Positions 1 to 64,000 of a stretch of 64,000 nt of DNA are shown here, one piece after another. Position numbers and translations under genes: made by a program. A model generated the notes under the pieces. That model did not search any database and was not told the origin of the DNA. It worked only from the letters and a program-made list of their open reading frames with translations. Source of the DNA: Oligoflexia bacterium (lineage in GTDB: Bacteria > Bdellovibrionota_B > Oligoflexia > Oligoflexales > JAGOVF01); assembly GCA_030432875.1 (NCBI GenBank), contig JAUILP010000007.1:1-64000 (forward strand), read 5' to 3'. Every line of letters begins with the position of its first letter. The first letter of the stretch is position 1.

Positions 1-73
1 CATCCAAAGCTATTCAAGAAAAAAAAGTGTAATAATCAAGATTTGGCTTCAAAATCTTTCTACCAAAACCTTT

Positions 74-104
74 CCCGTCATTCGAGCATCGCGAGAATGA
101 CGGG
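74..104. repeat. REP-like inverted repeat CCCGTCATTC-N11-GAATGACGGG
   Basis: Perfect 10-bp inverted repeat read directly (74-83 / 95-104) in intergenic DNA. Confidence 0.6.
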
Positions 105-280
105 ACCCTGGGCAGCCGTCCCAAAATAATTTTTTAAGTTGCATATTTTTTACTCTTAGGATAGTTAGAGAACTCATCAATTTTTTGACTTCCTAACTTA
201 TAAAGTTTCTCTACTGACAATATGTTTTTTTTCGCAGCGCTGCTGCACAATCAATCCAATTTTTTTAATGAGGTTTTTTC

Positions 281-1045
281 GTGACACTCAAAAAACAGAA
301 AGACGCCGTTGCTCCTAAGCCCAAAATGCCAAGAAGGACAACCAAAACAACTGAACCTAAAGCTCCTCAAGCAACCTCCGTTACCGTACCCCCGCTAGTT
401 CCCCAACTGAGTGAATTGAAAAAATCAGTTCAAGATGAGGTGGCGCAAGGTGAGAAAACGATAATTGCAGAAATAAAACCCATAGTGGTAGGGACTGAGC
501 ATACAGCAAAAGAAGTGCTTTCACATAAACCCGCAGTTCCTGCAGTACTTAACGCCAAGGTTGATGAAGTTAGCCAAAATAGGCCGCCGCAGCATGTGCC
601 ACATCCAAAGCATCGCGACAACGTAAACGAAGTTTTAGCTCCTAAAACTGAGCAAGCTTTTAACATAGCTCTTGATCTGTCAGGTTCCTTAGGCAAAAAA
701 CTTAGGGATGTCGCTCGTGAGGAAGGTATTACAGTAGAGTCTTTTGCCCGGGAGCTTATTGCAGAAGGACTTCTTTTAAGAGCTTTTGAAATCGCCGATC
801 GCCGCAACAATATGCGCCAAGGTAGTAACCCACAGAGCCAAGGAAGCCAAGGGAGCTACAATAATAATCGGGGCGGTGGCCAAGGATCAAATTATCGTGG
901 GCCGCAGGGTGGTCGCGGTGGGCAGCAGCAAAATCACCGAGGTGGCAATAATCAAAATAGAAGAAATGTAAATATTCATAACTTGATGGAAGACAAAGCT
1001 TCTTTTATCGAATATGTTCGCTCTCAAGAGAAAAAAAGACGTTAA
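281..1045 (+). CDS. Hypothetical protein: basic/Pro-rich N-terminus, short helical domain, RGG/Gln/Asn-rich low-complexity C-terminus
   Basis: ORF with GTG start; RGGGQGSNYRGPQGGRGGQQQNHRGGNNQNRR tail; terminator-like hairpin follows. Confidence 0.75.
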   Translation: MTLKKQKDAVAPKPKMPRRTTKTTEPKAPQATSVTVPPLVPQLSELKKSVQDEVAQGEKTIIAEIKPIVVGTEHTAKEVLSHKPAVPAVLNAKVDEVSQNRPPQHVPHPKHRDNVNEVLAPKTEQAFNIALDLSGSLGKKLRDVAREEGITVESFARELIAEGLLLRAFEIADRRNNMRQGSNPQSQGSQGSYNNNRGGGQGSNYRGPQGGRGGQQQNHRGGNNQNRRNVNIHNLMEDKASFIEYVRSQEKKRR

Positions 1046-1050
1046 AAATA

Positions 1051-1077
1051 AAGCTGACATTACCAAAATGTCAGCTT
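1051..1077 (+). terminator. Terminator-like hairpin after ORF 281-1045
   Basis: AAGCTGACATT-ACCAA-AATGTCAGCTT, perfect 11-bp stem just after the stop codon. Confidence 0.7.
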
Positions 1078-1155
1078 CTCTCGTGTAATATAAGCAGTGC
1101 AGCTCACTTCTAATCATGTTTTTAGTCTCTAAAGAATATCTGATGCGGTTATAGA

Positions 1156-1228
1156 ACTTCCTTGATATGTCAGAGCATACCGGGCTTCTGATGTCGGTGA
1201 GCGGGCGTATGAGATCGGTCAGCGGGTA
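1156..1228 (+). repeat. Dispersed intergenic repeat, copy C
   Basis: Contains GAGCGGGCGTATGAGATC, identical to the reverse complement of 43014-43031, plus similar flanks. Confidence 0.6.
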
Positions 1229-1236
1229 TGTATCAT

Positions 1237-2277
1237 CTAATGAATTGTGTCTTTACTGGGGACTTTGAATATTTGCTGCTTAAGTGATAACTGCTGAGTA
1301 GAGTCTTTTTCTAATGAATTTCCCTGAGACATGAAAAGTGTTCCAGGACTAATGTTCTGACTCGGATGCGAATCATCAGCTAATGACGTATTCATGGGAG
1401 CAGAATTTAAAAGATCGGCCTCAGAAAAAATAGCCCGAATATAATTTTCGTAAATTTTAAACGTATCGATGATTTCTTTGGGCTCCCCTATCGCGCTATT
1501 GCTTATAAAACGTGATGACTTTATCATTTCTAGGCAAAGAGCAGGTGTTCCTTTTTGCCAAAAAGCCCAGTCCTCAAATGCTCCGCCATCCCCTAAATCT
1601 TTGCCATTTTTTACAGCATAAACAGAAAGGTGTTTCTTGGTCGTTTTCTCAACAGCTTTAAGCCACTTTTCATATGTGGATGAGTTTTTATAATGAGATG
1701 GTGTGACGATCATATTGGTAAAACCATGAATATCAATCGCAGCGGTGTAGCTGCTTTTGGCGAATATTTTTGCTATTGCTTGGGTTTCCGGTTCGCTTAA
1801 GCTATAAAGTCCGGGATTTTCTTGGGTTAAACCCCAAAAAACAGGGAAATTTCTGTTGAGGTTGACGTGATTGCTATTGTAGCGACTGCCTTTTTTGTAT
1901 CCATTAGGATTGGCAATAGGAACTAAATCTATTTGGATTCCTGAAGTTTCTAAATTTAAGCCTAGAAGTGTGCTGCTGCCATTATTTAAGCTTTGAGCAA
2001 GCCAGTATACAAACTCCGTCGTGAGCTTTTCATTTCCATGAAGAGCCGCTTGAATGTAGAATTTTTTAAAACTCTTAGCGCGTGTATTGCTGACGAAGGA
2101 AAAATATTTAAGCCCGAGAACTTGATGTTCCGTTAACCCTGGTTTAAAGAAATGAGGGTTGCTGTCTACAACAAACTGGGACTTTAATCCAAGAAAAGAG
2201 AGGGCGCTTAAAGACAGCAAAAAAAATAATGTGTTAAAAAATCGGTTATTCATCGGCAACTTCCACAGAAAGATCAA
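1237..2277 (-). CDS. M14-family zinc carboxypeptidase-like protein
   Basis: HGNE zinc-motif, VNLNRNFP, AAIDIHG and CLEM motifs typical of M14 peptidases; N-terminal hydrophobic segment. Confidence 0.8.
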   Translation of the reverse strand: MIFLWKLPMNNRFFNTLFFLLSLSALSFLGLKSQFVVDSNPHFFKPGLTEHQVLGLKYFSFVSNTRAKSFKKFYIQAALHGNEKLTTEFVYWLAQSLNNGSSTLLGLNLETSGIQIDLVPIANPNGYKKGSRYNSNHVNLNRNFPVFWGLTQENPGLYSLSEPETQAIAKIFAKSSYTAAIDIHGFTNMIVTPSHYKNSSTYEKWLKAVEKTTKKHLSVYAVKNGKDLGDGGAFEDWAFWQKGTPALCLEMIKSSRFISNSAIGEPKEIIDTFKIYENYIRAIFSEADLLNSAPMNTSLADDSHPSQNISPGTLFMSQGNSLEKDSTQQLSLKQQIFKVPSKDTIH

Positions 2278-2715
2278 AAAAAATCCGCAGTCAACAGAGT
2301 TATTCCGTCTAGGTTTTGCAAGGGTTATGCCTCAGGAGAAAAGCCATATTTATCTATTAACATGGGAGATTTTTGGCGGGTAATTCTTGAAATGTGATGG
2401 GGTTGTATTCAAGTGTCAAAAAAATAGGCAATTTGCGGGAGATTTTTTAAATAACTACTAATGCGTTATTTGCCAGACGTGAATGCCACTGAATTAAGAA
2501 ATAATATTAGCGATGGCGGTGATGGGTTTTTTTCCAGAATGCGCCGGTTTTTTATAACCATCTATAATCAAGAGCAATAAAAACGGTTGGTGAGGAATTT
2601 TTTTTTCAAATCTCTTTAAATCTGGGGTATGGGTTTATTTTCTCAAGATTTTAAGGAGGCTCTCCGAATAGTAGGTAAAGGAAGAACCTATTTTCTAAGG
2701 TAAGGAATAGTTTTT

Positions 2716-4170
2716 ATGAAAGTTAGTGCTTCTTCAGGCTTTGGCATGATAGAAACGTTAGTAGCGGTGGGCATGTTAGGAACTTTTGTTGCCATTGCTT
2801 CCTCGAGTAGTTCGACGAAAATCAAGCTTTATAAGGAAATAAAAGCTAAGCAGGAACGTTTAGTGCTTGTCGATAATTTATCGAGTTTTCTCACTTCAGC
2901 GTCGGGACTTTTAACTGTTCCCAACTTAGAAAGTAACTTAAAAAGTTGCCTTAAGGGAACTGGATGTGATGCAAGAAATAATCAGTCTCTTACCTTAAAT
3001 TCTCCCTGGGGCAGGCAAATTGCACCCCAAACCCTTGGCATGTTTGGAGCTGGCTGTAATAGTTTTCAAAAGTGTACACAAACTTTGGAAGTGTTTTATA
3101 CCACCGCTTGTCCTGGGAGTGCCGGAAATTGTCCTAGGCCCTCCTATATCGGCATCAACTGGAAAATAACGGACAATGATAGCAATTTAATCGTCGATCA
3201 AAGTTCTGATGCAATGCAAATCACGAGTTTTGAGTGCCCTGATGGTAGCGCTTTAGTCTCAATCTCAGAAACTGGTGATATTTCCTGCATAGACTATGCC
3301 TCTCGCATGCCTCCTGTTGGTTATCAGGGGCAAAAAGGCCGCCCTTACGACTGGAATGGTGATCCTTTTTCTCCGGATAAAGTTTCGTTAGCCTCTATTA
3401 AAAATTGTGGCAAAGATTATAGCACTGAAGAGATAAGGTGTCCTGTCGGTCAGAAAGTTGCCCATACATTGTTATATAATAATGCAAAGTGGTATTGGGA
3501 AAACTATTTAGCAAAACCAACCTATATCCTTTGTCTAGAGTCTGGTAATGGTACTTTTATAAGACAATATGTTAAAAAAGTTTGGAAAGATGGGAAGGAA
3601 ATTGAGGAAGTTGTTAAGGAATACTCCCACGATCTTTATGCCTTTGATTTTACCAAACCCGGGTGCCCGCAAGTAGCACCAAATTATGGTTTTCGCCAAG
3701 GTGATGGGACTTGTCCCAATGCTCTGGGGTGTTTTCGGGAAGGGACCAACATAATGATGGCTGATGGCACGTTAAACAAAATTGAACTCGTCCAACCAGG
3801 CGATATGGTGTGGAATCCTGTAACACAAAGAGCAACGCAGGTTTTTTACAAAACAGTCGGTCCTGAATATGAACCACTTATAGAAGTGAAAACGGACTCC
3901 CAAACCCTTTATGTCACGCAAAAGCATCCTATGCTTATTGGGGACTCCCAAATCATTCAAGCTAAGCATTTGCTACCCCTAATGGATGTTTTTGTTGAAA
4001 AACATAAAAAAGAAAAGATTTTAAGCGTGCGCCAGGTTTCATCTTTGGATTTGCCGGTGGTTTACAATATCAAACTGCTGGGCGATTCCGATGCGGATCA
4101 TTTTGTTCTCTCTGAAGGGATTATTACTGGAGACCTCTATTTGCAAGAAAAACTGGATAAGCTGCCATGA
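2716..4170 (+). CDS. Pseudopilin-like protein with C-terminal Hint (Hedgehog/intein) domain
   Basis: Prepilin motif SG-FGMIETLVAVGMLGTF (Glu5); from Cys339 GCFREGTNIMMADGTLNKIELVQPGDMVWNP...QKHPM...DADHFVLSEGIITGDL matches Hint motifs. Confidence 0.85.
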   Translation: MKVSASSGFGMIETLVAVGMLGTFVAIASSSSSTKIKLYKEIKAKQERLVLVDNLSSFLTSASGLLTVPNLESNLKSCLKGTGCDARNNQSLTLNSPWGRQIAPQTLGMFGAGCNSFQKCTQTLEVFYTTACPGSAGNCPRPSYIGINWKITDNDSNLIVDQSSDAMQITSFECPDGSALVSISETGDISCIDYASRMPPVGYQGQKGRPYDWNGDPFSPDKVSLASIKNCGKDYSTEEIRCPVGQKVAHTLLYNNAKWYWENYLAKPTYILCLESGNGTFIRQYVKKVWKDGKEIEEVVKEYSHDLYAFDFTKPGCPQVAPNYGFRQGDGTCPNALGCFREGTNIMMADGTLNKIELVQPGDMVWNPVTQRATQVFYKTVGPEYEPLIEVKTDSQTLYVTQKHPMLIGDSQIIQAKHLLPLMDVFVEKHKKEKILSVRQVSSLDLPVVYNIKLLGDSDADHFVLSEGIITGDLYLQEKLDKLP

Positions 4171-4928
4171 AATACTTTAACCTTCTTTTGAAGATGCTGT
4201 GTAAAAAAGATGCTTCTCAACGAGGATTTACTCTTGTTGAGATGATGGTAACGGTTGCGATTGGCGGCGTTGTCGTTTTAGTTTCCCAAAGTATGCTTCT
4301 GAACGTAATCAAAGCCAATGAGGTCGCTGAATCTGAATATAACCGTTTTCTTATAGCGGGTGAGCTTCGCAGTTATTTGCTGGATATCAGGAAGCTCAAT
4401 ATCCAGGGATTTGACGCCTGTATCAACAAAAATGCAGATGGTACCCCGGATTGTAGTCGCGGGGTTAATTACCCTTTAACGGTTTCAACAAAAACCGGGA
4501 AAGTACTGACGGGTAAAAAATTTACCAAAAAATTCCAGCCAACAACAGAGGACGCAGAGGCGTATTATTATGTGACGACAGAGGGCTCGGCGCACTGTCT
4601 TAGTGGATACTCATGTGATCAAGCAGCCTACATAAGCGTCAATTTGAAATTTTATTTTAAAAATACAAACAAAATATACGCACAAATATCGGGGGGGATG
4701 TCGTTAGATAACGATTATGGACTTCGTAAAAAGGGCTGCGTCGACACTAACGGAAATCCTATCGTCGATACCGATTTATCTCAGTTTCCTTATTTGCCAA
4801 CGCGCATGATCAACGGTCAACTAATTTGCGATCTAAAACGCGTCACTATTGATGGCGTCGATGGTCAGGATGGTAAGCCTTTATATCACGATACGAGCGG
4901 GGAGGTTATGAATGATCCTTGGTGGTAA
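4167..4928 (+). CDS. Prepilin-type N-terminal methylation protein (PilW-like)
   Basis: RGFTLVEMMVTVAIGGVVV motif; overlaps upstream gene by 4 bp. Confidence 0.85.
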   Translation: MKYFNLLLKMLCKKDASQRGFTLVEMMVTVAIGGVVVLVSQSMLLNVIKANEVAESEYNRFLIAGELRSYLLDIRKLNIQGFDACINKNADGTPDCSRGVNYPLTVSTKTGKVLTGKKFTKKFQPTTEDAEAYYYVTTEGSAHCLSGYSCDQAAYISVNLKFYFKNTNKIYAQISGGMSLDNDYGLRKKGCVDTNGNPIVDTDLSQFPYLPTRMINGQLICDLKRVTIDGVDGQDGKPLYHDTSGEVMNDPWW

Positions 4929-5655
4929 AAATAAATACCATGGCTATTCCTTGGTTGAACTCATGGTGAGCGTGGCGATTATAGCAACAGTAGGTGTTGG
5001 TGCCATGCAGTTTCTTGGTATCAATGCAAAAACAAGTAAACAGGCCAAAATTAGAAGTGCCGCTACTTTTAATGTTGGGTATTTAAGCTCGTTACTGCGC
5101 AACCGTTTTGCACTAGCCCTATCTGCATCAGGGACAAGCGCGAGTGACTGTTTGACCTTGACGCCAACAGGAGTATGTCGTGCCTCCAGTCAATTCAGTA
5201 TTCCGATAAAGGACCCTGGCGACTCTAACAAAATTGTCATTGGAACAGCAAATAACCCCGTCAAATATAATATAAATGGGTTTCTATGTGATGAAAATGT
5301 AGAAGAATGTTTTATCGGCGCTTACGCTAACTTAATTGCTCTTTGTATTGATGGCACATCCTGTCCAGGAGCAGATGCCGTGGCGGGAGAATTGCATATT
5401 GTGCCATTGTATCCAAATGATGATTTAATAAATTTTAAGCCTCACGTTTATGAAACCTATCTAAACCTGCGTACCCGATGTTGGGAGCAAAATGTGACAC
5501 AAACGTGCCCCGATACTAGTAATCAGGTGATTACGGGATTTTCCTGGGACTGTAAACCAATTTGCAAAAATGTACCGTCCACGACTGGCTCTTCAGGTTT
5601 AGATGGGGCTGGAGCACCCCTTACTCAAGTGCATGACGTCGGATGCCCCCCCTGA
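4912..5655 (+). CDS. Prepilin-type N-terminal methylation protein
   Basis: GYSLVELMVSVAIIATVGVGA motif; overlaps upstream ORF. Confidence 0.85.
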   Translation: MILGGKNKYHGYSLVELMVSVAIIATVGVGAMQFLGINAKTSKQAKIRSAATFNVGYLSSLLRNRFALALSASGTSASDCLTLTPTGVCRASSQFSIPIKDPGDSNKIVIGTANNPVKYNINGFLCDENVEECFIGAYANLIALCIDGTSCPGADAVAGELHIVPLYPNDDLINFKPHVYETYLNLRTRCWEQNVTQTCPDTSNQVITGFSWDCKPICKNVPSTTGSSGLDGAGAPLTQVHDVGCPP

Positions 5656-5819
5656 TCAAAGATATTCAATTTTTATTTTATCGCATTTAATGTTCTTTTA
5701 CTCGTCCTCATTAACAGGGATCCTATAGAAGGCTCTGTCTCTTAACAAAATAATTTAGAAGATGCTGATTGACTTAATAGTCGATTCTATTCCATATCCA
5801 GATTTTTTTAATAAAGTTC

Positions 5820-6638
5820 TTAAAAATTAAAAAACAGGCTGCACTTTTTGCGGTCAATTTGGGGAATTGAAATACTTAGAAAATTGGAATTTTCTTGTTT
5901 AGCGAAGGGATAGGATAATACTTTGTTGTTATTGCTTTCTAGATTTTTAACAAATAGATCCGAGCTACTGTATGGGCCAAAGGCAGTGAGATTAAAAAGT
6001 CCTTTTTTTAAGTTAGTGAGATCCCGTTTTTGCTCTTTGGGATAAAAAAATAAATTATCAATCAACAAGCCAAAATCATAAACAAAGACGTGGTCTTCCT
6101 TTATATCTTTACTAACCTCAGGAATATTGTGGGCATTAATCCGCCCTTTGTAAACTTCTTCGATAATTTTTGCCGAATCTTTGATAGGCTTGTGAGCGCA
6201 GCTGCGTGTGTTTTTACTATCATTACAGACAAAAAAAGCCCACACCCCCAATTCATTAGAGGTTGGTAGGGAAAAATTAAAATTCATCGGATTGTCTATA
6301 TCTTTTAGGGTAATATTAAACGTATTTCGCGAACGCCCTCTTTTATCAAGGCGCTCAAAGGTCGCGATCATTTTGTTTTTGGGTCTGTAAACTAAAGAAT
6401 AGTATAAACCATCCCAATCTGAAACAATGCAGCCAACTTTTCTGGGTGTTGGTTTTAACTGTATCTTTACATTAATAGAGTTCCAGCTCTTGCTGGTAAA
6501 GGAGTGCTCTGAAAGTTCTGGTATTTCCCGCAGTGAAGATAATATTTTTTCTTTTTTATATTTTTTGATGCCAAAAAAAACAGCAGCAAAGACAGCAAAT
6601 ACCGCGACAATAATTTTTAAGACTGAGTTTTTCGCCAT
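5820..6638 (-). CDS. Hypothetical membrane-anchored/exported protein
   Basis: Long ORF with N-terminal TM/signal segment IIVAVFAVFAAVFFGIKKY. Confidence 0.65.
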   Translation of the reverse strand: MAKNSVLKIIVAVFAVFAAVFFGIKKYKKEKILSSLREIPELSEHSFTSKSWNSINVKIQLKPTPRKVGCIVSDWDGLYYSLVYRPKNKMIATFERLDKRGRSRNTFNITLKDIDNPMNFNFSLPTSNELGVWAFFVCNDSKNTRSCAHKPIKDSAKIIEEVYKGRINAHNIPEVSKDIKEDHVFVYDFGLLIDNLFFYPKEQKRDLTNLKKGLFNLTAFGPYSSSDLFVKNLESNNNKVLSYPFAKQENSNFLSISIPQIDRKKCSLFFNF

Positions 6639-6916
6639 TTTTGTGTCTCCTGATGCCTCTAAGGCATGTCTTAATTGACAATATACAATTTTATAGAGTT
6701 ATTTACGGCAGTCATGTAACCCTAAATAAAAAAGTGATGATTTAGTAAAAATCATATTTTGACATCTGGGTGGACATCTGTCCACCGGATATGGACTTTT
6801 TTAAAACCGCATGAACTGCGTATGTCCAAAAAAATCAAACGAGCACAAAAAATATCTGATACGTTTTGTCTTGGCTTTTCATAGAGGCTCATTAGGTAAG
6901 GTTCATATTGATCTCA

Positions 6917-8542
6917 TTATCCCACTTTGCGGAATACTTTTCGCGTGTTTTGCAAAACATTTCTTAAGCTGGTTCCATAACTGAGCAATGCAAATATGAT
7001 AAAAATAAAAGCTAAAAGAAGTCCTTCAATTAATATGGTTAAAAAAGATTGCAGAAGACTGCTGCTAAATGTCAATTTTGCCACTAGCTCAGAAATCTGC
7101 ATAAAATAGTGTGCCAAGAGATATAATATTCCAGCTACCGCCAGCATACTGGCATGGCGAAGGAGTCTTTTATCATGCCAAAGAACGCCTTCTTTCCGGG
7201 TGCGCCAGAAAAGCTGGGCGCTATTTACGGCTAAAAGGACCGACATGGTATAGGCAATTCCCACCATACCTAAATATTTGACAAAAAATATATTGGCGAT
7301 GAGATTTATGCCTATGCCGATCAAACTCACCCGCATCGCATAGGAAGTTTTATTGATAGCATAATAAAAGGGGGTCAGTGCTTTAATGAGGCCGTAGCCT
7401 ATAGCGGAAAATGCGTAAGCCTTCAATGCTCCGGCGGTTTGTTGTATGTCGTAGGCACCAAAAGCTCCTTTGCCATAAACTAGTCTTACAAGAGAAGGGG
7501 CATTTAAAAATAAAAATATAAAAACAGGAACCATAAGCCATAAAATCAGTTCTACCGCTCCTTGCAATTGGTGGCTTACTTCTGCATTGGCTTTGCCACC
7601 TGACTTTGCCGCGACCTTGGCTAAACTAGGTAGAACGGATACCCCGATCGCAACCCCAAATATCCCGACAGGCAAATGAAGCAAGCGAAAAGCATAGCTG
7701 AGCCAGGTAACGCTGCCATTTTCGAGAGTCAGAGCAAAGTTAGTATTCACTAATACGTTGATTTGTGCGGAACTTGCTGCAATGACCATCGGGATCATCA
7801 AGGCGAAAATTTGGCGAACTTCACCGTTCCAAAACTCCAGGGAGAAGCCTTTTTTAAACACAGTTCTAATATATGCTCTAAGTCCCCAAAGCTGCCAGAG
7901 AAGTTGTAAGACTGCTCCCGCAATTACGCCGATAGTAAGGCCAAAAAGTCCGGTGGGCGTAACATAAAAAAAATCGCCACTATTTCCTGGTGCGGCTAAA
8001 TCTTTTAAATACCAAGCTCCTCCTATAAAGCCTAAGTTGAGTGCCATGGGAGAAATGGCACTCAAAAACATTTTGCTATGCTTATGCAGGGCTCCAGAAA
8101 CGACTGCGCTGATCATGGTGAGACCAAGGTAAGGAAAGAGGAGTTTTGTAAGGCTTAAGCAGTCTGCGAGGAACTGATCTGATCTTCCCTCGCCGATGCC
8201 CATAAGCGTATTGAGACCTAACCAAAAAGGTGCGGTTAAAATACCCATGCCTGCAACTACTGTAGCAAATAAGCTGCTGAGAATGATGCTTTGCACCATA
8301 AGCCGGTCGGCTTTTTCTGGGGACTCTGCACTGGTTGCGGCATAAACTTTGGTAAACGACGATCCAAGTGCGCCTTCCGCAAGCATATCGCGAAAAAGAT
8401 TGGGGATACGGTAAGCAACCATAAAAATATCGAGAACAGAGCTGCCAAAAATTGCGCCAAGCTCGCGGTCCCGAATAAGTCCCGTGATACGGCTGAGAAA
8501 AGTGCCTAGAGCAAAAAAAGCAGTAGATTTTCCAACGGACAT
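6917..8542 (-). CDS. murJ: MurJ/MviN lipid II flippase
   Basis: Polytopic protein; N-terminus STAFFALGTFLSRITGLIRDRELGAIFGSS and GALGSSFTKVY typical of MviN/MurJ. Confidence 0.93.
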   Translation of the reverse strand: MSVGKSTAFFALGTFLSRITGLIRDRELGAIFGSSVLDIFMVAYRIPNLFRDMLAEGALGSSFTKVYAATSAESPEKADRLMVQSIILSSLFATVVAGMGILTAPFWLGLNTLMGIGEGRSDQFLADCLSLTKLLFPYLGLTMISAVVSGALHKHSKMFLSAISPMALNLGFIGGAWYLKDLAAPGNSGDFFYVTPTGLFGLTIGVIAGAVLQLLWQLWGLRAYIRTVFKKGFSLEFWNGEVRQIFALMIPMVIAASSAQINVLVNTNFALTLENGSVTWLSYAFRLLHLPVGIFGVAIGVSVLPSLAKVAAKSGGKANAEVSHQLQGAVELILWLMVPVFIFLFLNAPSLVRLVYGKGAFGAYDIQQTAGALKAYAFSAIGYGLIKALTPFYYAINKTSYAMRVSLIGIGINLIANIFFVKYLGMVGIAYTMSVLLAVNSAQLFWRTRKEGVLWHDKRLLRHASMLAVAGILYLLAHYFMQISELVAKLTFSSSLLQSFLTILIEGLLLAFIFIIFALLSYGTSLRNVLQNTRKVFRKVG

Positions 8543-8572
8543 ATGGGCGCAGACCTAAGCATAAATAAGAAA

Positions 8573-8608
8573 TTCACCCAACTTGGGTCGAGATGAGCCA
8601 AGGGTGAA
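8573..8608 (-). terminator. Terminator-like hairpin downstream of ORF 8655-9746
   Basis: TTCACC...CTTGG / CCAAG...GGTGAA imperfect stem between the two minus-strand genes. Confidence 0.5.
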
Positions 8609-8654
8609 ATTTATTTTACGCTTTTGTGCTTTGTCATTCAATCATCTAAAATTC

Positions 8655-9746
8655 TTAAAAGAATTTACTAACGCCGCATTGTACCGATAGGGTGGCCAAA
8701 TTTAAATGTTCATTATCGCTATAACTTGCAACAGTCAAACCAAAGCGCTTGTATGTTGCCACATTAGCGATATCCACTTTGGTGACTTGCTGAAATAGAC
8801 TCAAATCGATACTGGCATCTGATGTTATCTGATACTCTGCCCCAGCTTTTAACGCATACTGCTGAACTTTTGTGCCGCTTAGCGTCGTGGCGGTGCCAAT
8901 ATTTCCAGGATAGTATTTAAACTGAGACCAAAGAGCATAACTTCCTAAAAAGGTGAAGCGCAGCGGTATGCGTTTATTTTCCACAGAAGCTCTTAATACC
9001 GGGGAAATAGCATCATTAAAATGGCCTGTGGATACGTTCATATAACGTGATCTTCCCAGGTTTAGTCCTAGGCCAAGACTTGGAATCACGGAGGCAAAGG
9101 AGTGCTGCCATTCGCGGTCAATATTGAAGTTTAAGTCCGTACTGCTGTAGGAAGAATGAGCTGTATCTGGGTTGCCGCGATAATTTGTGAGGTAAAGATA
9201 ATCAAAGCCGCTAGAAAATTTGTAGTCTTGATTGAGCTTGTAGTGGTAAATCGCCGTTACATCGAGCGGGATAGAGCTATGCTGGCTGCTGACTGATCCC
9301 ACCACGGAACCATCAGCCCGTCCATTTTCTTCCAAATAGAGATTTTGGGGTGTTTGCACATCAGGAAAGGTCGCGAGCCCGGAGGCAAAGCGAAACTGCC
9401 AGTAGATTTTTTTTTGTTTGGGTCTAAAAATATTTGCGCTATTCACTGAGGCCGTTAGCGGGGGGAGGTTGTCCCGCACACCTGCGGTTGATGGTGCTTT
9501 ATGGCGTTTTTCAGTTTGGAGGTTAGAAGTGTTTTCAACCTCAGTTCGATTGTTTTCTACAGGAGTGTTTTGTGAGAGCAAGACGGATTTGGCCGAAGAC
9601 CTCGTTTTCCTCGGTTTTTGTTTTTTGGTGGCAGTTTGTCCCGCCAACAGATCCAGCGAGTATAGGCCACAAAGACTTAGAAGCAGCAGAGGAAAAACAT
9701 TTTTACATTTTTTATTCATAAAAACTTCTTTTTTTAAAATTTCCAT
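8655..9746 (-). CDS. Hypothetical outer-membrane beta-barrel protein
   Basis: Signal-peptide-like N-terminus, alternating beta pattern, C-terminal Phe (SVQCGVSKFF). Confidence 0.65.
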   Translation of the reverse strand: MEILKKEVFMNKKCKNVFPLLLLSLCGLYSLDLLAGQTATKKQKPRKTRSSAKSVLLSQNTPVENNRTEVENTSNLQTEKRHKAPSTAGVRDNLPPLTASVNSANIFRPKQKKIYWQFRFASGLATFPDVQTPQNLYLEENGRADGSVVGSVSSQHSSIPLDVTAIYHYKLNQDYKFSSGFDYLYLTNYRGNPDTAHSSYSSTDLNFNIDREWQHSFASVIPSLGLGLNLGRSRYMNVSTGHFNDAISPVLRASVENKRIPLRFTFLGSYALWSQFKYYPGNIGTATTLSGTKVQQYALKAGAEYQITSDASIDLSLFQQVTKVDIANVATYKRFGLTVASYSDNEHLNLATLSVQCGVSKFF

Positions 9747-9800
9747 TAAAATAATAAAAAAACATTAAAAAATCAAGTTTATTTTAATAAAATATATAAA

Positions 9801-10598
9801 CTACTTAAATTCTTCTGCTTTCTTTTTAAACTCAACACTCAGTGCTTGCAGTTTTTCTGGGGTTAGGTCACGGTAATAAAAATTCTTGTCACTTTCGGGG
9901 TCTTTGCTTTTTCCCTTAGCCAGCATTTCAAAGGCTTTAGCGGTCATCAACGCAGCTTCATAGTTAAGTGCCTTAAATTCTGGGAATTTTTTCATTAGTT
10001 TTACATAGCGATAGGCGCACGCATGGTAAATTTCCATTTTACAATAAAATTTGGCAATAAACTGGTAGGTCTTCGAAAGGCGATCCTTTCCTTCGATTAT
10101 TTTTTTCTGTGCATCTGGAGCTAAAGGACTGTCTTTTTTTTGCTGAAGCATATCTTCCCATGCTTTAATAGCACTATAGGTAAAATCTTGGTCGCGATCT
10201 GGGGTGTCTGGGGCTTCCTGCCAATATGACAAACCAACCCGGTACATGGCATAATCAAGTTTAGGGTGAAGTGGGTGCAACTTGACGAACTGCTCATAAG
10301 AAGTTGCGGCCTCAATAAACTGACTCAGTTCAAATTCGCTATCAGCTATGAGCAGGTCTGCTTCAGCGGCGTATTGGCTGTAGGGAAACCGGGCTTTAAA
10401 TTCTCTAAATTTTTGTATGGCAAGATCATAAGATTCGTCGTCAAAATACTCCTTTGCGTTGACATAAGCGGCTTTTGGATCGGTGGGATCAACATCATCT
10501 TTAGTGCACGAAAGGAAGGAAATAACCAGCAGCGGTAAAAAAAACATTATTTTAGCATTTGTTTTCATAGTGTTATCTATAATTTGTGTAAGGTGCAT
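9801..10598 (-). CDS. bamD: Outer membrane assembly lipoprotein BamD
   Basis: Lipobox LSCTKD; A-YVNAKEYFDDESYDLAIQKFREFKARFPYSQYAAEADLLIADSEFE TPR pattern characteristic of BamD/ComL. Confidence 0.9.
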   Translation of the reverse strand: MHLTQIIDNTMKTNAKIMFFLPLLVISFLSCTKDDVDPTDPKAAYVNAKEYFDDESYDLAIQKFREFKARFPYSQYAAEADLLIADSEFELSQFIEAATSYEQFVKLHPLHPKLDYAMYRVGLSYWQEAPDTPDRDQDFTYSAIKAWEDMLQQKKDSPLAPDAQKKIIEGKDRLSKTYQFIAKFYCKMEIYHACAYRYVKLMKKFPEFKALNYEAALMTAKAFEMLAKGKSKDPESDKNFYYRDLTPEKLQALSVEFKKKAEEFK

Positions 10599-10757
10599 AA
10601 ATTTTTCTTTCAGTGTTCCGATATATTATTAGTTGGCAAGCTACGGCAAAATGAGATATGGCTCAATAAAAAATATTCCTGAAATCGATTATCAGATAAT
10701 TTAGGTGTTATTTAACAATAAAACAGCAACTTTTTTTATTTAATATAAAGATGAAGA

Positions 10758-11774
10758 ATGCCCAAGCACCTTCAAAAGCTTAAACGCAGCAATCCCCTAT
10801 ATGAAAGTAGCATATATGTTGGGATTATTGCCTTTATCATTTCTTTACTCTTTCATTTTGTTTCCTTAGAGAGGGTATCCTCACTCCCAAGTCCAGGGAT
10901 TAAGGCAAATCGTAAAAACCTGGTCAAAAATCAGGTAAAAATACGCCTTGCAGACAAAAGAACACACAAGCGTTTAGAAAAAACCGAGGATCAGCAAGAC
11001 TCTGATGAAGATAAACAGATTGTTGAAACACCGCAGGCAAAAACTGAAAAACCCAAAGACGCAAAAGCTCTGGGAGTAGAAGATCATATTGCTAAGGAAG
11101 AAACACGCATAGATCCCAAATTTAACCAAAAAAAAGGTTTAGATGCGGGTGAAGGGGGAGCGGATAAGGTTAGTAAAAAAAGTGACCAGGTCCCTCAAAT
11201 AACAGTGCCTAAAAAGACAGAAATTGCGCAAAAAAATGATGCGAATCCCGGCAAAAAGACGGCACAAAAGCCCCGAATCAGTATTACCGATACGGGTAAC
11301 CTGTCATTTTCAGAAAAGCCAAGCGCCCAGAACCGCAAATCACGCAATGATTATGAAAAACTGCTCAATACAGCTTACAATCAACTTGAAGATCAGGTCA
11401 GTGCGGGCTATCAAGAATATTTGGATGAGAGTTACAAAGTCGGGAATCATATAGATATAAATACTACGAGTTACCGCTACATCGGTTACTTTTCAAGCCT
11501 ACGAAAAGCCATAGAGCTTGTGTGGAATTATCCTTCTGAAGCATCTATGCGCGGCATGCAAGGTAAGGTTACCCTAGAGTTTCGTATTAATCTGGATGGC
11601 AGTGCGACAAAAATTAGGGTTTTAAAATCTTCTGGCTATTCTATTCTTGATACCGCTATTGTCGATGCCATAAGAGTCGCTTCTCCTTTTTCGCCCCTAC
11701 CAAGTGGGATCGCCACTCAGCCACTTTATGTAAAAGGCAGTTTTATCTACCAGCTTCAGGCCATGGCACATTGA
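10758..11774 (+). CDS. TonB-family energy transducer protein
   Basis: Single N-terminal TM, charged linker, C-terminal GKVTLEFRINLDGSATKIRVLKSSGYSILDTAIVDAIRVASPFSPLP. Confidence 0.88.
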   Translation: MPKHLQKLKRSNPLYESSIYVGIIAFIISLLFHFVSLERVSSLPSPGIKANRKNLVKNQVKIRLADKRTHKRLEKTEDQQDSDEDKQIVETPQAKTEKPKDAKALGVEDHIAKEETRIDPKFNQKKGLDAGEGGADKVSKKSDQVPQITVPKKTEIAQKNDANPGKKTAQKPRISITDTGNLSFSEKPSAQNRKSRNDYEKLLNTAYNQLEDQVSAGYQEYLDESYKVGNHIDINTTSYRYIGYFSSLRKAIELVWNYPSEASMRGMQGKVTLEFRINLDGSATKIRVLKSSGYSILDTAIVDAIRVASPFSPLPSGIATQPLYVKGSFIYQLQAMAH

Positions 11775-11939
11775 TCTTACCTCAAATCTACATTATTTTT
11801 ATAGCCTGCAGCCTCTTAAATAAGCTCTTGCAACCATTTGATTTTAATCTGATTTTATAATTACCCATTGCTCATGGACCTTTGAAAAATTAGACTAAAC
11901 TCTTTTGCCTTTATTCCCAATCTTTAAGGAACATGCGAT

Positions 11940-13004
11940 TTGTCTAATAAAACCCGCCGAATAAATGCCTTTGTTTCTCTGTCTTTTTTAACCCTTGGGT
12001 GTCTTCCAATTCGATCATCCCAAAACATGAGCGAAATAATCGGCTCATCTCATTATTCTATGTCAGAGGATTTTGACCTTTTTATGCTAGAAAAGACTCA
12101 GGAGGCGCCTCTTGGAAACCAGTCAACAGCATTAGTGACTGAAGCAAGGATGTCCTCGGAAAATAGCGACCAGTCGCTTGTGCGCCAGATTGATTTGGTG
12201 CTAGACAACGAATCTGCAGTCCCGCTTCCCATAAATGAAGCCGTACAAAAATGGATTGATTTTTTTCAGTTTAAGCATGGTAGCAACTTTCAAGCGTGGC
12301 TTGATCGCGGCAATGCTTACCGCCCGATGATTCTAAGAACCCTGCAAAAATATGACCTACCAGAAGAACTCATTCATTTAGCGATGATTGAGTCTGGTTT
12401 TAGTTATAATGCCCGAAGCTATCGCCGTGCGACGGGGATGTGGCAACTAATGAGGGGAACGGCGCGGCGCTATGGACTTGTGGTTAACAAATGGTTAGAT
12501 GAAAGACGTGACCCCCAGCTTGCGACGGAGGCTGCTTGCAAGTTACTAAGTAACCTATACCAGGAGTTTGGCGACTGGCACCTGAGTTTAGCAGCATACA
12601 ATGCTGGCGATGGTAAAGTTCGTAATGCCATAAGAAAGACTGGTACCAGGGATTACTGGGAAATCATCAACACTAAAGCTCTGCGCAGAGAAACCCGGGA
12701 ATTCGTGCCGAAATTTATTGCAGCGACTCTTATTAGTCAAAACCCAGAACAATATGGTTTTAGGTCTGATCAACTGGGAGCCACACCATTACCAGATCAT
12801 AAACTATTCATTGACCGTAAAGTCACGCTTCCCTCCCTGGCAAAATCCCTAAAGATCAGCGTAGCTACCTTAAAAATTTGGAATCCCGCTATTAGAAAAA
12901 GCACTCTCTATGGGACGAAAAAGAAACCCATTGCTTTGCGCGTAGAAAGTCATATCGTAGCTGAATGTGACGCAGCATTTTGCCGCAACGAAAATATTAT
13001 GTGA
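11940..13004 (+). CDS. Lytic transglycosylase (SLT domain, MltD-like)
   Basis: AMIESGFSYNARSYRRATGMWQLMRGTARRYGL and SLAAYNAGDGKVRNAIRKTG SLT motifs; TTG start. Confidence 0.9.
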   Translation: MSNKTRRINAFVSLSFLTLGCLPIRSSQNMSEIIGSSHYSMSEDFDLFMLEKTQEAPLGNQSTALVTEARMSSENSDQSLVRQIDLVLDNESAVPLPINEAVQKWIDFFQFKHGSNFQAWLDRGNAYRPMILRTLQKYDLPEELIHLAMIESGFSYNARSYRRATGMWQLMRGTARRYGLVVNKWLDERRDPQLATEAACKLLSNLYQEFGDWHLSLAAYNAGDGKVRNAIRKTGTRDYWEIINTKALRRETREFVPKFIAATLISQNPEQYGFRSDQLGATPLPDHKLFIDRKVTLPSLAKSLKISVATLKIWNPAIRKSTLYGTKKKPIALRVESHIVAECDAAFCRNENIM

Positions 13005-13039
13005 TAGAATCGACTTCTTCATGTAAAAAAGGCTCTCAA

Positions 13040-14194
13040 ATGTCTCAAATATTTGTAACTCCGCGTCTATTTACACCAGGCCCCACTCCAGTTCCCTATG
13101 CGACTAAAGCGAGTATTTTGCATCATGATCTCTACCATCGTGGCAAAGAATTTGCACAAATTTTAGAGGAAACCAGGCAGTGGCTTGCCCCCATATTCGG
13201 GACTCCTGAGCCCCCTCTCATTTTGACTTCTTCGGGAACTGGGGCAATGGAAGCCTCTATCACCAATTTTACTGACATTGGCGAGGAAGTCCTGGTTGTA
13301 AAAGGCGGGAAATTTGGTGAGCGCTGGCTCAAATTAGCCGAGGCCTTTGGACTTACGGCACGGGTACTCGATATCCCTTGGGGACATAAACCAAAGAGCG
13401 AAGAAATCCTGGCTGTACTGGTAAAGTTTCCGGCCATAAAACATATTTTCATTCAGGCGCATGAGAGTTCGACGGGAACCTATTATGACCTAGAAAATTT
13501 GCTTCCCAAAATCCGCCAAACCTTTCAGGGCTTCATTTTTATCGATGCTATTTCGTCGCTACTCGCGCATCCCATGAAAATGGAAGAGTGGCAAATTGAT
13601 GTGGTCGTAGCAGGAAGTCAAAAAGGTTTTTCAATTCCTCCGGGCCTATCTTTTATTGCTGCTTCCCCTAGAGCCTGGAATTTTACCACAGAGCGCTCCG
13701 CCTTCTATTTTGATCTTAAACGAGAACGCAGGGAGCAGAGGCAAGGGCAAACGGCCTGGACTCCGGCGACGAGTCTTGTGGAACAACTGCACTTTAACCT
13801 AGCTCTTCTTGTTCAGCAGGGAGGAGTTGAGCGTATCCTTGCCCATCATGCGCATGTTGCCCAAAGTGTACGCCACGCTTCACAAAACTTAAATTTAGCC
13901 CTGTTTTCTCAGGCACCCTCAAATAGTTTGACAGCACTTGCGCTTCCCGAGCATCTCCCTGCTAGCCGTATTACGGGTTATTTACGCCAAAATTTTTCTA
14001 TGAATTTTGCGGCGGGCCAAGACCATTTCAAAGAAAAAATCCTCCGTTTTGCCCATCTTGGGTTTGTGGATATATTTTCCATAATTTCCGGTTTTTCTGC
14101 GTTAGAAATGGCGCTGAAGGCGGAAGGGCATGAATTTGAATTTGGTGAAGGCACGAAGCAGCTCATGTGCAGCTTAACGAGTTCTATGAGTTGA
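13040..14194 (+). CDS. Class-V aminotransferase (alanine-glyoxylate/serine-pyruvate aminotransferase family)
   Basis: LFTPGPTPVP, SSGTGAMEASITNF, VVAGSQKGFSIPPGLSF (PLP lysine); ATG 13040 preferred over TTG 12980. Confidence 0.9.
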   Translation: MSQIFVTPRLFTPGPTPVPYATKASILHHDLYHRGKEFAQILEETRQWLAPIFGTPEPPLILTSSGTGAMEASITNFTDIGEEVLVVKGGKFGERWLKLAEAFGLTARVLDIPWGHKPKSEEILAVLVKFPAIKHIFIQAHESSTGTYYDLENLLPKIRQTFQGFIFIDAISSLLAHPMKMEEWQIDVVVAGSQKGFSIPPGLSFIAASPRAWNFTTERSAFYFDLKRERREQRQGQTAWTPATSLVEQLHFNLALLVQQGGVERILAHHAHVAQSVRHASQNLNLALFSQAPSNSLTALALPEHLPASRITGYLRQNFSMNFAAGQDHFKEKILRFAHLGFVDIFSIISGFSALEMALKAEGHEFEFGEGTKQLMCSLTSSMS

Positions 14195-14399
14195 ACCCTA
14201 TCACACTTCCTAAGTTTTATGCGTAGTTTAAATATAAAAATTCTTGGCAAACATTCATATTGTCAAGAGGTCCAGGGGTTGCTAATCTACTTGCACAACT
14301 AAATTTCTCTGGAGTCGTTTTCCTTCAAAAAAATTTTTTTTGTTATTCTTTTTTCAGAATATTTTCAAGACCTATTATTATACATGAGGAGGGTCCACA

Positions 14400-15191
14400 A
14401 TGAAGATTTTAGTTCTACTTAAAGAAACCCCGGATACAGAAACCAAGATCAAAATTTCAGGCGACAAGATGAGCTTTGATGAGACAGGGTACAAATATAT
14501 CATCAGCCCCTATGATGAATATGCCATTGAGGAAGCTCTTAAACTCAAAGACAAAGATGCTGGTACTGAAGTCGTAGTCTGTACTTTTGGTCCAGAAACT
14601 GCGAAAGAACGCATGATAAAGGCTCTGGCGATGGGTGCTGATCGAGGTATTCTTGTGAGCAATAAAGGCTGCGAACGCGCAGATTCTGTTGCCGTTGCTA
14701 AGCTCCTCGCCGCCGTCATCAAAGCAGAAAACCCTGATTTGGTCTTTGGTGGCAAACAAGCTATCGATAAAGATGACAGCCAAACGATTAGCATGACAGC
14801 AGAGTTTCTTGACTGGCCTCATATCAACGTGGCAACTAAGTTTACCTTAGAAGGAAAGCGCGCTCTTGTCGAAAGATCCGTTGAAGGCGGTCAAGTCGAA
14901 GTTTATGACGTGGCGCTGCCTTTTATTCTTGGTGCAGATAAAACAATTAACAGCCCGCGCTATGCTTCACTTCCAGGTATTATGAAAGCTAAAAAGAAGC
15001 CCCTAGATATCAAATCACCCAGTGACTTTGGTCATGCCCCCGATACGATGATGGCTAATTCTACAGTAACCGCTGCTAGTTTTGATTATCCGCCAGCTAA
15101 GCCACCCGGAAAAATCTTTAAAGGTGAAGATGTCGCGGTTATGGTAGGCAAAGTAGCAAAACTCCTAAGAGACGAAGCTAAAGTTATTTAA
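14400..15191 (+). CDS. etfB: Electron transfer flavoprotein beta subunit
   Basis: MKILVLLKETPDTETKI...NPYDEYAIEEALKLKD-type start; followed by EtfA. Confidence 0.95.
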   Translation: MKILVLLKETPDTETKIKISGDKMSFDETGYKYIISPYDEYAIEEALKLKDKDAGTEVVVCTFGPETAKERMIKALAMGADRGILVSNKGCERADSVAVAKLLAAVIKAENPDLVFGGKQAIDKDDSQTISMTAEFLDWPHINVATKFTLEGKRALVERSVEGGQVEVYDVALPFILGADKTINSPRYASLPGIMKAKKKPLDIKSPSDFGHAPDTMMANSTVTAASFDYPPAKPPGKIFKGEDVAVMVGKVAKLLRDEAKVI

Positions 15192-15221
15192 TGATAAAAA
15201 TATCAGGGAAGGACAAATATT

Positions 15222-16193
15222 ATGAAAGTTTTAGTCTATATAGATCAACGTGAAGGAAAAATCAAATCAATCGCATGGGAAGCTCTAACCCTAGCCCATA
15301 CCATGGCGGGATCTAGCGCTCAAGTTGCAGCAGTTTTGGTCGGTGACGCCGTCGGTGGTTCTGCAGGAGAGATAGCAGGTTGGGGAGCTGACGCCGTATT
15401 TGTGGCAGATCATGCCTCACTCAAAAATTTCAACGTCATGAGTTATGCAAAAGCAGTAGGAAGTGCTGTTGATACCTTTAAGCCTGATCTTATTATTGCC
15501 GGTGCGACCCCTATGGGGCGTGAGCTTCTGCCTAGGCTTGTCGCACGCTTTTCTGCTGGTATCTTGACTGATGTCACAAGTTTAAAAGCTTCTGGGGATA
15601 AATTATCTGCCACCAAGCCGATGTACTCCGGAAAGTGCATCGGAAACATGGAGATGAAAAAAGGAAAACTCAATATTGTCTCTATTCGTCCGAATGTTTT
15701 CGCTGCGAAAAAATGCGGTGAGGGAAGTGCGAGCGTTCAGAGTATTGCCGCAGATGGTTTTGCTGATGAGCGTTTAAAAACAGTAGAAATTCGCAAAGGT
15801 AAGAGCGAACGCCCTGACCTAACTGAAGCCAGTGTCATCGTTTCTGGTGGTCGTTCAGTAGGAAGTGCTGATAATTTTAAAATAATTTTTGAATGCGCTG
15901 ACGCTATTGGCGCTACCGTTGGTGCTTCACGCGCTGCGGTAGATGCAGGATATGCTACTCATGATATGCAGGTCGGGCAAACCGGAAAAACAGTCAACCC
16001 CAACCTTTATATTGCCTGTGGCATAAGCGGTGCTATTCAGCATATGGCCGGAATGCGCTCGTCAAAAGTCATCGTCGCTATCAACACCGATCCTGAAGCA
16101 CCCATATTTACTATCGCTGACTATGGTATTGTTGCTGACCTGTTTGAAGCTGTGCCAAAACTCACCGAAGAGTTTAAGAAAATGATGGGATAA
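15222..16193 (+). CDS. etfA: Electron transfer flavoprotein alpha subunit
   Basis: C-terminal VGQTGKTVNPNLYIACGISGAIQHMAGMRSSKVIVAINTDPEAPIFTIADYGIVAD. Confidence 0.96.
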   Translation: MKVLVYIDQREGKIKSIAWEALTLAHTMAGSSAQVAAVLVGDAVGGSAGEIAGWGADAVFVADHASLKNFNVMSYAKAVGSAVDTFKPDLIIAGATPMGRELLPRLVARFSAGILTDVTSLKASGDKLSATKPMYSGKCIGNMEMKKGKLNIVSIRPNVFAAKKCGEGSASVQSIAADGFADERLKTVEIRKGKSERPDLTEASVIVSGGRSVGSADNFKIIFECADAIGATVGASRAAVDAGYATHDMQVGQTGKTVNPNLYIACGISGAIQHMAGMRSSKVIVAINTDPEAPIFTIADYGIVADLFEAVPKLTEEFKKMMG

Positions 16194-16211
16194 GAGCGCT
16201 TGATTTTAGAT

Positions 16212-16242
16212 GTCTCGTGATAGGGTCTTTGCCCCACGAGAC
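16212..16242 (+). terminator. Hairpin downstream of etfA
   Basis: GTCTCGTG...CACGAGAC, 8-bp stem. Confidence 0.5.
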
Positions 16243-16285
16243 TTATTCGACTTTGTTCAATTGAAAAATATTTAGGACCCGTACC

Positions 16286-16313
16286 AAGGCTTTTTTGTCC
16301 GCAAAAAAGCCTT
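16286..16313 (+). terminator. Strong hairpin with UNCG-type tetraloop between etfA and the ClC gene
   Basis: AAGGCTTTTTTG-TCCG-CAAAAAAGCCTT perfect 12-bp stem followed by TTC. Confidence 0.7.
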
Positions 16314-16349
16314 TTCTCATAGACCTCATCCTCCGCTTTTAAGGAACAC

Positions 16350-17720
16350 ATGCATATGACTGCGGCAGGCAATCATTCTGTTCTTAAAAAATTTTTTGCC
16401 CAAAAAATGTCACACCCAAACTTCAAGATAGCGCTGCATCTCATCTTGGTGTCGGCTCCTATTGGCTTTTTAGTGGGTGCAGCGATTGCTGGATATGATT
16501 ATGTCGTAAATACATTTCTTTGGGAAAATTTCACCCTAAATTTTGCGCCTGAGTGGTTATGTGTATTGCCTTTGGTGGGGATGCTTCTCACCGGTATTAT
16601 TCTAAAAATTTTCGGTGTTCCTAGTTCTGCTATGGCAGATGAAATTGTGCAGGCCTATCACAACCCAGAGCAGGGACTGAATTACAAACGGGTGTTACCC
16701 AAGCTTTCGGCCTCAGTTGCGACCATGGGTTTTGGTTGCAGTGCTGGGATGGAAGGGGCGTGCAAATGGCTTGGTGGTGCTATATCAGCTTTCAGCCAAA
16801 GTATTTTAAACCGCTTTCCCATTTTAAAACCATGGCATGGCCGTGTTGAAATCACTATGTTAGCAGGAGCTGCGGCAGGTATTAGCGCAATTTTTAGAGC
16901 GCCGCTCACGGGTGCCATTATGGGAATTGAGTCACCTTATAAAAAGGATTTAGCCCATGAGGCTCTTTTGCATGGACTTGTTGCTTCCGCGATAAGCTAT
17001 GTCACCTTTGTTTTTTTGCGCAATGCTACGCCGTATTTTCCGATTAAATTTTCCTATACAATAAATCTCCGTGATTTGATTTATTGCGTATTTGTGGGCA
17101 TTCTTGCGGGACTTTTTTCGCATCTTTTTTTATGGGTGCTCAGTTTATGTAAAAAAATGTCCGCAGCGACAAAACATATTTTTCTCTTACATCATGCTAT
17201 TGGTGGTATATTGTTGTCGCTCATTGCCTACGGAATGCTGGGGTTTTTGGGCGAGGCGACGACGCTACACTCAGGACTTGCGGTTTCAAATATTCTGCTT
17301 GCGGGTGGCTATAGCGCTCAAATGTGTATCGCGCTTTTATTTATGAAGCTTTTTGCCACCGCAATCACATTTGGGATGGGCGGTGTGGGCGGTTTTTTTG
17401 TTCCATCGGCGACCATCGGTGCGGCTCTCGGCGCGGTATGTGATATTTATTTCCACCCCAGTCAACCTGGATTATTTACGCTTATTGGTATCGCCGCATT
17501 TACTGGCGCTAGTTATAACAGTCTCCTTTTTTCCGCCGTTTTTATTGCCGAGGCTTCAGGTAATCCCGCACTGGTTGTTCCTGGTCTTATCGCCTCTAGT
17601 ATCGCGTATTTAGTCAGTGCAGGCGTTTCTAATTCGCCCTCACAAAGGTGGCGAAGAACAGATGTTTTTAATGTAACGCCTCCTGAGAATATCCCGCTAA
17701 AAGTAAACAGTATTGTGTAA
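16350..17720 (+). CDS. ClC-type chloride channel/transporter
   Basis: GCSAGMEGACKWLGGAISA, GISAIFRAPLTGAIMGIE, FGMGGVGGFFVPSATIGAALGA motifs. Confidence 0.92.
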   Translation: MHMTAAGNHSVLKKFFAQKMSHPNFKIALHLILVSAPIGFLVGAAIAGYDYVVNTFLWENFTLNFAPEWLCVLPLVGMLLTGIILKIFGVPSSAMADEIVQAYHNPEQGLNYKRVLPKLSASVATMGFGCSAGMEGACKWLGGAISAFSQSILNRFPILKPWHGRVEITMLAGAAAGISAIFRAPLTGAIMGIESPYKKDLAHEALLHGLVASAISYVTFVFLRNATPYFPIKFSYTINLRDLIYCVFVGILAGLFSHLFLWVLSLCKKMSAATKHIFLLHHAIGGILLSLIAYGMLGFLGEATTLHSGLAVSNILLAGGYSAQMCIALLFMKLFATAITFGMGGVGGFFVPSATIGAALGAVCDIYFHPSQPGLFTLIGIAAFTGASYNSLLFSAVFIAEASGNPALVVPGLIASSIAYLVSAGVSNSPSQRWRRTDVFNVTPPENIPLKVNSIV

Positions 17721-17733
17721 GGCCGAGTTTTTT

Positions 17734-18933
17734 ATGAGCGAACCCAAAAAACCAATATCTACGTCCATGCGACTAGGCTGGGTATCATTCTTTAATGATT
17801 GTTCCAGTGAGGTAATTGCCCGTGCTTTGCCGCTACTGCTCATAACTTCTCTGGGGATGACGCCTACCTTTGTGGGTGTCGTCGAAGGAATGGCCGAAGC
17901 CGTGAGTATTTTGCTCAAAGGATTTTCGGGATGGTTATCCGATAAAATGGCTTCACGTAAACCCTTGGTGGTGTTTGGTTATAGTTTTTCTGTTTTGTCG
18001 CGTATTTTTTTGCTTGCGGCACATGTGCCTTTTTTATTTGCCTTAGCACGGATATCTGACCGGGTAGGCAAGGGCATGCGTACAGCGCCTCGAGATGCCA
18101 TGGTGGCAGATGCTACAAAATCCGGGCTTAATGGGCGTGCTTTTGGCATTTTAAGATTTTTAGATACGTTAGGGGCGGTAACTGGTATCGCCGTGGTTTT
18201 AGTCTTGGGGATTGGTGAAGGTCCGATGACGCCTGAGGTTTTTCGCCAGTGCTTGATTATTGCCATTCCTTTTGGTCTTATCGCTTTGCTGCTGCTTATT
18301 TTTACCATTCCCACTATTCCTCGGGCTACATCCGCAAAAACATATTTAGCCTGGCAGATTCCCAAAGAAATTAGAGGCTACCTATTAGCTCTTGGGATAT
18401 TCGCCCTAGGCAATTCAAGTGATGCATTTTTGGTTTTGAGGGCTCATGAGTTGGGGATATCGTTTCGCAACATTCTTATTTTACTCGCCGCATTCAATTT
18501 GCTTGCCGCATTTCTTGCTGTTCCGGTTGGGTATTTAACAGACCGCATAGGTCGCATACATCTTTTGGTTCTAGGCTGGCTTCTCTATGCCGGAGTTTAC
18601 ATGAGTATTGGGCATGTGAGCACGGCGTCGGGATTTGCCGTAACGGTCCTGGTTTATGGCGCGTTTTATGGATTTACAGATGGGACAGAAAAAGCCTTAC
18701 TTGCAGACCTCTTACCACCAGATAAGCGGGGGACAGGATTTGGGGCAATGCAGCTTATTCTTGGCTTAGCCGCACTTCCCGCAAGCTTTTTGACCGGCTG
18801 GCTTATGACCTCTTTTGGGTCTGACGTCGCATTTTATACAGCATCGGGATTTGCGCTTACGGGCACAGGCTGTTTACTCCTGTGGTGGCAAAAAGGCGGT
18901 GCGGGAAAAGTGTTTATCAACAAGAGTGCCTAG
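17734..18933 (+). CDS. MFS transporter
   Basis: 12-TM-like pattern; GWLSDKMASRKPLVVFGYSF and ALARISDRVGKGMRTAPRDAM; ATG 17734 preferred. Confidence 0.88.
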   Translation: MSEPKKPISTSMRLGWVSFFNDCSSEVIARALPLLLITSLGMTPTFVGVVEGMAEAVSILLKGFSGWLSDKMASRKPLVVFGYSFSVLSRIFLLAAHVPFLFALARISDRVGKGMRTAPRDAMVADATKSGLNGRAFGILRFLDTLGAVTGIAVVLVLGIGEGPMTPEVFRQCLIIAIPFGLIALLLLIFTIPTIPRATSAKTYLAWQIPKEIRGYLLALGIFALGNSSDAFLVLRAHELGISFRNILILLAAFNLLAAFLAVPVGYLTDRIGRIHLLVLGWLLYAGVYMSIGHVSTASGFAVTVLVYGAFYGFTDGTEKALLADLLPPDKRGTGFGAMQLILGLAALPASFLTGWLMTSFGSDVAFYTASGFALTGTGCLLLWWQKGGAGKVFINKSA

Positions 18934-18987
18934 AATAGGCCTGCATTCTCCCGGGTACACTGTTTGCGCCTGAGACGAAATAGGTAA

Positions 18988-19599
18988 TTAATTCAAAATG
19001 CATTCTATGGTTGATCCAAAATTGCGGATCCAAAATAATCCAATTTGGCCGTCCCGAACTTTGATGCTTTTGATTTTATCGACGTCACTCTCGTGAGAGA
19101 TTTTTACGGTCAACTCATAAAGAGATGTTGATCCAAAATCCGACAGACTTTTTTGCTCCACGAGAACAAATAGTTCATCGTTGCTAATCTTAGTTTTTGA
19201 TACTGAATATAAAGGATAGTCCCCGTTGAATTGAAACTTCGCGAGACCATTAAGCCCCGGATAACCTACATCATCTTCGTCATATTCTATGTATTCGTCG
19301 TTGAAAAGTGACAAACTAAATTGCGGTCCCGTGTATTTCATAATTTGACACTCATATCCGGTAGGGGTAGTGCCTATAGTCATTCTTCTCCCATCTGACA
19401 ATTCTCTATATAGATAATTATCACCTGATAGCTCTGTATTGACAAATTTCATTATGTTCTCCGCGGTTTTTTGCTTGGTTTCTCCTACAGTAGGCATATC
19501 CGTTTTAACGGTGCTCGTTTCCTGGTTATCATTTCCGCAGTTAAGGAGACTCATAAATGCCAAAACCAAAAAGCCTTTTAAGAAAATGTCTTTCTTCAT
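18988..19599 (-). CDS. Hypothetical lipoprotein
   Basis: MKKDIFLKGFLVLAFMSLLNCGND signal/lipobox. Confidence 0.7.
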   Translation of the reverse strand: MKKDIFLKGFLVLAFMSLLNCGNDNQETSTVKTDMPTVGETKQKTAENIMKFVNTELSGDNYLYRELSDGRRMTIGTTPTGYECQIMKYTGPQFSLSLFNDEYIEYDEDDVGYPGLNGLAKFQFNGDYPLYSVSKTKISNDELFVLVEQKSLSDFGSTSLYELTVKISHESDVDKIKSIKVRDGQIGLFWIRNFGSTIECILN

Positions 19600-19626
19600 T
19601 TCGTAACCTTTCGTTAAAATGTAGTT

Positions 19627-19655
19627 AGTCCATGGCGCGAAAAGCGCCATGGACT
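19627..19655. repeat. Perfect 12-bp inverted repeat upstream of lipoprotein gene
   Basis: AGTCCATGGCGC-GAAAA-GCGCCATGGACT. Confidence 0.75.
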
Positions 19656-19763
19656 TGTCCCGAGCGGGATGCGAGGGATCTCCCCGAGTAACCCCCTATC
19701 TTTGCTTTACAATTCTAATTCTGAAATTCATATTTTCTACTCATGAGTAATATTTTTAAAGCA

Positions 19764-20645
19764 TTAGAAAATTATTGCGATTTCTTCTTCCATATATTTA
19801 TTGCTAACATGTTTCATCTTTGCTCTATATACACACTCAGTGGGTTTATAAGCATTTTCAATATCGCGGCTAAAGAGTTTATGTGTCACGACGCCATTTC
19901 GTATTCTTTGGCCAGAAATTCCGCCATCAGCGATAGTAAACTCGAGTTCTGAAATATCTCCTTTACCAAAATCAAGAACAGCGCTTACTGATCGAGATTT
20001 AGCACCGTGAACCACTTTCGCAAAATTTAAATTCCCTATAAGTATTTCTCCATTAATGACTAAACCAAAGCTTGTGTCCACTGCATGGTCAATAGCTCCA
20101 ACTAACTCGCAGTCACTGGAAACTTCCTCTGAAGATTTTAGGTTACCAGAAATGGAGCAGGCATATTTATCGTTTATATAGATACCCCCGTCTATTTCAT
20201 CGCCGATCGGAAAAGCTATTGATGTGCAAGAAATGTCTGTTAGAGTGTAGTTTGTCAACCGCGCATCGATAGTAAAGCCTCTAATATTTTTTTCTAAAAA
20301 TCTCATTAAGGGCTGTATTTTTTCAGTATTTTCACTGTGAAGTTTTACTTCTCCAAGTCCTGGAGCCAGTTCATCTTGATTTTGCAGAGCAGAACATTCT
20401 AAATAACCCGTTGCTACATGTTCGAGGCAAGAAATATCAGTCAGATTTAAATAAGCATGGTGCATGCCTCCGGCAATTTCTTTAGCGCCCAAGTTTTTGA
20501 GACTTTCCATTAAATTCTTGGCGGCATAGCCAGTCATTGTTTTAGATTCAATAGGCAAAATATGAAATTCTGAGGTTTGTGATGAGCCATTTACGCTAAA
20601 ATTCATAAGTCCCAAAAAAGCACCAGTTAGTAGCATTGTTTTCAT
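19764..20645 (-). CDS. Hypothetical secreted protein
   Basis: Signal-peptide-like MKTMLLTGAFLGLMNFSVNGSS; long ORF. Confidence 0.65.
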   Translation of the reverse strand: MKTMLLTGAFLGLMNFSVNGSSQTSEFHILPIESKTMTGYAAKNLMESLKNLGAKEIAGGMHHAYLNLTDISCLEHVATGYLECSALQNQDELAPGLGEVKLHSENTEKIQPLMRFLEKNIRGFTIDARLTNYTLTDISCTSIAFPIGDEIDGGIYINDKYACSISGNLKSSEEVSSDCELVGAIDHAVDTSFGLVINGEILIGNLNFAKVVHGAKSRSVSAVLDFGKGDISELEFTIADGGISGQRIRNGVVTHKLFSRDIENAYKPTECVYRAKMKHVSNKYMEEEIAIIF

Positions 20646-21105
20646 TGTAAGTTTCCTTAAAAAGCAAAAATTAAATCTTAAAAAGTTCCGATTGAGGAAC
20701 GACTGCGGTACTTAGATAATATAAAATACATTGATTGACGTTAAAAAACTGGGGATATAAGCGGAAAGTGTACTCTTTGGGGAACAGGAGAGGGAGGAAT
20801 GGGGCATTGCTAGGGAGATAAACACCTTAATTCTCTAATACATTTAAGTTTCTAAATATTGTTAATTAACTTTGATCCAAAATTTGTCAGGCCACCTCAG
20901 ACTTAATTAAAAAACCTCGGATTGTCTAACCGAAATACTACACCCATCATATTCTACTTATTATAGTTTTTTTTTAATGTGATAATGAGTAAGATCATAG
21001 CAATCAAAACCTTGTTTGCAATATATACACGCATAATAAATGAGAAAATAATTTTAATAATATAGATAAGACTTCTGGTCTTTTTTCCCTCTAAAAAAAT
21101 GATTC

Positions 21106-22575
21106 TTGATGCAAAGGAAGGCAATGAGCTTGGGTAACTACTATAACAAGATGTTAGTCCTATTTTTTCAGTTACTACTGGGTCTCCTGCTATTTAGGGC
21201 TTCAGGGGTAGCTTATAGTTTTTCGTTAAATGATGTTTTTCGCCTCTCAGAGCAAGAACATCCTCAAATCAAATCAATTTCAGAGCGCCTCGCGGCACTA
21301 AACTTAAAAAAAAATCAAGATCAACGTGTTTTTGCTTCAGAAATTAACTTCGGTGCATCCACAAGTTATCAAAATTTGCAGCGCATCACCCCTTATGGAA
21401 AAACCATGAGCCAAACATTAGATTTGGGGTGGAAAAAAAGCTTCAATCTGGGGACAGAATTAAATTTTACGAGTTCATTGGCTTTTATTGATCAGCAGCC
21501 GGGTACGGCACAGCATTTCAACGAGAGCTCATGGCAGGTTGGTATCAAGCAACCCCTTCTTAAAAATTACGCGGGTGAAGAGTTTGCTATAAATTCACGT
21601 GCCTTAAATGCTGAAATTGCTGCTCAGACTCTTATTTTGCAAGCCGAAAAACAGAGCCTTTTCTATAATATTGAACTCAAATACTGGGACTTGGTGTTTG
21701 CACTACGTGAAAAAATAATTCGTGAGGAAAGTGTGAAAAAGGCCCAAGAGTTTTTGCGCTGGACAAAAAATCGCTACGCTAACGGAGCCGCCGAAAAAGT
21801 GGATGTCCTTAACGCAAGCACGGCACTAAAAATACGAAGCCTTAGTATGCAAACTGTCCAGGACGGGATTGAAGAATCTTTTACGGCATTAAAAGCAGTG
21901 CTTCCTAAGCTGCCCGACCTCAAGGACTGGCAGGTCATTTCAGATGATTTTTTCTCCAAGAGAAATCTAGAAAACTTGTGTTTAAAATCAGATTTCGGGA
22001 CGGAAGTCACCTCACCAATTTATGCTGATGCCCTGGTTTCCAAAACAAAGGCGCTTCAGTCCTGGATTGAGGTGGAAAAAATTCGCGCTGAAGGTAAAAC
22101 CGACGTTTCTGCATTTGCCGAGTATGGTCAAAATGGCATAAAAAAAGAAGTTTTTCCTACCACTAGGGAAGCCACCAGTTTTAAACATCAAAGCTGGACT
22201 GTTGGACTCATGCTTACCCATACTTTAGATGCAAGTCTTAAGAGTGATGCTGAACGCGCTGCGGTGCTCGATGCTAATGCTGCGAAAACTACCGCACAAT
22301 TTGCTGAAGATAATAGCCTAGCGGAGTGGTCACTGCTTAGGGACAAGGTTAACCGCATGGAGAGTAATCTGACTTTAGCTAAGGAAGTTCAAGAACTTCA
22401 GGTACAAAAGACTAATGAAGAGCGGCAAAGACTTCGCATTGGTCGGTCTACCACGGCACAGCTGATTTTATTTGAGCAAGAAACCATCGAAGCTCGCCTT
22501 CAAGTGCTGCGTATACTCGCAAATATGCGAAAACTAGAAGCGCGCAGCCGCCTTTTTGTTTACGGAGGATCCTAA
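21106..22575 (+). CDS. TolC-family outer membrane efflux protein
   Basis: Coiled-coil OEP pattern, ELKYWDLVFALREKII and NRYANGAAEKVDVLNA. Confidence 0.85.
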   Translation: MMQRKAMSLGNYYNKMLVLFFQLLLGLLLFRASGVAYSFSLNDVFRLSEQEHPQIKSISERLAALNLKKNQDQRVFASEINFGASTSYQNLQRITPYGKTMSQTLDLGWKKSFNLGTELNFTSSLAFIDQQPGTAQHFNESSWQVGIKQPLLKNYAGEEFAINSRALNAEIAAQTLILQAEKQSLFYNIELKYWDLVFALREKIIREESVKKAQEFLRWTKNRYANGAAEKVDVLNASTALKIRSLSMQTVQDGIEESFTALKAVLPKLPDLKDWQVISDDFFSKRNLENLCLKSDFGTEVTSPIYADALVSKTKALQSWIEVEKIRAEGKTDVSAFAEYGQNGIKKEVFPTTREATSFKHQSWTVGLMLTHTLDASLKSDAERAAVLDANAAKTTAQFAEDNSLAEWSLLRDKVNRMESNLTLAKEVQELQVQKTNEERQRLRIGRSTTAQLILFEQETIEARLQVLRILANMRKLEARSRLFVYGGS

Positions 22576-22576
22576 A

Positions 22577-25500
22577 ATGGATTTGATTGGACTTTCCTTA
22601 CGCCGACCCGTCTTCGCTTGGATGCTCATGACAGGGCTTATCGTATTCGGTGCCATCAGCCTAAACCGTCTCGGCATAAGTCAAATGCCCGATGTCGATT
22701 TTCCCGTTCTCTCAATTAACATAACTAATGAGGGGGCTGCGCCCGAAGTTATTGAAGCAGAACTCCTCGATGAAATAGAACAGAAGCTCCTCAATATCGA
22801 GGGCATAAAAGAAATGCGCTCTAAAGCAAGCCAAGGCGCAGGAAGTATAACTCTCGACTTTGATATATCGCGTGATATCGATTTGGCCTTGCAAGAAGTT
22901 CAAAGTGCCTTAAGCCAAGTAAAGCTGCCGCAAGGGGTAGATCTTCCCGTATTGCGTAAACGCAATCCCGAAGAGCAGCCTATTATGTATATTGGCTTAG
23001 CCGCGGATAAACCTTTACGCGAGCTGCTTATATTTGCCGATGATTTTCTCCTCGATCAGTTTCGTTTTATTGACGGTGTGGGAGAGGTTGCGCTGGGCGG
23101 ATTTAGCGAACGAACCCTAAGAATTTGGCCTGACCTGAGTAAACTCAAAAAAGCACAGCTCACTATTCTTGACCTGACGGATGCCATTGACTCACAGCAT
23201 CTTGAGACAACCGCGGGTGAATATTTGGAAGGAAGTGAAGAAATCCGGGTGCGCTGGCGCGGTGAAGCCGCTAGCGTAGACGAAATTAAAGCACTCCCCA
23301 TACTCCGCCGCGGTGGCCAGCTTATTCAGGACGTTAAGTATACTCTGGGTGATTTTGCTCTGGTGGAGGATGGTCTTTCGGATATAACCCGTCTCGCGCG
23401 CAGCAACGGTAAAAATGCTGTCGCCTTTGGTGTTAGAAAACAGCGTGGTGGCAATGAAGTTGTGCTCGCAAATTTGATCAAACAAAAAATTAAGGATTTA
23501 CAGGTCACTTTACCAGAGGGCTATAAACTACAGCTCAATGTTGATTTTACCCGACCCACAGAGGCTGTTGTCGCATCAACAACGCATAAACTTTGGCTTG
23601 CCGCCCTCATTACCATACTGGTGTGTTTGCTATTTTTGGCGAGTTGGCAAAGTGCTCTAAATATTCTTTTTTCAATACCCACTTCAATTCTCGGAACTTT
23701 TATCATCATCTATTATGCGGGTTTTACTCTAAATATTTTTACCCTTCTCGCTCTAACATTAGTCATATCTATAGTTGTTGATGATGCCATAATGATTTTA
23801 GAAAATATCACCCGGCATTTTCATATGGGAAAAAATCCTTTTAATGCTGCGTACGACGGTGCCAAAGAAATTCTTCCTGCTGCAGTAGCTTCAAGTCTCG
23901 CTGTTGTGGCGATTTTTATTCCCACGGTATTTATGGATGGGGTGACGGGAAAATTTTTCTACCAATTTGGTATCACCATGTCAGCCGCTGTTTTATTGTC
24001 ATTGGTTGAGGCCGTGACGATAACACCGATGCGCGCACATGCCTTTTTAGGAGCAAGTGGCAAAACCTCACAGATTGAACTCAAAGTGGAACGTTTTTTT
24101 TATGGTCTATCACAATTTTATAGCCGATTTCTGCATCATTTTTTACGTTGGCCTGCCATGACGGTCTTTGTGGGTTTTGTTTTTTTTGCTAGTTCTCTTT
24201 TGGTTTTAAATGGCTTAAAGCGAGAATTTGTGCCCTCCCAAGATCAAAATATTCTTATCATAAGTGGAAGCTTGCCTCCTGGCACTTCCTTACAGAAAAC
24301 GGATAGCGTCGTACTAAAAATTGAAGAGATCATAAAAGAAAATCCTTTGGTAGAAAGCTATTTTGTCTCAGTCGGTGCTGGCGGCCCTAGCGGCGAGAGC
24401 AATCAATTTTTTATTCCCCTCTATTTGAAACCACGGCAGGAGCGTACACAGGACCACTTGCAAATCATGGCAGATATGCGTAAGAAACTAAGACCTATAA
24501 CAGAAGCGCGCATATCTTTGCGTGATATATCAGCGAGAAATATCACGTCCGGAAAAATTCAGCCCGTAGCCTTTAATATTCGCGGGCCTAATTTGGATAT
24601 TTTGCAAAAAAAATCTGATGAAATTATGAATCATCTTAATGATGCTGGGCTTACCGTTGATATGGACACTGATTTTAAACTGGGCGTTAAAGAGTTAGAA
24701 CTGAGGCCTGATCGTGAGGCCATGAAAAAATATGGGGTAAACGCAAGTGCGATTGGTAAAACATTGAGTGCCGCTTTAGCAAGCCTGCGCATCAATAAAA
24801 TTACCTTTGATGGAAGACGCTATGATATGCGCATTAAAATCAGAGATGAACTCGTGGGCACGCCAGAGGATATTACTTCGATATATGTGCGCAACAATTT
24901 TGGTAACTTGATCAGTTTAGACAAACTTGTCACCATAGAAAAGCAGCAAACATTTCAGTCAATCACGCGCATAAACCGGCAGCGGTCGGTCGGTGTCTTT
25001 GGCAATCTCGCGCCGGGGCAGTCGCAGGCAAGTGTATTACAAAAGGCACGCGAGTTCGCCGAATCAATATTGCCAAGCGGATATGTCTTTTCCTTAGAAG
25101 GTGCGGCAGCGGGCCTTAATGAAAGCTTTAATAGCATGATGCTTGCGTTTATCATAGGTATTATCATCGCCTACATGATTCTCGGCGTGCAGTTTAACTC
25201 TTTTGTTCACCCCATCGCCATACTTATGGCGCTCCCTTTTAGTATAAGCGGCGCGCTCTTTGCCTTGTATTTAATGGATACGTCCTTAAATCTCTACAGC
25301 ATGATTGGAATCATTGTTTTAATGGGTATTGCCAAGAAAAACTCTATTCTTTTGATCGAATTTACCAATCAAATAAGGTCTCGTAGTCCCACCCAATCTA
25401 TTAAAGACAGTCTTCTCTTTGCTTGTCCTATTAGGCTACGACCAATTCTTATGACCTCGATAGCGACGATAGCAGCGGCTGTTCCTTTAGTACTCGGTAA

Positions 25501-25642
25501 CGAGGTCGGGCAGGAGGTTCGGGCTCCCATGGGTTGGACCATTATCGGAGGCAATCTTGTATCGACAGCATTTACCTTAGTAGTCGTGCCGTGTTTTTAT
25601 CTTCTTATGACCAAATTCGAGCGAAAACCCCACAACCAATAG
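22577..25642 (+). CDS. RND-family (AcrB/HAE-1-like) efflux transporter
   Basis: SLRRPVFAWMLMTGLIVFGAISLNRLGISQMPDVDFPV; SIVVDDAIMILENITRH; GIIVLMGIAKKNSILLIEF; start ATG 22577. Confidence 0.95.
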   Translation: MDLIGLSLRRPVFAWMLMTGLIVFGAISLNRLGISQMPDVDFPVLSINITNEGAAPEVIEAELLDEIEQKLLNIEGIKEMRSKASQGAGSITLDFDISRDIDLALQEVQSALSQVKLPQGVDLPVLRKRNPEEQPIMYIGLAADKPLRELLIFADDFLLDQFRFIDGVGEVALGGFSERTLRIWPDLSKLKKAQLTILDLTDAIDSQHLETTAGEYLEGSEEIRVRWRGEAASVDEIKALPILRRGGQLIQDVKYTLGDFALVEDGLSDITRLARSNGKNAVAFGVRKQRGGNEVVLANLIKQKIKDLQVTLPEGYKLQLNVDFTRPTEAVVASTTHKLWLAALITILVCLLFLASWQSALNILFSIPTSILGTFIIIYYAGFTLNIFTLLALTLVISIVVDDAIMILENITRHFHMGKNPFNAAYDGAKEILPAAVASSLAVVAIFIPTVFMDGVTGKFFYQFGITMSAAVLLSLVEAVTITPMRAHAFLGASGKTSQIELKVERFFYGLSQFYSRFLHHFLRWPAMTVFVGFVFFASSLLVLNGLKREFVPSQDQNILIISGSLPPGTSLQKTDSVVLKIEEIIKENPLVESYFVSVGAGGPSGESNQFFIPLYLKPRQERTQDHLQIMADMRKKLRPITEARISLRDISARNITSGKIQPVAFNIRGPNLDILQKKSDEIMNHLNDAGLTVDMDTDFKLGVKELELRPDREAMKKYGVNASAIGKTLSAALASLRINKITFDGRRYDMRIKIRDELVGTPEDITSIYVRNNFGNLISLDKLVTIEKQQTFQSITRINRQRSVGVFGNLAPGQSQASVLQKAREFAESILPSGYVFSLEGAAAGLNESFNSMMLAFIIGIIIAYMILGVQFNSFVHPIAILMALPFSISGALFALYLMDTSLNLYSMIGIIVLMGIAKKNSILLIEFTNQIRSRSPTQSIKDSLLFACPIRLRPILMTSIATIAAAVPLVLGNEVGQEVRAPMGWTIIGGNLVSTAFTLVVVPCFYLLMTKFERKPHNQ

Positions 25643-25722
25643 ACTTTTTTTCCCAAATCTCAAAACGCCTCTGTGTTAAAGAACCTTAAACATATTAGGG
25701 TGAAGTCGTAATTTTCCTTAGA

Positions 25723-25741
25723 CTGATTTCTTAGAAATCAG
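25723..25741. terminator. Hairpin downstream of RND gene
   Basis: CTGATTTC-TTA-GAAATCAG. Confidence 0.45.
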
Positions 25742-25849
25742 CTTTAATAAATTTTAATAGCATATGTTGGCTACATTTGCTAATCAAGCCATGAGAGCAA
25801 AAAGTTTAATGGCTGGATTTTTGATCAAAAAAAATATGGGAAAAAAGTT

Positions 25850-26602
25850 ATGAATCAGTTTACTGTTAAAAAAATATTTCTATTATTTGCTGTTATGACT
25901 TTTCCTACTAACTGTTCGCGCGGGACCTCAAAAGAGTTTGCGGCTGATCCAGGTCAGTTAAAACAAAATATGTTGGAGGCAAATAGCCAAGTTGTCCCAA
26001 ATCCTGAAGCGATCTCACATGCCGAGTTTCCCCTTTCACATGTTATAAACATAATAAGTGCTGAGTTAGAACAATCCTCAATATGGTTGTTGAGAGACCG
26101 AGTAAATATAGGGGGGATACTCGATTGGGTCATAATAGGCTTAGATAACCCGAGGATTCCACTAATAGGGGTTGATGTTGTCCTGGCTGCTTTAGCTAGA
26201 CCAGCTCCAGGGCGATATGCTGAAGAGAGTGTTGAAAGTCAAGAATTCACATTGTTTTTATCCTCAAGTTCAAAGTCTCAAGTAAACACTTGCGTAAGAA
26301 ATTCAAATAGCTATTGGCAGGAGTTGTTTTTTAATAATAAATTAGCGACTTCGGTTACACTCCCTTTAATAGAGATATGCTTTATCGAGGAGAATACTGA
26401 TGTTGCCTCATTAAACCAAGAACTTCATAGCAGAGGCTTAGATGTAGATTACCTAGTTATTAATAAATTCACAGACGGCCCAATTCTCTTTCGGCTTAAG
26501 GGCACCACAGCGTCTGCTGCTTTTCAGTACCCACCAATTTGCGCAAAAATCAGGCAAGATTCAGAATTTTTAAAATCAATTCGTCGTTATGTCGGATGCT
26601 AA
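25850..26602 (+). CDS. Hypothetical lipoprotein
   Basis: Signal/lipobox FPTNCSRG; long ORF. Confidence 0.65.
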   Translation: MNQFTVKKIFLLFAVMTFPTNCSRGTSKEFAADPGQLKQNMLEANSQVVPNPEAISHAEFPLSHVINIISAELEQSSIWLLRDRVNIGGILDWVIIGLDNPRIPLIGVDVVLAALARPAPGRYAEESVESQEFTLFLSSSSKSQVNTCVRNSNSYWQELFFNNKLATSVTLPLIEICFIEENTDVASLNQELHSRGLDVDYLVINKFTDGPILFRLKGTTASAAFQYPPICAKIRQDSEFLKSIRRYVGC

Positions 26603-26695
26603 AAAATCTTTAGGTTTTTTTATAAGAAAATATTTTTCACCCTAATGATCATAATGGCACCTATTGGATTTTCTCTTAGCCTGCTAAAAAGCAAA

Positions 26696-26911
26696 TTACG
26701 CAGGACTAATTTCACCATTAAGATCATTGATCTTAAGCTTGGTTTCATCCAAACGTTTTCCCATTTCTTTGATTAGTTCATGGGCTTCGCCGACTTCAGA
26801 AACAAGGCGGTCAAGCGGAATATCATTGCCACTAAGCTTGATGATAATTTCGTCAACGCGCGTTAACATCTCTTCATAAGATTTTTTCCCTAAGCTAATA
26901 TTTTTACTCAT
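26696..26911 (-). CDS. xseB: Exodeoxyribonuclease VII small subunit
   Basis: SYEEMLTRVDEIIIKLSGNDIPLDRLVSEVGEAHELIKE; overlaps xseA end. Confidence 0.85.
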   Translation of the reverse strand: MSKNISLGKKSYEEMLTRVDEIIIKLSGNDIPLDRLVSEVGEAHELIKEMGKRLDETKLKINDLNGEISPA

Positions 26912-28703
26912 GTGATTCTCCTTTGTCAGATGATTTAGATGTATGTATAGTTCCTGTTATGTCTAAGTTTAGAGTCCCGTCTTTGAGTGTCGCCTTAACT
27001 TTATCGCCAACGAGAACTTGGTTCACTGAAAAAATCTTTTCACCATTTTTATTTCTTAGCTCTGTCCAACCTTTCTCTAGCCAGGGTCCTGGATCAATTT
27101 GGGAGATTTTTAGCATTAGGTTCTTCTGCTTGTCTTTGTTGTGTTGCCATACATTCATGGCCTCTGTGCGGAGAAGATTTTTTAGGGATCTTATTTTTTC
27201 GTACTTGGCGGCAAAATACGATAGCGCCGCGGCTTCGGTGCGGGCTAAAAGTTTGGCAAGCAAAAGGGTTCCGGCATTCAATTGTGTTTGCGTTTTTTCG
27301 GCTAGGTTAAAACGTAGGGACTGAAGCTTGACCGCTTTTTTTTCAAGATTTTGTAGGCTCATTTTTCTTAAATTATCTAAACGCTGAGCTCTATTCTCTT
27401 TCGCATCGTGGTAGCACTTTTCGAGCAAGCGACTTAGCCCAAGACTCCAGGCTTTTAGCTGTTCTCGAAAGGCAAGTTGGTTTTTGGCAAGAAAATCACT
27501 GGCTGCAGTAGGAGTTTTTTCTCGGTGAAAAGAAACTTCCTCGGCAATACAGGTATCATCATGATGGCCGATTGCGGAAAGAATTGGGACCTTCGACTGG
27601 CAAATTGCATAAGCCAAATCCGCATCATTAAACCACTCAAGATCGGCACCAGATCCGCCGCCACGAGTGATGATGATGACATCAACCTTTCGGGTTACCA
27701 GGGTTTTTATACCCTCACAAATCATTTTTGCAGAGTTTTCCCCCTGCATCGGTGCCGAAAAGAAATCGAGTTCAACAAGGGTATTTGCCCCTTTCAGTTG
27801 ATCAATAAAATCAGAGTATGCCCGCGAATCTTTAGCCGTAATGAGGCCTATGCGGGTGATAAGCTTTGGGAGGCGTAAACTGCGATTTTTATCATAGAGA
27901 TTTTTTTGTTTGAGTTCTTTTACTAATTTTTCGCGTTTTAGTGCGAGATCTCCTTTGGTGAAAGCGAGATCAAAATCAAGGATATTCAAGCTTAGCTGTG
28001 CACGGTCACGATAAAAGCTGGTCCCAACCAAAGCGCGAATTTTTTGACCTTCTTTGAGAATAAGGGCAAGATCGCTTTTTAATTTGGCTTTCAAAATTGC
28101 CATTTGCTGGTTCCAAATAGTCACGGGTATGGTGAGACTTCCCCTGTTTTGGTAGGATGTAGTCGTTTTTTCTTCCGCAAAACTAAAAAAAACACCCTGA
28201 TCTCTGATGTTTAGGTTTTGGATTTCGCCGACCAGCCAGAGCGATGCTGGCAAATGGCGGCTGATAATAGCCGCGGTGTGATCTAATAATTCTCTAATGC
28301 TCCAGGTTTTTTCTTGCAGCTCATCATTTGCGGAGAGAGATACCGCATCGTTTCTTAGCCTAGTTTGCCCGGAAGTGAAGCCGTGATCTTTTTTAGGTTT
28401 GGCCGCCGAGCTATGATCCATAGAAGCTTTGGCTTGCTCTAATGTATGCGTATGCCCTGACGCATGAATTCGCGTTAACCCTGTTGAGGCTTCAGATTTT
28501 GTCGCCCCCCCCCCGATAGGGCCGCCACCGGTGGCGCGGCAGAGCGCGGTGATTTTTTCTTGATTGGTAACGCTGTCACTGATAACCCAAATTTTTCGCT
28601 GACCATCAAATATGGCGCCAACTTCCTTGAGATGGTCCTTAAACGCAAAGGTATTACCCAAAATAACAATAGCGTTGTTTTCGATGCGAAAATGCAGGGG
28701 CAT
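26904..28703 (-). CDS. xseA: Exodeoxyribonuclease VII large subunit with N-terminal extension
   Basis: LWLVGEIQNLNIRDQGVFFSFAEE, ITRGGGSGADLEWFNDADLAYAICQSKVPILSAIGHHDDTCIAEEVS; extra ~120 aa DUF5710-like N-terminus. Confidence 0.93.
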   Translation of the reverse strand: MPLHFRIENNAIVILGNTFAFKDHLKEVGAIFDGQRKIWVISDSVTNQEKITALCRATGGGPIGGGATKSEASTGLTRIHASGHTHTLEQAKASMDHSSAAKPKKDHGFTSGQTRLRNDAVSLSANDELQEKTWSIRELLDHTAAIISRHLPASLWLVGEIQNLNIRDQGVFFSFAEEKTTTSYQNRGSLTIPVTIWNQQMAILKAKLKSDLALILKEGQKIRALVGTSFYRDRAQLSLNILDFDLAFTKGDLALKREKLVKELKQKNLYDKNRSLRLPKLITRIGLITAKDSRAYSDFIDQLKGANTLVELDFFSAPMQGENSAKMICEGIKTLVTRKVDVIIITRGGGSGADLEWFNDADLAYAICQSKVPILSAIGHHDDTCIAEEVSFHREKTPTAASDFLAKNQLAFREQLKAWSLGLSRLLEKCYHDAKENRAQRLDNLRKMSLQNLEKKAVKLQSLRFNLAEKTQTQLNAGTLLLAKLLARTEAAALSYFAAKYEKIRSLKNLLRTEAMNVWQHNKDKQKNLMLKISQIDPGPWLEKGWTELRNKNGEKIFSVNQVLVGDKVKATLKDGTLNLDITGTIHTSKSSDKGESHE

Positions 28704-28829
28704 GCTTAACCTTAGGATAATGACGAGTTAACAAATTATTCCCTTTATATAGGAAATTTACCAAAAAATCATAAAATTTTATTTGATCCCCGTTCTTTAA
28801 ATGTACATTCCCGCGCCTCAGGGGCAATG

Positions 28830-28863
28830 TAAAACATCGGGATAATAAGCCTTTGATGTTTTA
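28830..28863. repeat. Intergenic hairpin in the 443-bp xseA/CotH-like gap
   Basis: TAAAACATC...GATGTTTTA 9-bp inverted repeat. Confidence 0.4.
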
Positions 28864-29161
28864 TGCGGCATTTTAGGGTTTGTGTGCGTGTTGATATCAG
28901 GCTTGCCAGTAGCGGGGTGTAAGGAAAAAGTGCCAAGCATCAAGTGCTTGTCGCTGCCTATATACAAAAATCCAGTGAATACAGCACATTAAAAATGGCA
29001 GTTCCTTAAATGTAAAAATGAGGTTGTAAGCGAGTACTGTGAATGGCTAACTCAATGATTTCGGGGGTTTTAGCTGTTTACTTTTCCTCCTCAGCTTGAT
29101 ATGGAAATTGTCAGGGTGGGCTTTGGCTTAAAATTTTATCAATCAATTGAGGAACAACACA

Positions 29162-30487
29162 ATGAGATGCCATTTACCAGTTTTTTCATTACTCGCTTTT
29201 ATGTTTGCCTGTAGTGGGCCGCACGCAACTGAAAACTCTAGTGGGGTGAACGCAGTCACTTATACACCAACTAAAGTGAACACATTGGCCTTTTTTCTTA
29301 AAGCAAATCCTGGGTCAGGAAACGGGGCGATTACCCCAGCTATGGTGGGAAATAATTTTTCACCAACTGATTGCCCTGAGTGTGCTGCGGGCGACAGTGA
29401 TGGTTATGGGCCTAAACTCACTATTGTGGTCAATAATGAAACTTTTGAAGGTAAAGTAAAAATTCGCGGCGGTCTTACGCGCCAGTTTCCTAAAAAATCT
29501 TTTAGTGTAAAATTTTCGGGAAAAGAAGGGCCCTTGCTGGCTGGCATGCGGCATAACAAAATCATCCTTAATGCAAGCTATAATGACCCAACATTTTTAA
29601 GGCAGTTTATCGTTCTCAACACACAAATCCTCACCGGGGGGTATGCCTCAAACGTCGATTTTGCAGCATTTAAAGTCGCTGGAGATTTTAGCAAGAGGGG
29701 TGGCGAAAAAATTTCAAATCCCGCTCAGGTGCGTCAATCTCTCTATATTCTGTTTGAAGATTATAAAGATGGTGCTAAAGCAATCAATGGTGGTAAAAAA
29801 TCCCAAATTGTTAAAAATGAAAGTGACTGCGATTGGGGTAACTGTGGCGCAAACAACTTTTTTGAGGAGAGTGATCTTTTAAACAAGACAGCCGAAGAGC
29901 AAGCCGCGGTGCGCTCTGAAGGACAGATGGGAGCTAATATTGTCAATAGTATGTGTCATGGGGGTAATTCAATAAACATCGATAGTTATTATCGGTGGCA
30001 ATATATCAATCACTTTTTCTATGACCGTGACTCGATTACCAAGAACTATATTTTATTCCAAAAAAATGGCGGCCAATTTTACTTTTGGCACTGGGACGCT
30101 GATGCCACGATGGGCTATATGCCTGATGGGTCAATTTACGGTGATTTTGCTGATATCACAACTGATGAGCCCTGGGGGAGAAAACGCAATAGGGGTGATG
30201 CCTGGGCGGAGGGCTGTATGCGCAGTCAAGATATCAACCGTTACAAACAGCTCTACAGAGACGCTGTTGTAAACGTAATGCATCCTGACAAGGTGACTGC
30301 CTGGTTAAACGCGACGCGGATCGTTGATGTTATTAGACCCTATGCACAAGCCGATATCAATGCTTGGTCCCCCCGTCCTGGGACAAGATCGGTAAGAGAC
30401 AATAATTTTGATAACGAAGTTAATTTTATGCTCAGTAACTTCAGAGCAGTGGGCAACGCCAATATTAATAAATTTAACTTACGCTAA
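29162..30487 (+). CDS. CotH-like kinase family lipoprotein
   Basis: KVKIRGGLTRQFPKKSFSVKF, NASYNDPTFLRQFI, YFWHWDADATMGY typical of CotH proteins; lipobox FACSG. Confidence 0.82.
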   Translation: MRCHLPVFSLLAFMFACSGPHATENSSGVNAVTYTPTKVNTLAFFLKANPGSGNGAITPAMVGNNFSPTDCPECAAGDSDGYGPKLTIVVNNETFEGKVKIRGGLTRQFPKKSFSVKFSGKEGPLLAGMRHNKIILNASYNDPTFLRQFIVLNTQILTGGYASNVDFAAFKVAGDFSKRGGEKISNPAQVRQSLYILFEDYKDGAKAINGGKKSQIVKNESDCDWGNCGANNFFEESDLLNKTAEEQAAVRSEGQMGANIVNSMCHGGNSINIDSYYRWQYINHFFYDRDSITKNYILFQKNGGQFYFWHWDADATMGYMPDGSIYGDFADITTDEPWGRKRNRGDAWAEGCMRSQDINRYKQLYRDAVVNVMHPDKVTAWLNATRIVDVIRPYAQADINAWSPRPGTRSVRDNNFDNEVNFMLSNFRAVGNANINKFNLR

Positions 30488-30506
30488 AACAGGGGATCAA
30501 GATTAT

Positions 30507-30530
30507 GCCGCGAATGTGTTTGTTCGCGGC
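30507..30530 (+). terminator. Hairpin after CotH-like gene
   Basis: GCCGCGAA...TTCGCGGC. Confidence 0.5.
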
Positions 30531-30553
30531 TTAGAGCCGACATTAAAAATAAA

Positions 30554-30593
30554 AAGCGTGCATTTCTTAAGCCTAGGCTGAAAATGCACGCTT
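30554..30593. terminator. Long hairpin (probable bidirectional terminator) between convergent genes
   Basis: AAGCGTGCATTT...AAATGCACGCTT 12-bp stem. Confidence 0.65.
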
Positions 30594-30616
30594 ATCACTT
30601 CATAATAGCGCTTTAT

Positions 30617-31129
30617 CTAAAAAGCGGTCTCTCGCTCTTCTTCTTCTTCATCATCGATTTCGGGTAGCGCTTCTTCGATTTCATCATCGTCAGCGCGCAG
30701 CGCATAACGGCTCCGTATAAGGGTAACGGGCTTACCGAAGGAAATTTCTTCAATATTTATTAATAAGCTTTCTACCTCTAAAGTATTTTTAAGTATGTCC
30801 AAGGCATCTTCAGGAATGGGGAATACGGTGGCTTCTGCACGATAATCTAGTGAGATCAGGGTTTGCTTGGCTTTTTCCATCATACCCGAAAACACAAAGG
30901 GCATGTTCATGCGTTTGCGAAGCTGTAAAAGCTCTTCGAGCATACAAGCACATACATCTTTTTCATCTTGAAAATCAATAAGAAGATATTTTTGATCCGT
31001 AGCCACCAGCCAGTTATGAATACCAATAACCATGTCTTTGCAGGTTTCACATTCGCCGTGCCGCGTGCAACTACCAATTACATTACAAACAACAGCATCT
31101 TCAACAATTTCTGGAATTATTTCAATCAT
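30617..31129 (-). CDS. STAS-like domain protein, Cys-rich, acidic C-terminus
   Basis: YLLIDFQDEKDVCACMLEELLQLRKRMNMPFVFSGMMEKAKQTLISLDY resembles STAS fold; CTRHGECETC cluster. Confidence 0.6.
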   Translation of the reverse strand: MIEIIPEIVEDAVVCNVIGSCTRHGECETCKDMVIGIHNWLVATDQKYLLIDFQDEKDVCACMLEELLQLRKRMNMPFVFSGMMEKAKQTLISLDYRAEATVFPIPEDALDILKNTLEVESLLINIEEISFGKPVTLIRSRYALRADDDEIEEALPEIDDEEEEERETAF

Positions 31130-31210
31130 AAGAGCTCCTTCTCCCTACCTTTTTTTACAAAACCTTTTATACTCTCAAAAAATCAACATATTTGCAAGTT
31201 TTCCCCATAG

Positions 31211-31702
31211 CTACCTCCCTATCACAAATTTTTGGGAAAGATCAAGCCATTGTGCAACCAATTTTCGGACAACATCTCTTATTCCGCTATAATTAAAGTC
31301 TTTTTTGAGCTTGGGTAAAATTTCCAGGAGGGTGTTTTTTGCTTCTTCCTGGTCTTTTAGCTGAAAAAATTTGGGCTTAACGTGAAGTTTGATATTTTCA
31401 TCACCGAGCAGTAGAAGCAGACGCTTGTCACGTTCCTCTTCGTCGGTAAAAATAGCGCGTTTGCGGAGAATATCTTGGTTTACCTCGGTTTCCATGCCAA
31501 TTTTTAACTCCCAGGGAAGGGGGCCTTTTGGATCTTTAACCGTTAAGACAATATTTAATTGCCAATGCAGCCCAAAAATATCGACAATTTCTTTTATATT
31601 ATTTTCCTGCACCCAGTAGTTAAACTGTTGAGTTGCGGCAGAAAAAGATGGTACAACTGGGGAAGATAATTTGGTCTCACGTAATTCCATAATTGCAATC
31701 AC
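31211..31702 (-). CDS. Hypothetical protein
   Basis: Long ORF without recognised domain. Confidence 0.6.
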   Translation of the reverse strand: MIAIMELRETKLSSPVVPSFSAATQQFNYWVQENNIKEIVDIFGLHWQLNIVLTVKDPKGPLPWELKIGMETEVNQDILRKRAIFTDEEERDKRLLLLLGDENIKLHVKPKFFQLKDQEEAKNTLLEILPKLKKDFNYSGIRDVVRKLVAQWLDLSQKFVIGR

Positions 31703-31744
31703 CCTCGTCTGATATCACCGGTAATGTAAATTTATAAGTGTGAG

Positions 31745-32374
31745 TTGATGCTATCATATAAACAAAAAAAATTACAGGCAATTATAGGCTTTTTTTGCGT
31801 TTTGGCACCTTTTTCTTGTACCTATCAATTTTCAAATTATGCCTATAAGCCACCAAAAGGTATTTCCAAAATAGCCGTAGAGGCCGTTTATGACACGTCG
31901 CGTTCGGTAATACCTCATGATATACTCTGGGATGAGATCCAGGTCGCCCTCGCCCGCAGCGGACATCTTGTGCTCACGAGCATTGACAATGCCGAAGGAC
32001 TTTTGCGCGTACACATCAAAAATTATAGTACACGGCAATTTGGTCGCTCCAGCACTATTAACGAGTTTAAGGATCCCAGGCCATTTGAAACTGGGGAGCC
32101 GACTCCTCCAAGGTATTTACGGAACTTAGCGCAGTCTCATAGCATTGCGCAGCAAGAAACCTTTACCCTAGGGATTGACGTGGAGCTTTGGGATCTTCAT
32201 ACCCAGAAAAAAGTTTTTAGCAAAAGCTATAGTACTCAAAAAAAATACAAAATTGGGCTAACTCAAAATAAAAAGCTTATTCATCTCCGTTCAGAAGAGA
32301 GTAATAGCATAAATTTTGCGGCTGCATCTGAAGACCTAGCCAATAGAATCGCTTCCGATTTACTGGGGCGCTAA
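31745..32374 (+). CDS. lptE: LptE-like LPS-assembly lipoprotein
   Basis: Lipobox FSCTYQF, DTSRSVIPHDILWDEIQVALARSGHLVLT; converges on lptD. Confidence 0.7.
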   Translation: MMLSYKQKKLQAIIGFFCVLAPFSCTYQFSNYAYKPPKGISKIAVEAVYDTSRSVIPHDILWDEIQVALARSGHLVLTSIDNAEGLLRVHIKNYSTRQFGRSSTINEFKDPRPFETGEPTPPRYLRNLAQSHSIAQQETFTLGIDVELWDLHTQKKVFSKSYSTQKKYKIGLTQNKKLIHLRSEESNSINFAAASEDLANRIASDLLGR

Positions 32375-32412
32375 ATTTAATGCGCAAGCCTGATTGATCT
32401 TGTAAAAAAATT

Positions 32413-35400
32413 TTAAGGTTTTGGTGGCTGCTGACTTTCTGGCAATTCTCTGACGATACCTGCTCCGATATCAGGAAGATTGCGAGATTTTCCGAGAAAG
32501 GCGATGTTTAATTCTACGAGATAACTCGGATTGCGTCCCCGGGCGGTAATATCTTCATTGCGACGCAGTGATAAGCCCCAGCACCGGGAAGGATCGTTAT
32601 ACTGTGCTTTTAGTTCGCTACTAATGGTGCTGACACCTTGATCATTCTCATTTTTACGAACAAAGAGCTGAGTAGACCAATCAGGAATCAAAAAACTATA
32701 AAATCCGATGGAACGCAAATAGCTACGAGAAAACGAACTTTGTAAAGAGCTGGTTTCTTCGCGAATTTTATCAATTTCATATCCAAATACAAATCGGGAC
32801 TTAAAATAACTTGGTGTTGAAAGACGAAAATCAAGCTCTCGTGTAAAGCGTTTACCCATATCGTATAAAACACGGTTGTAACCTAGCCACCGAGCATACG
32901 ATAGAGTGGAAGTTGACGTAAGCGGGGTCCAGGGAAATAAGTCTTCTGGATTTTGTACCGTTTGCTGTTCTTTTTTTCGGCGTTCCTTCTCGAGATCATA
33001 TTGGGTGTATAGCTCCCAACTGGCAAAATAGGTATCAGCTTTGCTCATTAAGGTGAAATCTTCTTGTTCCGAAGCCAGTATATCGTGGTTGAGGTTTTGT
33101 GAATCTTGGTGGAGTATTTTTTCAAACTCGAGCTCTACTTTTTCTCTCTCTGACAGTAGGGGTTCGGGCGTTAGGGCAACTTCCGGGTCTTGATTTTCTG
33201 CCAAATTCGTTTCATTCTCTGGTTCTGTTTGTGTAGCAACGCCATTTTCACTTTTCTTCCATTGTTTTTTTGAGATACCCCACCGCTGAGTCAATTTTAA
33301 TCCTAATGTTTTCGCCGGTAGCTGGTAATCACTTTGATAATAAGAATATTCAGCGTTAGATTTTATGACATCGAAATATCTTCCCTCAGTGACGACCACA
33401 GGCCGTAAGCTTGCCGTAACCTCAAAATCAATGAGATGCCTTAAAAAGTTTTGTGCGAAAACCCCCTGCCCACTGGAGTTGATCTCATAATTTTCTCCCA
33501 AATAAGCTCCCCCATCAATAGGCATGTAGAACCGAATCCCGTGGGCGACGGTTTTAAGTTCGGCTTTTTCTTTGGCCTCACCGCCAAACTGAATCTGTCT
33601 ATCTTCAGCTTGGACAAAATGATTCATGACAAAAAAGCTTTTTGACACCAGGGGGGTAATGATCTCACCATGAAAGCGATTCCAAGAACCGTCCTCAGGC
33701 GTAGAAATATTTATGCGTTCGGCTATTCCGGGATTTTCAGGGTCGAGACTAACAATGCGATTTAAACCTTGGTATTCGGAAATTTTTTGGGTTTCTAGGC
33801 CTAATTGAACATAACTGGGCCAATTTAAGCTACTGGGCATGAGGTTAAAATAACGGCTCTTGAGTTTTAATGAAAAAGGCATTTGCTGCCCTTGAAATTT
33901 TTCATTGGTGTCAAGAACATCAGCAAAACTGCTCCCAGTGCTGGCATAATAAGAACGCCCATCGAGATGAAACTTCATTTTAGATTTTGCGTAAGCACGC
34001 GCATCATCTTGATAAAATAAAATATCAAAGGCGTCTTGGCCCGTTAGATCATCCTTTTCATTTTCTAAATACAAATCTTGAAGATACCTGTGGTCTGAAA
34101 GTAAATCACCTTCACTCACAAGGCTTAGACGCGGGGCAAGATAAGTTAAACCCTTCCAGGTAATGCGGGACCGCCAAACATTATCGGGGGCGCTGAACTG
34201 ATCGTCAAATAGGGTTTGGCAAGCACGCATCAAAGCAGCGCTGTACTGAAGACACTGAGCAGGCGAAATAGCTTGCCCCCATTCTCCGACACCCCAATTG
34301 AGGTTTTCCCAGTACGAGCGGTCCATGAGCTTAGCTCGAACCAGATCGCGTCCATCAAGTCCTTCGGTAGCTGGTGGGGGATTATCTGGATTAAAAGCAT
34401 AAGCCAAGCCTTCACTATGATAATACCGAAGGCTTTCTCGTAGCGCTCTATCGTCGACCCACTTGCGGTCATGCAAACCTTCAACGCGTAGCTGCCATCC
34501 TGATTCGCGTGTTTGCTCAAACCGAAATTCTGAACCCAGTTTTATGCCGCGGTTTTGCAGATAATCTATCTTAAATGTCGAATCATAGTGATCGGCTATG
34601 GCGAAAAATATCGGCTGTGAATACATGGTTCCCGTTTCACTGTCGTGACTAAAATAGGGGAGCAAAAAACCGGACTGCCTCTGGCCTTTTAGGGGTATTT
34701 TTAAATAAGGCATATAAAGAATCGGAACGCCTTTAACTTGCAAGATGGCATGCTTTAGGGAAAGATAGCCCTCGTTTTGAGCAAAGGCGTAAGAAGTCGA
34801 AAATCCCCAAGCGGGGTTGTCATCATCCTGGCAAAAACAAGGTGTCCAGGAGGCGTTGGTGGCAAAAAAATCATTGCCATTTTCTCTCTTAAGCTCATCA
34901 CCATGCAGCTTAAAGTAGTATGCGGGTCCGGCAAACCCAAGGGGAGTTTTTTTCTTGCGTGAACTTTCCCAGTACTCCCGGCGCGCCGTTAACTTATTGC
35001 CAGATTTATGGTTAGCTAAACTCGCAAAAGGATTAGGTGTTGTCGCGATTAAGCGCTCTTTTTCTGTAAGAGCCAAATATTTTTCAAGAGCCTTCTGGTC
35101 TTCTTGAGAATTGACGCCATAATTTTTGATTGTTTTATTTTTAAGCTCTATTTTCTCAGCAGCAACTTTCGCTAACTGCGTTTTTCTATCGGCCTCATAC
35201 TGCAATTCGCCAGGTGAAATACCCAACAGATCGTTGATAATCGCCGTTTGTCGACTGGTATCCCCCACGACCATTTGCGCATTAATGAGCTGAAAGTTTT
35301 CGTTTGCCATATTATAGGTCAGCACATCACCGCTGTATACTATGGACCTCGTCGCAAGTAAAACATGACCCTTAGCGCGCAAAATTCGGGTATCATTGTT

Positions 35401-35766
35401 GATTTCAATGTGATCCGCCGCTAATAAAATATCGCTCGCGATGGCAACGACATTTCCCTCAAAAAGCTGTTCTTTGCCCTGTTTATTGACGGTAGTGCTA
35501 TCAGCATCTAAAAAAATATCAGAAATCGACTGACCTAAGGCTAGGTTTGCGCAGAACAAAAGCAGGAAAATAAGTAATCCTTGCCCCTTCAAGGAAGAAA
35601 ATATTTTGAAAGAAGGGAATTTACCGAACCGCAAATATACCTCTAAAATAATCAGGTGCTTAAGAACTGTTAATGGCAGAGCACGCAAAAATCGCCAAAT
35701 ATAGGCATAAAAATCCAATAACCAAGAGTCCAGAATGTTTCGGAATCTATCGTTTGCAGGCAACAT
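32413..35766 (-). CDS. lptD: LPS-assembly protein LptD
   Basis: OstA-like N-domain (EQLFEGNVVAIASDILLAADHIEINNDTRILRAKGHV) and YLKIPLKGQRQSGFLLPYFSHDSETG. Confidence 0.88.
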   Translation of the reverse strand: MLPANDRFRNILDSWLLDFYAYIWRFLRALPLTVLKHLIILEVYLRFGKFPSFKIFSSLKGQGLLIFLLLFCANLALGQSISDIFLDADSTTVNKQGKEQLFEGNVVAIASDILLAADHIEINNDTRILRAKGHVLLATRSIVYSGDVLTYNMANENFQLINAQMVVGDTSRQTAIINDLLGISPGELQYEADRKTQLAKVAAEKIELKNKTIKNYGVNSQEDQKALEKYLALTEKERLIATTPNPFASLANHKSGNKLTARREYWESSRKKKTPLGFAGPAYYFKLHGDELKRENGNDFFATNASWTPCFCQDDDNPAWGFSTSYAFAQNEGYLSLKHAILQVKGVPILYMPYLKIPLKGQRQSGFLLPYFSHDSETGTMYSQPIFFAIADHYDSTFKIDYLQNRGIKLGSEFRFEQTRESGWQLRVEGLHDRKWVDDRALRESLRYYHSEGLAYAFNPDNPPPATEGLDGRDLVRAKLMDRSYWENLNWGVGEWGQAISPAQCLQYSAALMRACQTLFDDQFSAPDNVWRSRITWKGLTYLAPRLSLVSEGDLLSDHRYLQDLYLENEKDDLTGQDAFDILFYQDDARAYAKSKMKFHLDGRSYYASTGSSFADVLDTNEKFQGQQMPFSLKLKSRYFNLMPSSLNWPSYVQLGLETQKISEYQGLNRIVSLDPENPGIAERINISTPEDGSWNRFHGEIITPLVSKSFFVMNHFVQAEDRQIQFGGEAKEKAELKTVAHGIRFYMPIDGGAYLGENYEINSSGQGVFAQNFLRHLIDFEVTASLRPVVVTEGRYFDVIKSNAEYSYYQSDYQLPAKTLGLKLTQRWGISKKQWKKSENGVATQTEPENETNLAENQDPEVALTPEPLLSEREKVELEFEKILHQDSQNLNHDILASEQEDFTLMSKADTYFASWELYTQYDLEKERRKKEQQTVQNPEDLFPWTPLTSTSTLSYARWLGYNRVLYDMGKRFTRELDFRLSTPSYFKSRFVFGYEIDKIREETSSLQSSFSRSYLRSIGFYSFLIPDWSTQLFVRKNENDQGVSTISSELKAQYNDPSRCWGLSLRRNEDITARGRNPSYLVELNIAFLGKSRNLPDIGAGIVRELPESQQPPKP

Positions 35767-35874
35767 AATGAAAATATACCAAAACTGGCGGGCCTACACC
35801 TTTATCCCTATTTTCCACGTTAATGGCTTAGGCAAAAAATGTGAAGGAAAATGAGTGGTTTCCAATCACAATGA

Positions 35875-36555
35875 TCAAAAAATCTGATCCCAGCTGGCTT
35901 TCAAGCTAAGCGCTTCAGGGAGACCGAAGCGCAAACTTGGATTGATCTGACTCAAGTCTAGTGAAATAGCATTTAAAGCAATTTCATTTTCTTTTAAAAA
36001 ATTTACTGGTTTCCCCCCATAAAGACTATCCCCGACTATAGGGAAACCATGATGCGCTAGGGAAAAACGAATTTGATGAGAGCGACCTGTTAAGGGTGTA
36101 ATTTCCCACGCCAAAAAATTTTCTTCATTTAGGCGGCGTGTTCCTATAAATCGTGCTTCTGTAATCGCAGGTTTTCCCGCTATTTCATGAATATAGGCGC
36201 GTTTTTTTCCTCTCAATATTTTCATTTCCCAGTGATGAATTTTGTTCTTATCAGCGTCTTCTGGAGCATCACCCGAGCTTAGCGCCTTGTACTGTTTTTT
36301 TATCAGGCGTTTTTCAAACCAGGTATTTGCGGTGGTGTGCGCCTTTGCATTCTTAGCAAATAGGATAAGTCCTCTGACCTCATAGTCTAGCCTATGCACG
36401 GGGAGTATTTTGATCGCATTGATCTCCTTTAGATGTTCGGAAAGACAGGGACGCACATCATCTTTTCCCATGCGTCCTGGCACGCTCAGAACCCCATGCG
36501 GCTTGTCCAGCACTAAAAAGTCTTCATTTTCAAAAACGGTGACGATATTCATCAT
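35875..36555 (-). CDS. RluA-family RNA pseudouridine synthase
   Basis: LDKPHGVLSVPG, VHRLDYEVRGLILFAKN, TGRSHQIRFSLAHHGFPIVGDSLYGG. Confidence 0.92.
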   Translation of the reverse strand: MMNIVTVFENEDFLVLDKPHGVLSVPGRMGKDDVRPCLSEHLKEINAIKILPVHRLDYEVRGLILFAKNAKAHTTANTWFEKRLIKKQYKALSSGDAPEDADKNKIHHWEMKILRGKKRAYIHEIAGKPAITEARFIGTRRLNEENFLAWEITPLTGRSHQIRFSLAHHGFPIVGDSLYGGKPVNFLKENEIALNAISLDLSQINPSLRFGLPEALSLKASWDQIF

Positions 36556-36558
36556 AAA

Positions 36559-37845
36559 TTACATATTATCCTTTTGATTGTGCGAGGAGAGATCGATTTT
36601 TTTTCCCCTCGCATAAACTTCAGAGGGTTGGGTCTGGCCAAAATCATAGAGCCAGTCCTGCCACGATAGCAGAGATGTGTAAGCCGTTATATCAGCATCA
36701 CTGCCCACACACAATGATCCTTTGGTTGCTTGATATCCCAAAGATTTTGCCGCGGTATAAGTCACCCCCAAAAGACAAAGCGCGGGATCTAGGCCCGAAT
36801 GTACAGCTGCCATACCAGCAATTTGACTTAAGTTCATGATTTGGCATGAGCCTGGATTCAAGTCACTCGCAACCGCAATTTCGCATCCTAAAGCACTAAT
36901 TTTCTTCGCATCGGTGAACCCAATTTTTGTAAAGAGCGAAGTCCCTGGCAAAATGGTCGCCGTGCAGTCATGCTTTGCCATTTCTTTTAGACCTTTTTCG
37001 CTGGCAAACTGGAGATGATCCGCAGATTTTGCACGCCATTTTCCGGCAAATTCGGCGGCACCTGCGGCACTAAATTCATCAGCATGTATGCGCAGATCAA
37101 GACCAGCATCTATAACCGCCCTGGCATAATTATCACATTCCTCGGCGCTAAAATAACCAGCCTCAATAAAAACATCAAAAGCATCAGCAAGTTTTTCTTT
37201 TGCGGCAAGAGGGATGAGTTTTTTTACGACCTCATCGATATACATTCTGTTATCAGGAATTTCAGGTGAAGAGGCATGCAGAGGTAGACAGGTAATATAT
37301 AGCGAACCGGCAAATGTTTCTTTTGCTTTTTTTAGTATTTTTAGGTGCCGTATTTCTTCAGCTATGCTCAGGCCATAACCTGTTTTAGCTTCTATAGTCG
37401 TTATGCCAAAACCCAGCATGAGATTGAGTCTCCTAAGCGTCAATTCTAGGAGTTCATCGTCAGATGCTTTTCTCGTTTGCTCTACAGTATAGCGTATGCC
37501 GCCTCCCTCACGCGCAATGTCTTGATAGCTTTTTCCCTGGAGGCGCTGAACAAACTCGCTAGCCCTCGAGCCCGCAAAAACAGGGTGCGTGTGGCTATCG
37601 ACGAATCCGGGCATAACCAGGCCGCCACGGGCATCGACTCCTTGCCATGTAGAGTACTGCGCCTCAACATCGCTAGACCCAAGTCCCACAATTTTGCCTC
37701 GCTGGCAGGCAATCCAGGCATTTTTTTTAATATGCAAAAGATTCTCTGCGTCTTTGCCTGCTAGCCCTGCAGTCTTGCCCTGTTCAAAAGCACCGCAATT
37801 GGTAACGAGTTCGCCAATATTTTTAATAATAAATTCATCATTCAT
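36559..37845 (-). CDS. hutI: Imidazolonepropionase
   Basis: VMPGFVDSHTHPVFAGSRASEFVQRLQGKSYQDIAREGGGI, IEAKTGYGL, IHADEFSAAGAAEFAG. Confidence 0.92.
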   Translation of the reverse strand: MNDEFIIKNIGELVTNCGAFEQGKTAGLAGKDAENLLHIKKNAWIACQRGKIVGLGSSDVEAQYSTWQGVDARGGLVMPGFVDSHTHPVFAGSRASEFVQRLQGKSYQDIAREGGGIRYTVEQTRKASDDELLELTLRRLNLMLGFGITTIEAKTGYGLSIAEEIRHLKILKKAKETFAGSLYITCLPLHASSPEIPDNRMYIDEVVKKLIPLAAKEKLADAFDVFIEAGYFSAEECDNYARAVIDAGLDLRIHADEFSAAGAAEFAGKWRAKSADHLQFASEKGLKEMAKHDCTATILPGTSLFTKIGFTDAKKISALGCEIAVASDLNPGSCQIMNLSQIAGMAAVHSGLDPALCLLGVTYTAAKSLGYQATKGSLCVGSDADITAYTSLLSWQDWLYDFGQTQPSEVYARGKKIDLSSHNQKDNM

Positions 37846-37874
37846 CTTTGTTTACCACTCTCTCCAAATAGGGA

Positions 37875-39338
37875 CTAAGACTCCATTTGGTTAATATCTA
37901 TCATCCACTCTGTGCCTTCAGGGCTGTCTCTGAGTATTAAGCCCCAGGCCATGAGTTTGTTGCGAATTTCATCAGCCTGAGCATAGTATTTACTGAGACG
38001 GGCTTCATTGCGCAGCACAATATTTTGCTTTACTTCATCAGCAGAGATATTTATTTTTTTTAGGTACCGCTCTTTTAGATTCGCCACAAATATCTTCGGG
38101 TCTTCTTGAAACAGCGTTAAAACAGCGCCTAGCTCACGAAATTTTGCCGCAAGTTGTGCTGCAGTAGCGTCTCGTTCGGGACTGATTTTTTTTGAAAATA
38201 TTTCTTGCGCCTTCTTAAATTCTTTGTTTAGGAGGGCTAGAGTGGTTGCTGTATTAAAATCCTCACACATTGATTTTTTAAAAGACTCTTCTATCTCTTG
38301 CGGTGAAAATCCTGGAAGAAGCGCTGTTTTGACCGCGGTGTTTCCCAAGGCGTCAAGCCTCAGTAACGTTTCATAATAATATATCAGACGGCCAAGGGCT
38401 TTTTGAAATACCTTTTGACTAAAGTCTATATTAGACGCGTAGTGGTGACTCAGAACGGCTATTTTTAAAACTTCTGCGGGCCAGTCTCGTAAAAAATCCT
38501 TGATGCTGATGTGATTGCCTAAGCTCTTGGACATTTTTTGCTCATTTATCGTCATTAAGCCTGAATGGATCCAGTAGTTAGCAAATGGTGCGGTGTTGGC
38601 TGATTCAGACTGGGCAATTTCATTTTCGTGGTGCGGAAACATGAGGTCTCTCCCCCCACCATGAATATCAAAGGTATCGCCTAAAAATTTTTTTGCCATG
38701 ACGCTACACTCGATGTGCCATCCCGGGCGACCCACGCCCCAAGGACTTGCCCAGCTGGCATCTTCTGTTTGATCATTTTTCCACAGCGCAAAGTCAAGAG
38801 GGTCTTCTTTCTCGCCTTCTACGAGATCACGAGAGCCGCTAATAAGTTCATCTAAATTGCGGTTAGAAAGTTTGCCATAATCCTTCTTTTGCCTAACGCG
38901 GTAATAGACATCACCACTTTGGCTGGGATAAGCGGCGTTTTTTTCGATGAGCCCTGTGATCATAGCAATAATCTCAGGAATATAATCTGAGACTTTGGGA
39001 GTAAAATTGGCGCCTTTTAAACCCAAATTTTTGATATCCTCACTTTCTGAAGCGATCATGTCACTTGAAAGCCTTAGGGGGGATATACCCATTTCTTGCG
39101 CGCGTTTGATGATTTTGTCATCAATATCCGTGTAATTGCGCACATAAGTGACCTCAAAATCCAGATGTTCTAAAAAATTGCGGATAACTTCAAAGAAAAT
39201 CGCCTGCATGGCATGACCAATATGACAGTGATCATAAACGGTTACGCCGCAGGCATACATTTTGACTTGCTTGGGATTTACCGGGGTAAAGATTTCTTTT
39301 CGCTTAGTTAAATTATTGGTTATCAAAATCTTGTGCAC
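37875..39338 (-). CDS. cysS: Cysteinyl-tRNA synthetase
   Basis: VKMYACGVTVYDHCHIGHA, GRPGWHIECSVMAKKFLG, KMSKSLGN; GTG start at 39338 preferred over 39398. Confidence 0.94.
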   Translation of the reverse strand: MHKILITNNLTKRKEIFTPVNPKQVKMYACGVTVYDHCHIGHAMQAIFFEVIRNFLEHLDFEVTYVRNYTDIDDKIIKRAQEMGISPLRLSSDMIASESEDIKNLGLKGANFTPKVSDYIPEIIAMITGLIEKNAAYPSQSGDVYYRVRQKKDYGKLSNRNLDELISGSRDLVEGEKEDPLDFALWKNDQTEDASWASPWGVGRPGWHIECSVMAKKFLGDTFDIHGGGRDLMFPHHENEIAQSESANTAPFANYWIHSGLMTINEQKMSKSLGNHISIKDFLRDWPAEVLKIAVLSHHYASNIDFSQKVFQKALGRLIYYYETLLRLDALGNTAVKTALLPGFSPQEIEESFKKSMCEDFNTATTLALLNKEFKKAQEIFSKKISPERDATAAQLAAKFRELGAVLTLFQEDPKIFVANLKERYLKKINISADEVKQNIVLRNEARLSKYYAQADEIRNKLMAWGLILRDSPEGTEWMIDINQMES

Positions 39339-39477
39339 ATCTTCTCCTAAGTCCAAGTAATAATAAGATTTAATAAAACAATTCCCAGGATAACGCAAAA
39401 CCTTAGCAGAGTATATTTCAAGTTTTTTAGGTTCATCCCGAAAAAGGAAAGAAACAGCACTGTAGGGTGGCTAGCAA

Positions 39478-39810
39478 ATGTATAATGTTCCTGCAAATAA
39501 TATTAACATTCAAAACATCAGGCTTTATTTTGAAGCGGTGGCTCGCGACCAAATAGACAGTCGGCAGATTGCGCGAAAAACCCACGATTTACTTAGGCTT
39601 CGGGATAGGCTTTATGTGCTACCGCAAATCGAATTTGATGCTGCCATTAAAACTATGGAGATGCTTTGCCATTCTCCGGACGCTACTCGTGAGGCTCCTA
39701 ATGCGTCGCGAAATAACCTAAGCATGGAAAATGCCCTTCAACTTTATGACCAGGTGAAGGAGTTGAGTGTTGGTGGCGATAAAATAAGCGGACCTGCCAA
39801 AGTATCATAG
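39478..39810 (+). CDS. Hypothetical protein
   Basis: 110-aa ORF divergent from cysS. Confidence 0.5.
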   Translation: MYNVPANNINIQNIRLYFEAVARDQIDSRQIARKTHDLLRLRDRLYVLPQIEFDAAIKTMEMLCHSPDATREAPNASRNNLSMENALQLYDQVKELSVGGDKISGPAKVS

Positions 39811-39936
39811 CTAATTTTGCACCATATTTATCACGTAATAGCAATATTCCTCAGAGTTTATAAATATTTACTTAAGCCTATAGATCCAGACTCCGATAAG
39901 AATTTGATGATTTTTTTTTCCTTAAGGGGTTTGGGT

Positions 39937-40758
39937 ATGTTTTTTTTATTTAAGAAAACTAATTTTTCTCAGCTTGCCGTACTGGCTACTTTGGGTTTAG
40001 CCACCAATTTTTGTGCCAAAGAAAGCAAAAATCAAGTTCAGTTTGTCGGACGCAATCCAGAGGGCGCAAGCGATGAGTATACGGCCCCTCCAGAAGATTA
40101 TAATCCAGAAAATGGCTATAAAGGTTCCGCTGGTGGCGATGAGGGTGGCGTCGGATCTGATCCAGATGGTGATGGTGGGGGGGACTCTGATGGCGTAGAC
40201 ACGGATGTTCCTTTAGACCGAGTTGAAAACGGTTTTCGTAGCACGGAAAATCCTGAGGATTGCCTTTTAAATTCTTCGTCCGATCAATTTGTCGAGTTCC
40301 CCTGGCCAGACGACATTCTGACCTGTTATCAAAGCGGAAAACTCTATAATTTTGCCACCAAAAAGTGCGCTGTGGCGGCTTCTATGCAAAGTTTCCCCAT
40401 TGCCGAAGCTGACTCTAGCGTAAAAGCCGTAATGGCGACTAACCAGCAAACGACTTTGGGGTGCAATTGGGATGATGCCCTTACGGTTCAGTCTGTTTTT
40501 ATGGATCCCAAGGGCCAAATGAGCCATATTGGCGTTGCCGAGAAAAATGATAAAGCAAAAATAGTTGGATGCTCTGAGATTGATGGAGATAGGTATTATC
40601 AGATTATTATCCAGTACTGGTACCCAACTGATATAGATGTGAAAGCGTGCAAAGTTGCTGATAATTGGCGGATTTATACATCGTGCCGCCAAAAATATAA
40701 GGCAGGTATTACAAAGGGACTTTCGTGGGAAGCGTGTTTAGACTATACCGGTGACTAG
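39937..40758 (+). CDS. Hypothetical lipoprotein with Gly/Asp-rich segment
   Basis: Lipobox ATNFCAKES; GGDEGGVGSDPDGDGGGDSDGVD; ATG 39937 preferred over 39817. Confidence 0.65.
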   Translation: MFFLFKKTNFSQLAVLATLGLATNFCAKESKNQVQFVGRNPEGASDEYTAPPEDYNPENGYKGSAGGDEGGVGSDPDGDGGGDSDGVDTDVPLDRVENGFRSTENPEDCLLNSSSDQFVEFPWPDDILTCYQSGKLYNFATKKCAVAASMQSFPIAEADSSVKAVMATNQQTTLGCNWDDALTVQSVFMDPKGQMSHIGVAEKNDKAKIVGCSEIDGDRYYQIIIQYWYPTDIDVKACKVADNWRIYTSCRQKYKAGITKGLSWEACLDYTGD

Positions 40759-40981
40759 TACTACTCCGTTAAATTGGCTACACCTGTGTTGCTCGCCCGG
40801 GAAAAATGCTCATTTACCTCAATGTAAACTCCGCTTTTCCCCCATCCTCGCGCCTTGTTCTCTAAAGTTTAACAGAGCAGTACTAGAAAGCGTTATCTCC
40901 GCATTCTTTTCGGCAAAAATTAGGTTGGTATGCCAATGTTTCGGGACCTTAGCCAATAATTCATTTGAGTTCAATTAACAG

Positions 40982-41029
40982 ACTTGGTTTTGATGTACAT
41001 CACGGGTTTTTGGTGCTCTGAGATTGGGG
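40982..41029 (+). repeat. Dispersed intergenic repeat, copy A
   Basis: ACTTGGTTTTGATGTACATCACGGGTTTTTGGTGCTCTGAGATTGGGG; 40/48 identical to copy B on the minus strand. Confidence 0.75.
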
Positions 41030-41089
41030 CGCTATCCTATTGCATCCTGAGATTGCTCGGCATCACTTGGTGCATGGGATTTTTTAAGC

Positions 41090-42760
41090 TTATATCGAGC
41101 ACCGGAACGTCACCTGTCCTAGGTCACTTTGGCCCGAAATGAGCATTTCTGTGTTAAACCCTTTTTGCATAGTAGTCAGAGCATAAGTAAATAGGGGCAC
41201 TTGCTCATTAAGTCTATGGACCAGATAGCCGTTATCTGTAAGGAGCATCTGAGCCGTGATACCTTGAATATTGTTCAACTTGCTGCCATCCAAAACGAGG
41301 ACAACCTCATTAAAATATCGGTAAAAGTGTAAAACCAATTTGATTTGCGGTAGCGCGAAACTGCGCAAAAAAGTTAAATGGGTGGTGGGGAGTCCGGGGA
41401 GTGGTATGATCCCGCCTAAAGTGCCTAAAAAATCAATTTGTTGTTCCTCTTCATTTGCCGATTTTAAAAAACAGCTAATATCTTCTAGCTTTGTTTCATC
41501 GGTCGCCTCAGCGTTCCAAGATTCTTTTGGCAGGCGTGTGACATAAGAATTTAAAAGTTTATAATAGTACAGGCGGGGTAAAGCTTTTTCTTCTGTGTCA
41601 TTAAGTCGCTTAACAGAAATTTCTAAAAGCACTAAAGCATCATTTCTGATGGTATTTAAAGAGGAATAGATTTCTTCAATGTTATTGTTTGAAGGATCTT
41701 CAGAACAAAATTTAGTGACCAAATCTTTAAATAGCTCTAGCTGAAGGGCTAGGTTCTTTTGCGTTTTTTCTAGTGAGATAAATAAGCTGGGCTTTAGAAG
41801 TAAACCCCAATTTGTTTGGAAAGTATCACGCATAATTTTGCCGCAAAGTGATGTCTTTGTCACATTGTGAAAGCTTCCAGAAAATATAGTAAATAAACTT
41901 TCGTCGATCTGCGAGATCAACTGACTTACCTGCTCTGCCCAGTCTCGCTGTAAGGTAAATTCTGTATTGACCAGGTCATTGTATTTGAAAAAACCATTTT
42001 GAAGAATGACCGAGTCTTTCGCGGTCAGTCCTGCCAAGCGTCCAATTTCTCTATATAAAAGCGAAATCAATTTCGCCTCAATCATAGATTCGGGAAAGGC
42101 TAAAACAACATTGCGACTAATACAAATAGTGCCATCAGGGATCAATTTGGCGTCGACGCTTTTATTTTCGATAAGACAGCCATCTGAAAAAATAATTTTT
42201 ACTGAGTTATCTATAAAATTAATCAATTCCAGGTTATTTGGGCGTAATTTAATAAAATGACTAAGGACGCTTAAAAACTCTGGCGCTAGAGATAAACGAG
42301 CTGAAATATCACTTTGGTTGTTTACTAACTTGTGAAATCGCAAAAAGCTGCTTCTAAAATTTTTAATAAGTTGCATTTTAATTTCATCTAATGCTTCTGG
42401 TTCGGTTAAACGTGGAATGATGTCTGTATAATTAGTTGGAGGGGCATTTTTTGAACCCTCTTCAGGGGCAGGGGAAATATCTTTTTTAGGTGCAGCCTTT
42501 ACCGGTTTATAAACTTTGATGCTTGTATCTTGGCCTGATGAAAAAGGTGTTTTCCCAGCACTTTTAGAGCCAACTTCGGCCTCAGCATCTGCTGAAGGGG
42601 GCAAATTTGAAATCTCTAGCTGGGCCTCAGCATGCTGAGCCGATTTTTTGGCTAAACATCCAATGGTGAACATTAAAAAGAGTGTAGCTATTTTTAGCAT
42701 TAAGTTTCCTAAAATGGGTCTTGCGCATTCTAAGCCATCATGGTTAATCCTGCGATTCAA
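41090..42760 (-). CDS. Hypothetical lipoprotein
   Basis: MLKIATLFLMFTIGCLAKKS signal/lipobox; long ORF; start uncertain (internal ATG at 42700 plausible). Confidence 0.7.
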   Translation of the reverse strand: MNRRINHDGLECARPILGNLMLKIATLFLMFTIGCLAKKSAQHAEAQLEISNLPPSADAEAEVGSKSAGKTPFSSGQDTSIKVYKPVKAAPKKDISPAPEEGSKNAPPTNYTDIIPRLTEPEALDEIKMQLIKNFRSSFLRFHKLVNNQSDISARLSLAPEFLSVLSHFIKLRPNNLELINFIDNSVKIIFSDGCLIENKSVDAKLIPDGTICISRNVVLAFPESMIEAKLISLLYREIGRLAGLTAKDSVILQNGFFKYNDLVNTEFTLQRDWAEQVSQLISQIDESLFTIFSGSFHNVTKTSLCGKIMRDTFQTNWGLLLKPSLFISLEKTQKNLALQLELFKDLVTKFCSEDPSNNNIEEIYSSLNTIRNDALVLLEISVKRLNDTEEKALPRLYYYKLLNSYVTRLPKESWNAEATDETKLEDISCFLKSANEEEQQIDFLGTLGGIIPLPGLPTTHLTFLRSFALPQIKLVLHFYRYFNEVVLVLDGSKLNNIQGITAQMLLTDNGYLVHRLNEQVPLFTYALTTMQKGFNTEMLISGQSDLGQVTFRCSI

Positions 42761-43003
42761 AAACGGTAAGGAGAAGGTTTTTTAAAGTTATACCTTAAAT
42801 TTTATCAGCTATTTTCGGATCAGAAAAGGCGTTGAACTGTAAATATTTAATAATTAAGCCAAAAAAAAATAAATCGTTCTCGACTATATGGGGATCTGTT
42901 TTTTTCCTATGCGTCATAAGGTCAGGCTTTTTTGGCTTTTGCTGCAAATGCTAGAGGAAAACTTTTACGATTAGAGCGTTTTATTAAACTTTTTAAACGC
43001 CAA

Positions 43004-43074
43004 GACCCTGATCTCATACGCCCGCTCCCCGATCTCAGAGCATCAGAGACCTGTGATGCGCATTAAAACCAAGT
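43004..43074 (-). repeat. Dispersed intergenic repeat, copy B
   Basis: Minus strand ACTTGGTTTTAATGCGCATCACAGGTCTCTGATGCTCTGAGATCGGGGAGCGGGCGTATGAGATC, matches copies A and C. Confidence 0.75.
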
Positions 43075-43097
43075 ATGTAAAAAAACTAGCATGTCAG

Positions 43098-44447
43098 CTA
43101 AATAAGCTTTTGCCTAATCTCTGCCAAAGCGTTTTTCGCTGATTGCAATGAGGTTCCGCCACTATTTTGCCTAAGTTCAACGGCTGATTCAAAATTAAGC
43201 TTATGACCTCCGAGGCATTCTCTTACTTCTTCTAACTCATGAATTTGGAGATTCCTATTATCAGCAAGTGCCACAAATTCGGCTGTTTTTTTATAAGCAT
43301 CACGAAAGCCTAGCCCCTTTTTCGTAAGGGAATTTGCCACTTCGGTCGCAAGAATGTGGCCTTTGTTTTTTAAACTGCTTATAGCGGTTTCTTCTACCGC
43401 TAATTCATGGCAAAACGGCGCCAATATTTTTAGGCAAATCACGGATTCATCAAAGCTGCGCATAACGGTACGTTTTAGTTCATGGAGGTCGCTACCATAA
43501 CTCGGTACCACTGAGCTTACCAAATTTGCTCCCTCGCTTGCCGCTGCTATAACACGCGCCATTTTAGCGCGGGTGATTTCAAGGACATCGGGATTGCGTT
43601 TGTTGGGCATAATTGAGCTGCCTGTCGACCAATTCTGAGGAAGTCGCAGTAGGCCCACTGCTGTAGAAGATAAAAACATGATTTCGTTGGAAAGACGACT
43701 TAAATGGCCTGCCGTCAAGGAAAGAGCGTTTAGGAGTTCGAGCATAAAATCTCGGTCACCCACGGCATCATATGAGTGCTGACAGCTGCGCTGAAAACCA
43801 AGTTCCTTGGCGATCAAGTCTAAGTCTATGGGGAGATGTGTTCCAGAAAAAGCTGCTGCTCCAAGAGGTAAAGCCTCTAGGCAAATGCTTTTTATCGATT
43901 CAAAGCGATGGAGGTCACGTGAAAGAGCAAAAGCATGAGCTGAAAACATATGTCCTAAACGAATAGGCTGCCCAGACTGTAGGTGGGTCATACCGGGCAC
44001 AATGTGTTTAAGCCACGCCTCACTTTTGTTGACCACGACTTTGCCGAGTTCCTTAGTAAGTCCGACAAGATTCTGCGCACATTCTGCGACAAATAATCGC
44101 AGCGAGGTGGCGATGAGATCATTGCGGGAACGACCATAATGGATTTTTTTACCGAGTTCTCCAAGCTCGCCTGTGACAAACCTTTCGAGATTCATGTGAA
44201 TATCTTCTTCCTGAATCCGCCAGTCAAACGCGCCCTGTTCTATAAGTGTTTTTGCTTTGTTTAGGGTGGTCTTGACACTCTGCCATTCTGATTCTGATAA
44301 ATATCCACAGGATATTAACCCTTTTGCCCAGGCTAACTGCACCGCAATTTCTTGGCTGAAGAACTTGATGTCAACATCTAATCCTTGGGTAAAATTAACA
44401 AGTTCGATGTTTTTTTCACTATTGACCGAGGTGCTGAGTATTTGCAT
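43098..44447 (-). CDS. argH: Argininosuccinate lyase
   Basis: EDIHMNLERFV, HYGRSRNDLIATSLRL, HLQSGQPIRLGH, GSSIMPNKRNPDVLEITRAK. Confidence 0.94.
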   Translation of the reverse strand: MQILSTSVNSEKNIELVNFTQGLDVDIKFFSQEIAVQLAWAKGLISCGYLSESEWQSVKTTLNKAKTLIEQGAFDWRIQEEDIHMNLERFVTGELGELGKKIHYGRSRNDLIATSLRLFVAECAQNLVGLTKELGKVVVNKSEAWLKHIVPGMTHLQSGQPIRLGHMFSAHAFALSRDLHRFESIKSICLEALPLGAAAFSGTHLPIDLDLIAKELGFQRSCQHSYDAVGDRDFMLELLNALSLTAGHLSRLSNEIMFLSSTAVGLLRLPQNWSTGSSIMPNKRNPDVLEITRAKMARVIAAASEGANLVSSVVPSYGSDLHELKRTVMRSFDESVICLKILAPFCHELAVEETAISSLKNKGHILATEVANSLTKKGLGFRDAYKKTAEFVALADNRNLQIHELEEVRECLGGHKLNFESAVELRQNSGGTSLQSAKNALAEIRQKLI

Positions 44448-44558
44448 AAGGTTCTCAAAAATATGGTAGGTTTTCTCTGTAAAGCGCCGCAGTCTTGAGG
44501 AGAAAGTACCTCTAACAAGATGCGAGGGATCCCCCCCCCAGAATTACCACGGAATCTA

Positions 44559-45761
44559 CTATTTCGCCATGACTTTCCCGGCGAGCCAATGCGAATATTT
44601 CTCAATATGACAGTGGCCTTTGGCGGCACTATTTAAATCAAATGTGTCTTCTTCAAAACTCACCAAGGCCTGATTATATAGAGAATAGGGGCTTTGCCGT
44701 TTCATAACAAAAATATGGCCACCCACGAGCTCTAGAACAATTTCTCCACACAAGTTTGTCGATGCTTGATTGAAAAACGCTTCGAGTGAAAGTCTAGCAT
44801 CAGTATGCCATAGTCCATCATAGATAAAGGCTCCGTATTTGTCAGCCAAAGAACTCGCCAGCGAGGCAAGGTCGCGGTTCCAACAAATCTGCTTAATGGC
44901 TTTGGTTGCTGCATAAAGTATAGTGCCGCCAGGTGTTTCATAAATGCCTCGGCTTTTTATGCCGTTCATGCGTTCTTCGACCAAATCAACAATACCGATG
45001 CCTTGGGCGCTGCCGAGATCATTGAGGGTTTCCAGTATTTTTCTCGGTGTTAACGGGACACCATTAAGAGAAACAGCGAAACCTTTCTCGAAACCAAGCG
45101 TTATGACAACCGATGCCTTTGCATCAGTTTTTGAGGGAGGACAGATTAACTCCAAGACCTCTTCTTTATCAAAGGGCATACCGATATCCTCGAGGATGCC
45201 GCCCTCACACGAACGATGAAAAAGGTTAGCATCGACGCTATATTTAGGGTCGATTTCCCCTTGGTATTCATAGGCGTGAGACTTTAAATACTGTACGAGT
45301 TGCTGACGTCCCTTAAAGTCCCATTCCTTCCAGGGTGCGATGACTTTGATTTCCGGAGCCAGGTAGGCCCAGGCTTTTTCAAAGCGCAGTTGATCATTGC
45401 CTTTACCTGTTGCGCCGTGGGCAATGGCAAACACCCCCAAATCCTTAGCAACCGCAGCGACTCTAGCGGCTTGCAAAGGTCTTGCAATCGCGGTCCCGAG
45501 CAAATAGTCGTCTTGATAGGTGGCACCGGCTCGGGCCATGGGATAAACATAATCTTGAACAAAGTCGTCGCGTTTATCCTCAAAGAAAAACTCTTTTGCT
45601 CCAAGCCTTAAAGCGCGTTCCTTTAATATCTTTTCGTCAGGAAGATTGCCCACATCACAGCAATACGCATAAATATCCGCATTATAGGTTTCCTTTAACC
45701 ACGGAATTATGGCTGAGGTATCAAGGCCGCCTGAATAGGCTAAGAGTATTTTTTGAGGCAT
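44559..45761 (-). CDS. argG: Argininosuccinate synthase
   Basis: MPQKILLAYSGGLDTSAIIPWLKE; AHGATGKGNDQLRFE. Confidence 0.96.
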   Translation of the reverse strand: MPQKILLAYSGGLDTSAIIPWLKETYNADIYAYCCDVGNLPDEKILKERALRLGAKEFFFEDKRDDFVQDYVYPMARAGATYQDDYLLGTAIARPLQAARVAAVAKDLGVFAIAHGATGKGNDQLRFEKAWAYLAPEIKVIAPWKEWDFKGRQQLVQYLKSHAYEYQGEIDPKYSVDANLFHRSCEGGILEDIGMPFDKEEVLELICPPSKTDAKASVVITLGFEKGFAVSLNGVPLTPRKILETLNDLGSAQGIGIVDLVEERMNGIKSRGIYETPGGTILYAATKAIKQICWNRDLASLASSLADKYGAFIYDGLWHTDARLSLEAFFNQASTNLCGEIVLELVGGHIFVMKRQSPYSLYNQALVSFEEDTFDLNSAAKGHCHIEKYSHWLAGKVMAK

Positions 45762-45899
45762 ATTATGCTTCCTTTGCTTTTAAAAATAACAGTGATAATT
45801 AAAATTCAGAGATAAACCCATTCACGCTACTTATTTCGATTTGGTGGATCCCTTGCTCATAACAATGTCAAAAACCATGGAAATTTACAATGGTCATTT

Positions 45900-45932
45900 T
45901 GCATAATATGCATTATTTTGCATAAATATGCA
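45900..45932. promoter_or_regulatory. Pair of ARG-box-like palindromes (predicted ArgR operator)
   Basis: TGCATAATATGCA (45900-45912) and TGCATAAATATGCA (45919-45932), both with TGCAT/ATGCA arms, in the argG-argR divergent region. Confidence 0.75.
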
Positions 45933-45978
45933 TTGGGTGTCTTTCTTAAAACCGATAAGCTGCGAAAATGAGTCTTTG

Positions 45979-46446
45979 ATGGAAATTGCCAAAAAAAGAA
46001 AAATGCAGGAGGTCTTACGAAATCTTATCAACTCCGGTTTTAAAGGGACCCAAGAAGATTTGTGTGAGGTGCTACAAAAGCGTGGGTTTGATGTCACTCA
46101 GTCAACGGTGTCAAGAGCGCTTAAAAAAATGGGCGTGGTAAAATCACAAGGCATTGAAGGAAATAAGTATTTACTCCAACCCGCAACCCCTTTTACGGCG
46201 CGGTTTGACGGAAGTCTTGCTGGATTAGTGACTTCTTTTCGTCACAATGGGAGTATTATCGTTTTAAAAACACGTCCCGGATCTGCTATGTTTATTGCGG
46301 GATATATCGATCATCATTTCGCAGCGGATATACTGGGGAGCATAGCGGGTGATGATACCTTATTTGTTGCACCGGTAAATTGTCGTCAGATAGAAGAAAC
46401 CATTAAAAAAATGCGTTCCTTTCTTTTTGAAGAGCCGGTAGGGTGA
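45979..46446 (+). CDS. argR: Arginine repressor ArgR
   Basis: GTQEDLCEVLQKRGFDVTQSTVSRALKKMGVVK wHTH; C-terminal TRPGSAMFIAGYIDHH...GTIAGDDT-like domain; start ATG 45979. Confidence 0.93.
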   Translation: MEIAKKRKMQEVLRNLINSGFKGTQEDLCEVLQKRGFDVTQSTVSRALKKMGVVKSQGIEGNKYLLQPATPFTARFDGSLAGLVTSFRHNGSIIVLKTRPGSAMFIAGYIDHHFAADILGSIAGDDTLFVAPVNCRQIEETIKKMRSFLFEEPVG

Positions 46447-46462
46447 TCTATCTGTAGCAAAT

Positions 46463-46948
46463 CTAACCGGCTTTAATCAAGGTGTTATGGATGGCATCCA
46501 ACATGAAATCAACATCAAACGGCTTGACAATATATTTCTGAGCGCCTAAGCGCAGTCCTTTTTCTATGTCTTCCGGTGACTTTTGTGCCGAGACAAAAAA
46601 TAACGGGATATCTTTTAGGGTGCGATGAGACTTTATAAGACCTGCGAGTTCAAAACCATCAACCCAAGGAAGATTGATATCGAGAAGAATTAAGTTCAAA
46701 ATTCGTGTATCAACCGCAGCAGAAAGTTCAATGCCATCCTTAACCGTAAGGACATTGTACCCCGCTTTCTCTAGTAGACGTTTTAAAGCCGCACGCATGA
46801 GTTCGTCATCATCGACCACCAAAATATTGGGGACCTCAATTTCTTTTTTTACGGTACGAAATTCAGCAAGGCTGACGATTTTTTCTCGCGCTATTTTCTC
46901 GCGTGTTATATTTTCTATTTTTTTGCGAAACGTTTTATCATCGATCAT
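46463..46948 (-). CDS. Single-domain response regulator (REC)
   Basis: NILVVDDDELMRAALKRLLEKAGYNV, LILLDINLPWVDGFELAGLI, VKPFD. Confidence 0.92.
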   Translation of the reverse strand: MIDDKTFRKKIENITREKIAREKIVSLAEFRTVKKEIEVPNILVVDDDELMRAALKRLLEKAGYNVLTVKDGIELSAAVDTRILNLILLDINLPWVDGFELAGLIKSHRTLKDIPLFFVSAQKSPEDIEKGLRLGAQKYIVKPFDVDFMLDAIHNTLIKAG

Positions 46949-47087
46949 GATATTAATATCCTGTTGTGTGACTTCAGAGATATGTTTATAAGTACTACTA
47001 TCTTCTTCGGCTAAAATTAACTTTGCATGAGGGGCGGCGCGTGAGGAGTAAAAAAATAATAAAAATATTATTTATAATCAACTAATT

Positions 47088-48575
47088 ATGAAATCAATAA
47101 CCCTGCCATGGGCTACGCCCACCCTGTCAAAGCAGCCAAGTTTTACCCGTCAAGAAACAGAGCGGTTTTCTTGGCTAACGCGCCTCTCTGACATTAGAAA
47201 ACCTAGGAAGGCTCTGTTTTTAAACCTTGCCAAACAACTCAAATGGCCGAGCGAGGTTTTTACTATTTTGGATCTAGCTTTTAAAAGTGGCCTCACCCGC
47301 CATTATATTTGGGATTTACAGGGCATTCCAGCCAACCTTCTGCCTGCCTTTGGTTTTGCCATGGGTTTATTTAAACGAGGTGTGACTAGTCATACTAAGG
47401 ATCCATTCTGGTCACCTTTAAAGACCCCCGCCGGAGAATGCCAGATTGATATCGTTTCTTCGGGTGAGGCACTAAATTCAGTGGGCGTCTCCAGGGCGTT
47501 GGGGTATACCCAGGACCAAATAAATTCTTTGGCTGACCTGTGCACGGTTATTGATGAAAATATTCTAGACCTTTATGCGTCAGTTTTTAAAGATAACGGG
47601 CAAATTATTGTCATTGAGCCTACAGAAAAAAACAAATCATGGAGTCAGGTCTCCCGGATTTTATCTCATTGGCTAGACCTTGGTTCGCCTAAAAATTGGT
47701 TAATTGTCGGCGGTGGCATCACCTCAGATATTGCCATGTTTGCCGCCAGCTTGATTGGTGCCAATGTCACCATTTTGCCCACCACTTTACTCTCGATGAT
47801 CGATGCGAGCACGGGTGGAAAAACGGGGATTAATTATTTTCCTTTTGGAAAAAATCAAATTGGGACTTTCTATTATCCTCAAAAAATCGTTGTAGCGCCA
47901 AAATTTTTGGAGACTCTCCCGAGAAGAGAGATCCTAAGCGGCGGAGCCGAAGGGCTAAAACATGCAATTCTTGGCTTAAACGAACCCCTGGCGGCAGAGC
48001 TTGCGCTAAGTTTAAAAGAGGACAACCGGACCGCCTTAGCTAACCTACTGGGTACCCTAATTGATACTAAGGTTAGCATCGTGGCGCAAGATTCTTTTGA
48101 GACACTCAATATAAGAGATGCATTAAATATGGGACATACCCTAGCCCATGCCTTGGAAGCCTTCTCTCAAGAGAAAAAAGTACGCAATCCAATTCGCCAT
48201 GGGGAAGCGGTGGCATTAGGGTTAGTATTTGATCTGCTTATCAGTGAAAAAAATGGTTTACTCAGTCAAAAAAAATTCTCTACATTTATGGATTTTATTA
48301 AGGAAAGCGGCGTACTTCTTTCAGTACCTGATTTGGGGAAAGCTCTTGGTCAAAAAAATAGGGGAACTCTGGCTACCGTGATCAACGAATTCCTACCCTA
48401 TTTATTCAATGACAAAAAAAATACGCTGCACAGCGGAAATTTTGCCAATATATTGTGGATTGTACCAACAGACCAGAAAGATTCGTTTCCATTTTTTAAA
48501 AAAGTTACCATTACCCTAGGCCAAGCGCAAAGTATTTGGCAGCATTTGGTCTTTAATATTCTTACCCCAAAATAG
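47088..48575 (+). CDS. aroB: 3-dehydroquinate synthase with ~115-aa N-terminal extension
   Basis: GGGITSDIAMFAASLIGANVTILPTTLLSMIDASTGGKTGINYFPFGKNQIGTFYYP, NMGHTLAHALE, IRHGEAVALG. Confidence 0.9.
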   Translation: MKSITLPWATPTLSKQPSFTRQETERFSWLTRLSDIRKPRKALFLNLAKQLKWPSEVFTILDLAFKSGLTRHYIWDLQGIPANLLPAFGFAMGLFKRGVTSHTKDPFWSPLKTPAGECQIDIVSSGEALNSVGVSRALGYTQDQINSLADLCTVIDENILDLYASVFKDNGQIIVIEPTEKNKSWSQVSRILSHWLDLGSPKNWLIVGGGITSDIAMFAASLIGANVTILPTTLLSMIDASTGGKTGINYFPFGKNQIGTFYYPQKIVVAPKFLETLPRREILSGGAEGLKHAILGLNEPLAAELALSLKEDNRTALANLLGTLIDTKVSIVAQDSFETLNIRDALNMGHTLAHALEAFSQEKKVRNPIRHGEAVALGLVFDLLISEKNGLLSQKKFSTFMDFIKESGVLLSVPDLGKALGQKNRGTLATVINEFLPYLFNDKKNTLHSGNFANILWIVPTDQKDSFPFFKKVTITLGQAQSIWQHLVFNILTPK

Positions 48576-48705
48576 GACGTTTGCCCCTCTTCGGCCCGTA
48601 GAAAAGGGCAGGAGGAGACTGCTTAATTTTACCGCTGCGTTAATGGAGTGAAGCGGCAATGTGTAAAACCAAGAAAAAAATATTATTAGTCGGCAGAGTG
48701 GCTGA

Positions 48706-49293
48706 CTAGACATAATTAAAATTCACCAAAAAATAAACCGTCTCAGCTAGGGTCGTTTCTAGGGCCAATTTTTTTATTTTTGTGGTGGGGATCACTAAGC
48801 TCTCATCTGCAGAAATCAGCGAACTCCATATGTTGGTGGTGATTGCCCCACTTAGGACATAAATAAAAATGATGTCAGCAATCTCGTGCGCATTATCCAG
48901 GACTGGATATCTACCACGCTCAACCGACAATGTCGCCTTAACCTTGTTATCTTTTGTCATGACGTTGAAATCAGTTGCCTCTCCCTTTGTCAGCATCGTA
49001 GCGAAAGTCTCTCTCTCGCCGCTAAAATTATACGGCTCCAGCGCCTTTAAAAGAACAGAATTACCGTTCTCATGCTGCAATTTGATATGAGGGCCGGATA
49101 GATTCATGATAATGCGCTCAATTCCAGGAAAAAGGGAAAAAGGTCCATTTGAATTGATTTTTGCCATGCTAATGCGCCAATCAAAGTCTTGTGAGCTAGG
49201 ATCAGCGTATATTTCTGTTGTGCTGCCGCCGCCATTTTTCCACGGCATAACCCGGTACATATTAGGTTTGAGATGGGTAACTTGCGCTATCAT
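48706..49293 (-). CDS. HutD/Ves family protein
   Basis: RVMPWKNGGGSTTEIYADP...FDWRISMAKINSNGPFSLFPGIERIIMNLSG. Confidence 0.85.
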   Translation of the reverse strand: MIAQVTHLKPNMYRVMPWKNGGGSTTEIYADPSSQDFDWRISMAKINSNGPFSLFPGIERIIMNLSGPHIKLQHENGNSVLLKALEPYNFSGERETFATMLTKGEATDFNVMTKDNKVKATLSVERGRYPVLDNAHEIADIIFIYVLSGAITTNIWSSLISADESLVIPTTKIKKLALETTLAETVYFLVNFNYV

Positions 49294-49352
49294 GAAACCA
49301 ACATCTAATGGTAAAAAGTGAGAAGATTGATAGTTTTATCAGAGTTATCGTC

Positions 49353-50222
49353 CTAGGTGATTTCTAAAAAACTCTTAATGCAGGTCGCAGTTTTTTCAGC
49401 TTCATCCATATGAACATGATGACCGCCTTTGAGGACGGTATGCTGAATATTTGATTTGGCTTTGAACTTCGCGTTTTCGATTTGTTCTTTGACAAACTCG
49501 GCGCCATTTTTCCCCATAATCACAAGCGTTGGAGTGTTTAATCGCTCTAGGTGATAGTCAAGCTGAGCATAGGTGAGGCTACCAAGGGGGATTTTAATGC
49601 GTGGGTCGATTGCCCAGGTGAAACAATTTTTTTTTCGGGGATGAATTTTTACATTTCGCTGCGCAATGAGTTTGGCATTTGCCTGGGACATATCTCCGGC
49701 AGCCCTCCGCAGTGATGCAGCTTCATCTTCACTCGTGATCTCTTTAACAGGCCATTCTTTCATACGCGACTGGTATAATTTTGTCGCCTTTTTTTCATAA
49801 TAATATAAATCATGTCCCATCGGAAAAAGCGCCTCAATAAGGCAGAGTTTCTCAAAACGCTCAGGAAACATACTCGCCATAAGCCCCGATAAAGCCGCTC
49901 CCATCGAATGAGAAACCGTGGTAATTTTATCGATACCGAGCGCATCTGCGAGGTGCAAAATACTGAGACCCCAATCTAAAAAATTATAGCTTGCTCCAAC
50001 GCCGATATGAGCAGATTTACCATGACCGCTCAAATCAAAGCTCCAAACAGCATAATCTGACGCTAATAAAGGCCCAAGCGGAATAAAGGAAGCAGAATTA
50101 TCTTGCCAGCCATGAAAACACAAAATTGGTTTATTATGTTTCTTTCCCCAAAAAAGCCCTTCATAATTTAGTCCTGTGGCAGGAACAAAAACCTGTATAG
50201 GCTTTCCCGAGTTTGAATTCAT
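49353..50222 (-). CDS. Alpha/beta hydrolase
   Basis: CFHGWQDNSASFIPLGPLL, SHSMGAALSGLMASMFPE, C-terminal KGGHHVHMDEAE. Confidence 0.9.
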   Translation of the reverse strand: MNSNSGKPIQVFVPATGLNYEGLFWGKKHNKPILCFHGWQDNSASFIPLGPLLASDYAVWSFDLSGHGKSAHIGVGASYNFLDWGLSILHLADALGIDKITTVSHSMGAALSGLMASMFPERFEKLCLIEALFPMGHDLYYYEKKATKLYQSRMKEWPVKEITSEDEAASLRRAAGDMSQANAKLIAQRNVKIHPRKKNCFTWAIDPRIKIPLGSLTYAQLDYHLERLNTPTLVIMGKNGAEFVKEQIENAKFKAKSNIQHTVLKGGHHVHMDEAEKTATCIKSFLEIT

Positions 50223-50237
50223 AACGACCTCATTTGG

Positions 50238-50265
50238 ATAAAAAAAAACCGGGCTAAACCCGGTT
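50238..50265 (-). terminator. Rho-independent terminator of the HU-like gene
   Basis: Minus strand AACCGGG-TTTAG-CCCGGTT followed by a long T run. Confidence 0.85.
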
Positions 50266-50292
50266 CTAAAACTCTAATTGCTCAATTAAGAT

Positions 50293-50697
50293 TTATACTA
50301 AATCTTTTAAAGCTTTTAATGGACGAATACGAACGACATTGCGCGCAGGTTTTGCCTTAATTACCATTTCTTCACCGGTAAAAGGATTAACACCTTTGCG
50401 TGCTTTAGTCGCTGGCTTTTTCTTTACCATGACTTTCATCAGTCCTGGGATGGTAAATACACCGGCACCTTTGCTGATATCTAAGCCAATCATAGAAGAA
50501 AGACTCTCAAGAACTGCACCAACATCTTTTTTTGTGATTTCCGTTGCTGCCGCAATCGCTGTCATAATTTCTGACTTGGTGCGTGCTTTCTTGCTGACGG
50601 AAAGAGAAGCTGAAGATGCTTTCTTTGCTGGAGTTGCTTTCTTTGCTTTAGGAGCAGCCTTAGTTGCTTTTGCTTTGACTTTCTTTTTGGGAGCCAT
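50293..50697 (-). CDS. HU/IHF-family DNA-binding protein with histone-H1-like Lys/Ala-rich N-terminal tail
   Basis: KKDVGAVLESLSSMIGLDISKGAGVFTIPGLMKVMVKKKPATKARKGVNPFTGEEMVIKAKPARNVVRIRPLKALKD. Confidence 0.88.
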   Translation of the reverse strand: MAPKKKVKAKATKAAPKAKKATPAKKASSASLSVSKKARTKSEIMTAIAAATEITKKDVGAVLESLSSMIGLDISKGAGVFTIPGLMKVMVKKKPATKARKGVNPFTGEEMVIKAKPARNVVRIRPLKALKDLV

Positions 50698-50897
50698 ACT
50701 TTTCTTCCTTAAAAAACATTTATATTAATAGTGAAAAACCCTCATCTAAATACGTTAAAGCTTAATAAAAGCAAAATCAAGTAAAACAACCATAAAATTT
50801 TTACCCAAAGTGCTTTTTTTTTGCTGCCAAATAGCTTTGACAAATTTAGCGGGTTTCAAAGAGGCGGGCCAAACCGAGGCCCAGCCTCAAAAAATCG

Positions 50898-53579
50898 CTA
50901 AGAAACAAGTTGCCTCAGAACATAATGCAAAATTCCGCCATTCTTTAAGTAGCTCAGCTCATTTTCAGTATCGACGCGGCAGCGTACTTTAATCGTCTCC
51001 TTGCGTGAATCAGCTCTCGCGATCTGTAAAGATATCTCGGCGCGAGGCGTGAGACCTGATAAAGACTCAAAAGAAATGACTTCATCCCCTTTTAGGTTTA
51101 GGGTGGCCGCGGATTCTCCCGGACTGAATTCGAGCGGCAGTACGCCCATACCAATGAGATTAGAACGATGGATTCTTTCAAAGCTTTCCGCAATGACTGC
51201 TCTTACACCAAGCAAAAATGTGCCTTTGGCTGCCCAGTCTCGACTCGATCCGGTGCCATATTCTTTCCCGGCAAAGATCACCAAATTTTGCTGGCGCTCC
51301 TGATATTCCATGGCGGCATCATAAATAGACATTTCCTTCTTTTCTGGCATCAAAAGGGTAAAACCACCTTCTTTACCATCAAGCATTTTATTTTTAATCC
51401 GAATATTGGCAAACGTTCCGCGCATCATTACCTCATGATTACCGCGTCGCGCACCAAAAGAATTAAAATCTTTTTTGGCGATGCCATGATTTTTTAAATA
51501 GGTTCCTGCGGGACTGTCTTCTTTGATTGAGCCTGCAGGTGAAATATGGTCTGTTGTGATGCTATCACCAAAAACGGCAAGGATCCGGGCATTTTTTATC
51601 TCAGTTATTCCGGGAGGGTTTTTCGGCATATTGGCAAAGAACGGTGGCCTACGTACATAAGTGCTTTTATCAGCCCAGACAAAACTCTTTCCCCCTGTTG
51701 TTTTAATAGCCTGCCATTTTTCCGGTCCCTCAAATACTTTAGCGTACCTTGTTCTAAACATTTCGGGGCTCAGTCCTTTATTCATGGCCGTATTGATCTC
51801 ACTGGGACTAGGCCAAATGTCTTTTAAAAAAACAGGTTTTCCCGTTGTGTCCATACCAAGAGGCTCTTTAGTCAAATCCTTAAGGACATTTCCCGCTAAG
51901 GCATATGCCACGACAAGGGGCGGTGATGCTAGAAAATTAGCTTTGATGTCAGGATTGATGCGGCCTTCAAAATTGCGGTTACCGGAGAGCACCGCAGCAG
52001 CGATCAATTGATTTTGATTAATGCTTTTTGAAATGGGATCAGATAAGGAACCAGAATTTCCGATACAGGTCGTACACCCATAGCCCACCAGATTGAATCC
52101 TAGGGCATCCAGCGATTTATCAAGACCTAACGCATGCAAGTAGTCTGTCACAACTTGAGAGCCAGGGGCTAATGAGGTTTTAACCCATGGTTTTGATTTT
52201 AACCCCAGTGCCACGGCTTTTTCTGCGAGCAAGCCTGCTGTAATAAGGACCGAAGGATTGGAGGTGTTTGTGCAGCTTGTAATAGCAGCAATGACCACCG
52301 AACCGTGTTTTAGTTCAAAATCAGCGCCTTCTACGGATGCTGTTTTATTTATCGCGCTTTCTTCAACCTTAAACGTTGTTTTTAAATCCTGGGCAAAGCG
52401 TTGCTGCGCTTCTCTAAGGACTATTCTATCTTGGGGGCGCTTGGGCCCGGCAATACAGGGTTCAATAGAACTGAGATCAACTGTTACGACGTCAGTGTAT
52501 ACAGGGTCAGCATCAGAAGGAATCCACCACAGCCCTTGTTCTTTGGCATAGGCTTCTACCAAAGCAATTTGCTCGGCAGAACGTCCCGTTAAACGAAGGT
52601 AGTTCAAGGTTTCCTCATCAATGGGGAAAAAACCACAGGTCGCACCATATTCTGGAGCCATGTTAGCAATAGTCGCGCGATCAGCTAAACTCAAGCCTTT
52701 TAAACCGGGTCCAAAGTATTCGACAAATTTATCGACTACGCCTCTTTTTCTTAAAGCTTCAGTGATAGTCAAAACCATATCCGTAGCCGTCACACCTGCA
52801 CTGAGTTTTCCCTCAAGTTTCACACCGATTACTTCAGGAATTAGCATGGTTACAGGCTGATTGAGCATAGCCGCTTCTGCTTCAATACCGCCGACGCCCC
52901 AGCCCAGAACACTCAGGCCATTGACCATTGTTGTATGGCTATCAGTACCCACCAATGTGTCCGGGTATGCCCACAATTTTCCGTCAACTTCTTGGGCAAA
53001 AACCACCTTGGCTAAATTTTCTAAATTAACTTGGTGACAAATGCCCGTGCCTGGGGGGACAACTTTAAAATTTTTAAAAGCACTTTGTGCCCAGCGCAAA
53101 AACTCATAACGCTCACCATTGCGCTCAAACTCTAAACTCACATTTTTGCTAAAAGCATCAGCAGTACCAAAATTATCGACGGCGACAGAATGATCAATAA
53201 CCAAATCGACTGGGGAAAGGGGATTGATTTGATCCGGATCACCGCCGAGAGCTGTGACTGCTTCACGCATAGATGCTAAATCAACTACGGCAGGAACACC
53301 GGTAAAATCTTGCATAAGAACTCTTGCGGGATAGTAAGAGATTTCGTTGCGCGATTTTTTTTCTGTAAGCCACTGGGCAAAATTTCCGATATGTTCTTTG
53401 GTGACGGTAATACCGTCTTCATGGCGGAGCAGGTTTTCAAGAAGGACTTTCAGAGACTTGGGGAGCTTTGCTGCGATCCCCGGTAGCTGAGCATCGAGGG
53501 CCTTTAAGCTAAAATATTGGTAGCTTTTCCCCCCTACCGATAATGATTTCATGGTCTTAAAACTATCGCGGCGCTTCAT
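50898..53579 (-). CDS. acnA: Aconitate hydratase A
   Basis: VGTDSHTTMVNGLSVLGWGVGGIEAEAAMLNQP, ITSCTNTSNPSVLITAGLLAEKA, GYGCTTCIGNSG, EYGTGSSRDWAAKGT; start possibly 53552. Confidence 0.96.
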   Translation of the reverse strand: MKRRDSFKTMKSLSVGGKSYQYFSLKALDAQLPGIAAKLPKSLKVLLENLLRHEDGITVTKEHIGNFAQWLTEKKSRNEISYYPARVLMQDFTGVPAVVDLASMREAVTALGGDPDQINPLSPVDLVIDHSVAVDNFGTADAFSKNVSLEFERNGERYEFLRWAQSAFKNFKVVPPGTGICHQVNLENLAKVVFAQEVDGKLWAYPDTLVGTDSHTTMVNGLSVLGWGVGGIEAEAAMLNQPVTMLIPEVIGVKLEGKLSAGVTATDMVLTITEALRKRGVVDKFVEYFGPGLKGLSLADRATIANMAPEYGATCGFFPIDEETLNYLRLTGRSAEQIALVEAYAKEQGLWWIPSDADPVYTDVVTVDLSSIEPCIAGPKRPQDRIVLREAQQRFAQDLKTTFKVEESAINKTASVEGADFELKHGSVVIAAITSCTNTSNPSVLITAGLLAEKAVALGLKSKPWVKTSLAPGSQVVTDYLHALGLDKSLDALGFNLVGYGCTTCIGNSGSLSDPISKSINQNQLIAAAVLSGNRNFEGRINPDIKANFLASPPLVVAYALAGNVLKDLTKEPLGMDTTGKPVFLKDIWPSPSEINTAMNKGLSPEMFRTRYAKVFEGPEKWQAIKTTGGKSFVWADKSTYVRRPPFFANMPKNPPGITEIKNARILAVFGDSITTDHISPAGSIKEDSPAGTYLKNHGIAKKDFNSFGARRGNHEVMMRGTFANIRIKNKMLDGKEGGFTLLMPEKKEMSIYDAAMEYQERQQNLVIFAGKEYGTGSSRDWAAKGTFLLGVRAVIAESFERIHRSNLIGMGVLPLEFSPGESAATLNLKGDEVISFESLSGLTPRAEISLQIARADSRKETIKVRCRVDTENELSYLKNGGILHYVLRQLVS

Positions 53580-53994
53580 TTTATCCCCCTTTGAGCAAAG
53601 TTAAACATCTATTGTAAGTTATTTCGCAGCAAATTTAAGCGTATTTATCAAAAATTGCTTAATCTTACATCCGTATTTCCCAAATTGTAGTTTTTTGTCT
53701 AGCGAAAGGCCATGAAATTTAATATAGATGCAGTTGATAGGAAAAAAGTTATTTTCCACCTTAGAGAGCAAAATAATTTTAGCAACATATAGTCTTCAAT
53801 TCATTTTAGGGGTGTTGAAGCCGATGTTTTTTTTACTTCCTAATTAAAGCAAAGCGCATAGGAAGCATTGAAGATTTTTTTTTAGACCTCACTGCGAATG
53901 GTGAGAAAGATTTATCAGGCTAACCGTCAGTTTAATGTTAAATAGGGGCATAGCACGGTACCGTTTACTTTAGAGGTATGGAAGGATTTAAAGC

Positions 53995-54561
53995 ATGATC
54001 AAAGCGCTTTCGCTGGTGACAATTAGGGGATTTTTTTTAGTTTTGGGACTCACCGCTTGCGGACAGTCCGCCCAACCTAAAGAAAACGTAACGCCAAGCG
54101 ACGCTGTGCACCCAAATGCCGAAAATGTTATTCTCAGAAGTTCGAGCGCCATCGCTTGTCCCAAAAGTGCTCAGGCACTACACTGTGATATGAGTCATAT
54201 CGTATTTGACCGCATCAATGAACTTCGCAAAAATGAAAATATTGAGTTTCTTATTTGGGATTTTGCCTTAGCTGACCAGGCCTACAAAAGGGCCTGTGAA
54301 CTAGGTGAGATTGGCGTGCTGAGTCATGAAGGTTGGCAGCAGCGCATATTAGCCGCTGGATATACCCCTGGAGGCGAAAATATCGTTATGGTAAATCGTC
54401 CGGAGTCTGAAGCTACTGCAGAACGCATGTTTATTTTGTGGAAAGAAAGCGCTCCGCACAGAGCCAATATGATCTCCCCGGTATTTAACCGCATTGGTGT
54501 CGGTGTATGCCGAGGTAGCAAAGGCCTTTTTGGCGTGCAATTATTTTCCCCAGATTTATAA
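53995..54561 (+). CDS. CAP/SCP-family (PR-1-like) secreted lipoprotein
   Basis: Lipobox LTACGQS; GENIVMV...W-KESAPHRANMISPVFNRIGVGVCRGS. Confidence 0.85.
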   Translation: MIKALSLVTIRGFFLVLGLTACGQSAQPKENVTPSDAVHPNAENVILRSSSAIACPKSAQALHCDMSHIVFDRINELRKNENIEFLIWDFALADQAYKRACELGEIGVLSHEGWQQRILAAGYTPGGENIVMVNRPESEATAERMFILWKESAPHRANMISPVFNRIGVGVCRGSKGLFGVQLFSPDL

Positions 54562-54596
54562 CTATCTAATATTTAAGTGTTAGTATAAAAAATCCA

Positions 54597-54613
54597 GGCC
54601 AATTTACTTGGCC
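54597..54613 (+). terminator. Hairpin after CAP gene
   Basis: GGCCAA-TTTAC-TTGGCC. Confidence 0.4.
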
Positions 54614-54784
54614 AAATAGTCAAATCACTTGACCTTCCCGAATGAATGACTAAGCTATAGTCTTAGTTTTTAACTCGGTGTGAGACTATCTCTCTTATCG
54701 TAGTAAATTCTGACCTAGGGACGATATCTATTGATAAAGAGTAATCTCAAAGGTCTGTAACTAACCTTTTTTTTGGAGACGACA

Positions 54785-55822
54785 ATGAAACTCAACGTTT
54801 TAAGGGCTGGTGCTATTATTGCAGCGCTAACCGCAAGCATGGCATTTGCAGAGACCGATGGCACGGGTGTTTCCGCAACAGCAACGGCACCTGTACACCA
54901 AACATTTAACAATCACCTTCACTCAAAAGTGATGATTTCTCCTGCTCAGTTGTACCAAGTTCCAGCGGGCAAAACTGACGTATCTTTGGACTTTATTACA
55001 GGTGACGCAGAATTAAAAACTACAGCGGATAAGGCAACAGATACTGTGACTGGAACAGCACTTAACATCACTGGTATTTACACAACACCTAATTTGCCAA
55101 TAAAAGCAGGATTAGATTTTAAATACCTGTCTGGTACAAATGAAACTAAAACTACATTGGGTACAGAAAAAAATGATAAATCGACAATGACGATTGCTCC
55201 TACGGTAATTTATTCTGCCATGGATATGGTCCATGTTGCTGCACGTTACGTGATCATCAACAATACCGTAGAGTCGGATGCTACTGGAGCAAAGACTCTT
55301 AAAAGTGATTATGGTATTTTTAATCCTGCCGTTGTTGTTGCCCAGCAAGGCTGGGAAGCTGGTTTAAACTTCACTAATGCTGTTAATGAAAAAGGTGAAG
55401 GAGAGACAGATCTTGATGTACAAGTTCCCGCTACTATAACTGTTCATGGTCGTTACGCTGTTATGCCTGAGCTTGCTCTGGGCGCTGCCATTGAGCAAAA
55501 AAGCTGGAGCAATATTGATACAGAGGCAGAGCCTCTTAAAAACCAAACCATGTTCTCTGCTAGCGCAGAATGGGATATGGATGCTCTTAAAATCGAAGGC
55601 GGCTTGGATTGGGCTGGAGCATATTTTGATACTGACGCAACACGTAACACAGACAATATCGCTACTATGGGCCTAAATGTAGCGGCTGATTATATGGTAA
55701 CTCCTGCAGCAAGCGTTGGTGCAGGCATTGACTATAACTGGGGTGAAGACAAAAACGACACAACAGGTGATATCACTGTTAGTGACCTTGGCATTCAAGT
55801 CCGTGGTAATTTCGCATTCTAA
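54785..55822 (+). CDS. Outer-membrane beta-barrel protein
   Basis: Signal peptide MKLNVLRAGAIIAALTASMAFAE; amphipathic strands; C-terminal Phe (VRGNFAF); start ATG 54785. Confidence 0.8.
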   Translation: MKLNVLRAGAIIAALTASMAFAETDGTGVSATATAPVHQTFNNHLHSKVMISPAQLYQVPAGKTDVSLDFITGDAELKTTADKATDTVTGTALNITGIYTTPNLPIKAGLDFKYLSGTNETKTTLGTEKNDKSTMTIAPTVIYSAMDMVHVAARYVIINNTVESDATGAKTLKSDYGIFNPAVVVAQQGWEAGLNFTNAVNEKGEGETDLDVQVPATITVHGRYAVMPELALGAAIEQKSWSNIDTEAEPLKNQTMFSASAEWDMDALKIEGGLDWAGAYFDTDATRNTDNIATMGLNVAADYMVTPAASVGAGIDYNWGEDKNDTTGDITVSDLGIQVRGNFAF

Positions 55823-55863
55823 TTTCTTGGGTACCTCTTAGAGGGGTATCACTTGGAATAAAA

Positions 55864-55893
55864 ATCCCCAGCAGTTATTTGCTTGCTGGGGAT
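55864..55893 (+). terminator. First of two tandem hairpins after OM protein gene
   Basis: ATCCCCAGCA...TGCTGGGGAT 10-bp stem. Confidence 0.7.
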
Positions 55894-55895
55894 AA

Positions 55896-55934
55896 AAAAA
55901 GCCTCCAAAATTTGTGTTTTGGAGGCTTTTTTTT
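55896..55934 (+). terminator. Rho-independent terminator
   Basis: AAAAAGCCTCCAAAA-N6-TTTTGGAGGCTTTTTTTT. Confidence 0.9.
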
Positions 55935-55987
55935 GTAAGAAAATTTTTGGGGGCGGAAACATGAGCCCCGCGTGAAAAACTTAACGC

Positions 55988-56509
55988 TTATTTTCTATTT
56001 TCTAATATCTTATTCCACTCAGCAAGTTGATCCGCCATTGGGGCAAGAAAGGTCTCAATTTCTTCTACGATTTCTACTTTGGTTATTTCATCCTCCTGCT
56101 CAATAGCATTGACCACTTTTAAATCATCTTCGCCGAGAATCTCACCAAAAACCGTATGTTTTCCGTCTAACCAGGGGGTAGCAGTATGGGTAATGAAAAA
56201 CTGGCTTCCATTAGTTCCAGGACCGGCATTAGCCATCGAGAGGATGCCGGGTTTATCGTGCTTAAGATCGCTGCGGCATTCGTCTTTAAAACGGTAGCCA
56301 GGACCGCCCCTGCCAGATCGTTCAGGGCAACCCCCTTGGATCATAAATGGTGGGTTCTTAATAACGCGGTGGAAATTTAGGCCATCATAAAAGCCGCGCT
56401 TCGCTAAATTTAAAAAATTAGCCACGGTAGTGGGCGTTTTCTCTGCAAATAACTTCAAATTGATGGTGCCTTTGGGCGTTTGCATTTTTACGTGGATCGT
56501 ATCAGACAT
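55988..56509 (-). CDS. Cyclophilin-type peptidyl-prolyl cis-trans isomerase
   Basis: [68 protein letters not shown]; start ATG 56509 preferred. Confidence 0.95.
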
Positions 56510-56718
56510 TGGGGTGGTCTCCATAGCACATGGGTTAATATAAAAGCGCTTGGTAAAAATATCACCAAACTATGATTGCCTAAGGTCAAAGACTCTCACA
56601 CAGCCTTGCCGTCGGGCCTTCATTTTTACCACCGATTGAAATTTAATTCAAGAAAGCAAAAAAAGGTAGAAAACCACAAAATTTAATTAATTTTAGGCTT
56701 TTTTTGTGGAAGGGAGCT

Positions 56719-57432
56719 TCAAATAAAAGTTCGCCAGTAAATCAAAGCATCAAAGGGGCGCGCAGAAATCGCTTCTACACTCGTAGGAAAAGAGACAATA
56801 CCCGCATATAGCTGTAAACCAAGGTAGCCAACCTTGGTCATTTCAAAGCCACTATCGAGGCCAAAGGCTACATCTATAGTAGAACCTTTTAGCAGTGGCG
56901 CTCCGGGCTCTATAGGTACAGCCGTATACATATAGTATCCCGTGCGCATGCCTAGAGCTAAATAATGTCCATTCGTCACGGTTGTTTTTGCGATGCCAAA
57001 GTCCCTTTTATAAAGTCGTCCCCCACCCAGGACATGATAGAGCAACCCAATTTCACCGCCCTTTCGGGTAGCTTGGCGCGTAACAGCATCAATAACGAGT
57101 TGCGGTGAGGCAAAAGAACTCCAGCGTTTTGAATAATCGCGATAAAACTGAACCCCAAGGACTAAACCGCCGATATTTGATATTTTGTTTTTGATGTCGG
57201 TGATGACCGTGAGATTGCCTCCAGTCACGAAGGCAATATCATAATCAACATCAGGATTTGCGATATCATTGCTGATAAGCGCTTCTTTGTTAGGATTATT
57301 TGCGGGACTTTTATTTTGGGCTGATAAAGAGCTAGCGAAACTCAAAAAACTGCAAAGGGCAAAAAAACAAATGGCGACCTGATAGGATTTTTTAGCCAAT
57401 ATGCATTTAAAACGTTTAAGATAATGCATCAT
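56719..57432 (-). CDS. Hypothetical exported protein
   Basis: Signal-like N-terminus; overlaps downstream of 57429-58088 ORF by 4 bp. Confidence 0.65.
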   Translation of the reverse strand: MMHYLKRFKCILAKKSYQVAICFFALCSFLSFASSLSAQNKSPANNPNKEALISNDIANPDVDYDIAFVTGGNLTVITDIKNKISNIGGLVLGVQFYRDYSKRWSSFASPQLVIDAVTRQATRKGGEIGLLYHVLGGGRLYKRDFGIAKTTVTNGHYLALGMRTGYYMYTAVPIEPGAPLLKGSTIDVAFGLDSGFEMTKVGYLGLQLYAGIVSFPTSVEAISARPFDALIYWRTFI

Positions 57433-58088
57433 TGGCTCAGCCTAATGAGTTTTTCCAGATCTGCATCCGTTGGGTCGAGGGTTTTTGCTATATTAAAAGC
57501 GCTGCTCGCTGCGGCTCTGTTGCCCTCGCTTAAAAAAGATAGCCCAGTAATGATATGTGGTGCCGCAATATTTGGCATAGCTTTACTGAGTTGCGAAGAT
57601 AAATCACGAGCTTCTTGCCAACGAGATTGGGCTAAGGCTTGATAAGCGTTTAGGATCAGCCGAAAGTTTTTGTTCTGTTCAATACTACGATCTTCACCTT
57701 GTTTTTTAGCATCCTGATTTTTTTTCTCATCCTCTTTATCTTTTTCTTCATCCGTTTTATCTTTGTCATCATTCTTTTCACCAGATTCAATTTTTTTTAG
57801 CTTGATATTTGCTTGGGTATTTTCGCCTAGCAGGTCGGTTATAATCCAGTTTTGGGTTTCCATGTTTTCTCCCCAAACCTTGATATACCCCTGATTAATG
57901 GTGTCAACGGTTACTGTTACCGGAGCTTGACCGACCAAACTTCCTTCCCCACTGGCATCGGCAAAAGGGACAATGCTGACATTTGCCGGTTCATTAGAAA
58001 AAAAAGTGATTTTTTTAACAGAACAGCTACAGGTTAAAATTACGAGAAGATAGGCTCCTAAAAATAGTATCTGACTCATATAACTCAA
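57429..58088 (-). CDS. Hypothetical lipoprotein, PEGA-like domain, charged K/D/E linker, TPR-like C-terminus
   Basis: Lipobox LTCSCSVKK; GEGSLVGQAPVTVTVDTINQGYIKVWGEN; AYQALAQSRWQEARDLSSQL... Confidence 0.65.
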   Translation of the reverse strand: MSYMSQILFLGAYLLVILTCSCSVKKITFFSNEPANVSIVPFADASGEGSLVGQAPVTVTVDTINQGYIKVWGENMETQNWIITDLLGENTQANIKLKKIESGEKNDDKDKTDEEKDKEDEKKNQDAKKQGEDRSIEQNKNFRLILNAYQALAQSRWQEARDLSSQLSKAMPNIAAPHIITGLSFLSEGNRAAASSAFNIAKTLDPTDADLEKLIRLSQ

Positions 58089-58194
58089 TTTTTGTTAAAA
58101 TTTTAGGTTTTTCCATTTCTAGCTTCTATTATATCTTTTTTTTTCTTCCGAAAAAGCTTTTATGTGAATCAGAGGGAACCAAAAAAAGAAGTAA

Positions 58195-60213
58195 ATGACT
58201 GAAAAATTTACACATTTTAATCGAGTATTTAGCCGATATGCTTGGGCATGTTTGCTTATATTTATCATTTTGACAAATCCTCAAGAGTCTTTTTCTCAGG
58301 GCGAAAAACCTGCTAGCGATGACCAAACGCTCCTTTTGGCATCTAAATTAACCGAATTTTATGAAATTAAAGTTGAAGAAATCGTGTCGCGTCATATTCC
58401 AAAAAAACATTTTCAGGTTATCGTTGATATAACGGCAAAAGAAAAAAATGAAGAAGAGATTCCGTACCTCCCAAAAGCTTTTGGGGTTGGCGGATTAAGT
58501 AACCTCCCACCACAACTGCTTTCCAAGAGCGTTGCTAAAATTACTATCGTTGTTTATTTGGCAGAAAAATATTCGGAAACAACGAAAACTGGCATAACCA
58601 ACCTCGTTAAAAGTAAACTCAGTCTAAATTTGGAACGAGGCGATAGTATTAATTTTGAAATGTTTGCCATCGAAAATATTAGTGACAATGAAGAATATGA
58701 ATCAAAGATACGTGATGTCAAAAGTGATCTTGCTGTAGCCGAGGACAGAGTTTCTAGCATAACTGGTGAGCGTAACGAACTAAAGCAAGAGCTGTCCACT
58801 GCAAAGGAAAAATTAAAAAGCATTGAGGAAGAAACAGGAAAATCCCCAGAAGCTCTTATCCAAAAATTTAAAATTCCATTTTTTGTGGTGATGGGCACTC
58901 TTATCCTTGGTCTTTTGCTCGTTTTTACCCTGTCTATGAAAATACTTTCTGGATCTATCAAATCAGTCGGTGGTGCCTTTGGTGGCATCGGTGACTCTAT
59001 TCGCAATATTGCCTCAGCACTAGAAAAAGTTGGCGGTAGGAAGCCTGAAGAAAAAGAATCTTCTCAAAATGATGCTGCGGGAAAACAAGTAGCCGGAGCC
59101 TCTGGAGGGGGTGGTGATCAAGGCAAAAATACACAGACTTCGATGGATATGAAAACTTTACAAGATAGGGTTTTGCAGCTCCATGAAGAAATCGTCGCAA
59201 AAATAAATGAAAAAACCTTGCCCTTAGTCGTTCTCCATGTGAGCACCTTGCTCAACAATCCAGTTAGTATTGCAAAAGGCGTCGTAAGTTTAGAAATACT
59301 TGGAAAAGATATGGCAAATGATATTTTTAAGAGACTGTCTTACTATTCTCAAGAAATTATCATACGTTTCCTGAATCAAGCCAATTATGGTGATAAAACC
59401 AAGCTTGAAGTTATGATGGAAGCGGGCGAAGAACTCAATACAAAGCTTATGGCTGGAGGGTTTGAATCATCCCGCGTAAATCTTTCTTATGAAGTGTCTG
59501 AAAAACTTCTTCTACTTGAGGAAAAAGATCTTTTTACCGTTGTTCAAAAATGTGATGACGATGTGCTTCAACGCTTATTTGTTTACTTTGATGCCGCAAA
59601 AATTTCGCGACTTCTTGCGGAACTAAAAAAGCAAAATATCAACAACCTAGAGAGATATATTTCAGCTCTCCTAAATGTTCCTCATAAGCAAAATGATAAA
59701 ACATTGGACGGGGCAATTGTAGAAATCCTGACCGAACTTTTTGTAGAAAAAGCACGCGATCTCTATGGTCCCTACCTTGAGGTCTACCGAGATGTTATCG
59801 AAAATGCAGGTGAAGAGCTTGACGAGCAAATTATTAATGTTCTCTCTCGTGGAAACGAGCGAATTCGGGACTATTTGGCAACTAGGGTCGTCACCTTTCA
59901 AACATTCTTTAAAATACCGCCTAAGAATCTTTCAACGATAGTTGATGGCCTAAGCAACAGAGAAATTGCTGCGCTTGCTTCTGGAATAGCACCGGAACAG
60001 CGAACCCAAATATTGGGTCAGGTCTCTGAACGGCGTCGTCCGTTAATTGACGAAGAAATCGAAGGTATTGAAGCTATGGAAGAAACTACCCGTAGCGAAG
60101 AAGTTCGCAAAGTCAAACAGCGCATCGTGAGTATAATGAAAGTTGAAATCACCCCCGAAGTTCTTAAAAGTATCGCGGCAGAAAATGCCAGTTCTTCCCC
60201 TCAGGCTGCTTGA
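58195..60213 (+). CDS. FliF (C-terminal ring/TM2)-FliG-like fusion protein
   Basis: AKITIVVYLAEKYSETTKTGITNLVKSKLSLNLERGDSINFEMFAIEN resembles FliF before TM2; TM FFVVMGTLILGLLLVFTLSMKIL; C-terminus FFKIPPKNLSTIVDGLSNREIAALASGIAPEQRTQILGQVSERRRPLIDEEIE...EEVRKVKQRIVSIM resembles FliG-C; motAB follow. Confidence 0.7.
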   Translation: MTEKFTHFNRVFSRYAWACLLIFIILTNPQESFSQGEKPASDDQTLLLASKLTEFYEIKVEEIVSRHIPKKHFQVIVDITAKEKNEEEIPYLPKAFGVGGLSNLPPQLLSKSVAKITIVVYLAEKYSETTKTGITNLVKSKLSLNLERGDSINFEMFAIENISDNEEYESKIRDVKSDLAVAEDRVSSITGERNELKQELSTAKEKLKSIEEETGKSPEALIQKFKIPFFVVMGTLILGLLLVFTLSMKILSGSIKSVGGAFGGIGDSIRNIASALEKVGGRKPEEKESSQNDAAGKQVAGASGGGGDQGKNTQTSMDMKTLQDRVLQLHEEIVAKINEKTLPLVVLHVSTLLNNPVSIAKGVVSLEILGKDMANDIFKRLSYYSQEIIIRFLNQANYGDKTKLEVMMEAGEELNTKLMAGGFESSRVNLSYEVSEKLLLLEEKDLFTVVQKCDDDVLQRLFVYFDAAKISRLLAELKKQNINNLERYISALLNVPHKQNDKTLDGAIVEILTELFVEKARDLYGPYLEVYRDVIENAGEELDEQIINVLSRGNERIRDYLATRVVTFQTFFKIPPKNLSTIVDGLSNREIAALASGIAPEQRTQILGQVSERRRPLIDEEIEGIEAMEETTRSEEVRKVKQRIVSIMKVEITPEVLKSIAAENASSSPQAA

Positions 60214-60362
60214 GGTAGGTGACTAAAAATCAGGTCATATCTTCATCGGTTTATATGTTTGCCAATACTTCTCCCTAACCCAAAGTTAAGACCCCAACAG
60301 CAGTACCGATAAAAAGATGATATAAAAGGGGAATTTTTAAACACCTTAGGCTTAGATTACTC

Positions 60363-61151
60363 ATGAATTTTACCACAGCGCTCGGATTTATTACTGCATC
60401 AGCCGTTTTTATGGCCACCGCAATAATGTCTCTTAAAGATCTTAAGGTGCTTCTTGATGCTCATGCTGCCGTTATTGTTATCGGCGGCACAATTGCGGTT
60501 ACGCTGATCAGTTTCCCCGCGTCGCGTATTTTCACTCTGCTGAAAGTATTTTTTAAGCGTATGTTCGGAGCGAATAAGCAGAATTATTTGGGTATCATCG
60601 ATGAAATTATCACACTCTCTAAGGCTTACCGCAAAGGTTTTAGTGCCTTTGAGGCAGCAATCAAGGAGATAAAACACCCATTTTTGCGCGACGGAGCTAG
60701 TGTACTTTTTTGGGTTCAGTCAGACGTAAGTCCAGATGCTCTTCGGGATCTCCTGGAAACACGGGTTAAAACACATTACAAACTCTATATGGATGAAGCG
60801 AAAGTATTTAAAACCCTCTCTAAATTTCCTCCAGCTCTAGGGCTTATGGGGACTTCGGTGGGTATGATCACTTTGCTGCAGTCTCTAGGCGGCGCGGATA
60901 GCCAAAACCAGGTTGGGCCCGCTATGGCTATTGCTCTGGTGGCAACTTTATACGGTCTGGTCTTTGCTAACTTCATTTTTATCCCTATTGGAGAAAATCT
61001 CACCGCGCAAACCCAAGAAGACCTAATTGCCCGAAGTATCGTGGTCGAGGGAATTATGCTTATTCAAGCCCAAATGCCAACAAAATTTATCGAAGAAAAG
61101 GTGAAGTCATATTTACTGCCGAGTCAAAGGGAAGTAAAAGCAAAAAAATAG
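60363..61151 (+). CDS. motA: MotA/TolQ/ExbB-family flagellar-type stator protein
   Basis: HAAVIVIGGTIAVTLISFPASRI, KFPPALGLMGTSVGMITLLQSLGG, GPAMAIALVATLYGLVFANFIFIPIGENL. Confidence 0.93.
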   Translation: MNFTTALGFITASAVFMATAIMSLKDLKVLLDAHAAVIVIGGTIAVTLISFPASRIFTLLKVFFKRMFGANKQNYLGIIDEIITLSKAYRKGFSAFEAAIKEIKHPFLRDGASVLFWVQSDVSPDALRDLLETRVKTHYKLYMDEAKVFKTLSKFPPALGLMGTSVGMITLLQSLGGADSQNQVGPAMAIALVATLYGLVFANFIFIPIGENLTAQTQEDLIARSIVVEGIMLIQAQMPTKFIEEKVKSYLLPSQREVKAKK

Positions 61152-61162
61152 GTAACTAAGCA

Positions 61163-62008
61163 ATGAGTTCTCCCTGGGAAGATCACCATGAAGAAGAAGA
61201 AGGCGAAGGCTGGCTAGTATCATATGCCGATATGGTCACGCTGCTGTTCGGATTTTTTGTTATTTTATGGACCCTTTCCCGCTCTGATGATAAACGCTAC
61301 GAACAAATGAGCCAGAAAATTGTTGAAGCCTTTACCGGAAAATCCCACCATAAGTCATCTGAAATTGATTCTGGTTTTGTCAGCGAATTTAGGCAGCTAC
61401 GCGCATTTCGCCTTCTTGTTGAACGCATAAGCCTCGGAGAAGATGTCGATGCTGCTACAAGGAAAATTGAAAAATTTGTCAACCAAGAAACTGAAGCTGA
61501 AAATGCTAAAAAATTTTTGGACAAACGGCTTACCAGCGCGGATCAGGAGGAAGTTAATATCATCAAGAAATTCGACGAAAATGCTGGAGCAGAAATCCCA
61601 TTTATAGAAATCATTTTACCTGACCGAACCTTATTTGCTCCAGGAAGTGATGAGTTGATGCAATTTTCCCAAAAAAAAGTCATTGCTTTAGCAGCCGATA
61701 TAAAAAAAATTCCTAATCTTTTGGGCATTGAAATCGTCGGCCACAGCGATAGCACCCCACCAGGTACAGGCGGTAAATTTAGGGATAATTTTGCCTTATC
61801 CTCTGCGCGAGCGGGTTCTGTCGCGCGGGCCCTCATATCAGGCGGAATTGATGAAAATTTACTCTATATCCGTGGCGTGGCGCACTTAGATCCCCTTATG
61901 GATGAAAATAATCCGAGTCCCGGCTTGCGGGAAAAAGCTCGAGAAAAAAACAGACGCGTACAAATAATTTTACGGCGGAAAGCACAGATAAATGGCAAAG
62001 GTGAATAA
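61163..62008 (+). CDS. motB: MotB/OmpA-domain stator protein
   Basis: EEGEGWLVSYADMVTLLFGFFVILWTLSR (stator Asp) and OmpA-like IEIVGHSDSTPP...NFALSSARAGSVARAL...NRRVQIIL. Confidence 0.94.
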   Translation: MSSPWEDHHEEEEGEGWLVSYADMVTLLFGFFVILWTLSRSDDKRYEQMSQKIVEAFTGKSHHKSSEIDSGFVSEFRQLRAFRLLVERISLGEDVDAATRKIEKFVNQETEAENAKKFLDKRLTSADQEEVNIIKKFDENAGAEIPFIEIILPDRTLFAPGSDELMQFSQKKVIALAADIKKIPNLLGIEIVGHSDSTPPGTGGKFRDNFALSSARAGSVARALISGGIDENLLYIRGVAHLDPLMDENNPSPGLREKAREKNRRVQIILRRKAQINGKGE

Positions 62009-63767
62009 AGCAGAGAACAAAAGAATTGCTCCCTTTATTCCATCACTTAACTGGTTGGTAATTGGCTCTACTGCGTCTATTTTAATCATTTTTATGTTGA
62101 TCGCAGGTTACCATAGCACCCGCGTCCTCATGACAAATAAGCTTCAAGATCTATTTGCCATTACTTATCTTGAACTAGACAAAAAAGTCCAAAGTCTTGC
62201 TTCAGACTTACGGCTCCTCAAAAAAAATGCGGCCCTGCTTTATAGTCTTGATTTAAAAAAGGGAGCCATGGTTCTTGCGAGTGGTTCTGGTCCAAAATAT
62301 ATAAAGCTTAAGGATAGCGGTCTCGACAACCTTCTGGAAAACGAAGATTTTGCTATTTTAAAGATTAGGAAGCACCTTTTTCTAGGCACTTGGATAGAAA
62401 ATAAAAATCAGATTGCGCGAGATCCTAAGATATCAGTTAAAAACGCTGAGAAAATATTTTCACTATCGCCACTAAGCGCAAGGGATCTTAAAAATTATTT
62501 TTACGTTGATCAAGTTGGCTCCTTGGTTTATGTCGCCAATACGTATGGAGACTTGATTTACAGTTCTTCAGCCAAGGTAAAAACCAAGGATTTTGAAAGT
62601 CGGCCCTTAGTACAAAAATTTATCAATCATCCGCTTTCCCAGGGACAACTAGAGTTCGTAAGCGATGAAGGCATAAATTATTTGGGCTTTTTTGCCCAGA
62701 TTCCTGGTAGCAATTTGGTTCTTTTCCTAGAAAACCCTTCCCAAGAAGTTCTGGCAAGCATCGGTGAAGTCAAAAAAAATCTTTTTTTATATTTCCTCGG
62801 ATTTTTGTTTGTGGCTTTGGCACTTATTCAGTGGCCGTTAATGAGGATAAAAAAAGCATTACGTGGTGCAGCGCGACTCGTCAATGCGCGGATATCAGGT
62901 GATCAATTTGCTATTTTCCCCCATCCGCCTATTTTAGAGATATTAGAACTCGAGAACAGAGTGGAAGCATTGGTAGAAAGTTACACAAATAATTTAAAGC
63001 AAAAAAATGCAGACCTTTTAGCTCATAAAAACTCGCGCATAGAAGAGTTTTTGAAAGACCAAAAAATAAGAGATAAACAAGAAATTGCTGCTATTTTAGA
63101 TATAAATACTCGCCAGGAAAAAATTTCAGCTAATGCTATAAAAATTCCATACCTGAATTCGGCTCCAGACTATATCTTTGTAAACCACCGATCGAGGCGC
63201 ATGTGTTTAGGGATTATTGATTTTCGCTCACCGCCATTTGAATCTGGTTTTATATCATTTGTAAGCGGAATGTTTTTGGATTATTTTCCAGAAAATGATC
63301 ACAAAGATAATTTTGGCTTTGACAGAATGGCCGCAGCGATAAAGGCTAAATTTTTTCAACAGGAAAGCTTTAGCATAGGCTTAGTAGATATAGATCTTGA
63401 AATCAATAAAGCCAGCGTATATATACTGGGAAATGTATATGCCCTCTGTAGCGCCAATAATAACAGATTTCAAGAACTACCTTTCTCACCTAGCGCTCCT
63501 CTTGGATACCATGACAATATGTCCCTCAAAGCACATGTTATTCCATTAGATGGTAGCACTGAGAAAATAGTAATAGCCACAAAAGGACTGGGGACTTTAT
63601 TTGCAAAGGATAAAACAATCACAGGTAAGAGAAAGTTTACCAAAGAGATCTCACAATTATATCACCAAGACTCCCAAATTTTTGTGCAAAATATACAAAA
63701 AGAAGCAAGCAAGAAGGAAGAAATCTCAGCGAATATGAGTTTAATAACCATAGATGTGAAAAAATAG
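61992..63767 (+). CDS. Membrane sensor protein with degenerate SpoIIE/PP2C-like C-terminal domain
   Basis: Two TM helices around an extracytoplasmic domain; C-terminus ESFSIGLVDIDLEINKASVYILGNVYALCS...SAPLGY...IVIATKGLGTLF resembles SpoIIE architecture; overlaps motB by 17 bp. Confidence 0.6.
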   Translation: MAKVNKAENKRIAPFIPSLNWLVIGSTASILIIFMLIAGYHSTRVLMTNKLQDLFAITYLELDKKVQSLASDLRLLKKNAALLYSLDLKKGAMVLASGSGPKYIKLKDSGLDNLLENEDFAILKIRKHLFLGTWIENKNQIARDPKISVKNAEKIFSLSPLSARDLKNYFYVDQVGSLVYVANTYGDLIYSSSAKVKTKDFESRPLVQKFINHPLSQGQLEFVSDEGINYLGFFAQIPGSNLVLFLENPSQEVLASIGEVKKNLFLYFLGFLFVALALIQWPLMRIKKALRGAARLVNARISGDQFAIFPHPPILEILELENRVEALVESYTNNLKQKNADLLAHKNSRIEEFLKDQKIRDKQEIAAILDINTRQEKISANAIKIPYLNSAPDYIFVNHRSRRMCLGIIDFRSPPFESGFISFVSGMFLDYFPENDHKDNFGFDRMAAAIKAKFFQQESFSIGLVDIDLEINKASVYILGNVYALCSANNNRFQELPFSPSAPLGYHDNMSLKAHVIPLDGSTEKIVIATKGLGTLFAKDKTITGKRKFTKEISQLYHQDSQIFVQNIQKEASKKEEISANMSLITIDVKK

Positions 63768-63774
63768 ACAAACG

Positions 63775-64000
63775 ATGAAGTTATTAGTCAAGCTTAAAAT
63801 GATTTTACTTTTGCTCACGGGGTTCTGGAATTTATCCCTTTTTGCCAGAGGCTCTTTTCAAATGAAAGGCCTTAAGGGTGACGTTTCTTATCGGTGTTAC
63901 TATCACATTACATGGAAAATAATGGATAAAAAAACAACGTCAGTTCCTGAAAACTGCTTACTTCATGTTGGTACGGGAAGTTTTGTGGTACTCGCTTATC
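63775..64000 (+). CDS. Partial FecR-like secreted protein (runs off window)
   Basis: Manual translation MKLLVKLKMILLLLTGFWNLSLFARGSFQMKGLKGDVSYRCYYHITWKIMDKKTTSVPENCLLHVGTGSFVVLAY open to window end; 8 bp after upstream stop. Confidence 0.6.
   Translation, partial: MKLLVKLKMILLLLTGFWNLSLFARGSFQMKGLKGDVSYRCYYHITWKIMDKKTTSVPENCLLHVGTGSFVVLAY

Follow-up and report, generated by a model that had tools for sequence, protein, structure and literature searches.

Myxococcus AglRQS-type gliding stators belong to the MotA/TolQ superfamily and work outside the flagellum with envelope partners. Zorya (ZorAB) also has a MotAB-like stator outside the flagellum, and we know of no FliG-type rotor in that system. 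SpoIIIAG and SctJ (EscJ) share an RBM-type ring-building fold and have neither a FliG region nor a MotAB partner. Stators have been divided into a flagellar group and a generic (ExbBD/TolQR-like) group; AglRS falls in the generic group, and the group bearing a plug and an OmpA domain is described as flagellar (PMC12505986). Chlamydia has been reported to have a natural single-chain fusion of FliF-type and FliG-type parts, in which the RBM3/SpoIIIAG-like domain is missing, the SctJ-type region survives in part and a FliG M-like part is present (PMC4768692). A FliG paralogue has been mentioned in Leptospira (PMC13066512). No description of an RBM3-TM-FliG protein accompanied by MotAB was found in the literature searched, where most subscription journals were not covered.

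The window is a stretch of 64,000 nucleotides (positions 1 to 64,000 of contig JAUILP010000007.1) from the draft assembly of an Oligoflexia bacterium. Positions 58195-60213 of its forward strand hold a complete open reading frame that is a genuine gene, encoding a protein of 672 aa, the proposed rotor, which was assigned as an RBM3-TM-FliG fusion from the ORF together with Pfam, profile and fold matches. The domains follow in the order signal peptide, RBM3-like periplasmic domain (about aa 42-169, 58318-58701), coiled-coil-like spacer recognised in the sequence (about aa 166-215, 58690-58839), one transmembrane (TM) helix (about aa 229-247, 58879-58935), Gly-rich linker and cytoplasmic FliG-like region (aa 317-672, 59143-60210), all on the plus strand. 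The N-terminus was judged signal-like by eye, the single strong TM came from hydropathy, and the C-terminal region is all-helical. An earlier note on this DNA had described the same layout, and the ORF, hydropathy and AlphaFold models bore it out; the models were built with the window protein and four homologues as input. FliF has two TMs and a cytoplasmic N-terminus. Across the fusion family the coiled-coil spacer ranged from 29 to 174 aa, and the size of the torque (FliG) part was nearly constant. The proteins ended in Ala or Ser in 27 of 29 cases versus 15% of other ORFs (60205-60210 at the end of the window gene; binomial p = 2e-20, computed ignoring relatedness).

The earlier note had read the protein as a FliF-FliG-like fusion in a single ORF, and this reading stood: profile and fold support the FliG half, and chiefly the predicted fold supports the FliF half. 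Pfam found FliG_C (PF01706) at aa 557-649 with E = 6.6e-9, scoring 36.5 bits where the cutoff is 23.3, and the domain matched 13 of 15 fusion members. A search of the PDB with the single window sequence reached FliG at E = 1e-4, and a profile made from the cytoplasmic parts of five members matched FliG M+C structures at E = 1.5e-11. The AlphaFold model of aa 317-672 had a mean pLDDT of 82.6, and its best 15 fold matches in the PDB were all FliG, with an alignment of about 335 columns and many matches exceeding 300 columns. TM-scores of the whole cytoplasmic region against FliG were low (0.2-0.4), which was put down to flexible packing of the predicted domains; the isolated C domain did better (TM-score 0.78 by target length). 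The resemblance noticed earlier in the last ~120 aa was thus real at FliG_C but drawn too narrowly, as it covers M+C at the level of sequence and, from the predicted fold, probably N+M+C. Pfam FliG_M gave no match in the window fusion and scored above cutoff in L030 and in L175-L177, which are fusions considered below.

Of 12 canonical FliGs of the phylum, 11 have EHPQ, the FliM-binding motif of FliG; all 31 fusions examined lack it. In an alignment with the phylum's canonical FliGs, R613 and E620/E621 of the window protein fell at E. coli FliG R281 and D288/D289, the partners of MotA E98 and R90 (PMC12505986). Conservation of the charged torque-helix residues, which the earlier note proposed to check, was found in part: all 10 close members have the first acidic position and six of them have R613, and the equivalent of FliG K264 was lost. 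Torque residues varied more in distant fusion members than in close ones.

By sequence, the likeness of the periplasmic domain to FliF is weak. In a search of the organism's own genome, PF08345 matched the window fusion below threshold (58528-58656; 12.5 bits, E = 0.4); in the phylum as a whole PF08345 gave 11 sub-threshold matches, of which seven were to fusion ORFs, each of these seven at profile positions 77-147. Alignment of the N-terminal domain to FliF with hhalign gave P = 0.0015 and a probability of 16%, and a PDB profile search with this domain gave no FliF match. The AlphaFold model of aa 42-169 had a mean pLDDT of 74 (83-90 in most core blocks) and a predicted order of helix-strand-strand-helix-strand. 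When this model was compared with PDB folds (Foldseek), the best 17 matches were all FliF RBM3 (top E = 1.3e-4), with OsmC-type folds and EscJ ranking after them and weaker. The identification as an RBM3-like domain of the FliF kind holds up because of this predicted fold and because a distant homologue, L176, has a near-cutoff match to the C-terminal FliF family (YscJ_FliF_C, E = 7.4e-5, 23.7 bits against a cutoff of 23.8). The absence of RBM1 and RBM2, claimed earlier, agreed with a single RBM-sized domain (aa 42-165) before the TM and an hhalign probability of 0.4% to FliF RBM1-2. The expectation of RBM3 with a beta-collar was right for RBM3 only, since the AlphaFold model lacks the beta-collar insert and has a short low-confidence loop between two strands instead. 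Compared with the Chlamydia fusion, the protein described here keeps RBM3, has lost RBM1/2, carries M+C (probably N+M+C) and has MotAB genes adjacent.

The first two genes after the fusion, both on the plus strand, encode a MotA/PomA-like stator subunit (60363-61151) and a MotB-like subunit (61163-62008), and the statement in the earlier note that no flagellar genes lie nearby is contradicted by this pair. The MotA-like protein matched PF01618 (E = 6.5e-21), PomA/MotP/MotA models and solved MotA (E = 1.5e-34). The MotB-like protein was assigned from Pfam, model matches and a motif pattern, with a plug region, a SYAD ion-binding motif and an OmpA-type peptidoglycan-binding domain. Both scored below the NCBIfam equivalog cutoffs. 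Judged by the Arg/Glu pair, the plug, the membrane Asp and the OmpA domain in their sequences, they are of the flagellar type; the Arg-Glu pair was retained in most MotAs of close members, and a simple pattern for the ion-binding Asp motif was found in 14 of 20 MotBs. In the MotA tree, one side (97/98) consisted of the phylum's flagellar MotAs, and TolQ-like proteins were separate (100/99). The system's MotAs did not group with the flagellar MotAs of the phylum, and a single clade of them was not supported. The adjacent MotA and MotB genes make the idea of a rotor stronger. The locus resembles the Agl gliding machinery in having a MotA/TolQ-superfamily stator outside the flagellum together with envelope partners; in contrast to AglRS, its MotA and MotB are flagellar-type with plug and OmpA domain, and it has a putative FliG-type rotor. 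Identity with Zorya was ruled out, as ZorA models gave no match to the window MotA-like protein and the MotB-like protein matched ZorB models only weakly. A further MotA/MotB-like pair without an adjoining fusion gene is present elsewhere in the same genome (L038:7347-8837, G000 contig C104), and its MotA forms a long branch in the tree.

The next plus-strand gene (61992-63767) encodes a protein that has two TMs, by hydropathy, and a divergent phosphatase domain of the SpoIIE type (PF07228 E = 0.0012); orthologues of this protein have HAMP and a clear SpoIIE domain (PF07228 E = 1e-30 to 1e-40). Upstream of the fusion and divergently transcribed is a lipoprotein (57429-58088, minus strand) that is conserved beside the fusion, with TPR/PEGA in its orthologues. 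Adjoining it is a small secreted, probably outer-membrane, protein (56719-57432, minus strand), also conserved beside the fusion, for which no Pfam match was found. A secreted protein at about 63775-65010, just beyond the window end on the contig, is a further regular member of the set; it looked FecR-like by eye and had no Pfam match. The set shares with the flagellar rotor and stator an RBM3-like domain, a FliG-like region with some of the torque charges, MotA and a peptidoglycan-binding MotB. It differs in having one chain in place of FliF plus FliG, in lacking RBM1/RBM2, the beta-collar insert and EHPQ, and in having a lipoprotein and outer-membrane partners instead of export, rod, hook and filament genes. 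Elsewhere in the window, an outer-membrane efflux protein (OEP, E = 1e-11) adjoins an AcrB-family pump (E = 1.1e-249) at 21106-25642, and a CotH-kinase-domain protein (E = 3.3e-23) is encoded at 29147-30487.

The window genome has five fusions, on contigs C95 (the window), C54, C93, C125 and C141. MotA lies near the fusion on C95, C54, C93 and C125, with a recognised MotB beside it on the first three of these and not on C125. The C141-type subfamily, roughly 730-830 aa, has no MotAB close by. This second subfamily comprises L030:7511-9874, L118, L131, L132, L133, L135 and L137; by eye, the N-terminal part of L030:7511-9874 seems to hold two RBM-type repeats, and its FliG_M and FliG_C are above cutoffs. 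Searches with profiles derived from the window plus three relatives picked up all or part of the gene set near fusions from other families within the order and class, with some variation in gene order and distance; in G036, an Oligoflexus-like MAG, the genes for MotAB, the lipoprotein, the outer-membrane protein and the SpoIIE-type protein are ~8-9 kb from the fusion. Named relatives include Oligoflexus sp., and the phylum was taken to be GTDB Bdellovibrionota_B. The fusion is under purifying selection, with dN/dS of about 0.09 and 0.06 for two close pairs, in which dS is near saturation.

A first scan of genome contigs with a single fusion protein as query gave no match, nor did a search of a plasmid collection. 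A broad-profile search of 383 genomes found fusion-sized proteins outside the phylum as well. In four of these (L174-L177) the N-terminus is signal-like, and an RBM3-like segment, a TM and a FliG region are present; L177 is truncated where its contig ends, and part of L174 is masked. L175 has FliG_N, FliG_M and FliG_C all above cutoffs, and in L174 and L175 a PEGA/TPR-like lipoprotein adjoins the fusion. At L176:3-2225, TPR repeats are added at the C-terminus of the fusion, which is followed by a 1282-aa protein with no clear Pfam match and then by MotA and MotB.

Two carriers bear on how the system relates to the flagellum. Neither G003, a 96% complete draft with the full gene set, nor G021, a 93% complete draft with a short fusion subtype plus MotA and MotB, had FliF, FlhA or FliP above cutoff; for FliP, G003 gave no more than a FliP-like fragment that scores 20 bits and contains a stop. 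Because the gene set also occurs in such relatives without detected core flagellum genes, it has the appearance of a flagellum-type rotary motor that serves a different purpose. On balance we consider it probable that the locus encodes a self-contained rotary machine, ion-driven and of the flagellar type, that is separate from the flagellum.

The set could instead serve the flagellum as an extra or alternative rotor and stator that joins or surrounds the basal body, for example altering torque. FliF and FlhA are present in most of the other carriers, the window genome has FliF and a canonical FliG (its draft gave no FlhA or FliP match), and the stators are flagellar-type. Against this stand G003 and G021, the lack of EHPQ in the fusions, the recurrence of the lipoprotein and outer-membrane partners, and the several divergent copies in the window genome, each apart from the flagellar genes found. 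An accessory role is unlikely in our judgement. A second FliG-sized protein is also encoded in the window genome apart from other flagellar genes (L029:8956-9930, G000 contig C40; FliG_C 84.9 bits).

Flagellar stator units respond to load, and it is conceivable that the complex is a sensor and not a motor, in which MotAB ion flow and a FliG/RBM3 ring would register load on the envelope or contact with a surface, the signal being carried by the SpoIIE-type phosphatase. The two-TM HAMP-SpoIIE-type protein is indeed a regular member of the set, but many fusion copies have no SpoIIE gene close by, and the stator and torque-site residues, which a pure sensor would not need, are largely kept. We regard this reading as quite improbable.

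It is very unlikely that the protein has no true relation to FliF or FliG and combines an MgtE_N-like or other helical-repeat domain with an unrelated N-terminal alpha/beta domain. MgtE_N did match the window fusion in Pfam (26.2 bits against a cutoff of 25.9), and OsmC-type folds followed FliF in the fold search. MgtE_N was nevertheless ruled out as the identity of the helical part, since the best 15 folds were FliG and MgtE appeared in none of the 50 listed; the FliG_C matches among the members, the adjacent MotAB and the single chain of L176, which matches FliF_C, FliG_M, FliG_C and TPRs, are likewise contrary to this explanation. That the locus is a chance fusion among leftover, decaying flagellar genes is scarcely credible and is disfavoured by dN/dS and synteny: the fusions share only about 20-30% sequence identity and G003 retains its interrupted FliP-like fragment, but the long ORFs are intact, the gene set is conserved in distant families with multiple copies per genome, and the same architecture is found outside the phylum.

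For the self-contained rotary machine that we favour, the following arrangement is proposed. The fusion protein would assemble into a ring in the inner membrane, each subunit crossing it by one TM, and may reasonably be expected to form a rotor like the MS/C-ring, as the earlier note had suggested. Its RBM3 domains would form a periplasmic ring and the coiled coils a shaft or spacer, while the covalently attached FliG parts would make up a cytoplasmic torque ring without FliM. The neighbouring MotAB, anchored to peptidoglycan, would conduct ions and drive this ring, whose motion would reach the lipoprotein of the outer membrane and that protein's partner through the periplasmic part, with the SpoIIE-type protein regulating the machine. 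From its gene neighbours, the system probably acts on the outer membrane, and its output would likely be a force exerted there or on the cell surface. Gliding-type surface movement is the suggestion for this output that we prefer, a tentative one that we hold to be somewhat doubtful.

We would give roughly even chances to the broader proposal that such loci represent a separate class of bacterial rotary machine, present in several deep lineages and often multicopy, with a single-polypeptide RBM3-TM-FliG rotor that is driven by MotAB, coupled to the outer membrane and without export apparatus, rod, hook or filament. The carriers without detected core flagellum genes make the independence of the system directly testable. 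If the proposal is true, the flagellar motor would have a new use, in a FliG-bearing rotor that works with plug- and OmpA-type stators outside the flagellum. A natural minimal rotor, with RBM3 and FliG in one chain, would be a model for torque generation and the matching of ring symmetries, and the fusion system may inform the origin or reuse of flagellar parts.
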